Origin: Candidatus Nitrotoga sp. BS
GTDB taxonomy: Bacteria; Pseudomonadota; Gammaproteobacteria; Burkholderiales; Gallionellaceae
Length of the DNA stretch: 39,344 nucleotides
Assembly: GCF_927797785.1 (NCBI RefSeq)
Contig: NZ_CAKMLL010000115.1
Coordinates: forward strand, 1-39,344
Direction of reading: 5' to 3'
Below are positions 1 to 39,344 of this stretch, piece by piece; within the stretch, counting starts at the first letter, position 1, and every line of letters starts with the position of its first letter. Below the pieces are notes generated by a model that saw nothing but the letters and a program-made list of their open reading frames with translations, was not told the origin of the DNA and ran no database searches. Made by a program: the position numbers and the translations under genes.

Positions 1-75
1 ATATATAACTATATGAAAATAATATATATAAATATTTTGTATGTTAGGTTTATGAAATAAAATTCAACATCATAG

Positions 76-261
76 GAAGCGGATAAATACTTGCGTTACC
101 GACAAGCAGATGCAAAGGGAGGCGCATACCGCACAGTTAATTTGGTTGAATGGCGCTTTGGTGGTAAGCCGCATTCAACATTGTATGGAACTATTGAACG
201 AGGAATGGCAGCATCGAATTGGGATAAGGAAACGAGTGATGATATAGATGGTTACGGTTAG
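76..261 (+). pseudogene. orphan C-terminal fragment of an unknown gene
   Basis: An open frame of about 61 codons follows a TAG at 73-75 and ends at TAG 259-261. It has no ATG and no ribosome site. It encodes a basic, aromatic-rich peptide (for example the stretch VEWRFGGKPHSTLYGTIERG). I do not recognise the family. The AT-rich first 75 bases look non-coding. It may be the tail of a gene broken by rearrangement, or chance. The rest of 1-330 holds nothing else I can support. Confidence 0.25.
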
Positions 262-362
262 TGGTGAGATGTTGGGCTTCATTTCATTCAGCCCAACCTA
301 TCGGGCTCGGTTTTTGAGATTTTGGACTTTTGCAAGATAACAAACGCAATTTCGATTCAGTT

Positions 363-1538
363 ATGACAAAAAAAATGACTGTGCTTAGCAAAATTCCCAC
401 CGGAGTATGGGCACTCGGATTTGTCAGCATGCTGATGGACATTTCTTCGGAGATGATTCATAGCCTGTTACCACTTTTTATGGTTGGGGTATTAGGCGCT
501 AGTGCCCTCACGGTCGGCCTGATTGAGGGCATGGCCGAGGCGACCGCACTCATCGTCAAGGTGTTTTCGGGCGCCCTGAGTGATTATCTTGGCAAGCGCA
601 AGGGATTGGCCTTGTTCGGCTACGCCCTGGGTGCGCTGACCAAACCGCTATTTGCCATGGCACCGACCATGGGCATCGTACTGACAGCCCGTTTGTTGGA
701 TCGGGTGGGCAAAGGTATCCGTGGCGCGCCTCGTGATGCCCTGGTCGCTGACATTTGCCCCGCCGAAATTCGTGGAGCGGCATTCGGCCTACGACAATCG
801 CTGGATACGGTGGGTGCATTTCTCGGACCTTTGTTGGCAGTCGGTCTGATGCTGCTTTGGTCCAACGATTTCAGAGCAGTATTCTGGGTCGCTGTTATCC
901 CAGGTTTGCTGGCTGTGGCTGTACTCATGTTTGGTGTGCGCGAACCTGAGCGACATCATGGCGAAAAGAAGATCAATCCCATACGCCGTGAAAACATCAA
1001 GCGGCTCAATGCGTCGTATTGGTGGGTGGTCGGTGTAGGGGCGGTGTTTGCACTGGCACGGTTCAGCGAGGCATTTCTAGTCCTGCGCGCACAACAAGGT
1101 GGCATCCCCCTAGCTTTGGTGCCGTTGGTGATGGTCGCGATGAATCTGATCTATGCAATTTCAGCCTACCCGTTCGGAAAATTGTCTGACCGCATGAGCC
1201 ACACAAAACTTCTGGCTTGGGGCCTGGTTGTATTGATTGCTGCCGATCTGGTGTTAGTTAGCAATGACCATTGGATAACGGTGCTCGTGGGCGTGGCATT
1301 GTGGGGCATTCACATGGGCATGACGCAAGGCCTGCTGGCCACGATGGTCGCCGATACTGCTCCGGCTGACCTGCGTGGTACAGCGTTTGGTTTATTCAAC
1401 TTGGTCAGTGGAGTCGCATTGCTGATCGCCAGCGTCGTGGCTGGACTGCTCTGGGATCAGTTGGGCGCTTCGTTCACTTTCTATGCAGGCGCTGGCTTTT
1501 GCATCATTGCATTGCTGGCACTGATCAGGAAGTATTGA
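363..1538 (+). CDS. MFS transporter (major facilitator superfamily)
   Basis: Probable inner-membrane secondary transporter of about 390 residues, the usual size for a 12-helix MFS protein. The sequence alternates hydrophobic helices and has an MFS loop-2/3 signature (SGALSDYLGKRKG) and a second DRVGKGIRGAPRDAL segment after helix 4. The second half repeats the pattern, with GKLSDRMSHTK at the matching loop. I chose ATG 363; an upstream in-frame TTG at 330 would add 11 residues without a ribosome site. The substrate cannot be told; proteins of this look are often drug or metal-linked exporters. It stands alone on the plus strand, followed by IS30 debris. Confidence 0.85.
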   Translation: MTKKMTVLSKIPTGVWALGFVSMLMDISSEMIHSLLPLFMVGVLGASALTVGLIEGMAEATALIVKVFSGALSDYLGKRKGLALFGYALGALTKPLFAMAPTMGIVLTARLLDRVGKGIRGAPRDALVADICPAEIRGAAFGLRQSLDTVGAFLGPLLAVGLMLLWSNDFRAVFWVAVIPGLLAVAVLMFGVREPERHHGEKKINPIRRENIKRLNASYWWVVGVGAVFALARFSEAFLVLRAQQGGIPLALVPLVMVAMNLIYAISAYPFGKLSDRMSHTKLLAWGLVVLIAADLVLVSNDHWITVLVGVALWGIHMGMTQGLLATMVADTAPADLRGTAFGLFNLVSGVALLIASVVAGLLWDQLGASFTFYAGAGFCIIALLALIRKY

Positions 1539-1589
1539 CGGCTAAGGTCACGTTTTGCCTGGCTCACACTCAAAAATCAAGTGCATCAC

Positions 1590-1768
1590 CGTATCGATGC
1601 TCTGATTAGACGCAATTTGCCTAAAGGCACTAAGTTCAACTATGTCTCTGTAGCTGAAATTAATTGTATTGAAAAACAACTCAACAACGGCCTAGAAAAT
1701 GTTTAAATTTCAAAATTTCCTATAAGGTGTTTAGGCTAGCTAGTGGTGCACTTGCAGGTTGAATGTGG
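1590..1768 (+). pseudogene. IS30-family transposase, 3' remnant
   Basis: Translating from 1593 gives IDALIRRNLPKGTKFNYVSV and then AEINCIEKQLNN, the C-terminal signature of IS30 transposases (LIRR.LPKGT, then EI..IE..LNNRPRK). A one-base loss near 1687 shifts the frame; the next frame continues QRPRKCLNFKISYKVF, which is the rest of the same signature. The catalytic part of the gene is absent. The bases from about 1745 resemble an IS30 terminal repeat. 1770-2050 shows no gene I can support. Confidence 0.7.
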
Positions 1769-2051
1769 GCATTATTTGATCACAAAATGGAGTACGTCTT
1801 GATACCGTGCAGCTGGCGTGTAGTGGTCAAAGCTGCGGTCAATAGGCTTTACGCTTTCGCGTGACAGGACAGGGCGGCAACAGGCTGGTGCATTACTCAC
1901 TTAATTATTTTGCACAACGTTACGCGCAAAGCCGCTCGCAAATTCTTGCAACTTATAGTGCAGATCAAAACGGTGAAGATATGCACAGATAAATTGATTG
2001 ACTTCTATAACCGCTCGGCATTGTAGCGAGCTTCGCGGCCTTATCGCCCAT

Positions 2052-2597
2052 TCAAGGCGAGACTGCGTTGACACGGGTAGCCGACCAAAGTGGCTGGCCA
2101 GTTGCGTCGAGATAGGTGAGGTAAGCCCTCAAGTCAAATTCCAACTGGTGATAGTCAGGCTCCATATGCCGACACAGTTGATAGAAAGCTTTGTTGTGCT
2201 CACGTTCCTTGATGTGTGCAAGTTCGTGGACAACGATCATGCGCAAAAATTCGAGCGGCATTTCCTTGAACAATTCTGCGATGCGAATCTCACGCTTGGC
2301 CCTAAGTTTTGTGCCCTGTATGCGCGAGATGCTGGTGTGCGTGCCTAGTGCGTGCTGGATGACATGCAGTTTGCCGTCGAATGCTACCTTGCTCAGCTGC
2401 CCGGCGTTACGCAGATACTGGCCTTTGACTTCCAGCATATAGTCATAAAGCGCTTTGTCAGAGCGTACCGCGTGCGCATGCGGATATTTCTTCATCAACA
2501 TGTTGGTCAGCAGATCTTGTTCGATAAGCTGCTGCACTTGCTCTGCCAGTGCTAGAGGGTAGCCAGATAGGTAACTAGGCGAAGGTTTCGCGTGCAT
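2052..2597 (-). CDS. YgjP-like zinc metallopeptidase (M48-related, DUF45)
   Basis: Predicted cytoplasmic zinc-dependent peptidase of 181 residues. The zinc signature HELAH is at residues 124-128, followed by a third histidine in KEREHNKAFY, and the end carries the family pattern CRHMEPDYHQLEFDLRAYLT, which closely follows E. coli YgjP. There is no signal peptide. The family's physiological substrate is unknown. ATG at 2597 is used; no good ribosome site is visible. It is followed by the FMN reductase on the same strand, with a 66-bp gap, so co-transcription is possible. Confidence 0.85.
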   Translation of the reverse strand: MHAKPSPSYLSGYPLALAEQVQQLIEQDLLTNMLMKKYPHAHAVRSDKALYDYMLEVKGQYLRNAGQLSKVAFDGKLHVIQHALGTHTSISRIQGTKLRAKREIRIAELFKEMPLEFLRMIVVHELAHIKEREHNKAFYQLCRHMEPDYHQLEFDLRAYLTYLDATGQPLWSATRVNAVSP

Positions 2598-2663
2598 AGC
2601 GGCATGTCACAACGTGGCAGATGGAAAGGGCTAAGCGATTATGTGCCTGACTTTTTAACTGCA

Positions 2664-3215
2664 TCAGGCAGCGTGTTTTTTGACCCACGCGACATAATGA
2701 TCCATCCAATTCTGGAAGAATTGTTTGCTGGCTGATCCGATGTCACCGACTTCGTCAAACAATCCATCCTTTACCTGAACGAATGCTTCGGGTTGACCAA
2801 GCGTCGGTGCGTTTAGGTGTGAGAGAACATTGCGCAAATGCTGTTGCGCCATGGCCGTGCCATGAGCCCCGGGAGAAGCGCCCAAAATACCGGTGGGCTT
2901 ACCAGCCCAAGCACTTTGCCCGTAGGGCCGCGAGGCGTGGTCGATTACGTTTTTTAGCACGCCAGGAATAGAGCGATTATATTCGGGTGTAACAAACAGT
3001 AGACCCTGCGCCGCTAGAATCTCGCTTTTCAGACGCTTGACGGATTCTGCCTGGTTAGCGTCATCGTCTTGATTGTAAAGTGGCAAATCGCCAATTTGCA
3101 CTTCTTTGAATGAGAATTCCGAGGGCGCCAATTTTGTAATTGCGTGAGCTAGCTTGCGGTTGAATGAATCCTTGCGAAGGCTGCCAACGATAACGGCTAT
3201 TTGATATTGGCTCAT
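2664..3215 (-). CDS. NADPH-dependent FMN/quinone reductase (ChrR/YieF-like)
   Basis: Flavodoxin-fold flavoprotein of 183 residues, full length for the family. The N-terminal VGSLRKDSFNRKLA loop binds FMN phosphate; LLFVTPEYNRSIPGVLKNVI and the following GKPTGILGASPGAHGT are the other FMN-contacting segments of the NADPH-dependent FMN reductase family. Members reduce quinones, azo dyes or chromate by two-electron transfer and are usually thought to protect from oxidative stress. A strong ribosome site (AAGGAGAT) lies just before ATG 3215. It sits between the metallopeptidase and the hydrolase, all on the minus strand. Confidence 0.9.
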   Translation of the reverse strand: MSQYQIAVIVGSLRKDSFNRKLAHAITKLAPSEFSFKEVQIGDLPLYNQDDDANQAESVKRLKSEILAAQGLLFVTPEYNRSIPGVLKNVIDHASRPYGQSAWAGKPTGILGASPGAHGTAMAQQHLRNVLSHLNAPTLGQPEAFVQVKDGLFDEVGDIGSASKQFFQNWMDHYVAWVKKHAA

Positions 3216-3320
3216 GAAGATCTCCTTTTAAATATTTATAGAAAAACTTAAAACGTTTCGACTACATCAGTACAACTCCATGTCTTGAATTCTTCGGCGC
3301 GATTGTTGGTTTTCTCAGTT

Positions 3321-4124
3321 TCACTTAGTCATATCTCCAACATGAAACGCATCGGCTAGAAATGTCATACTTTCACCCCACGAAGCTTTGTCTGCTGCAG
3401 CGTTGTAAGCTACTGGTATTTTAAATTTCTGACCATATTTATCTGCGTCCGGATTAGTGAAGCTGTGCTTGGCACCGGGATAGGTTACCGCCTTGTAAGT
3501 CACGCCGGCTTTATCCATCTCTTGTCTGAAGGCGGCGACCTGCGTTGCGGGTATCATCGGGTCGTCTTCACCAGTGAAGGACGCGATTCGCGCCTTGACC
3601 TTGCCTGCCTCTGCCGGAGATTCTGTTCCCAGACCACCGTGGAAACTTATCACGGCCTTAAGTGGCTCGCCGAGACGCGCCATGTTCAATACGACCGAGC
3701 CACCAAAACAATAGCCGATGGCTGCGATGCGGTTGGAATCCACAGTCTTATCTTTGCTGATCAGGTTATATGCGCTATCGAATCGAGCCTTGGCGAGTTT
3801 AGTGTTCTTTGCCACTTCGCTTGCAAACTTGCCCGCATCGTCCGGGTGATGCGCTTGTTTACCGTCGCCATACATATCAACTGCCAACGCGGTGTAGCCA
3901 CGCTCTGCCAACATGCGAGCGCGTTTGCGAGCATATTCGTTGTGTCCCCACCATTCGTGCACGACCAGAATACCTGGGCGCTTGCCCTTTATCGCATCGT
4001 CGAAGGCGATATACCCCTTTAGAAGGGTGCCGTTGGCGCTATAGGTTACTTCCTTGCCTTGCACGGCAGCGTAAGACGCAGAAGTTGCAAACATCAGACC
4101 CGCAAACAACAGAAATTTACTCAT
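3321..4124 (-). CDS. secreted dienelactone hydrolase family protein
   Basis: Alpha/beta hydrolase of the dienelactone hydrolase family, about 267 residues, with a signal peptide ending near SASYAA, so probably periplasmic. The catalytic triad is visible: Cys in GYCFGG, Asp in GEDDPM, His in GAKHSF. The family hydrolyses lactones and esters, classically in chloroaromatic breakdown, but secreted members are widespread and their substrates are unknown. Start choice: TTGGAGAAAATGATGAGT carries the ribosome site GGAG, so the second ATG (4124) has the best spacing; a TTG at 4136 would overlap that site. No catabolic neighbours suggest a pathway. Confidence 0.85.
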   Translation of the reverse strand: MSKFLLFAGLMFATSASYAAVQGKEVTYSANGTLLKGYIAFDDAIKGKRPGILVVHEWWGHNEYARKRARMLAERGYTALAVDMYGDGKQAHHPDDAGKFASEVAKNTKLAKARFDSAYNLISKDKTVDSNRIAAIGYCFGGSVVLNMARLGEPLKAVISFHGGLGTESPAEAGKVKARIASFTGEDDPMIPATQVAAFRQEMDKAGVTYKAVTYPGAKHSFTNPDADKYGQKFKIPVAYNAAADKASWGESMTFLADAFHVGDMTK

Positions 4125-4157
4125 CATTTTCTCCAAAATATTAGCTAGTTCAGATTT

Positions 4158-4730
4158 TTAACGAACCTCAAAATGGAACACGTCCGGCAGCATGGCATGG
4201 AGCGTGTGGTAAATCGTTTCGTGGCTTACGCGTTCCGAAGGTTTGTCAGGATGCATGCCCTTGAGTGTGCCTGCAATTTGTTCGGGTGACCATTGCTTCT
4301 TGAGGGCACCTCTAAAAATCCAATTTTCGTCACAATACTGCATTACTCGAAAAAAATTATCACTTACATATCAACTATATGCCGCGCTCAAATTTTTTAC
4401 TAGCGCCTTGTCTTGTCTAGAAAATTGAATTTTTAGAGGCGCCCTTGAGATGGCCTACAACAACTCCAAACAATGCGCCTCCAACAATGAGCTTCAATTC
4501 CTTGCGGGGTTTGATTCGCAGGCTGCGTGCCTGGTCGCTCGCCAATGAAGCAGCGTAACCCGATTCAGACCCAAAGTCACGATCAAGCTCTCGTGAATTG
4601 GTGCCGGGGGAGCGGTTCAAGAATCGTCCGATTTCCCGCACCCCTTTGCTCTATTGCCTCATCAACATAATCCTCGCCCGTTCTTCGGCATTCAACTGCG
4701 TGTAATGCTTTTCTAATTTCTCGATCCCTA
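4158..4730 (-). pseudogene. IS30-family transposase, 5' remnant split by a MITE
   Basis: Minus-strand frames give QLNAEERARIMLMRQ, an in-frame TAG, then VREIGRFLNRSPGTNSREL (the IS30 helix-turn-helix), then the sequence up to VVVGHLK. After the MITE comes KQWSPEQIAGTLKGMHPD and VSHETIYHTLHAML, still in IS30 order. Removing 4304-4444 and one TTGA restores the frame as VVVGHLKKQWSPEQIAG. The gene then runs off into unrelated residues (DVFHFEVR) and stops at 4158, losing the whole DDE catalytic part. So it was decayed by an internal stop, a 3' loss and a MITE insertion. Confidence 0.8.
4304..4444. mobile_element. 141-bp MITE with IS5-like ends
   Basis: Terminal inverted repeats of about 25 bp: the left end starts GGGCACCTCTAAAAATCCAA and the right end, read inward, is GGGCGCCTCTAAAAATTCAA. 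The element is flanked by TTGA at 4300-4303 and 4445-4448, a 4-bp target duplication. No coding capacity inside. Excising the element plus one TTGA rejoins the interrupted IS30 reading frame exactly. The ends look like those of IS5-family elements (inference), which could mobilise it in trans. Confidence 0.85.
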
Positions 4731-5018
4731 CACCTTAAACTATCCAAGGTGTTGCAGTTGGTTATTAAGCGCGCCGTCTGAAATTGCGTCTGCCGTCAAT
4801 GTGGTGTTCTATATACTTCAAACCCAATTGATTAATTTTCATATCCATGGATATTCCTAATTTGTCACCTTTTGACGACAATAATTACTGATAAATTTTC
4901 AAGTGGTTAGGATAAATATGAGCGGTTAGTGTAGCCATGAGACGACAAATTAATTTAAGTAAATTTAATATTTAAAGGTAACTTAAGTTCAATTAGTTGT
5001 TTTTTTCAAAAATTAAAC
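4731..5018. other. AT-rich intergenic region, no gene
   Basis: The part near 4740-4760 (CAAGGTGTTGCAGTTGG) may be the outer end of the IS30 remnant. From 4850 on the sequence is very AT-rich with no supported frame; it leads into the promoter of the DUF4399 gene. Confidence 0.4.
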
Positions 5019-5028
5019 TTGGTATGAT
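4997..5028 (+). promoter_or_regulatory. probable sigma-70 promoter with extended -10
   Basis: TGGTATGAT at 5020-5028 is an extended -10 element (TGn then TATGAT). A loose -35 (TTGTTT, 4997-5002) lies 20 bp upstream. Transcription would start near 5035, giving a leader of about 75 nt to the TTG start at 5110. Confidence 0.45.
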
Positions 5029-5109
5029 ATCCACAGTATTTTATAAAGCCGCAATATTGCTGAATAAAATTACGTTGTTAGACATACTTTTAACTTAGGA
5101 GGAAATATT

Positions 5110-5562
5110 TTGAGATCAAAGCTAGCGTTACCCACGTTTATGTTGATTGCATCAATTGGCTTTGCCAATAATGTATTGGCATTCGATTACTATGCAACAA
5201 AATCCATTTCAGCAAAAACGATGGAACAACGCGTTTATTTTGTTGAACCAAAAGATGGTGCCGTAGTCGGCCAGGAAGTTAAAGTTGTGATGGGCGTGAA
5301 TGGCATGGAGGTTAAACCTGCTGGCGTCGTAGAAGAGAATGTCGGGCATCATCATTTGCTGATAGACGCGCCGAAGCAGGTCAATGCTGGAGAAGCCGTT
5401 CCTGCCGGAAAGGATGAGTATCGCCATTTCGGTAAAGCTCAAACGGAAACTATGATCAAATTAGCGCCAGGTAAGCATACATTAACATTACAATTTGCCA
5501 ATGGCGCGCATGTTTCTTATGGCGAAAAAATGCGTCAAACGATTACTGTGACCGCAAAATAA
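5110..5562 (+). CDS. DUF4399 periplasmic protein
   Basis: A 150-residue secreted protein with a signal peptide that ends around NNVLAF. The mature part holds the DUF4399 pattern: VYFVEPKDGAVVGQEVKVVM, the histidine-rich NVGHHHLLID, and PGKHTLTLQFANGAHVSYG. This is an immunoglobulin-like beta fold found in many proteobacterial periplasmic proteins of unknown role; the HHH stretch could bind metal (inference). The start is TTG, backed by a very strong ribosome site AGGAGGAAA five to six bases upstream. It is a single-gene unit with its own promoter and terminator. Confidence 0.85.
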   Translation: MRSKLALPTFMLIASIGFANNVLAFDYYATKSISAKTMEQRVYFVEPKDGAVVGQEVKVVMGVNGMEVKPAGVVEENVGHHHLLIDAPKQVNAGEAVPAGKDEYRHFGKAQTETMIKLAPGKHTLTLQFANGAHVSYGEKMRQTITVTAK

Positions 5563-5644
5563 CACTAGCCTACTCGATTGAACGGTGGGTTAATTGTTGC
5601 TACACGAACCGTTATATATGTCTCTCGAAACAATCGAGATCAAT

Positions 5645-5681
5645 ACAGCCAGCCCATTGCAATGGGCTGGCTGTTCTTTTT
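5645..5681 (+). terminator. strong rho-independent terminator
   Basis: ACAGCCAGCCCATTG at 5645-5659 is followed directly by its exact reverse complement at 5660-5674, a perfect 30-bp palindrome, and then TCTTTTT. It lies 82 bp after the DUF4399 stop. Confidence 0.9.
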
Positions 5682-6231
5682 CATAATGAATTACGCTTGT
5701 ATGATCTAATTCTGTCTTTAGTTAGATTAACCTGCAGTCACAATTGATATTGGCTGTCTGTTTTCCTCTTGTTTCGATAGCATCAAGAATTCTCTTTATG
5801 CGCTTTTGCTACTCCAATGTTTATCGCGCAGGCTCGATTCAAAACTTCATCCACCCAGATTCATGTCTCGTTGAGAATTAGATTCGTCTTAAAATTAATT
5901 ACATATTGGACAAAGCTAAGCCTTGTGCCGCATTAACCTTAAGAGCATAATAACGAACTATTATCACTTGCAATATCAGTTAGATTCAAAGCATGGGCAG
6001 TGGTCAGCGTAGCGCCACTAATTGGTATCGCAAGCAGGAATATGCTTGCTCGAATTGTGCATTCACAGTGATGTCGTGTTTCGCATGGGGGCGAAGTGCT
6101 CGACAGTATCATGCATATATGCACCACAAAGGATGAACAAATTTTATGTATGTGGCGCCTAATTGCCCGCCTGTAGCGCGTTAAGTACATAGCTTTTTTC
6201 GAATTTATGTTAATTTTAGCTTGGAGAGATG
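5682..6231 (+). promoter_or_regulatory. upstream region and long leader of the first TonB receptor
   Basis: No gene is supported here. A Fur-like half site lies at 5950-5968. From about 5950 to the start codon the segment is recognisably related to 9444-9719 in front of the second receptor. Shared blocks include CATTCACAGTGAT, a GCGAAG...GCTC block, and AATTGCCCGCC followed by TTAAG near 6160-6186. If transcription starts near the Fur-like site, the leader would be about 260 nt. Confidence 0.5.
5950..5968. promoter_or_regulatory. weak Fur-like box upstream of first TonB receptor
   Basis: Read against the 9-1-9 Fur consensus (AATGATAAT N ATTATCATT), the right arm ATTATCACT matches 8 of 9 and the left arm only about 3 of 9. 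Support comes from its conserved position and the shared block AACTATTATCA in the paralogous upstream region. Confidence 0.4.
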
Positions 6232-8961
6232 ATGAGTTATACCCGTAACTTAAAATGCACTACTGCCTTGGAGCAAAGATGTAGCCATCGTCAAACTAAG
6301 CTCGTTATCGCATTGAATAGCGCATTACTCTATTTTGGACTAGCCACTATTACTTTATCGGGTGTCGCAGTTGCGAAGTCAAACATTGATGCTAGTCCTG
6401 CCGTACACGCATATAAAATTCCTCCCGGTCCGCTTAAAGGCGCACTTGATCGTTTTGTAAAACAAGAGGGCATTGAACTCTCTTTCGACAATGTAAATAT
6501 TAAAGGGAAAGATACTCTGGGAATAAACGGCGATTACACCATACAAGATGGGCTAAATCGGTTGTTGAGAAGGGGCAAGCTTCAAGCGGTACAAAGGGGT
6601 AATGTTTATGTTGTGCAGAAGTTAGGAACACGTAAATCAAGCAATGACGTAGCCAAGAGTGTGGTTGCCGCACCTAAATCAAGCAATAAAATAACAGAGA
6701 ATTTGGCTGCCGCACCTGAACCGGGCAATGACATAAAAGAGAATTTGGATGTCGCACCTAACCTAGGTAATGACATAACAGAAAATTTGGCTGTCACACC
6801 TAATTCAAGCAATGACATGAGAGAGAGTCTGGCTGTCGCACCTAAATCAAGCAATGAAGTAACAGAAAGCGCGGCCATCCTTCCAGCAATAATGGTAAGC
6901 GCAAACAAACCTGATGGTACAGATGGTTATGTTGTAGCCAAAAGTTCCTCTGCGACTAAGACAAACACTCTCCTGCGTGATGTTCCGCAATCTGTATCTG
7001 TCGTGACTCAGGATTCAATTAAAGATCAATCCATGAAAAGCATCGCTGACGTTGTTCGCTACGTCCCCGGTGTGATTATGTCGCAAGGAGAGGGTAATGC
7101 GGATGCACCTGTTTTCCGCGGAAACAGGTCAACTGCTGACTTTTACGTTGATGGGGTGCGTGATGATGTTCAGTATTTTCGCGACCTTTACAACATAGAG
7201 CGAGTAGATGTTCTCATGGGCCCCAGTGGGATGATTTTTGGTCGCGGTAGCTCTGGCGGCGTGATCAACAGAGTAAGTAAAGAGGCTGGATGGATTCCGA
7301 CACGTGAAATCACGACTCAGGTGGGATCATTCGATACCAAGCGGGTGCTACTTGACGTAGGCCAAGGTATTAATGATGTGGTTGCCTTCCGAGTGAATGG
7401 CATGTATGAGAACTCTGGAAGCTTTCGCGACGCGGTGACCTCGAAGCGCCACGGTTTCAGCCCTACGTTCACGATTATGCCCTCGGACAAAACCAAAATT
7501 GTTGTGGGTGGAGAGTTATTTAAAGATGATCGTACAGCTGATCGAGGTATCCCTTCCTTTGACGGTCGGCCTGTCAATACCAAAAGGTCAACATTCTTTG
7601 GCGATCCTTCCGTCAGCTTCGCGACTGCCGATGTTAAAAGTTTAAGCGCATTGATTGAACATGGGTTCGACAATGGACTCACCGTCCGTAACCGTACCCG
7701 CCTGGCAAAATATGACAAGTTTTATCAGAATGTCTATGCATTCGATACACCCAATGCGACAACAGTTGATCTTGCCGCATATAGCGTATCATCTAAACGA
7801 GATAGCTATTTCAACCAGACTGATATGCTGTATACGCTGAATACCGGGTCGATAGAACATCAACTTTTGGCGGGTGTCGAACTAGGTTACCAAAAGACAG
7901 ATAATGTACGCAAAACCGGTTATTTTAATGGTGACACCGATACGTCCGTCTGTGACCACGCGGATGATCCTGAAGAAGATCAAGTGCCTAGTAGTGTCAA
8001 CGTTCTTATCAGTAATCCAAGAACTTCCGCTCCAGTGGATTTTAGGCTGGATAAATGCGGAGTGGCTAACCATAGCATTGCGAAAGTAGCAGGAATCTAT
8101 CTGCAAGATCAGATCAAGTTCCTTCCTCAGCTACAAGGAATTTTCGGTGTGCGCTATGACAGATTCGAATTGGATGTAACTAATACTCGCCCCGGAGCTG
8201 AAGCTGACGGCAGTCCTCTTAACCTCCGGACCACGAACAATCTTGTTTCGCCACGTGTTGGGTTGGTTTATAAGCCGATCGAACTTGTTTCTATTTACAC
8301 CAGCTATAGCTTGTCGTATGTGCCACGCGCAGGGGATCAACTTGATTCACTGGAGCTTAGTAACGCAGCGTTGAAACCGGAAAAATTTACAAATCGTGAA
8401 GTGGGTGTCAAGTGGGATATTCGCCCCAAACTTGCTTTAACTGCTGCAGCGTATCAGCTGGATCGTACCAATGTTGCAATTCCTGATCCAATTAATGCGG
8501 CACGGACTTTACTCGTCAAAGGTCAACGTACTAAAGGGATTGAATTGGGCTTAAGCGGACGGATCACATCGGGATGGAGTACTACAGGGGGATATACTTA
8601 TCAGCAGGGTATTATTGTCACCGGGCAACCAGAAAATGGAGAGGCTGGTGCAACTTTGGCTAATGTTCCCAAGCACACTTTTTCTTTGTGGAACCGATAT
8701 GACTTTACTCCGCAGTGGGGTGTTGGGTTAGGTGTAATTAATCGCAGCAGCATGTTCACCTCGACTGACAATGCCGTTACATTGCCGGGCTATACTAGGG
8801 TGGATGCAGCTGTATATGGCAAATTTAATAAAAATTTGCGGGCTCAATTGAATATTGAAAACCTGTTTGATACTCATTATTTTGCTACCGCACACAATAA
8901 CAGCAATATTTCACCAGGATCACCCATTGCTGCAAGAGTGTCTCTCATTGCTAATTTCTAG
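6232..8961 (+). CDS. TonB-dependent siderophore receptor with STN domain and repeat linker (copy 1)
   Basis: Outer-membrane receptor of about 909 residues for TonB-driven uptake, probably of a ferric siderophore. Order (counting from ATG 6229): signal peptide ending near VAVAKS (~50), STN signalling domain ~58-133 (HAYKIPPGPLKGALDRF), six tandem 14-residue repeats 136-219, a putative TonB box near IMVSANKP, the plug (LLRDVPQSVSVVTQ, VFRGNRSTADFYVDGVRDD, GPSGMIFGRGSSGGVINR), then a 22-strand barrel ending in the classical aromatic (SLIANF). ATG 6232 is preferred over 6229: it aligns with the paralogue and is better spaced from GGAGAG. STN receptors normally signal to a FecR/FecI pair, which is absent here. 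The substrate is unknown. Confidence 0.9.
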   Translation: MSYTRNLKCTTALEQRCSHRQTKLVIALNSALLYFGLATITLSGVAVAKSNIDASPAVHAYKIPPGPLKGALDRFVKQEGIELSFDNVNIKGKDTLGINGDYTIQDGLNRLLRRGKLQAVQRGNVYVVQKLGTRKSSNDVAKSVVAAPKSSNKITENLAAAPEPGNDIKENLDVAPNLGNDITENLAVTPNSSNDMRESLAVAPKSSNEVTESAAILPAIMVSANKPDGTDGYVVAKSSSATKTNTLLRDVPQSVSVVTQDSIKDQSMKSIADVVRYVPGVIMSQGEGNADAPVFRGNRSTADFYVDGVRDDVQYFRDLYNIERVDVLMGPSGMIFGRGSSGGVINRVSKEAGWIPTREITTQVGSFDTKRVLLDVGQGINDVVAFRVNGMYENSGSFRDAVTSKRHGFSPTFTIMPSDKTKIVVGGELFKDDRTADRGIPSFDGRPVNTKRSTFFGDPSVSFATADVKSLSALIEHGFDNGLTVRNRTRLAKYDKFYQNVYAFDTPNATTVDLAAYSVSSKRDSYFNQTDMLYTLNTGSIEHQLLAGVELGYQKTDNVRKTGYFNGDTDTSVCDHADDPEEDQVPSSVNVLISNPRTSAPVDFRLDKCGVANHSIAKVAGIYLQDQIKFLPQLQGIFGVRYDRFELDVTNTRPGAEADGSPLNLRTTNNLVSPRVGLVYKPIELVSIYTSYSLSYVPRAGDQLDSLELSNAALKPEKFTNREVGVKWDIRPKLALTAAAYQLDRTNVAIPDPINAARTLLVKGQRTKGIELGLSGRITSGWSTTGGYTYQQGIIVTGQPENGEAGATLANVPKHTFSLWNRYDFTPQWGVGLGVINRSSMFTSTDNAVTLPGYTRVDAAVYGKFNKNLRAQLNIENLFDTHYFATAHNNSNISPGSPIAARVSLIANF
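6634..6885 (+). repeat. six 42-bp in-frame tandem repeats in receptor 1
   Basis: Six consecutive 14-codon units: KSSNDVAKSVVAAP, KSSNKITENLAAAP, EPGNDIKENLDVAP, NLGNDITENLAVTP, NSSNDMRESLAVAP, KSSNEVTESAAILP. Consensus is roughly xSSNDhxExLAVAP. They form the linker between the STN domain and the TonB box/plug. Confidence 0.9.
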
Positions 8962-8993
8962 ATTTTCCCGACAGCAAAAAATGTGCGTCGCTC

Positions 8994-9008
8994 CCGCCGA
9001 ATAGGCGG
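8994..9008 (+). other. stem-loop after receptor 1
   Basis: CCGCC-GAATA-GGCGG, about 32 bp after the stop. There is no T-run, so it is not a classical terminator. A longer version of the same hairpin follows receptor 2, so it was copied with the gene. The stretch 9010-9440 shows no supported gene. Confidence 0.5.
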
Positions 9009-9443
9009 AAGCACCGTTGCGATTGGTAATATTGGGTCATCGTCTTACCCCGCCCGCACTTGAGTGACAGGCTGCTAGCGCCTGAATTTGCGTTTTCTTA
9101 TCACAGCAAAGCATCAATTCTTTCACATTGATAGCTTGGCACCATTCATGCGCGTGTGTCATTTTACCGATTGCAACCAGTTACACGATACTGCCACTCA
9201 TCTGCTTCGTGCGTCGATTCGCTTACGCTTGCAAAGAATCTGTAGACGCCGATCATCGTCGACACTCAGTCGAACAGGTAAAGCAACACGCATAGCACTG
9301 ACTTCACTAAGGTTTAAAGATCAAAATCGATAATTAGTACCGTTATTTCGAGGCACGACATTAGTTTGAAATTCGATTCACCATCAAACTCATTTCAACT
9401 AGCGTAAGGCTAAATCTTGCATCCCATTCAATATAAGAATAGA

Positions 9444-9462
9444 ATTACAAACTATTATCATT
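9444..9462. promoter_or_regulatory. Fur-like box upstream of second TonB receptor
   Basis: The right arm ATTATCATT matches the Fur consensus 9 of 9; the left arm is weak (about 4 of 9). It lies about 260 bp before ATG 9720, the same distance as its counterpart in front of receptor 1. Confidence 0.5.
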
Positions 9463-9719
9463 TGTATATCTAGATTGAGTTTAAGTATGAGCAATCTAGA
9501 CACAGCTTCACTAACCGGTACCGAATAGATAAGTGGAAAATTATGCATGCTCGAACTAAGCATTCACAGTGATACTGTGTTTTGCATAGGTGCGAAGAGC
9601 GCTCAGCATGCGCCATGTAAGTGTACCGTTGGATGCATCAATTTTAAGCACATGGCATCGAATTGCCCGCCGTCAGTAGTGCATTAAGCACTTTATTTTT
9701 TATTTTATTAGGATAAACA

Positions 9720-12446
9720 ATGAGTTATATACGTAACCTCAAATGCATTACTGTATTGCCGAAAAGCAATGCTGACATTCAAACTCGGTGTAGCCATCGT
9801 CTAAGTAAGCGTGCCATCGCAATGAATGGCGCATTATTCTGTTTTGGATTAGCCGCTGTTACTTTATCGGGTGCCGCAGTTGCGAAGTCAAACACTGTTG
9901 AGAGTACAGACGTACACGCATATAAAATCCCTCCCGGTCCGCTTAAAGGTGCACTTGATCGTTTTGTAAAACAAGAAGGTATTGAACTCTCTTTCGACAA
10001 TGTAAATCTTAAAGGTAAAGAGACTCTGGGAGTAAACGGCGATTACACCATACAAGATGGGCTAAATCGGTTGTTGAGAAGGGGCAAGCTTCAAGCGGTA
10101 CAAAAGGGTAATGTTTATGTTGTGCAGAAATTAGGAACACGTAATTCAAGCAATGACGCAACAGAGAATCAGGGTGTCATACCTAATTCAAGCAATGACA
10201 TGACAGAAAATATGGATTTCGCACCTGAACCAGTTAGTGACATAGCAGAGAATTTGGTTGTCGCACCTAATCTAGGTAATGACATATCAGAAAATTTGGC
10301 TGTCACACCTAATTCAAGCAATGATATGACAGAGAGACTGGCTGTCGCACCTAATTTTAGCAATGACGTAAAAGAGCGTCTGGCTACTACACCGAAATCA
10401 AACGATGACGTAAAAGAAAGCGTGGCCACCCTTCCAGTAATAAAGGTGAGCGCAAGCAAACCAGATGACGCAGTTGGTTATGTTGTAACCAAAAGTAGCA
10501 CTGCAACCAAGACAAACACGCTTCTACGTGATGTACCGCAATCTATATCTGTTGTGACACAGGCTTTAATTAAAGATCAGGCTGTTCAGAGCATGGCGGA
10601 TACAGTGCGCTATGTACCGGGTATGGGGATTTCACAAGGGGAAGGAAACCGGGATGCATTGGTGTTCCGGGGCAACCGATCTACGGCAGACTATTTTGTT
10701 TCCGGTATACGGGATGACGTCCAGTACTATCGCGACCTTTACAACATAGAAAGAGTTGAGGTGTTGAAAGGTCCCAATGGAATGATCTTTGGCCGAGGCG
10801 GCTCCGGGGGCGTAATAAACCGGGTAGTTAAAGAAGCGGGCTGGAATCAGATACGCGAACTTTCGGTACAAGCAGGCTCGTTTGATACCAAGCGCGTGGC
10901 ACTGGACGTTGGCCAAGGCATAAATGATGTCGCCGCTTTCCGTCTCAATACCATGTATGAAAATTCGGGAAGTTTTCGAGATGGCGTAGATTTGAAACGA
11001 TATGGAATTAATCCTACCGTTACGATTATGCCAACTGACGATACCAAAGTTGTGTTAAATGCGGAATATGTCAAAGATGAGCGCACAGCTGATCGAGGTA
11101 TACCTTCCGTAAATGGGCGTCCTATCGATACCAAGAGATCAACATTTTTTGGTGATCCCGATCGAAGCAACGCTGACTCAGAGCTAAAAGCAGTCAACGC
11201 CCTTATTGAGCATAAGTTCAATAGTGATGTAACGATTCGCAACCGCACACGTTATGCCGCTCAAGACAAGTTTTATCAGAACGTATACGCTAACAGCTCG
11301 CTAAAGGGAACCAATGTAGAGATTGGTGCTTATAACAATACAACTCAGCGAGATAATTTCTTCAACCAGACGGATCTTCTGTTTTCTCTAAACACAGGGT
11401 CGGTGAAACATGATTTGGTGGCTGGTCTCGAAATAGGCCGTCAAGATACAGATGATTTACGTAAAACCGGATTTTTCAGCAATGGAACCACAGCGATTAA
11501 CGTACCCATAAGTAACCCGGTCACGACAGATCCTATCACATTCACTACACGATCCTCAGATGCTGATAATCATAGTGTGATGAAACAAACATCGCTTTAT
11601 GTGCAAGACCAGATCACATTGATGCCTCAATTACAAGCAATTCTCGGCGTGCGCTACGATAGGTACAAAGTAGATTTTCGCAAGAACAACGGCGCGGTCC
11701 CTCTAGAAATAAATTCTAATGATAATTTCTTCTCACCAAGAGTTGGATTGGTTTACAAACCAATAGAGCCAGTTTCAATTTATTCCAGCTATAGCTTGTC
11801 ATATGTGCCTAGAGCTGGTGAACAACTTACTTCGCTAACTGTAACAACTGCGGCGCTCAAACCGGAAAAATTCAAAAATGTGGAAGTTGGAGCCAAGTGG
11901 GATATTCGTCCTGACTTGGCTTTGACCACTGCACTGTTTAAGCTGGACCGTACCAATGTGATTATTCCAGATCCGAACAATGCAAATGTGTCTTTTTTAG
12001 GCGGTGGTCAACGTAACAAGGGCTTTGAGTTAGGTTTGGCAGGCCAAATTACACAGGATTGGAGTGTCATAGGAGGGTATACCTATCAAGACGGGGAAAT
12101 TACCAACACGCTATCTTCCAGTGCCAAAGCAGGGGCGGTCTTGGCGGAGCTTCCAAAACACACATTTTCACTGTGGAATCGGTATAACATCGACCCGATA
12201 TGGGGTGTGGGGCTTGGTCTTATAAATCGTAGCGCTATGTACACTTCAACTGATAATACCGTTAGCTTGCCGGGCTTTGCTCGGGTGGATGCAGCTGTAT
12301 ATGCCAAGATTAATAAAAATTTGCGGGCTCAGTTGAATATCGAAAACCTGTTTGATACTCATTATTTTGCTTCTGCCCACAATAACAACAATATCTCACC
12401 AGGGTCACCCATTGCTGCAAGAGTGTCACTCATTGCAAATTTCTAA
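9720..12446 (+). CDS. TonB-dependent siderophore receptor with STN domain and repeat linker (copy 2)
   Basis: Paralogue of the preceding receptor, 908 residues, same order: long signal region ending near GAAVAKS, STN domain (HAYKIPPGPLKGALDRFVKQ), seven 14-residue repeats, putative TonB box (VIKVSASKP), plug (LLRDVPQSISVVTQ, GPNGMIFGRGGSGGVINRV), barrel ending SLIANF. ATG 9720 follows AGGATAAACA. At DNA level the STN part and the last ~140 bp are nearly identical to copy 1, while plug and barrel have drifted, so ligand choice may differ. Copy 1 has a cysteine-bearing loop insertion (CDHADDPEED to DKCGV) missing here. It probably forms a unit with the PepSY gene that follows. Confidence 0.9.
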   Translation: MSYIRNLKCITVLPKSNADIQTRCSHRLSKRAIAMNGALFCFGLAAVTLSGAAVAKSNTVESTDVHAYKIPPGPLKGALDRFVKQEGIELSFDNVNLKGKETLGVNGDYTIQDGLNRLLRRGKLQAVQKGNVYVVQKLGTRNSSNDATENQGVIPNSSNDMTENMDFAPEPVSDIAENLVVAPNLGNDISENLAVTPNSSNDMTERLAVAPNFSNDVKERLATTPKSNDDVKESVATLPVIKVSASKPDDAVGYVVTKSSTATKTNTLLRDVPQSISVVTQALIKDQAVQSMADTVRYVPGMGISQGEGNRDALVFRGNRSTADYFVSGIRDDVQYYRDLYNIERVEVLKGPNGMIFGRGGSGGVINRVVKEAGWNQIRELSVQAGSFDTKRVALDVGQGINDVAAFRLNTMYENSGSFRDGVDLKRYGINPTVTIMPTDDTKVVLNAEYVKDERTADRGIPSVNGRPIDTKRSTFFGDPDRSNADSELKAVNALIEHKFNSDVTIRNRTRYAAQDKFYQNVYANSSLKGTNVEIGAYNNTTQRDNFFNQTDLLFSLNTGSVKHDLVAGLEIGRQDTDDLRKTGFFSNGTTAINVPISNPVTTDPITFTTRSSDADNHSVMKQTSLYVQDQITLMPQLQAILGVRYDRYKVDFRKNNGAVPLEINSNDNFFSPRVGLVYKPIEPVSIYSSYSLSYVPRAGEQLTSLTVTTAALKPEKFKNVEVGAKWDIRPDLALTTALFKLDRTNVIIPDPNNANVSFLGGGQRNKGFELGLAGQITQDWSVIGGYTYQDGEITNTLSSSAKAGAVLAELPKHTFSLWNRYNIDPIWGVGLGLINRSAMYTSTDNTVSLPGFARVDAAVYAKINKNLRAQLNIENLFDTHYFASAHNNNNISPGSPIAARVSLIANF
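10143..10436 (+). repeat. seven 42-bp in-frame tandem repeats in receptor 2
   Basis: Seven 14-codon units: NSSNDATENQGVIP, NSSNDMTENMDFAP, EPVSDIAENLVVAP, NLGNDISENLAVTP, NSSNDMTERLAVAP, NFSNDVKERLATTP, KSNDDVKESVATLP. Units 3 to 5 correspond one to one with units 3 to 5 of receptor 1, so the array predates the gene duplication and later changed by one unit. Confidence 0.9.
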
Positions 12447-12477
12447 TTTTTTCAGGTAGCAAAACACGTGCGTCTGT

Positions 12478-12496
12478 CCCCGCCTAACAGGCGGGG
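12478..12496 (+). other. stem-loop between receptor 2 and the PepSY gene
   Basis: CCCCGCC-TAACA-GGCGGGG, a perfect 7-bp stem about 32 bp after the receptor stop. No T-run directly follows. It could protect the receptor mRNA end or partly attenuate the downstream gene (inference). Confidence 0.6.
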
Positions 12497-12536
12497 CACT
12501 ATAAAAATTTGCTTCAATGATCGTATGGAGACAGTC

Positions 12537-13241
12537 GTGCAACTCAATAATCCTCACAATCTCAGTCTGGCAACTGGCGTTGAAAATCATCTGACTGATT
12601 CCAAAGACCGCGACATCCGTTCACGGCGTGCCGTTTTCTTGAAATGGCTGCGTAAGACACATGGTTGGATCGGACTCTGGGGGGCAGCCATAGGTTTGCT
12701 CTTTGGCGTAACCGGGATATTACTGAATCACCGCACAGTGTTGAAAATACCGGCTGTCAAAACTCAAGAAACGAATCTGCAAATCCCTCTGCCTACTCCC
12801 GCACCGGCCAATGCGAAAGCAATGGCAAGCTGGTTGCAAAATGAATTGATGGTCGATCGACCTGCCTCAAAGGAACGTAGTGAACCGGCCAAACCTGTGG
12901 CATGGGGTGATAAGACACTTAAGCAACCTGCGCGCTGGTCGGCTACATTTAGCTCGCCTCAAGCCAACCTACAGGCGGAATATTGGGTCGGTAACGCTTT
13001 CGTTTCAGTCAAGCGTAGCGACCAAAATGTATTCGGTACATTGACCAATCTGCACAAAGGTAACGGCGCTGGTATTCCTTGGATTCTTCTCGCAGACACT
13101 TTGGCTGGAAGCATTATCCTGCTGTCATTAACCGGCGTTGTACTGTGGACGCAGCTAAATCGCCGTCGCATGATCGGATTTGGTATAGGCTTAACGTCGC
13201 TCGTTCTGTTGATCAGTTTTGTCATGCAGGCATTTGTGTAG
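12537..13241 (+). CDS. PepSY-associated membrane protein
   Basis: Inner-membrane protein of about 234 residues of the PepSY-TM type. A basic N-terminus (FLKWLRKTHGWIGLWGAAIG) leads into helix 1, followed by a large periplasmic part and two C-terminal helices (from WILLADTLAGSIILL and from MIGFGIGLTSLVLL). HxW and NLHKG motifs are typical of the family; members beside TonB receptors are thought to help ferrisiderophore reduction or iron release at the inner membrane. Start: GTG 12537 has GGAG six bases upstream; ATG 12525 overlaps that site and is the alternative. It lies 90 bp after receptor 2, so the two are likely co-expressed. Confidence 0.75.
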   Translation: MQLNNPHNLSLATGVENHLTDSKDRDIRSRRAVFLKWLRKTHGWIGLWGAAIGLLFGVTGILLNHRTVLKIPAVKTQETNLQIPLPTPAPANAKAMASWLQNELMVDRPASKERSEPAKPVAWGDKTLKQPARWSATFSSPQANLQAEYWVGNAFVSVKRSDQNVFGTLTNLHKGNGAGIPWILLADTLAGSIILLSLTGVVLWTQLNRRRMIGFGIGLTSLVLLISFVMQAFV

Positions 13242-13904
13242 GTGATGAAGCAAGTTGATGTCTGCTGCTGTAAAACTGGTTGGCGAACTCAACGGGAAAT
13301 TGATTGACGTTTTTTGTATAACGATGGACACCACTGTATAAAATCTCGATATACTTACTGCGAACGGAGGCGGGGCAGGGGTTGTGAAGAAATTCAGTGG
13401 GGCAAAAAAATTCACATAGGACATAAAGGCTATTACCGAGCAGCATCATTCAACTGCCCGGTATAGATTGTTTCTCTATATGGACGCATCTGGTCATAAC
13501 TAAAAGAGCCACCTCACGTGGCAGTTAGTGGGGCCGTTCTACCGCTCGTCGTACTTGCTCCTCAGTTTCGTCAATCCTCTCCAAGTAAAATTAATATTTT
13601 TTATGATTCAAGTATGTTGCTTTATTTACTTAATGCAATATATAGAAATATTAATCAGGCAATTGATACAATGAGTAGACATTACACTTTGTAACAACTG
13701 TAACAAAAATTTTCAGCTAAGATTAGTAGGTCGGATGAATATCGAAAGTATGCGCATGAGCATGCACGCTTTAATATTCGTAAAAACCAGTATCCGGTAA
13801 ACCAAAGCATATACGTCATTTAATTTGGTTCGTTGAAACTCTTATTGTTGATTTTGTCGAAAAGACAGCTAAAAATTGCATCAAATGAATGGTAGAAACT
13901 CTGA
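13242..13904. other. intergenic region before the efflux operon
   Basis: No supported gene. It contains an imperfect inverted repeat TACCGAGCAG (13434-13443) / CTGCCCGGTA (13454-13463), which could close the iron-uptake unit, and a small GCCAC-CTCAC-GTGGC hairpin at 13508-13522. From 13580 it becomes AT-rich and presumably carries the promoter of the efflux operon; I cannot place a clear one. Confidence 0.4.
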
Positions 13905-15137
13905 ATGAAGAATAAAACCCTTTGGATTACGAGCGGATTATTAGTGGCCGTCGGAGTACTTACCATCTTTTTATTATCCGGGAAGCAGGAAAAACAAGCG
14001 CCGCCAACGAAACGTGGCGGTATGGATGGTGCAAGCCGACCTCTGCCAGTAACGGTTGCAACCGCCCGTACCGGTGACATCGATGTGGTGATTAAAGCAT
14101 TAGGCACTGTTACAGCGCGCAACACTGTAACAGTCAAACCTCGCGTCGACGGCCAACTTGTGCGCGTTACTTTCCGTGAAGGTCAACTCGTGAAGGTTGG
14201 CGATTTGCTTGCAGAAATCGACCCGCGCTCTTTCCAGTCGCAACTTGATCAAGCGAACGGGCAATTAGTACGGGATCAGGCGTTACTTGCCATTGCGCGG
14301 TTAGATCAGGTTCGCTATCGCGGCCTGCTGGCGAAGGATTCAATCGCCAAACAACAGGTCGACGCGCAGGAAGCGCTGGTAAAGCAATATGAAGGAGGGG
14401 TAAAAACGGATAGGGCTTTGGTGGATAACGCCAAGCTCCAGCTTGCGTTCACTCAAGTCAAGGCACCGATTGCCGGCCGCCTTGGGCTGCGCCTGGTTGA
14501 CACTGGTAACATGGTGCGCGCCACTGATGCTGGCGGTTTGGTTGTTATTACTCAGACTCAGCCGATTACCGTCATTTTCTCAATTCCTTCGGACAATCTC
14601 GCTGCAGTAATGAGCAAATTGCAGGAGAATCAAGAGCTGGCAGTCGAAGCCTGGGATCGAGACAATAAGAATAAGTTGGCGACCGGCGTGCTGCTGACGG
14701 TAGATAACCAGATTGATGTGGCAACGGGAACAGTCAAGCTTAAGGCAGAATTCACAAACTCTGACAACGCCCTTTTTCCGAATCTGTTTGTCAATATCCA
14801 CTTGCGAACCGAAACTCGACATGGGGTTACTTTAATTCCGACTTCCGCGTCCCAGCGCGGCACGCAGGGAACTTTTTTCTATGTAGTGAATGAAGACCAA
14901 ACAGTGAGCATGCGACCCGTCGTGCTCGGATCAGTGTCGGACAATATAATGGCGGTCGAAAAAGGCTTGGTTCCTGGTGAAAAAGTAGTGATCGACGGCG
15001 CAGACAAGCTGCGTCAGGGTGCAAAAGTTGAGATCATTTCCCCTGACAAACGAGGTGGGGAAAACAAAGGGCCACCTAAAGGTGATAAGCGCCAAAATCG
15101 GCGAAAACCCCCAGCCGAGAGCAAAGACGGGGCATGA
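13905..15137 (+). CDS. RND efflux periplasmic adaptor (MdtA-like)
   Basis: Membrane-fusion protein of 410 residues linking an inner-membrane RND pump to an outer-membrane channel. An N-terminal hydrophobic anchor (residues ~7-26) is followed by the biotinyl/lipoyl half ([20 protein letters not shown]), a coiled-coil hairpin, the second lipoyl half ([20 protein letters not shown]), and beta-barrel and membrane-proximal domains. It ends in a Lys/Arg/Gly/Pro-rich tail. It is the first gene of a four-gene operon; its stop overlaps the next start in ATGA at 15134. The order adaptor, two RND pumps, outer-membrane factor is that of mdtABC systems for detergents, bile salts and some antibiotics; the substrate here is unknown. 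Confidence 0.9.
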
Positions 15138-18100
15138 ACCCTTCACGTCTGTTTATTATCCGACCAGTAGCGACCTCACTGCTAATGGTCGCCATCCTGT
15201 TTTCAGGAATTCTGGCCTACAGTTTATTGCCAATTTCCGCCCTACCGGAGGTTGATTACCCGACTATTCAGGTGACCACTTTCTACCCTGGTGCCAGCCC
15301 AGACGTAACGACATCCTCAATTACCGCACCATTGGAACGCCAGTTCGGTCAAATGCCCGGCCTGAGCCAGATGTCTTCCAGCAGTTCAGGCGGTGCCTCA
15401 GTCATCACACTGCAATTCGGACTCAATCTCAGTCTTGATGTTGCCGAACAAGGCGTGCAGGCAGCGATTAACGCTGCTAGTACTTTCTTGCCTAATGATC
15501 TACCGATGCCGCCGGTTTACAGCAAGGTCAATCCAGCTGATGCGCCTATCGTTACGCTGGCGATCACTTCCGAAACGCTGCCGCTGCCGAAAGTGCAAGA
15601 CTTGGTTGATACACGCCTGGCACAGAAACTTTCGCAGTTGCCTGGCGTCGGCTTGGTGAGTATCGGCGGCGGTCAACGGCCTGCTATTCGCATCCAGGCT
15701 AATCCAAAAGCACTTGCCGCAAATGGTCTTAACCTCGACGATATTCGCACTGCTATCGGAAATGCCAACGTAAACATTGCGAAAGGAAGTTTTGATGGCG
15801 CGGCACGGGCCTCAACCCTGGACGCTAACGATCAACTCAAATCAGCAGAAGAATATCGAAATCTTATTATCGCCTGGCGCAATGGCGCAGCGATTCGTTT
15901 GCGTGACATTGCTGACACCATTGATGGTGCCGAAAACACACATCTTGCTGCTTGGGCTGACCAGACTCGGGCTGTGATCCTGAATATTCGGCGTCAACCC
16001 GGGGCAAATGTCATAGAAACGGTGGATCGTATTCAAAAGCTTTTGCCGCAACTACAAGCTTCGTTACCTGGCTCTATCAATGTCAAAATTCTCACTGATC
16101 GAACGACGACAATTCGTGCCTCGGTGAAAGATGTCCGCTTTGAGTTGATGCTTTCTGTCGCGCTGGTAGTGATGGTGATCTTCCTGTTTTTACGTAGCGT
16201 GTATGCCACCATCATTCCCGGCATTGCCGTGCCGCTGTCGCTTATCGGCACTTTTGGCGTGATGTATCTGGCTGGTTTCAGTATCAATAACTTGACGCTG
16301 ATGGCGCTGACGATTGCTACCGGATTTGTGGTGGATGATGCAATCGTAATGATCGAGAACATTACGCGTTATATTGAAGCTGGCGAATCGCCCTTGCAAG
16401 CGGCGCTCAAGGGGGCCGAGCAAATAAGTTTTACCATTATTTCGCTGACTTTTTCGCTGATCGCTGTGCTGATTCCACTGCTGTTCATGGGAGATGTTGT
16501 CGGCCGCTTGTTCCGTGAATTCGCTATCACATTGGCGGTGGCGATTCTGATTTCTGCTGTGGTATCACTTACCCTCACGCCCATGATGTGTGCAAAACTG
16601 CTGCGCCATGTACCGGCTGCCGAGCAAGGTCGGTTTTACCGCAAGAGCGGCGTTTTTTTAGATAGCGTAATTGCGCGTTACGGTGTCATGCTTAACTGGG
16701 TGCTGGATCGTCAGTTTGCCACGTTACTGGTGGCTGGATCCACACTTGGTCTTAGCGTTATGCTCTATATAATTGTTCCAAAAGGGTTTTTTCCAGTGCA
16801 AGACACCGGGGTAATTCAAGGCATGACTCAAGCCCCTCAGTCTATTTCTTTCGCGGCAATGGCCGAACGACAACAGGCGCTCGCTCAGGTTGTGCTGAAA
16901 GACCCTGCGGTTGAAAGCTTGTCGTCATTCATTGGCGTTGATGGCACGAATGCCACACTAAACAGTGGTCGCATGCTGATTAACCTCAAACCGAAGAGTG
17001 AGCGCAACGCGGACGCCAGTGGCGTGATTCGTCGTTTGCAAAATAGTCTGGAACAGGTGCATGGAATAGAGATGTACATGCAGCCGGTACAGGATTTAAC
17101 GATAGAGACACGGGTAAGTAGCACTCAATATCAGTTCAGTATCGCAGACGTCAATCCTGACGAGCTGGCCGAATGGGCGACCAAAATGCTGGAGCGTCTG
17201 CGCAAATTGCCGGAGCTCATTGATGTTGCCAGCGACGTTCAAAATCAGGGCTTACAGGCTTATGTCGAGATCGACCGTGACACCGCTAGCCGGTTTGGCA
17301 TAACGCCTGCGGCCATAGATAACACCTTATACAATGCCTTTGGTCAGCGATTAATCTCAACCATATTCACCCAATCCAGCCTATATCGCGTAGTGCTGGA
17401 AGTTAAGCCTGATTCTCAGCGAGGGCCGGAGGCTCTCAATGGGATTTACATCGTATCACTGGATGGTAGTCAAGTGCCGTTATCGTCGATTGCCCGTATT
17501 TCAGAACGTTCAACACCGCTGTCTATAAACCATATCGATCAGTTTCCAGCCGCCACTATTTCCTTTAACTTGGCGCCCGGTGCCTCGTTGGGCAACGCAG
17601 TGAAGGCTATCCGTGCTGCGGAACTAGAAATTGGACTGCCGGCTAGTGTTCAAACCAATTTTCAGGGAGCTGCCCTGGCGTTCCAAGCTTCTCTGAGCAA
17701 CATGTTACTGCTGATTTTTGCAGCTATCATTACCATGTACATTGTTCTGGGCGTGCTCTATGAGAGCTATATACACCCAGTCACAATTTTGTCTACTCTA
17801 CCTTCTGCCGGAGTCGGGGCATTACTAGCGCTGATGGTGTCGCGTACTGACCTTGGAATAATCGGCATTATAGGTATCATTCTGCTCATTGGCATTGTTA
17901 AAAAAAATGCCATCATGATGATCGACTTTGCGTTGGATGCAGAGCGTAAACATGGCAAAACACCACGCGAAGCAATCTATGAAGCCTGCTTGTTACGTTT
18001 CCGGCCGATTCTGATGACGACTATGAGTGCCTTGCTTGCCGCGCTTCCATTGATGCTCGGTACCGGTGTCGGGTCTGAATTACGCCACCCTCTAGGGATC

Positions 18101-18223
18101 ACGATGGTGGGAGGATTGCTGGTCAGCCAGATGCTGACTCTGTTTACAACGCCGGTCATTTACCTTGCTTTTGATAAGTGTGTGCAGCGCTTCAGATCTC
18201 CCCCAGTTGTCGACCATGCTTAA
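15134..18223 (+). CDS. RND multidrug efflux permease (MdtB-like)
   Basis: Proton-driven inner-membrane pump of 1029 residues, the full length of hydrophobe/amphiphile RND proteins. Seen: N-terminal helix, porter domain ([18 protein letters not shown]), the TM4 Asp pair in [14 protein letters not shown], the TM10 lysine in [15 protein letters not shown], and the repeated two-half layout. MdtB-type pumps work as heteromultimers with an MdtC partner, which follows here. Translationally coupled to the adaptor by a 4-base overlap. Confidence 0.93.
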
Positions 18224-18245
18224 GGTGTAACCCGGTCTTGTTGCC

Positions 18246-21200
18246 ATGAATCTACCTGAAATTTTCATAAATCGTCCGGTTGCCACAACACTATTGGCGC
18301 TAGGTATCGTATTGTCGGGGATAATTGCATTTACGTTGCTTCCTGTAGCATCCTTGCCCCAAGTAGATTTTCCAACAATTTCGGTACGGGCATCATTGCC
18401 GGGGGCAAGTCCGGAAACGATGGCTGCCACGGTAGCCACACCGCTTGAACGATCGCTTGGTCTCATCGCGGGCGTGTCTGAAATTACCTCGTCCAGCACG
18501 CTGGGTTCAACTCGAATCTCTTTGCAGTTCGATCTTGACCGCGACATTGATGGCGCTGCACAAGACGTTCAGGCGGCAATAAACGCGGCTCGAAATCTGC
18601 TGCCCACGGGCCTTCCCGGCAACCCAGACTACCGCAAATCCAATCCGGCCGCTGCGCCCATTATGATTCTTTCTCTTACCTCAGATTCGATGAGTCGAGG
18701 GCAGATGTATGATGCGGCATCAACTATCCTCGCTCAAAAAATAGCTCAGGTGGAAGGGATGGGTGAGGTGACTGTAGGCGGCAGTTCGCTACCTGCCGTG
18801 CGCGTGTTGCTCAACCCGAATGTCCTGAACAAATTTGGCATAGGTGTTGAGGATGTCCGTGCTGCAATCGTTGCCACCAACGCTAACAGGCCCAAAGGTT
18901 CACTTGAGAATGGAGACCGTCACTGGCGGATATTGGCTAACGATCAAGCCAAAACTGCTGCTGAATATAGTCCGGCAATCGTAGCTTATCGTAACGGTGC
19001 ACCCGTCCGTCTTGCCGATATTGCCCAGGTCGTGGATTCGGTACAAGACATTCGAAATGCCGGGCTAGTCAATGGTAAACCGGCAGTGATGCTGATTCTG
19101 CGTCAGGAGCCGGGCGCCAATGTCATTGAAACGGTAGATCAAGTGAAGAAATTGCTACCGCTATTGCGTGCTTCTATACCGGCGGCAATGACCCTGACAC
19201 TGGTGTCGGATCGCACGCCAACTATTCGCGCATCAATACGGGAAATCGAGCATACACTGTTGATTTCAATCGCCCTGGTGATGTTGGTTGTATTTCTGTT
19301 TCTGCGGGACGTCCGGGCTGCTCTAATCCCAAGTGTCGCGGTTTCTGTATCGTTGATCGGCACCTTTGGCGTGATGTATATGGCAGGTTTCAGCCTAAAC
19401 AATATCTCGCTTATGGCTCTGACTGTCTGTACCGGATTTGTGGTGGATGATGCGGTAGTGATGCTGGAAAATATTTCGCGCCACATCGAGAACGGCGTTT
19501 CGCCATTTAAAGCGGCCGTACAAGGGGCGCGCGAGGTGAGTTTCACGGTATTATCAATGAGTCTGTCCTTGATCGCCGTATTCATACCGATTATGTTAAT
19601 GGGCGGTATCGTCGGGAGACTGTTTCGAGAATTTGCGATCACGCTATCGGCGGCCATTCTGGTGTCTCTCGTGGTATCGCTTACTGTGACACCCATGATG
19701 TGTGCACGGCTATTGCGTCCACGCTCGGTGTCACCGCAAGGACGTTTCTATCGGGTAAGTGAGCGTATCTTCAATGCGCTATTGAACGGCTACCGCGTAT
19801 CGCTCGATTGGGCACTCGCACACAGCCGCATCATGCTGTTCATACTGCTAGCCACGGTTTGCCTTAATATTTATCTTTATATCGCCATCCCCAAAGGCTT
19901 TTTTCCGCAGCAGGACAGCGGCCGACTGACTGGCGGTATTCAGGCAGACCAAAGTATTTCTTTCCAAGCTATGGAAGAAAAACTTGCTACTTTTGTTAAG
20001 ATTGTCAGCCAGGATCCTGCGGTGGAGAGTGTCGTTGGTTTTACCGGAGGAGGGCAGGTCAACACTGGACGAGTGTTCGTAGGGCTAAAGCCTTTGGCTG
20101 AACGTCAGTTGTCCGCTGACAAAGTTATCGCGCGGTTGCGCCGTAAACTCGCCCATGAACCCGGTGCTAAAATGTTTCTGCAATCGGTTCAGGATATTAG
20201 AGTCGGCGGGCGAGCCAGTGACGCGCAATATCAATACACGATCCAGGCAGACAGGATTGATGAATTGCGTACTTGGGAGCCCCTCATCCGCCAGGCATTA
20301 CAATCGCTACCGCAAATTACAGACGTCAATACCGACCAACAAGACAACGGTAGGCAGACCTCCCTCATCATCGACCGCGATGCTACTGCGCGGCTGGGAT
20401 TAACGCAGAGGCTGATCGATACGACATTGAACGATTTGTTCGGCCAGCGCCAGGTATCAACGATATATAACCCATTGAACCAGTATCGAGTGGTTATGGA
20501 AGCTGCCCCGCAATATTTACAGAGCCCGGAAGCACTGAAGGACGTGTTCATCAGTGCCCCCGGAGGGTTGCAAGTACCACTGGCCGCATTTGCTCGCTGG
20601 GAAGAGACGGCAACGCCACTGGTTGTTAATCATCAGGGCCAATTTGCCGCCTCGACGATTGCATTTAATCTCCCTATAGGCGTGTCGCTTTCAGAAGCTA
20701 CGCGGGAAATTGAGAATGCAATGGCAAGGATCGGCGTACCTGTTTCTGTGCATGGTAGTTTTCAGGGTACAGCTAAAGTTTTTCAGAAGTCGCTCGACAA
20801 TCAACCACTACTCATCCTTGCCGCCTTGGTTGCAGTGTATCTTGTGCTTGGTATACTTTATGAGAGTTACATTCATCCTATCACCATTCTTTCGACGCTA
20901 CCGTCGGCGGGAGTAGGAGCCCTACTAGCGCTGCTAGCATTCAAGATGGATTTTAGTATTATGGCGTTGATTGGCGTCATCCTCTTAATCGGCATTGTCA
21001 AGAAGAACGCGATCCTGATGGTTGACTTTGCGCTTGAAGCCGAACGACAGCGTGGTTTGAGTCCACGTGATGCGATCTATGAAGCCTGTCTATTACGTTT
21101 CCGTCCAATCATGATGACCAGCATGGCCGCCTTGTTTGGCGCACTACCGCTCGCCTTGGGCTCGGGCATGGGGGCTGAAATGCGCCAACCTCTGGGAATC

Positions 21201-21359
21201 TCTATTGTCGGTGGGCTGATTTTAAGTCAATTGCTAACGCTGTACACGACACCCGTCGTCTATCTATACCTTGATCGTTTTCGGCTATGGTGTCAAAAGA
21301 TATGGAAACAACGGCCCCAAGTTAAGTCACTGAAAACTGCACAACGAACAGAATTATGA
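18246..21359 (+). CDS. RND multidrug efflux permease (MdtC-like)
   Basis: Second RND pump subunit, 1037 residues, clearly related to but distinct from its neighbour (for example [20 protein letters not shown] near the start). The Asp pair is in [14 protein letters not shown] and the lysine in [15 protein letters not shown], so the proton relay is intact. The gene starts 22 bp after the MdtB-like stop with no strong ribosome site. In E. coli MdtB and MdtC form a mixed trimer in which MdtC carries the drug-binding role; by analogy the same is expected here. Confidence 0.93.
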
Positions 21360-21395
21360 CTAATTTAAAGGAGTTGAAAGCAACTTCAGGAGTTA

Positions 21396-22859
21396 ATGTT
21401 GATAAAAACTGACTATATCATTTATGTACTGGCTTTTTTAAGTTTAAGCGGATGTGCCGTGGGCCCCGACTACAAACGACCTGAGGTTATAGCTCCAACC
21501 AACTACAAAGAAGAAGCAAATCATTGGAAATTGGCAGAACCGCGAGATCACGCGGTACGTGGCAAATGGTGGGAAATATATGGTGACATTCAGCTAAATG
21601 CGCTGGTAGAACAAGTATCAATCTCTAACCAAAACATTCAAAGCGCCGAAGCGCAATACCGGCAGGCGCTCGCTCTTCTTGGTGTTGCACGCGCACGATA
21701 CTTGCCAACAGTAACTGGCAGCTTTGCTCATACTCGGGGACAAGGCACAAGCTCAACCAACTCAGGGGTAACCATTCCCGGTAACCCTTCCGCAGCGATT
21801 ACCGATACGAATCGGTTATTATTGAATGCCAATTGGGAAGTCGACTTGTGGGGACGAATAGGACGCGCCGTTGAATCAAATCGAGCTTCAGCTGAAGCCA
21901 GTGCCGCAGACCTGCAATCTGCACTGCTAAGCATTCAATCTACGTTGGTGCAGACTTATTTTCAATTACGAATCAATGACGCACAAGGTAAATTGTTGGA
22001 ACAAACAGCCATAGCCTATGAGCGGTCGCTGCAAATTACTCAAAATCGTTATGAAGCTGGCATGGTGGGACGCTCCGATATTGTTCAAGCAAATACGCAA
22101 TTAAGGTCTACCCAAGCTCAAGCGATAGATCTTGGCGTGCAGAGGGCACAGCTTGAACATGCGATCGCCGTGCTGATCGGCAAAGCCCCATCCAATTTTT
22201 TGCTCAAACCAAGTTTAGTCCTGCCAAAGTTGCCAGAATTTCCTGCCGGTCTTCCGTCAGAATTGCTGGAGCGTCGTCCTGATATTGCAGCAGCGGAACG
22301 CCGCGTTAAGGCTGCCAATGCTCAGATTGGCGTTACCCAAGCTGCATTTTTTCCATCTCTCATCCTTGGCGCCTCCACGGGTTATCAAAGTTCACTGCTT
22401 TCCAATTTAATATCTCTGCCAAGGCGGGTATGGTCTATTGGACCGAATATTGCGGCCACATTGTTTGACGGGGGAGTGCGGTCATCACAAAAAGAGCAGG
22501 CTATTGCTTTATTTGACAAAAGCGTTGCTGATTATCGACAGATTGTTCTAGCTGGATTTCAGGAAGTCGAAGACAATCTTTCGACATTACGCATCCTGAA
22601 TAATGAAGCCAAGGTACAACGTGAAGCGACACAGTCTGCGCAGGAATCCGTTACGCTATTTAATAACCAGTACATAGCAGGAACAGTAAGCTACTTGAAT
22701 GTAGTCACGGCACAAGCAACAGCGCTGGATGCGGACATACGCAGCCTCAATATCACTGGCCGAAGCCTGGTTGCCAGCGCAGCTTTGCTCAAAGCACTGG
22801 GTGGGGGCTGGCCCGACGCTGATACACCCCAGCAGCAAACCTCTCGGAAAGGGGTATAG
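21396..22859 (+). CDS. outer-membrane efflux lipoprotein (OprM/NodT family)
   Basis: TolC-like outer-membrane channel of 487 residues. The lipobox LSGC near residue 20 (AFLSLSGCAVGPDYKRPEV) marks a lipid anchor. Two repeated helical hairpin halves follow, with family motifs WWEIYGD, LLLNANWEVDLWGRIGRAVES and LLERRPDIAAAERRVKAANAQIGV. It closes the tripartite pump. ATG 21396 lies 3 bp after CAGGAG; TTG 21399 (next codon) would have better spacing. It starts 36 bp after the second pump, in the same operon. No regulator is adjacent. Confidence 0.93.
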   Translation: MLIKTDYIIYVLAFLSLSGCAVGPDYKRPEVIAPTNYKEEANHWKLAEPRDHAVRGKWWEIYGDIQLNALVEQVSISNQNIQSAEAQYRQALALLGVARARYLPTVTGSFAHTRGQGTSSTNSGVTIPGNPSAAITDTNRLLLNANWEVDLWGRIGRAVESNRASAEASAADLQSALLSIQSTLVQTYFQLRINDAQGKLLEQTAIAYERSLQITQNRYEAGMVGRSDIVQANTQLRSTQAQAIDLGVQRAQLEHAIAVLIGKAPSNFLLKPSLVLPKLPEFPAGLPSELLERRPDIAAAERRVKAANAQIGVTQAAFFPSLILGASTGYQSSLLSNLISLPRRVWSIGPNIAATLFDGGVRSSQKEQAIALFDKSVADYRQIVLAGFQEVEDNLSTLRILNNEAKVQREATQSAQESVTLFNNQYIAGTVSYLNVVTAQATALDADIRSLNITGRSLVASAALLKALGGGWPDADTPQQQTSRKGV

Positions 22860-22947
22860 CGTGAGCGAATATGAGGTGTTGCCGAAATTGCTTTTATCCA
22901 GGAGGGGAGGGGGTTGATTAATCAGGAGAAGGCTAGGCTACCTTCTG

Positions 22948-22978
22948 GCAGTCTGTCGGACTTAAAGGAAGTGGGCTG
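22948..22978. repeat. solitary MITE/IS end
   Basis: The 31 bases from 22948 match, with few differences, the left end of the 204-bp MITE at 32512 (shared core CTGTCGGACTTAAAGGAA). No partner end is visible nearby. It abuts the truncated yebC fragment, marking a deletion or insertion scar. Confidence 0.75.
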
Positions 22979-22984
22979 CCAAGC

Positions 22985-23180
22985 CTGCACCTTTTTTGAT
23001 GGCGCGATCCAAGGTATCTTTCGGCATAGAGGCTTTTTTGGCTTGCTCAACTACTAGACGCAAACATGAATTTGAGCCAATGTCAGCCCCGCCCTTTGCG
23101 GCCACCATGATTTCTTTGGCCAGCGAGCGTCTGCAAAGCAAGGGGCTGTAATTCGGCGATTTCTTGTCCCCGCACATCAC
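22985..23180 (-). pseudogene. YebC/PmpR-family fragment
   Basis: The minus-strand frame reads [18 protein letters not shown], then [19 protein letters not shown] and RAIKKGAG, the conserved N-terminal region of YebC/TACO1 translation-related factors. The first residues are out of frame and the rest of the ~240-residue protein is missing after KGAGL, where the solitary transposon end begins. Non-functional remnant. The remaining bases 22860-22947 and 23181-23291 hold nothing else supported. Confidence 0.7.
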
Positions 23181-23291
23181 TTAGCGATGTTGGATACCCC
23201 ATGCTGAGATGGTAATGCGTGGCTCGACTCCCCACACTTCGCCCACTGGGATGTATTGAATGATGCAGACTTAACATGCTAGGATGCCGTT

Positions 23292-23531
23292 ATGAAAAGA
23301 GCACTTGCCAATGCGCTTGAGAATAAAGCAAAGCCTGTGAAGGCAGGCGCGCGCGGGTCTGTGCATCTTGCAAAAATAGTAGCGGCAAATCCCTCTTACA
23401 GCAAAGCAGCTCGCCAAGCTGCTTTTAGCAAGGTGGCCAGCCAAATGCCTGTTGCGAAAGCCGTGTCTCAGGCGAAGCTCATTTCAAAGGTCAATCCTGC
23501 CGAATTCCGCATCGTTCGCATGCCTGGCTAA
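23292..23531 (+). CDS. small basic protein upstream of a nucleotidyltransferase
   Basis: 79 residues, Lys/Ala-rich, no signal peptide or membrane segment, family not recognised. AGGAT at 23281-23285 gives a well-placed ribosome site for ATG 23292. The stop lies 3 bases before the start of the next gene, so the two are almost certainly translated from one message. A small gene in front of a nucleotidyltransferase-fold gene is the layout of several toxin-antitoxin pairs, so an antitoxin-like role is possible, but nothing in its sequence proves it. Confidence 0.55.
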   Translation: MKRALANALENKAKPVKAGARGSVHLAKIVAANPSYSKAARQAAFSKVASQMPVAKAVSQAKLISKVNPAEFRIVRMPG

Positions 23532-23534
23532 ACT

Positions 23535-24308
23535 TTGGCTGCCGGTTATGATTGGTTTCAGCCGAGCGACCTACCAAAATTTTTCCACGCGCTCCAGAAG
23601 GCAACTCAGCCAGCCATCCTGGTTTGGGGGCAATCCCTGACATTCTGGGTCGATTATTTTAAAATCCCCGCACCCCCAAGTGACACGCCGTATCTCACGC
23701 AGGACGCTGATGTTTTAGCCACAAAGCATGATGCTCGAATCGTTGCAACAAAATTGCAATGGATACTCCGCATTCTGGAGCCGGACGACCATACGCCAAA
23801 CACAGCCATTGTTACTTACAAAACACCAGATGGACGCACGCTATTTATTGACTTCATTGGAACGTTGATCGGACTATCCAACGAAGAAATCAGAAAGCTC
23901 GCTGTCAAGCTTGAACACCCCGACTATGGATCTATACGCATTCTCCACCCGACCCTTGTTCTCAAAAGTCGCATCGTTAACCTGCATCGTCTATCCTCCA
24001 AGCGCGACACGAATGGCATTGAGCAAGCACATTTAGCCGTGTTGGTCGCTAAGGCATTTTTCGAACACTATGTCGCATCAGGATTCGCCGGTAAAAACCC
24101 CGACCGTTATCTGATAGATCGAGTTGTATGGCTGGAAAAACTAGCACTCTCAGATGCCGGAATGTTCGTTTTTACGCAATGGGGAATTGATGTCATGGGA
24201 GCTGCCCCGATAGAAACAATAACCAATAAAAATTTTCATGCCAAACATTGGCCTCGCCTTGATGCCCGAGTTCAATCCAAACGGGATCGCAAAAAAGCAG
24301 CAACTTGA
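23535..24308 (+). CDS. predicted nucleotidyltransferase-fold protein
   Basis: 257 residues. The features of the polymerase-beta-like nucleotidyltransferase fold are visible: a GQS turn (ILVWGQSLTFWVDYF), an Asp pair in LTQDADV, and a third acidic strand in RTLFIDFIGTLIGLS, followed by a helical part (NGIEQAHLAVLVAKAFF) and a basic tail. AbiEii and MNT-type toxins share this layout; other roles are possible. The start must be TTG 23535 (no ATG before the motif); it is coupled to the small upstream gene. The gene is followed 22 bp later by a broken helicase gene, which suggests this was once a longer operon. Confidence 0.6.
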   Translation: MAAGYDWFQPSDLPKFFHALQKATQPAILVWGQSLTFWVDYFKIPAPPSDTPYLTQDADVLATKHDARIVATKLQWILRILEPDDHTPNTAIVTYKTPDGRTLFIDFIGTLIGLSNEEIRKLAVKLEHPDYGSIRILHPTLVLKSRIVNLHRLSSKRDTNGIEQAHLAVLVAKAFFEHYVASGFAGKNPDRYLIDRVVWLEKLALSDAGMFVFTQWGIDVMGAAPIETITNKNFHAKHWPRLDARVQSKRDRKKAAT

Positions 24309-24330
24309 AAAAAGACGCAAGTGCAACGCC

Positions 24331-24546
24331 ATGACTGAAACGCTCCCACAAGACGATAATGATATTGATGATAGTGTAGACGATGAAATTTACGCATGTC
24401 TTCACCTCACTGAACCAAAGGTTTTTTTCTTTATGCTGGTGCTGGCTCTGGCAAAACGCGATCACTGGTGAATGCGATAAATCGTGTTCGTCGTGAATAT
24501 CAGAGGACGCTACTGCTTCAAGGGCAACACATAGCCGTGATTACCC
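24331..24546 (+). pseudogene. UvrD/Rep-type helicase, N-terminal fragment with frameshift
   Basis: ATG 24331 opens MTETLPQDDNDIDDSVDDEI and continues to EPKVFF. Adding one T to the T7 run near 24422-24428 gives FFLYAGAGSGKTRSLVNAI, the Walker A of superfamily 1 helicases, then REYQRTLLLQGQHIAVIT. The normal continuation (YTNAA...) is missing: from about 24546 the sequence is unrelated. So there is one homopolymer frameshift plus a 3' truncation. Helicases with this N-terminus occur in DNA repair and in defence modules; the fragment is too short to tell which. Confidence 0.75.
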
Positions 24547-24613
24547 AAAGAAATGGCGGCTTCTCGGCTAAAGCAACCGTTTACTGCCAGCAGAAAAGGA
24601 CGATCAATGAGCG

Positions 24614-25093
24614 TCAACCGCGTCGGGCCGCTTCGATCGCAGCGATGTCGATCTTTCCCATCTGCATCATCGCCTCGAAAGCGCGCTTGGCCGCCGCGCG
24701 ATCAGGATCGGCGATCGCTTCAATGAGGACGCGTGGCGTGATCTGCCACGACAGGCCCCACTTGTCCTTGCACCAGCCGCATTCGCTTTCCTGGCCGCCG
24801 TTTCCGACAATCGCGTTCCACAATCGGTCGGTTTCGGCTTGGTCGTCGGTCGCAACCTGGAAGGAAAAAGCCTCATTGTGCTTGAACTCCGGACCACCGT
24901 TCAGGCCGATACAAGGGATGCCAATCACGGTGAATTCGACCAGCAAGACGTTGCCCTGCTTGCCAGCGGGATAGTCACCTGGCGCGCGATGGATCGTTCC
25001 CACCGTGCTGTCCGGGAATGTTTCGGCATAGAACTGCGCGGCTTCTACTGCGGTGCCGTTGTACCAAAGACAAATCGTGTTCTTGCTGACCAC
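24614..25093 (-). CDS. VOC family protein (PhnB-like)
   Basis: 159-residue glyoxalase-fold protein of the PhnB / 3-demethylubiquinone-methyltransferase-like group of the vicinal oxygen chelate superfamily. Seen: ICLWYNGTAVEAAQFYAETF, GIPCIGLNGGPEFKHNEAFS, the CGWCKDKWGLSWQITP segment and a C-terminal MMQMGKIDIAAIEAA. GTG at 25093 is used because AGGAG lies 7 bases upstream; longer versions would read through that site. Members are mostly unassigned enzymes or binding proteins. Its GC is visibly higher than its neighbours, suggesting a separate arrival. Confidence 0.85.
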   Translation of the reverse strand: MVSKNTICLWYNGTAVEAAQFYAETFPDSTVGTIHRAPGDYPAGKQGNVLLVEFTVIGIPCIGLNGGPEFKHNEAFSFQVATDDQAETDRLWNAIVGNGGQESECGWCKDKWGLSWQITPRVLIEAIADPDRAAAKRAFEAMMQMGKIDIAAIEAARRG

Positions 25094-25544
25094 TTTAGTT
25101 CTCCTATGGGTGACCAATAAATAGTTTAAACCATGAAGACTGCCCGATTTCTTGGGCAATTGGCGTTCCTTAAGGTGACGCACTCGCGCGCTCTGCTTTC
25201 AACTGTGCGCCCATGTCTGTTCTCTTCTGTGATGGTTGATACAAAAATCGTTGAGGGCGCATCTTGCCTCAAGCGGCGTGGTGGTTCAACCCAGAATGGC
25301 CGATATTGCAAGACCTCGTCATTCCCGCGCAGGCAGGAATCCAGCGATTCTATTCAAATGCCTTTGGAAAAATCAATGGGAACAGATTCGATTGGTGGTT
25401 TTGTTTTTGACTTCCTCAGACCGTCGATGTGTTTGGGGCTTTATCGATCAATTCTGACCCCTACTGATTATCTTTGCAACATGTGCAATTTGCGGTGGGT
25501 ATTTGCATATGAATTCAAACACAACGGATCATATTGAGAGGAAT
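25094..25544. other. intergenic region upstream of the retron
   Basis: No supported gene; the long plus-strand frame through here lacks any family likeness and contains a dispersed repeat. It includes the dRS3-like repeat at 25321-25340. Confidence 0.4.
25321..25340. repeat. dRS3-like dispersed repeat
   Basis: ATTCCC, eight bases, AGGAAT: the neisserial dRS3 pattern ATTCCC-N8-GGGAAT with one mismatch. It is followed by CCAGCGATT, a common extension of such repeats. Confidence 0.6.
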
Positions 25545-25788
25545 CGTGATGGTGGTTCTGGTAATGTAGAAAATGGGCAACTAACACATTCTTATTGCAA
25601 TTCTACCTACAAACAATGAATTGCTTAAGAGACCAGCCGTTCTAGTGAGAGAACCCTAGGTGTACAAACTCTGCTATGCTTTAAAACGGCAACGGCATGA
25701 TGACCGGTCGCGGAAGATTTCCGTGGGTTTGAGTTCGAACCCGTACATTAAGACCTTACTATATCCATCACGTCGTTGCCGCCCATAT
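25545..25788 (+). ncRNA. candidate retron msr-msd RNA
   Basis: Hairpin-rich, non-coding-looking segment directly before the retron RT, where msr-msd lies in known retrons. Perfect complementary arms CGTGATGG (25545-25552) and CCATCACG (25765-25772) could act as a1/a2. Inside are GCAATTC/GAATTGC (25597-25624, 14-nt loop), GTTCT/AGAAC (25639-25654), palindrome GACCGGTC (25702-25709), CGGAA-GAT-TTCCG (25711-25723) and GGGTTTG-AGTT-CGAACCC (25725-25742). A second arm pair CGGCAACG/CGTTGCCG (25687-25694, 25774-25781) is an alternative closing stem. The exact boundaries and branch guanosine cannot be fixed by eye. Confidence 0.4.
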
Positions 25789-26769
25789 ATGACGATAGCG
25801 AAACTAAAAGAATTAAAATCCCTAGACGATGTCGCTCGTGCGTGCGGCGTCGAGTTCGACTTCATCGAGGCTTACTCGAGCAGCCAAAACCAGAAATCTT
25901 TCTTCAATGTGCTGAAATTGCCCAAGCATGGGCGGCGGCGCAAGGGCGAGTACCGAATTGTCTTCGAAGCGCGCGAACAGCGACTGGCTGCTTTTCATCG
26001 CTCCATATCGATGATTGTGACCAATAGCGCAGTCTTCGGCGAACATGTTCAAGGTTTTATGAAGAAGCGTTCTACTCGAACTAATGCGGAGAAGCACCTC
26101 GCTGCAAAGGTGCTGCTGCACGCTGACATCAAAGGGTTCTTTGATGCCATCACTACCGAGCAGGTTAGGAACGCTTTTGTAACAGAGGGGGCCGCTGTTC
26201 GCATGGCAGATGTGCTCGCTAAGGCATGCACCATCGACGGACTGCTACGGCAAGGCACGCGCTGTAGCCCAACCATCGCAAACTTGATCTGCTTTGACAT
26301 GGACCAGTCGTTCTTGCGTCTGGCACACTCGCACAACTGCGTCTATACACGGTACGCAGACGACCTGACTTTCTCAGGTGACCAAGTGCCTTCCGACGAC
26401 TCGGTAAAAGAAATTCTTGAAAGCCGAGGTTTCAAGCTTCGCGACGACCAGTGTTACCGCCAATACAGGGGGCGGAGCCAGTACGTGACCGGGCTGACCA
26501 TTGCCGATCCGAACCAGCCGAGGCTGCCAACAAGACTGAAGCGCCGTCTGCGGCTGATGATGTACTACATCGATAAGCACGGACTCGCCGACCACTGGAG
26601 GAAGGTAGGTGTCAATGATGTGATACAAGAGGAGGCTTGGCTTAGGGGAATGCTCAAGTACGCGGGCTCAATTGAGCCAAAGTTGGTTAACCAGTGGTGG
26701 CAAATTTTTGGCGAAGCGTGGTCTAATCGTACATCTTACGAGCCTATTCCCGGCAACGAGGAACACTAA
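25789..26769 (+). CDS. retron-type reverse transcriptase
   Basis: RNA-directed DNA polymerase of about 326 residues, a typical length for a stand-alone retron RT that makes msDNA. Counting from ATG 25789: the retron NAxxH motif (NAEKH) at ~99-103, catalytic Asp in LLHADIKGFFDAI at ~113, RQGTRCSPTIANLICFDMD (motif B region), the polymerase site YTRYADDLTFSG with YADD at ~189-192, and the retron-specific VTG in QYVTGLTIADP at ~233-235. Upstream in-frame codons to 25660 overlap the hairpin region and are probably not translated; no good ribosome site is seen at 25789. Its stop overlaps that of the convergent hydrolase by 3 bases. Retrons act as phage-defence units with an effector. Confidence 0.88.
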   Translation: MTIAKLKELKSLDDVARACGVEFDFIEAYSSSQNQKSFFNVLKLPKHGRRRKGEYRIVFEAREQRLAAFHRSISMIVTNSAVFGEHVQGFMKKRSTRTNAEKHLAAKVLLHADIKGFFDAITTEQVRNAFVTEGAAVRMADVLAKACTIDGLLRQGTRCSPTIANLICFDMDQSFLRLAHSHNCVYTRYADDLTFSGDQVPSDDSVKEILESRGFKLRDDQCYRQYRGRSQYVTGLTIADPNQPRLPTRLKRRLRLMMYYIDKHGLADHWRKVGVNDVIQEEAWLRGMLKYAGSIEPKLVNQWWQIFGEAWSNRTSYEPIPGNEEH

Positions 26770-28322
26770 GGCAGTGGGTTTGAATCTCGCTTATGCTTCT
26801 CGCCTGTGATCACGTTCTCGGCGTACCTGATGCGGGTGCGAAGGTTCTCAAACAGGTTGGCGGTCTCCGCATTTTCTGGCGCAGACAGATGCCGGGCGCA
26901 AGCCTGAGCTATCAGCGCAGCAAGTTCCTCTAGCACTGAATATTTATTAGTACCGGGCCGCGGAACATCGACGGCGCGATGATAAGCCGAAAGCACTGTT
27001 TCTGTGGCTAGCTTGAGGTAGGTAGGCATGTCGGCTAGGCGGGTGTGTACCTGCTCGAAGCGTTCGCCTTTCTTACTCAGCCGATGCACTAGCGGATCGA
27101 CGAAGAATTTGCTTATCCTTTCTTCTCGGGACAGCTTGTTGAACGCTTCCTTGGGGCCGTAGTACATGTAAGCTGAGAATGACATTACGGCCAGTTCGCG
27201 AAGTACTAATGCTCTCGTGCCTAGGTCCTCTACCAACTGTTGCAAAGATGTGCTCTGAGCACGCTTCTTTGCTGCTGCGTTGACCAAGGAGTCCTGCTGA
27301 ATCAACACTGGAATCTTCTGAAGTTGCTGACGCAAGCGGTCCGGTGCGTCAGTCACGAGATACACACTTGCGCAGACCGGTGCATCGGCATCGGCATCTA
27401 GGTACACCCCAAATGTTGAGAGGGCTAAATGCACTGAGGTATCGGCTCTGTGCTCCGGCGATACAGCCTCGATGTTCTCTGAAGGAAGTGGGTGCGAAGC
27501 TTTTATGATCGCTTTCGTAGGTAGCGAGGTGGCCGCTTCCACCTCGCGGATGAACGCAATAAGTGATGCGTGAATTGCCGCACTGCGGTCTTTCGGCTTG
27601 CAAATCGTAATGTGGTCGGCCTCAATAGGAATGCCGACTTCTCCGGGGATGTGCGCCCAAGAACTCATAGGCGAAACGATAGTCACGCCCGGTAACAATC
27701 GTCCTCCCAACCACCACGGTAACCTGACGGGCTGGGTTTCCATGAAGATGCGCGTCTTGAAGCCAAGGTCTGTGCGCAGATTCAAAAAGTACTGGTTCAG
27801 GACCTCCAAGTGTGAGTCGTCCAAACGTAGGTCGCTCACCTGCGGGTTCGCTCTCATGAGATGAGCCCAAGCCACGATCGTAGCCAGCTTCGAGCCGAAG
27901 TGCGGCGTACCCACAAACGCGATTCCCTTGATGTTGCGGGCAAGTTCCTTATGGCGTTCGACATCCCGCGACATCCCTTGCTGCAAAGCAGTCTTTATGA
28001 CCAACCCGCCGAGGCTGTGCCCTATTAGGATAAGCGGCCCGCCTAAGAGCTTGGGTTCGTTGCTTAGGCGCTCTAAGACTGCGGTCGCCTGTCGGGAAAG
28101 CGCCATGGCATCTGCCTTCCAGCGGGTCATTGCCGCGCCATATCCTAGCAGCCACACTGGACAGCCAGTATCCTCGCCGACCCATCGTGGCCAGAGTGTG
28201 CTCTTGTCCTCAGGGTCTGCCATCCAGGTCTTGCGAATGTCTCCGTCTAATCCATGGATAAAGACAAGTCGCGGCTTACCAGTGGTCTTCAACGGCTCGT
28301 GTATAGAAATTAGGTTCGCCAT
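26766..28322 (-). CDS. SERAC1/PGAP1-like alpha/beta hydrolase with C-terminal extension
   Basis: 518-residue predicted serine hydrolase. The N-terminal half has LVFIHGLDGDIRKTWM (oxyanion loop), the nucleophile elbow LIGHSLGGLVIKTAL and GIAFVGTPHFGSKLA, the pattern of SERAC1/DUF676 lipase-like proteins. The second half (from about residue 280) is helical and of no family I recognise; it may sense or bind a partner. No signal peptide or membrane segment. ATG 28322 follows a GAGAG-type ribosome site; a TTG at 28361 is weaker. It converges on the retron RT and their stops overlap, so they were probably acquired together. Lipases of this fold could act as membrane-damaging effectors, which is inference. 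Confidence 0.75.
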   Translation of the reverse strand: MANLISIHEPLKTTGKPRLVFIHGLDGDIRKTWMADPEDKSTLWPRWVGEDTGCPVWLLGYGAAMTRWKADAMALSRQATAVLERLSNEPKLLGGPLILIGHSLGGLVIKTALQQGMSRDVERHKELARNIKGIAFVGTPHFGSKLATIVAWAHLMRANPQVSDLRLDDSHLEVLNQYFLNLRTDLGFKTRIFMETQPVRLPWWLGGRLLPGVTIVSPMSSWAHIPGEVGIPIEADHITICKPKDRSAAIHASLIAFIREVEAATSLPTKAIIKASHPLPSENIEAVSPEHRADTSVHLALSTFGVYLDADADAPVCASVYLVTDAPDRLRQQLQKIPVLIQQDSLVNAAAKKRAQSTSLQQLVEDLGTRALVLRELAVMSFSAYMYYGPKEAFNKLSREERISKFFVDPLVHRLSKKGERFEQVHTRLADMPTYLKLATETVLSAYHRAVDVPRPGTNKYSVLEELAALIAQACARHLSAPENAETANLFENLRTRIRYAENVITGEKHKRDSNPLP

Positions 28323-28669
28323 ACTTTTCTCTCGCTTTGAACACCAGTTTATCTGGCTCAATTTGCTAACATTCTAAGGCTAGCATGATTTGCACCGGCC
28401 CATGGCAAACGTAACTGAGCTTTAGCGAATTAGGCGACGTCGTGTTGTACCGATTAGTATTTTTCAGCATCGGTTTTTTCAGTGTATCTGAAAACAATCT
28501 GCTTATTGGTGGTATGAACTATCACTACGTTGTCTTAATGCATTGCCACTTGATTGATTCTCTTTGGTCTAACGGTCGTTTCTTGTCGAAAGTGACTATT
28601 CGGAAAAAAATGAAAGCGGGCATCCAAGCAGGCTGCACCGACAGGAAATTGCCACAGACCGCTCAGGCC
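28323..28669. other. intergenic region, no clear gene
   Basis: It presumably carries the promoter of the hydrolase gene (reading left). A plus-strand frame from GTG 28442 to 28705 (87 codons) has no family likeness, and its end runs into the terminator of the opposite strand, so I do not call it. Confidence 0.35.
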
Positions 28670-28711
28670 AAAAAGCCGACTAACGATAATACTGATTCTC
28701 GTTAGTCAGCT
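28670..28711 (-). terminator. rho-independent terminator of the metE operon
   Basis: On the minus strand: GACTAACGA, a 12-nt loop, TCGTTAGTC, then GGCTTTTT. The 9-bp stem is perfect and extends by AAGC/GCTT across one mismatch. It lies about 185 bp after the folB-like stop. Confidence 0.8.
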
Positions 28712-28780
28712 TTATCCATTTACATCAACAGTAAACGGTGCATAGGTATGTAAATAGGTTGATTAAAAGGCCTGCGCCTC

Positions 28781-28838
28781 GGGGGGTGTCATCCTGTGGA
28801 GCAGGAATTCTTCACGGCACGCTGCGAGATCACCCCCC
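28781..28838. repeat. GGGGGGTG / CACCCCCC inverted repeat
   Basis: Perfect 8-bp arms at 28781-28788 and 28831-28838 with 42 bp between, inside the trailer of the metE operon message. Function unknown. Confidence 0.5.
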
Positions 28839-28886
28839 ACTGTTTGATCTGATAGTCGATCCATTGGCGTTGCAGGATGAATACTT

Positions 28887-28934
28887 CATACGCATTATGC
28901 AGCTCGCTTTTCCGCGTCCCGCATAATGCGTATG
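28887..28934 (-). repeat. 14-bp perfect inverted repeat over the folB-like stop
   Basis: CATACGCATTATGC (28887-28900) and GCATAATGCGTATG (28921-28934) are exact complements with a 20-nt loop. On the minus strand the hairpin covers the last codons and the TAA of the folB-like gene. There is no U-run behind it, so it is more likely an mRNA-stabilising or pausing hairpin than a terminator. Confidence 0.7.
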
Positions 28935-29236
28935 CCGACGCGCGCCAGATCGCCTAATGCACCAGGTTTTTCGATGCCGACTACGACCCGGCTGCAATGC
29001 CATTCGGTTAACATGCGCTGGGCAACGTGCTCTGCTAAAGCTTCCAGCAATCGATAGCGACAGGGTGCAAGCCAATCGGCAAGCTGCCGCTCGATAAGAG
29101 TACGTGTCAGGCCAAGCGGGTGTACGCTTTCTAGTCGCAAATCGAAAACGAGCGGACGTGAGGCTGCCCGTTCCCATTCGTACACGCCGATGACGGTATA
29201 CAACGTAATTCCATCATGTGCGAGCGTTTGCGCCAT
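28895..29236 (-). CDS. dihydroneopterin aldolase-like protein (FolB/FolX family), shortened
   Basis: 113 residues of the T-fold DHNA family, which acts in folate synthesis. Seen: ITLYTVIGVYEWERAASRPLVFDL with the pterin-site Glu region near the start, LLEALAEHVAQRML, and GIEKPGALGDLARVGIRI with the catalytic Lys. The segment that normally follows the first strands (the D.L.Y loop with the active-site Tyr) is missing, and no frameshift explains it. ATG 29236 shares its A with the metE stop (TGATG), so it is translationally coupled to metE. It may be inactive as an aldolase or have a different role. Longer upstream starts would read inside metE. Confidence 0.65.
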   Translation of the reverse strand: MAQTLAHDGITLYTVIGVYEWERAASRPLVFDLRLESVHPLGLTRTLIERQLADWLAPCRYRLLEALAEHVAQRMLTEWHCSRVVVGIEKPGALGDLARVGIRIMRDAEKRAA

Positions 29237-31503
29237 CAGGCTGCGGTGTTGCGCAGTGCATGCGCTACAGTAACCATGTTGCGCAGAGCCGATTCCACTT
29301 CCGGCCATCCGCGTGTTTTTAATCCACAGTCTGGGTTAACCCACAAACGCTCTCGCGGAATAACAGCACATGCTTTGCGCAACAGACGCAGCATTTCTTC
29401 CTGACTCGGCACACGCGGTGAATGGATGTCGTACACGCCTGGACCGATATCGTTCGGGTAGTGGAAGGCTCGGAAGGCTTCCAGCAGTTCCATATCCGAG
29501 CGCGATGTTTCTATCGTAATTACATCTGCATCCATCGCGGCGATGGCAGGCAAAATGTCGTTGAATTCTGAATAGCACATGTGCGTGTGAATTTGTGTGG
29601 TATCTCGCACGCCGCTGGTACTGATGTGGAAAGCTCGCACTGCCCAGTCGAGGTAATGCGCCCAGTCCTGCCGTTTGATCGGCAAGCCTTCGCGTAAGGC
29701 GGCTTCGTCAATCTGAATGATGCCAATGCCCGCCCGCTCCAAATCCTGTACTTCGGCGCGAATCGCCAGCGCGATTTGCAGGGCGGTAGCAGCGCGAGGA
29801 ATATCGTTGCGCACGAATGACCATTGCAGAATGGTGATGGGTCCGGTGAGCATTCCTTTCATCGGTTTGTCGGTCAGGCTTTGCGCGTAGCAACTCCATT
29901 CGACGGTCATTGGGTGCGGGCGTGAAATGTCGCCATAGATGATAGGGGGTTTTACGCAGCGCGAGCCGTAGCTTTGTACCCAGCCGTATTGCGTAAAAGC
30001 AAAGCCTTTCAGTTGTTCGCCAAAGTATTCCACCATGTCGTTGCGTTCGGCCTCTCCATGCACCAGCACGTCGATCCCCAGTTCTTCCTGCTTGGCCACT
30101 ACATCGCGGATTTCTGCCTGCATTGCCGTGCGATATTGCTCCTCGCTTAGTTTGCCTTGCTTGTAGCTCGCGCGAGCATTGCGGATGGCTGCGGTTTGGG
30201 GGAAAGAGCCGATGGTAGTGGTCGGGAAAGCAGGCAGCTTGAATTGTGCTTGCTGTGCAGCGATGCGCTGGGCAAACGGCGTAGAGCGTTTTTCATCGGC
30301 AGATTTCAGGGCTGCAACACGCTGATGCACTTCACGATCATGTCGCAGCGGCGAGTACACGCGGCTTTCCAATGCAGCATTGGCTTTTGCCAATTGAGGC
30401 GCGATGGAATCCTTGCCGTGCGATACACCGTGCGCCAGGGTGGCAACCTCCTCAAGCTTTTGTGTGGCGAATGCCATCCAACTTTTGACGGTTTTATCCA
30501 GTCCGGTTTCTTGTGCTAAATCCACCGGCACATGCAACAGGGAACAACTGGGTGCAACCCATAGTCGATCTCCCAGTATTGCGCGCAATTCTTCGAGGAG
30601 TGCTAAAGAAGCAGGCAAGTTGTTGAGCCAGATATTACGGCCATCTACAATACCTGCAGAAAGGATTTTATCTGCCGGGAAATTGCGGATAAAGGGTTCA
30701 GCTTGCTGCGGAGCGCGCACCAAGTCGATGTGCAGGCCGGCAACCGGCAAGGCTTTTAGCGCTTCAGCATGGTCTTCCACGCTGTCGAAATAGGTGGCGA
30801 GCAGAATTTTGGGGGCGTCCTGCGACAGGCTGGCGTAGGTGTGAGCGAGTGCTGCCACCCATTCCTGCGGTAAATCGAGTGCCAGCACAGGCTCGTCAAT
30901 TTGCACCCACTCCACGTCTTGCGCTTTCAGGCGCTCCAGAATTTGCTTGTACACCGGAATTAGTTTGGGCAATAAATTCAGGCGGTTCAACCCGGCGTGT
31001 TTTTCTTTACCCAGATACAGGTAGGTGAGCGGGCCAATTAAGACCGGCTTGGCGTTGATCCCCAGTGCCTGCGCTTCACCTACTTCATCGAATAGACATG
31101 TGCTATTCAGGTGGAACTCGGCGGAATTCAGGAATTCCGGGACGAGATAGTGATAGTTGGTGTCGAACCATTTAGTCATTTCCATGGCGGGCTGTTGTGC
31201 ATTGCTGCGCGCAAGCTGGAAATATTGTTCTAGTGTTGATGAACCTGTAAAACCGAATCGTTCGGGCGCAGCACCCAAGAGGACGGTCATATTCAACATT
31301 TGGTCGTACCATGCGAAATCCCCAGCCGGAATCAAAGTAATGCCCGCATCGCGCTGCACCGCCCAGTGCCGCGCTCGTAATTCTTTGCCGATGGCGAGCA
31401 GGGATGCTTCGTCCAATTGGCCATTCCAATATGATTCCAAAGCCTTTTTGAGTTCGCGTTGCGCGCCGATGCGTGGAAAGCCAAGATTGTGTGTAATCGC
31501 CAT
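29236..31503 (-). CDS. metE: cobalamin-independent methionine synthase
   Basis: Transfers the methyl group from 5-methyltetrahydropteroyl-triglutamate to homocysteine, the last step of methionine synthesis without B12. 755 residues, matching the family (E. coli 753). It begins [20 protein letters not shown]. The zinc site is visible in [13 protein letters not shown] and [12 protein letters not shown], and [20 protein letters not shown] is the C-terminal barrel signature. CGGAGGAT is a good ribosome site before ATG 31503. Divergent from metR with a 93-bp gap, the classical MetR-controlled layout; no cobalamin riboswitch fits in that gap. Confidence 0.96.
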
Positions 31504-31596
31504 GATAATCCTCCGTTGGAAAGGATGGCATCTTCGGCAAATTCCTATTATTATGCAAAATCATAATTTTCGTATTCATCATTAAATTATTTAATA
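31504..31596. promoter_or_regulatory. metE-metR divergent promoter region
   Basis: The 93 bp between the divergent starts must hold both promoters and the MetR operator. It is AT-rich; I could not point to an exact TGAA-N5-TTCA MetR box by eye. Confidence 0.5.
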
Positions 31597-32529
31597 ATGC
31601 TACCTCTACTGGAGTTACGCCATTTACGCATGTTGGAAGCCTTGGTCGGAAGCGGCAATTTGTCGCGGGCCGCTCAACGTTTACACCTAACGCAATCGGC
31701 AATTTCGCATCAGGTCAAACAAATAGAAGATCATTACGGCGTTCAATTGTTCGAGCGCAAGACCCAGCCTTTGCGACTAACGGCTGCCGGGCAGCGACTG
31801 CAAGTTTTGGCGGGAGCGGTGCTGGCACAGGTGGCAGAAGCCGAACGCGATATTGCACGCATCGCAGAAGGACAGGCCGGACGGTTGCGTGTAGCGGTGG
31901 AGTGCCATACTTGCTTCGAGTGGCTAATGCCCGCGATGGATGTTTTTCGTGAACATTGGCCGGAGGTTGAGTTGGATTTGGTATCCGGTTTTCATGTTGA
32001 TCCGCTGGCACTGCTGCGCGAAGATCGCGCCGACCTTGCCGTAGTATCTGAGTACCGCCAGAACGGTATGACTTATCATCCTTTGTTCGGCTTCGAGATC
32101 GTCGGCATTGTTTCTTGTATGCACAAATTAGCGCAAAAAGAATTCCTCACTGCAGACGACTTTGCCGACGAAACGCTAGTGACTTACCCGGTACCTGAAG
32201 AGATGTTGGACGTTATCCGCAATTTTCTGAAACCGCGTGGTGTTGAACCGAAACGGCGCACCGCCGAACTGACCGTTGCGATTTTACAATTGGTTGCGAG
32301 CCGTCGAGGTATTTCCGCCATGCCGAACTGGGCGGTGCAAAGTTATTTGAAAACCGGCTACGTGCAAGGCATGCGTCTGGGTAAGGAAGGATTGTTTGGT
32401 GAATTGTATGCAGTCACACATAGGGAGGCTGCGCAAGCTGCTTATATGCAGGATTTTTTGGAAACCGTGCGGACTGTCAGCTTTAACCGCTTACCGGGGC
32501 TGATACCTCTAGCAGCCTGTCGGACTTAA
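31597..32529 (+). CDS. metR: LysR-family regulator of methionine synthesis
   Basis: 310-residue LysR-type activator. The N-terminal winged helix-turn-helix reads LRHLRMLEALVGSGNLSRAA then LHLTQSAISHQVKQIED, and the effector domain has the MetR-like RLRVAVECHTCFEWLMPAMD, where homocysteine is the co-inducer in known MetR. Its position divergent to metE supports the name. No strong ribosome site precedes ATG 31597. The last six codons (LAACRT) and the TAA lie at the boundary with or inside a MITE, so the native C-terminus was replaced. Confidence 0.93.
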   Translation: MLPLLELRHLRMLEALVGSGNLSRAAQRLHLTQSAISHQVKQIEDHYGVQLFERKTQPLRLTAAGQRLQVLAGAVLAQVAEAERDIARIAEGQAGRLRVAVECHTCFEWLMPAMDVFREHWPEVELDLVSGFHVDPLALLREDRADLAVVSEYRQNGMTYHPLFGFEIVGIVSCMHKLAQKEFLTADDFADETLVTYPVPEEMLDVIRNFLKPRGVEPKRRTAELTVAILQLVASRRGISAMPNWAVQSYLKTGYVQGMRLGKEGLFGELYAVTHREAAQAAYMQDFLETVRTVSFNRLPGLIPLAACRT

Positions 32530-32715
32530 AGGAAAGCGGCTGAAAATTGAGCGGAGAGGTATATATTTCGCCGATTTTTTGGGCAATAGAACAACTATTA
32601 CCCTGCAAAATCATCAAGTGGGGTAAGCAGGCATTTCGCCGTAAGGCGAAAGCTCGCAAAATCTACCCTCGCTCAGCTCAATTTTCGCTACGATTCTTTA
32701 AGTCCGACAGGCTGC
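32512..32715. mobile_element. 204-bp MITE at the metR 3' end
   Basis: Terminal inverted repeats: left GCAGCCTGTCGGACTTAAAG, right (read inward) the same 20 bases. Sub-terminal inverted similarity continues (AAAATTGAGCG against CGCTCAGCTCAATTTT), so most of the element can fold on itself. No coding capacity. No clear target duplication is seen. One end of the same family stands alone at 22948. The remaining bases up to 32789 hold nothing supported. Confidence 0.85.
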
Positions 32716-32789
32716 CAGGAGCGCACACCACCGCCGTAACAAGAAAAACCGACAAAGTAGTCATGCCCACAATAATCACACCGCAATGG

Positions 32790-33584
32790 TTATTTTTTTT
32801 GGAAGCTGATGTTTTTTTTCATGCGTTGTGCCACGAATAAGCGAAATTCTTCCATCACCACAACCATTTCTTCTCTCGATGTAGGGATGGGATACGAGGC
32901 TTCGACAAATTCGATCTCAATATTTCCGTCATGTGTCAATGCGACTCCCAAAAAAAGCAGAGGGATGGATGCTTTGTACGAATATTCAAAAATATTGGGG
33001 GATAGAAACAGAAAGTCATTTTGAAAATTTTCATCTGGTGCATGGTCGCAGTAAATCAGAACAATCTCATCGTTGGCTAGTGCTTTGCGGACTTTGAAAA
33101 GTGATTTTGCATCAGATTTAATTAGGCGTAGGGGCTCGGTGCAACCCCAATTCCAACCATAGGCATTTTTTCTAGGACCGCCATCAGAGATACTCGTAAC
33201 GGGTAATCCGTGTTTTTCTAGAAAACCAAATACGGCCATGGTTAAACCAAAATGAGCGCTACATAGTATGAATCCACCGTATTTACGGTGATATTCCAAC
33301 AGCGCCTGTTCGTTAGGACTACGGAAGGGGATTTCGATATAAGCGTAGCGAGTTATGGCAGAAAGAATAAATTTTAAGAGCGTTGTTTTATTGAAGAATG
33401 ATTTCTGGTGTCGACGAAAAACTAAGCGATCAACAAAGGCAGCCAAGGGAAAAAACCATTTGACCCAAAGAAGTGCAGCCCAATAGCACTGATGAGGAGT
33501 GCACATCTTGGCAATAACGAACCCTGAAACTGTAATGAAAATTTCAATAAGTTTCTTGAATAATTTTTTTACTATTTCCAACAT
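32790..33584 (-). CDS. LpxL/HtrB-like acyltransferase family protein
   Basis: About 264 residues from ATG 33584. Resembles the lipid A lauroyl/myristoyl acyltransferase superfamily: an N-terminal hydrophobic segment, GFILCSAHFGLTMAVFGFLE at the place of the catalytic H-x4-E motif, then LIYCDHAPDEN and a C-terminal NIEIEFVEASYPIP. The acidic residue of the motif is Met here (HFGLTM), so activity or chemistry is uncertain. Starts further upstream (TTG 33659, ATG 33638) run into residues that look like a decayed ParE toxin, so they are unlikely to be native. No ribosome site is clear. It may act on lipids or a secondary metabolite. Confidence 0.65.
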   Translation of the reverse strand: MLEIVKKLFKKLIEIFITVSGFVIAKMCTPHQCYWAALLWVKWFFPLAAFVDRLVFRRHQKSFFNKTTLLKFILSAITRYAYIEIPFRSPNEQALLEYHRKYGGFILCSAHFGLTMAVFGFLEKHGLPVTSISDGGPRKNAYGWNWGCTEPLRLIKSDAKSLFKVRKALANDEIVLIYCDHAPDENFQNDFLFLSPNIFEYSYKASIPLLFLGVALTHDGNIEIEFVEASYPIPTSREEMVVVMEEFRLFVAQRMKKNISFQKK

Positions 33585-33614
33585 TTGTATGGGACTTGTG
33601 TTTGGGAGAAAAGA

Positions 33615-33705
33615 TAGTGTTTGAGATTGCACAGTCATTGCAGCGGCCTGCTTGTTCAATGGTAATCCTGACCCAGTCCGACAGCGCCTTGGTCGTGCAC
33701 TTCAA
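33615..33705 (-). pseudogene. ParE/RelE-type toxin remnant
   Basis: Minus-strand frames read LKCTTKALSDWVR and, after a shift, PLNKQAAAMTVQSQT, which together follow the N-terminus of ParE/RelE toxins (xxWTxKALSDLxRL, PVNKQAAARTVQSL). Only about 30 residues survive; it follows the antitoxin remnant in the expected order. Confidence 0.5.
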
Positions 33706-33964
33706 TTCCTTGAATGTAGCACTGGTAGCGGCTTATCGGTGCTGAGATTTTTTGCCCAGGCTTGCACTGAGTTATGGTCGATAGCTTGTCCTGCTTCAAC
33801 TTTATTCATTCATTCTAGGGTCATGCGCCTACGCTGTTCTTCTTGGTCTTCCAAATCCGAGAACACCTGTTTCACAATCCATCCACAGGAACGCTCCACA
33901 CGGGTGGCAATTTGATCCATCATCTCTGCCATTGGAACGTGTCTGTTAGAATTTTTGTATCCAT
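33702..33964 (-). pseudogene. ribbon-helix-helix antitoxin, decayed
   Basis: From ATG 33964 MDTKILTDT, then after a frameshift HVPMAEMMDQIATRVERS, CGWIVKQVFSDLEDQEEQRR, MTLE, an in-frame TGA at 33810-33812, MNKVEAGQAIDHNSVQAWA and a STDKPLPV end. This is the pattern of RHH (CopG/ParD-like) antitoxins, where the stop replaces part of the usual LEALADVDAGQ. At least one frameshift and one nonsense codon make it inactive. Confidence 0.6.
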
Positions 33965-34489
33965 TAAAGTCTCTTTAAATCGTAAATAATCATAGTGATT
34001 AAGTATGATGATTGCAACCAATCAACGTGATAGATATAGTCAACTGTGAATTCGAAGATACAGTGAAGAATGGGATATTGCTCGGGCTTCCTTGGCAAGC
34101 GATCTCAATGGTGTGCTCAATCATCCGACCTCTTAAGTAAGCCTTTTGTACTAGAAAATAAAATAAGATTTATAGAAAGTGTCATCGAAAATGAAGGTGT
34201 GCCCATCGTCGAAAACTCAGTCGTGGAGCCATCTATACCGTTACCATTGCATACCTGTAAGTTTTATCGGGCTAGCACTCCGGTACAAGTTATAAAAATC
34301 ATTATCATTAGGCAAAGAACGTATAAATATAATTGTTATTCAACTAGTTATTGTGTTATTTTTATGTTAAAGATGAAATCAATCGTTTACTACTTGGCAA
34401 AAAATTCGCCCTGAATTTAATTCTATGATTACGGATTAAATGATCACCAATACCTGTTGACATTATTTAACGAGGACGGAGATTGATAA
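33965..34489. other. AT-rich intergenic region with a Fur-like site
   Basis: A plus-strand frame at 34070-34414 has no recognisable family and no ribosome site, so it is not called. A Fur-like box lies at 34291-34309. The final part contains the ribosome site region of the DUF2254 gene. Confidence 0.35.
34291..34309. promoter_or_regulatory. Fur-like box upstream of DUF2254 gene
   Basis: The right arm ATTATCATT is perfect and the left arm TATAAAAAT matches 6 of 9, about 15 of 18 in total against the 9-1-9 consensus. This is the best Fur-like match I found in the window, 180 bp before the DUF2254 start. Confidence 0.45.
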
Positions 34490-35767
34490 ATGCAAGCTCA
34501 AATTAGATTTATATTAAGGCGTATCAAAGAGAAGCTGTGGGTAAAACCACTTTTTATTTGTCTGCTTTCCATTGCAGCTGCATTTTTAGCTCAGCTAGCC
34601 GATCAAATGGCCTTATTTCAAAAGGCTCCTGAAGTAACCTCAGAATCAATCAAAATGTTATTGTCGACCATTTCCTCCAGCATGTTAGTGATGGCAGTAT
34701 TTGCCGTTGGGTCTATGTTGTCGGCCTACCAGTCGGCCAGTAGTGCTGCAACACCTCGTGCTTTCACGCTAGTGCTAGCAGACGATGTCTCACAAAATGC
34801 GCTTTCCACTTTTATTGGCGCATTCATTTTTAGTATCGTTGCTCAAGTTGCTTTAACCAATGGTTACTACGACAGAGCCGGACGATTTTCCTTGTTTGTG
34901 ATGACTGTCTTTGTTTTCGCGATAGTCATTTTTAATTTTATAAGATGGATAGATCGGATTGCTCACTTAGGGCGTCTTGATACCATTATCAAAAAAACAG
35001 AAAACGCTACCGAAAAAGCACTGTGCCGTCATTTAGATGCGCCTACATTGAGAGCCCTAAAGGCTCCAGGTCGCATAGACGGAGTGGCGATATATGCGCA
35101 GACTATTGGTTATATTCATCGAATTGACGTTGGCGCATTACAGAGTCTTGCTACCGAAAATGATTTATTTATTGAGGTTGCGTCCTTACCGGGCGCATTT
35201 GCAGCGCCGGATAGGCCAGTGGCATATATGCGATCGTCGCAGAGTACTTTAGCGGAGAAAATTGATACCCAAGGTATTGCCAAGTGTTTTTTTATAGGCA
35301 GTAACAGAACTTTCGACGAAGACCCTCGATTCGGGCTTGTTGTATTGTCGGAAATTGCGAGCCGAGCCTTGTCGCCTGCCATTAACGATCCTGGAACTGC
35401 AATAAGGATTGTAAATAGCTTCGTCCGGTTGCTGTCACAATGTGCTCAGAACTCAACGCAAGCAGAATCAAATCAAGTTGAGTTTGACCGAGTGGCTATT
35501 CCAGAGATTTTGTTAAGTGACATGTTCGACGATGCGTTTAACCCCATTGCACGCGATGGTGCCGGAGTCATTGAAGTTGTAATAAAACTACAAAAAGCTC
35601 TGTCGACATTGGCCGACCTGGGTAGCGCTCCAATGAAAGAGGCAGCCATAGGGCGTGCCAATTTGGTTTTTGCGCATGCCGAAAATGCGCTGAAGGTATC
35701 GGAAGAAATTGTAAAGCTTCGACTCGTGTCTGATTTTATTTTTCATCGCGAGTCGCGTTCATTGTAA
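34490..35767 (+). CDS. DUF2254 membrane protein
   Basis: 425 residues. Four hydrophobic segments in the first ~155 residues (around 18-40, 60-80, 105-125 and 132-150) anchor it in the inner membrane; the rest is a soluble domain. Family features include the MLSAYQSASSAATPRAFTLV segment, a GYIHRIDVGALQSLA motif, and FGLVVLSEIASRALSPAIND with its conserved NDPGTA turn. The function of DUF2254 proteins is unknown. A GGAG ribosome site precedes ATG 34490. It is a single gene, perhaps iron-responsive if the Fur-like box is real. Confidence 0.85.
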   Translation: MQAQIRFILRRIKEKLWVKPLFICLLSIAAAFLAQLADQMALFQKAPEVTSESIKMLLSTISSSMLVMAVFAVGSMLSAYQSASSAATPRAFTLVLADDVSQNALSTFIGAFIFSIVAQVALTNGYYDRAGRFSLFVMTVFVFAIVIFNFIRWIDRIAHLGRLDTIIKKTENATEKALCRHLDAPTLRALKAPGRIDGVAIYAQTIGYIHRIDVGALQSLATENDLFIEVASLPGAFAAPDRPVAYMRSSQSTLAEKIDTQGIAKCFFIGSNRTFDEDPRFGLVVLSEIASRALSPAINDPGTAIRIVNSFVRLLSQCAQNSTQAESNQVEFDRVAIPEILLSDMFDDAFNPIARDGAGVIEVVIKLQKALSTLADLGSAPMKEAAIGRANLVFAHAENALKVSEEIVKLRLVSDFIFHRESRSL

Positions 35768-35835
35768 AAACTTTAGTTGTTCTGGACAAAACAGAAAAAT
35801 TCGTTTCGTCCGCTGAAATTAGTGCAAATTTAAAT

Positions 35836-35850
35836 CGCACGTTTAGTGCG
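35836..35850. other. CGCAC/GTGCG hairpin
   Basis: CGCAC-GTTTA-GTGCG followed by TTGAATTTTT, 70 bp after the DUF2254 stop. It could be a weak terminator for that gene or an operator just upstream of the -24/-12 promoter. Confidence 0.4.
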
Positions 35851-35859
35851 TTGAATTTT

Positions 35860-35874
35860 TGGCATGAAAATTGC
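35860..35874 (+). promoter_or_regulatory. sigma-54 (-24/-12) promoter
   Basis: TGGCATGAAAATTGC matches TGGCAC-N5-TTGC with the required 10 bp between GG and GC. Transcription would start about 12 bp after GC, near 35886, roughly 40 bp before ATG 35928. Confidence 0.7.
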
Positions 35875-35927
35875 TTGAATAATTTAGATTGTCACTATTC
35901 CATCTATATTGAGGTTGTCTAATTATC

Positions 35928-38204
35928 ATGAATGCCTTGAACAAATCCAAGTGCCTGTTGTTAGATGAGATTCATAAATTACGTGCTGAGCTAGCCGCTG
36001 TCAAGCTAACGACAGAAAATCGCACAAGTGAACTTTATAAAAGAGTAGACCTGTTCTCTCTGGCTACGCGCGGGGCTAATGATGGGTTGTGGGACTGGAA
36101 TCTTGAAACTGATGAAGTCTATTACTCACCTCGCTGGAAAAGCATGCTGGGTTATGGAGAGAATGAACTTGATAATAATTTAGAAACCTGGGCAAGTCTG
36201 GTTTATCCCGATGATAAGAGTATGGCGTTAGAAAAGGCTCAGGATTACATAGCTAGCCGATCAGATTCCTATGAAGTAGAAATGCGTATGCATCATAAAG
36301 ATAGTCACAAAGTTGTTGTGCTATCCCGAGGGTTTCTTGTTACTCGCGAGTCTGATAATAAACCCATTCGTCTAGTTGGAACGCATGTCGATATAACAGA
36401 ACGTAAAAAAGCAGAAGCATTTGATAACAACCATGCCGAAATTCTTGAGATGATTGCACTAGGGCGCCCGGCATCTGACATTTATGACGCCATAGCATTA
36501 ATGTATGAAGGACGTCACTCTGGATTACGCTGCTCAATGCTCGAATTACATGGCAATAAACTCATGCATGGCGGAGCGCCAAGCTTGCCGAAGGAGTATT
36601 GTAATGCGTTGCACGGTATGGAAAATGGGCCCGGAGTTGGCTCGTGCGGAACCGCCACTTATACCGGTAAACGTGTTCTAGTTGAGGATATTGAGACAGA
36701 TTGTAAGTGGGAAAAAATTAAACATATCGCACTACCTTATGGTCTGCGTTGTTGTTGGTCTGAACCCATTAAAAACTCCCATGGAGAAGTTTTAGGTGCA
36801 TTTGGTATGTATTACAACCACCCTGCATTGCCTAATGAAGAGGAATCAAATGATCTGAAATCTGCGGCAAGGCTTGCTGGAATTGTCATGGAGCGGGATC
36901 AAGCTCAAAAGCGTATACGAGCGTTAGCCTATACCGATGAATTAACAGGACTTGCAAGTCGAGCCCATTTTTATCAGCACCTTGAAAAATTAATAAAAAC
37001 ATCTGACCGGCATAATCATCGTTTCGGTCTGCTATATATTGACCTGGATGACTTCAAAGATGTTAATGACAGTCTTGGGCATGATGCTGGTGACTTACTG
37101 CTCAAGATCATTGCTAAGCGTTTGGAAAGTACTTGTCGTGCAATTGATTATGTTGCACGTCTCGGTGGCGATGAGTTCTGTATTATCGCCGAAGAGATAG
37201 ATGCTGACTATCACGCTGCCAATGTTGCGCAACGTTGTTTTGATGCCATATCACAACCCGTCGAGCTTGCTTCAAGAAAACTCACGCCGACTTGCAGTAT
37301 CGGGATTGCACGCTACCCTGATGATGGAGAAGATATATCAACTTTATTAAAAGCTGCTGATATCTCTCTTTACGCTGCAAAGGAAAATGGAAAAAATCAA
37401 TACGCCTTTTATAAACTGGAGTTTACCCGTAAAGCAGAGTACCGCTTCCAGATCGAGCAATGCCTCAGGGAAGCGATCGAAAAGCATCAGCTATCACTCG
37501 TTTATCAACCTCAAATTAAGCTAAAAACCGGTAAAATTATTGGTGTCGAAGCATTGTTACGCTGGCACCATCCACTACTAGGCCAAGTCCCACCAGCTGA
37601 TTTTATTGCTACGGCCGAAAAAATTGGCATGATTAAATCACTTACCGAATGGGTATTGCGCACAGCCTGTAGACAAGCAGTTGCTTGGAAGAATGAAGGT
37701 TATCCTGGTCTGCGTATGGCCATCAATATTTCTCCAAGCCATTTTCTCGATTATGCAATTGTGCCACTAATTAATCGTATTATTGATGAGACAGGAATGG
37801 CTCCAGCTGAACTGGAGTTAGAAATTACCGAGATTGTTGTACAGAAAACGTATCCACAGCATCACTTAGTTTTTCAGGATCTGAAAGATCGGGGTATTCA
37901 ACTGACAATCGACGATTTCGGAACAGGTTTTTCAGCTTTTGCTTCTCTTAAAAACCTTAATGTTGATTTCCTGAAAATAGACAAACACTTTGTTGATGAT
38001 ATGCTGGTCAATAATAAAATCCTGATCCTTATTAGTTCTATGATAGAAATGGGTCATAAGTTGGGATATGGAATCATCGCTAAAGGTGTCGAGACCTTAG
38101 AACAGTTAAATATTCTCACAAACCTTGGTTGCGAGACAGCCCAGGGTTATCTGTTTAGTGAACCTGTCAATGCCAATGAAATAACAAAATTGCTGAGCAG
38201 GTAG
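35928..38204 (+). CDS. PAS-GAF-GGDEF-EAL cyclic-di-GMP signalling protein
   Basis: 758-residue cytoplasmic sensor. Short N-terminal coiled coil (~8-40); PAS ~42-163 (GANDGLWDWNLETDEVYYSP, DITERKKAE); GAF ~170-325 (GPGVGSCGTATYTGKRVLVE); GGDEF ~330-495 with intact RLGGDEF at 411-417 and the inhibitory RxxD (RAID) at 404-407; EAL ~505-757 with EALLRW at 541 and DDFGTG at 662. So cyclase activity is expected. In the EAL domain the usual EGVET is KGVET: residue 719 is Lys (AAA at 38082-38084) where the catalytic base Glu normally sits, so the phosphodiesterase is probably dead or serves as a binding site. Preceded by a -24/-12 promoter. Confidence 0.93.
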   Translation: MNALNKSKCLLLDEIHKLRAELAAVKLTTENRTSELYKRVDLFSLATRGANDGLWDWNLETDEVYYSPRWKSMLGYGENELDNNLETWASLVYPDDKSMALEKAQDYIASRSDSYEVEMRMHHKDSHKVVVLSRGFLVTRESDNKPIRLVGTHVDITERKKAEAFDNNHAEILEMIALGRPASDIYDAIALMYEGRHSGLRCSMLELHGNKLMHGGAPSLPKEYCNALHGMENGPGVGSCGTATYTGKRVLVEDIETDCKWEKIKHIALPYGLRCCWSEPIKNSHGEVLGAFGMYYNHPALPNEEESNDLKSAARLAGIVMERDQAQKRIRALAYTDELTGLASRAHFYQHLEKLIKTSDRHNHRFGLLYIDLDDFKDVNDSLGHDAGDLLLKIIAKRLESTCRAIDYVARLGGDEFCIIAEEIDADYHAANVAQRCFDAISQPVELASRKLTPTCSIGIARYPDDGEDISTLLKAADISLYAAKENGKNQYAFYKLEFTRKAEYRFQIEQCLREAIEKHQLSLVYQPQIKLKTGKIIGVEALLRWHHPLLGQVPPADFIATAEKIGMIKSLTEWVLRTACRQAVAWKNEGYPGLRMAINISPSHFLDYAIVPLINRIIDETGMAPAELELEITEIVVQKTYPQHHLVFQDLKDRGIQLTIDDFGTGFSAFASLKNLNVDFLKIDKHFVDDMLVNNKILILISSMIEMGHKLGYGIIAKGVETLEQLNILTNLGCETAQGYLFSEPVNANEITKLLSR

Positions 38205-38535
38205 GTAACTAACAAAAAATAAACTATCGGCTGAGCTGGCGGACTATAGAAGTTTGATATTTCCTGGATTAACCGGAAATCTCACTTATCTGTGAACAGC
38301 CTACAGTTCAATAAAAGATAAAAATGCACAGGGCTATATGCGTAGCATCGAGTTAATCCATCCTCTTAAAATACTCCATCTAAGTTGTTGTTTTAAATAA
38401 TTTCGATTGGATTGCCCTTCGGGCGATTTGGGCCTTGAACCGATAGCCACGCTAATTCTGTATTCCACTCAGATGCTGCTCGATAAAGGCGCAGCACTAT
38501 TGAATTTGAACGGTAGACCCCAACAGAGGCTCACT

Positions 38536-38838
38536 ATGCTGAAGAACATCACCTGGAGGATCATCGTTTTGTCATTGGTCACGATGTTGGAAGCTTGCAT
38601 GTATCTACCATTATCCACGCAGGTATTCGATCCTGATTGTCAGGTTGTTGCGAATCACATGGTGCTTCAAGAAGTGCAAATTGCCGCCGTCCACCAGTGC
38701 GCGAATCAAGGCTGCCTCGCACTAGTTGTTGGCGCCGGTGCGGTCACAGCAGCTTCGGTTATCATCTCCGGCACGATCGTTATCGCAGGCAATATCGCTT
38801 ACTGGTTCGAAAGAAGAGCCCAGTGTCAGACGCCTTAG
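38536..38838 (+). CDS. small putative lipoprotein
   Basis: 100 residues from ATG 38536. The N-terminus MLKNITWRIIVLSLVTMLEAC looks like a lipoprotein signal with LEAC as lipobox, followed by a short Cys-containing part and a long Gly/Ala/Ile hydrophobic segment (from LALVVGAGAVTAAS) near the end. AGAGG lies 6 bases before the start. Upstream in-frame codons from 38407 carry no start support. No family recognised; it may sit in the envelope. Confidence 0.55.
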   Translation: MLKNITWRIIVLSLVTMLEACMYLPLSTQVFDPDCQVVANHMVLQEVQIAAVHQCANQGCLALVVGAGAVTAASVIISGTIVIAGNIAYWFERRAQCQTP

Positions 38839-39134
38839 TAGGCGCCACTCTGCTAGGCGGGAAGGGTGATCAATTCGAGTTAGAATGAATTGTCGGTATT
38901 ACTTAAACTGCTTATATGGATCCAGAGAAGGCTTACTCACCTGTCAATCACAACCGTTATGGCTGGACAATATTGCAGAATGTTGCGCTGCCCTAAAATT
39001 ACGGTCCAGTAAATTAACGGCTAAGGAAATGAAATGAGCGTGGCGCTGATGCTTGGCTATGCTTTCCGATATAGGCGACTTTACTGACATTGTGAAATGT
39101 ATTACGTTAAGGTCACATAGATCACAGGAGGCGC
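38839..39134. other. intergenic region, nothing supported
   Basis: Only short frames without family likeness. 38205-38535 is likewise empty, apart from an ATTTCC/GGAAAT stem after the signalling gene and a GCCCTTCGGGC hairpin near 38417. Confidence 0.35.
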
Positions 39135-39335
39135 ATGCTCAGTCAAGAAGAACAATCACGCATTCGCGAGTCGATAAATGCCGTCTCGGTGCGTGCCTCT
39201 TGTTCCATACAGAAATGCACGAACGCTTGTCAGGCGCTCGCCTTTTTGAAGTCGCTGCACTCAAGCATTGACGCTGTCGTAAGTGAACCCACTGCTGTCC
39301 GGTTAAATGAATGGTCAAATCGCTGGAAGCCATGA
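39135..39335 (+). CDS. short hypothetical protein
   Basis: 66 residues, start backed by AGGAGG at 39126-39131 (spacing of 3, rather short). Soluble, with three Cys in a short span (SCSIQKCTNACQ). No family recognised; it could also be chance. Confidence 0.35.
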   Translation: MLSQEEQSRIRESINAVSVRASCSIQKCTNACQALAFLKSLHSSIDAVVSEPTAVRLNEWSNRWKP

Positions 39336-39344
39336 TTGACGGCA

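Follow-up and report, generated by a model that had tools for sequence, protein, structure and literature searches.

The locus considered here, in a stretch of 39,344 nt from Candidatus Nitrotoga sp. BS (the window), carries a reverse transcriptase (RT) gene that meets the gene of a lipase-like hydrolase tail to tail. To our knowledge, convergent genes without a shared operon transcript are unusual for retrons. The arrangement raises the question of whether the two genes form a retron and, if so, of which type and by what means the hydrolase would be held inactive. Judged from its proteins, the locus is a type VIII retron, i.e., a new member of an already known type, and the two genes very likely constitute a phage-defence unit of this little-studied type.

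The RT and hydrolase genes and their putative RNA

The RT gene lies within an open reading frame at 25660-26769 with GTG at its 5' end. Translation probably begins with the ATG at 25789, since the PADLOC RT_VIII profile aligns from residue 1 of the resulting 326-aa protein (25789..26769, + strand). The retron hallmarks named in the preliminary description were located in this protein: NAEKH (26083-26097), YADD (26353-26364) and VTG (26485-26493). It is matched by Pfam RVT_1 (6e-14) and, over residues 1-317 of 326, by RT_VIII with 564.9 bits, 326 bits ahead of the second-best PADLOC profile (VII-A1, 238.5 bits). The hydrolase gene (26766..28322, - strand) encodes 518 aa counted from the ATG, plus stop, with the GHSLGG motif at residues 101-106, as described earlier. 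PADLOC DUF626_VIII matches residues 7-517 over positions 1-474 of its 474 with 581.5 bits. Both genes are intact, and the reported overlap of their stop codons is borne out (26766-26769): the TAA of the RT (26767-26769, +) overlaps the TAG of the hydrolase (26766-26768, -). Scores so far beyond chance indicate that both frames are real genes.

The profile search proposed in the preliminary description thus gave the type VIII profile as the best PADLOC match of each protein, over nearly the full length of both. This agrees with the earlier reading of the RT as a retron RT and of the hydrolase as its likely effector. Yet the statement that no retron type with such a hydrolase is known does not hold, as PADLOC possesses both RT_VIII and DUF626_VIII. 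The typing of type VIII reportedly goes back to Mestre et al. in 2020, and the two profiles were presumably defined from neighbouring genes.

The N-terminal part of the hydrolase (residues 1-265; 27528..28322, - strand) represents an alpha/beta-hydrolase domain of the DUF676/SERAC1-like kind, as indicated by Pfam, alignment, AF2 modelling and profile matches to the PDB. The Pfam matches, Abhydrolase_6 (6e-6) and DUF676 (3e-4), each exceed the curated cut-off by about 1 bit. In a 10-row alignment of the domain, S103 (within GHSLGG), E195 and H237 are invariant; standing in the usual order, they form a plausible candidate catalytic triad. The AF2 model, built from 5 rows, reaches pLDDT values of 72-92 per ten residues over residues 1-140, except for 61-70, is confident again over 241-260, and is lower and uncertain over 141-240. 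Foldseek on the whole model retrieved thioesterases, esterases and lipases with low TM-scores by model length, the top match being palmitoyl-protein thioesterase 1 (E 7e-5, TM-score 0.27 by model length). A profile of ten domain sequences run against the PDB retrieved BlEst2 (2e-8) and several triacylglycerol lipases, so that by profile lipases are the nearest solved relatives.

Directly 5' of the RT gene, single-sequence folding predicts a candidate retron ncRNA at 25543..25796 (+). In the prediction, a1 at 25543-25555 and a2 at 25783-25796, the latter overlapping the RT start codon, flank msr-like hairpins at 25597-25624 and 25639-25654 and a long msd-like hairpin (25687-25781), which a 16-nt inverted repeat (88%) encloses. 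For this one sequence, the fold of 25540-25800 has a z-score of -2.78, with none of 200 shuffles as good; a longer fold (25473-25800) retains the three hairpins and loses the a1/a2 pairing. Position 25545, at which the preliminary description had begun the locus, is not a gene start and falls inside the probable ncRNA region. An Rfam search of 22800-29500 returned three matches at E <= 5, none of them retron RNAs, and a promoter and terminator scan gave nothing above chance.

The type VIII system is rare: searches at class, phylum, order and Myxococcus-order level and of plasmids, phages and viruses revealed no second complete locus. The hydrolase profile was run against 369 genomes of the class and 398 of the phylum (both E 1e-20), 399 of the order and 145 of the Myxococcus order (both E 1e-15); the window's own genome is counted in each of the first three sets, and there may be overlap between sets. 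Besides that of the window, no full-length DUF626_VIII match was detected in these genomes; partial matches numbered one among the 398 phylum genomes and five among the 399 order genomes. The Myxococcus-order search (0/145) was prompted by L142, an RT fragment at a contig end for which RT_VIII (153.5 bits) and VII-A1 (149.4 bits) nearly tie. At the loci retrieved with the RT, no open reading frame matched the hydrolase at E <= 1e-3 within the flanking 1.5 to 6 kb, which contig ends cut short in some cases. In plasmids, tblastn of the RT retrieved two records, both RTs fused to a DUF3800 domain. Phages (E limit 1e-30) and single-protein viral scans gave no close relative, and blastn gave no match in E. 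coli genomes. A scan of genome contigs revealed no type VIII locus among the 589 stretches listed, an absence that carries little weight. The match tables of the viral scans, which carry no per-row typing, contained the contig of L035/L242/L321 and otherwise nothing new of type VII or VIII. A search of the phylum for fresh type VII-A1 loci gave 0/398. In the open literature, a scope that leaves out most subscription papers, no report was found on type VIII retrons, or on DUF676, DUF626 or DUF3800 in retrons; in one paper, "type VIII" denotes a toxin-antitoxin type.

Kinship with type VII retrons

The nearest relatives of the RT were found among type VII retrons, in which the RT is accompanied by a DUF3800 domain, either fused or separate. 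In a tree of 17 RTs (six VII-A1, three VII-A2, three III-A, one II-A, three untyped and that of the window), the window RT nests in the type VII group: it pairs with L118 (95/94) within a ten-row set of types VII and VIII (99/98). The L118 RT itself is best matched by VII-A2 (286.5 bits), with 252.6 bits for RT_VIII. In the same genome (G1221) there is a DUF3800 gene, L205; L118 and L205 each apparently lie at a contig end, which is consistent with one broken locus.

The helical second half of the hydrolase, left unassigned in the preliminary description, could be given an assignment by profile comparisons. It is probably a degenerate DUF3800 domain, i.e., one of the RNase H fold and of the family that partners type VII retrons (residues 305-518; 26769..27410, - strand). 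Against the DUF3800 profile of type VII it scores 14.9 bits, a value reached by none of 2000 shuffles, and it is the best non-member for this profile among 1524 open reading frames. The hhalign comparison with DUF3800 is colinear (E 2.6e-4, probability 43%). In the reverse direction, PADLOC DUF626_VIII matches the L205 DUF3800 (E 1.6e-4), the only one of nine DUF3800 domains to give such a match. As the window RT pairs with L118, and DUF626_VIII matches L205 of the same genome, the RT and the C-terminal half point to the same ancestor. In structural comparisons, Foldseek on a model of the C-terminal half built with DUF3800 rows gave nothing significant (best E at least 0.25), the VIA-align Z of a model that likewise includes DUF3800 rows is below 8 for the structure families listed, which by the tool's own note may reflect a mere common arrangement, and AF2 modelling without DUF3800 rows leaves the half at pLDDT < 50 nearly throughout.

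The acidic residues of this half bear on its activity. The set D,E,E,D is present in 7/7 type VII rows, and the window hydrolase has D309, A310, E423 and E465, so that A310 stands for the E of the DE motif and E465 for one of the D residues. The domain could still be a working RNase H-type nuclease by which the msDNA template is processed or destroyed, with the hydrolase as a regulated effector or regulatory part. Three acidic positions (D309, E423, E465) are kept, and known retrons need host RNase H1 for RT-DNA termination (PMC8989520). Yet the two substitutions argue against an active nuclease, and we regard this reading as unlikely.

Assignment of the locus to type VII itself was considered and rejected. 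The RT is matched best by RT_VIII, 326 bits ahead of any type VII profile, even though it falls within the type VII set in the tree; the partner, whose homology to DUF3800 is supported, lacks the complete D,E,E,D set. The window further differs from type VII in that an alpha/beta hydrolase precedes the DUF3800-like half and that the effector is encoded by a separate, convergent gene.

A further trait shared with type VII is a hairpin with an AGU(U) loop. In the window, a 9-bp hairpin with the loop AGUU (25723..25744, +) lies within the long hairpin of the candidate ncRNA; no second hairpin of this form occurs on the + strand of the window. Six type VII loci (L115, L116, L117, L120, L032 and L033) have the same form upstream of the RT, and L205 has it 3' of the DUF3800 gene, so that 7/9 type VII regions are positive and L118 and L119 negative. 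Among control loci, mostly untyped, it is absent from all 72 other RT loci and present in three out of 136 distinct viral ones. With the window included, 8/10 versus 3/208 corresponds to a Fisher p of 6.5e-11, a value that overstates the case, because the pattern was defined after viewing the folds and the rows are related. The cleanest support comes from L033, positive in a previously uninspected stretch and the sole quasi-independent confirmation. As for pair changes, the five VII-A1 rows examined are so closely related that few such events are available, and hairpins picked for pairing show it by construction.

The hydrolase domain in other defence proteins and the hotspot beside folB

The N-terminal hydrolase domain is not confined to loci with an RT and appears in further defence contexts as well. 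In two ABC-three component loci (L199 and L213), it is joined to CTD9 and encoded beside MC5, and in two further ones (L211 and L214) it belongs to annotated ABC-3C proteins next to middle component 5. In a Vibrio plasmid (L212), it constitutes the N-terminus of a PD-Lambda-4-like protein. In these systems ATPases or other parts are coupled to the same domain, in contrast to the window, and no RT is present on the stretches read. The plasmid members of the domain are 26-32% identical to that of the window. The type II-A-like retron of G866 (L034) also carries a SERAC1/DUF676-like hydrolase in a retron effector gene. There the domain is fused to an NDT_II-A-like domain and the gene is co-directional with the RT_II-A gene, directly upstream of and overlapping it. 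The window locus is not an ABC-three component system: its hydrolase has no CTD domain, and the long open reading frames beside it (25660-31503) encode the RT and, as named by eye, FolB and MetE. Among other candidates, L197 and L198 were discarded as hydrolase fusions, since they match DUF626_VIII with 81 and 75 bits, yet have no Pfam hydrolase match (E <= 0.01), and L198 fails to align as a hydrolase; L195 and L196, long open reading frames with the domain, were not counted among the defence systems, for want of a partner domain above its cut-off.

From its sequence context, this recurrence in defence proteins would place the hydrolase domain among effectors. Another option is that the hydrolase serves as trigger or sensor and that the RT-msDNA part arrests the cell; the hydrolase could then be, e.g., a deacylase or thioesterase whose target is a lipid-linked factor of the host. 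The thioesterase at the top of the Foldseek results is in line with such a role, its low TM-score notwithstanding, and the substrate of the hydrolase cannot be predicted from sequence. Yet across the other defence modules the domain takes the place expected of an effector, and the N-terminal effector domains listed for fungal NLRs include SesB-like alpha/beta hydrolases (PMC4986451). We consider the sensor role improbable, slightly more so than a working nuclease.

The surroundings of the locus were compared within the genus. A FolB-like protein, named by eye (28895-29308, -), is matched in 18/19 genus genomes, the window's own included. The comparison used seven of the 18 other genomes, those whose FolB match is close and nearly full-length; left out were G009 (partial FolB match), nine genomes with a distant match only and one without a match. 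By blastn of the window against these seven same-genus stretches, the locus lies in a variable cassette of about 3.2 kb with approximate limits at 25473..28656, in which the ncRNA region, the RT and the hydrolase are the only genes recognised. On the right, the conserved block begins at 28657-28892 in 7/7 relatives. At the left end, 4/7 relatives (G005, G007, G015 and G017) have the junction between conserved block and foreign cargo at 25444-25472. The left side is rearranged in G002 and G008, where the cargo joins DNA equal to window position 25200 (G002) or 23613 (G008) and a copy of the block lies further left (25194-25460 or 25194-25390). The G006 stretch begins at a contig end, with the left block beyond it.

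Known defence families are present at the site in 5/7 relatives. The cargo comprises PD-Lambda-2 B and C (620 and 430 bits) in G007, a 632-aa open reading frame covering about half of the Tmn profile (280 bits) in G002, Drt8 with an RT-associated PD-DExK protein (497 and 240 bits) in G017, an MmeI-like type IIG enzyme (881 bits) in G015, and a CBASS cyclase with a 2TM effector (420 and 240 bits) in G006. Neither of the other two gave a PADLOC match: G005 has an open reading frame of the GMC-oxidoreductase/sugar-hydrolase type and two further ones, and G008 has two longer ones, only longer frames being covered there. Because relatives carry other known defence families at this position, the site looks like a defence-gene hotspot, with RT and hydrolase exchanged as one unit.

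The link between the two genes had earlier been drawn from adjacency only. The adjacency stands, and the link now reaches beyond it, because type-specific profiles match both proteins and a single cassette at a defence hotspot holds them. That the two are unrelated neighbours gathered in the hotspot, as their convergent orientation, the tendency of hotspot cargo to pile up and the want of a second locus with the pair might suggest, is very improbable, given that both match PADLOC profiles named for type VIII and that the C-terminal half is similar to DUF3800, with which the nearest relatives of the RT are partnered.

A possible mode of action

In known retrons, the RT, the RNA and the RT-DNA hold the effector until phage infection (PMC12548924). 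For the window locus we favour, with a probability of roughly 0.6, a tripartite abortive phage-defence retron in which the hydrolase is kept off through RT-msDNA and its DUF3800-like half derives from type VII. The RT would copy part of the ncRNA encoded just 5' of its gene into msDNA. The effector would be a fusion of an esterase- or lipase-like alpha/beta hydrolase with a degenerate DUF3800 domain inherited from type VII. Through this RNase H-like half it would dock either on the RT or on the RNA-DNA portion of the msDNA, which would keep the hydrolase off. Once a phage factor damaged or altered the msDNA, the hydrolase would be freed; it may then attack membrane lipids or another ester substrate, and the infected cell would stop. 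The computational evidence supports the family membership, the domain make-up, the cassette and its hotspot, the kinship with type VII and the shared 5' hairpin; msDNA synthesis, neutralisation, trigger and substrate are what we infer.

An RNase H-fold protein in a retron is suggestive, as RNase H is typically missing from retron RTs, which rely on host RNase H1 (PMC8989520). The hybrid may be processed or read by the DUF3800 protein of type VII and only bound by the decayed copy of type VIII. A more specific scenario, which we put forward tentatively and hold to be rather less probable than the general reading, is that type VIII arose from type VII when a SERAC1/SesB-like lipase was placed on DUF3800 and the active site then decayed. 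The dead RNase H would tether the lipase to the msDNA hybrid, and loss or change of the hybrid would free a membrane-attacking enzyme. We know of no earlier retron effector that is tethered through a dead RNase H.

The RT/hydrolase pair was already known as type VIII from the PADLOC profiles. New here are the cassette at the hotspot, the DUF3800-like assignment together with the place of the RT among type VII RTs, the AGU(U) hairpin and the presence of the hydrolase domain in other defence proteins. With no paper on it found in the open literature covered, type VIII may so far be experimentally untried. The folB-side hotspot offers a place to seek more defence systems in the genus, and the domain and tree evidence bears on how a retron effector stays inactive. 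If the proposed reading is true, a lipase would join the list of retron killing mechanisms.

Type VIII profiles and hydrolase domains in other loci

The two proteins L197 and L198 scored 75–81 bits with the PADLOC profile of the type VIII hydrolase, DUF626_VIII, yet had no Pfam hydrolase match, and this profile may be a mixture of two families. Among the loci found by our RT searches, the end of a Myxococcus vastator contig (L142, 1–1761) carries an RT fragment, followed by an ORF at 1075–1761. The fragment obtained nearly equal scores with the PADLOC RT profiles RT_VIII and VII-A1, and no relative of the hydrolase was found on the retrieved stretch. A type II-A-like retron was also observed in genome G866 (L034, 1453–3695), where an NDT-like effector bears a SERAC1-like hydrolase domain at its N-terminus; its gene overlaps with that of the RT. 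The L034 protein may represent an undescribed effector fusion.

A second variable slot and a repeat-like block

Comparison with same-genus relatives by blastn revealed another variable slot to the left of the cassette, at window 23125–25193, much of which is absent from G005 and G017; similar DNA is present in G007 and G002. In the window, this slot contains a 3-dmu-9_3-mt protein (PF06983) and a 257-aa ORF with a TTG start, for which no match was found in Pfam or PADLOC. The adjoining block at 25194–25472 behaves like a repeat in blastn, with copies in the relatives' stretches L235, L236, and L239–L241, and is present twice in those of G007 and G002. In five relatives, the block corresponding to 22980–23124 is followed by a copy of the 25194–25472 block at most ~50 nt further on. 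The 25194–25472 block may be involved in cargo exchange. Close to the left edge of the cassette, at 25320–25342, we also noted an imperfect palindrome resembling an interspersed repeat, CATTCCCGCGCAGGCAGGAATCC.

The variable site beside folB/metE

In the window, at 25473–28656, and in five of the seven stretches from relatives (L235–L241), one and the same site holds alternative occupants: either the type VIII retron or matches to PD-Lambda-2, Tmn, Drt8, type IIG, or CBASS proteins. This folB/metE-adjacent site is probably a defence hotspot in the genus.
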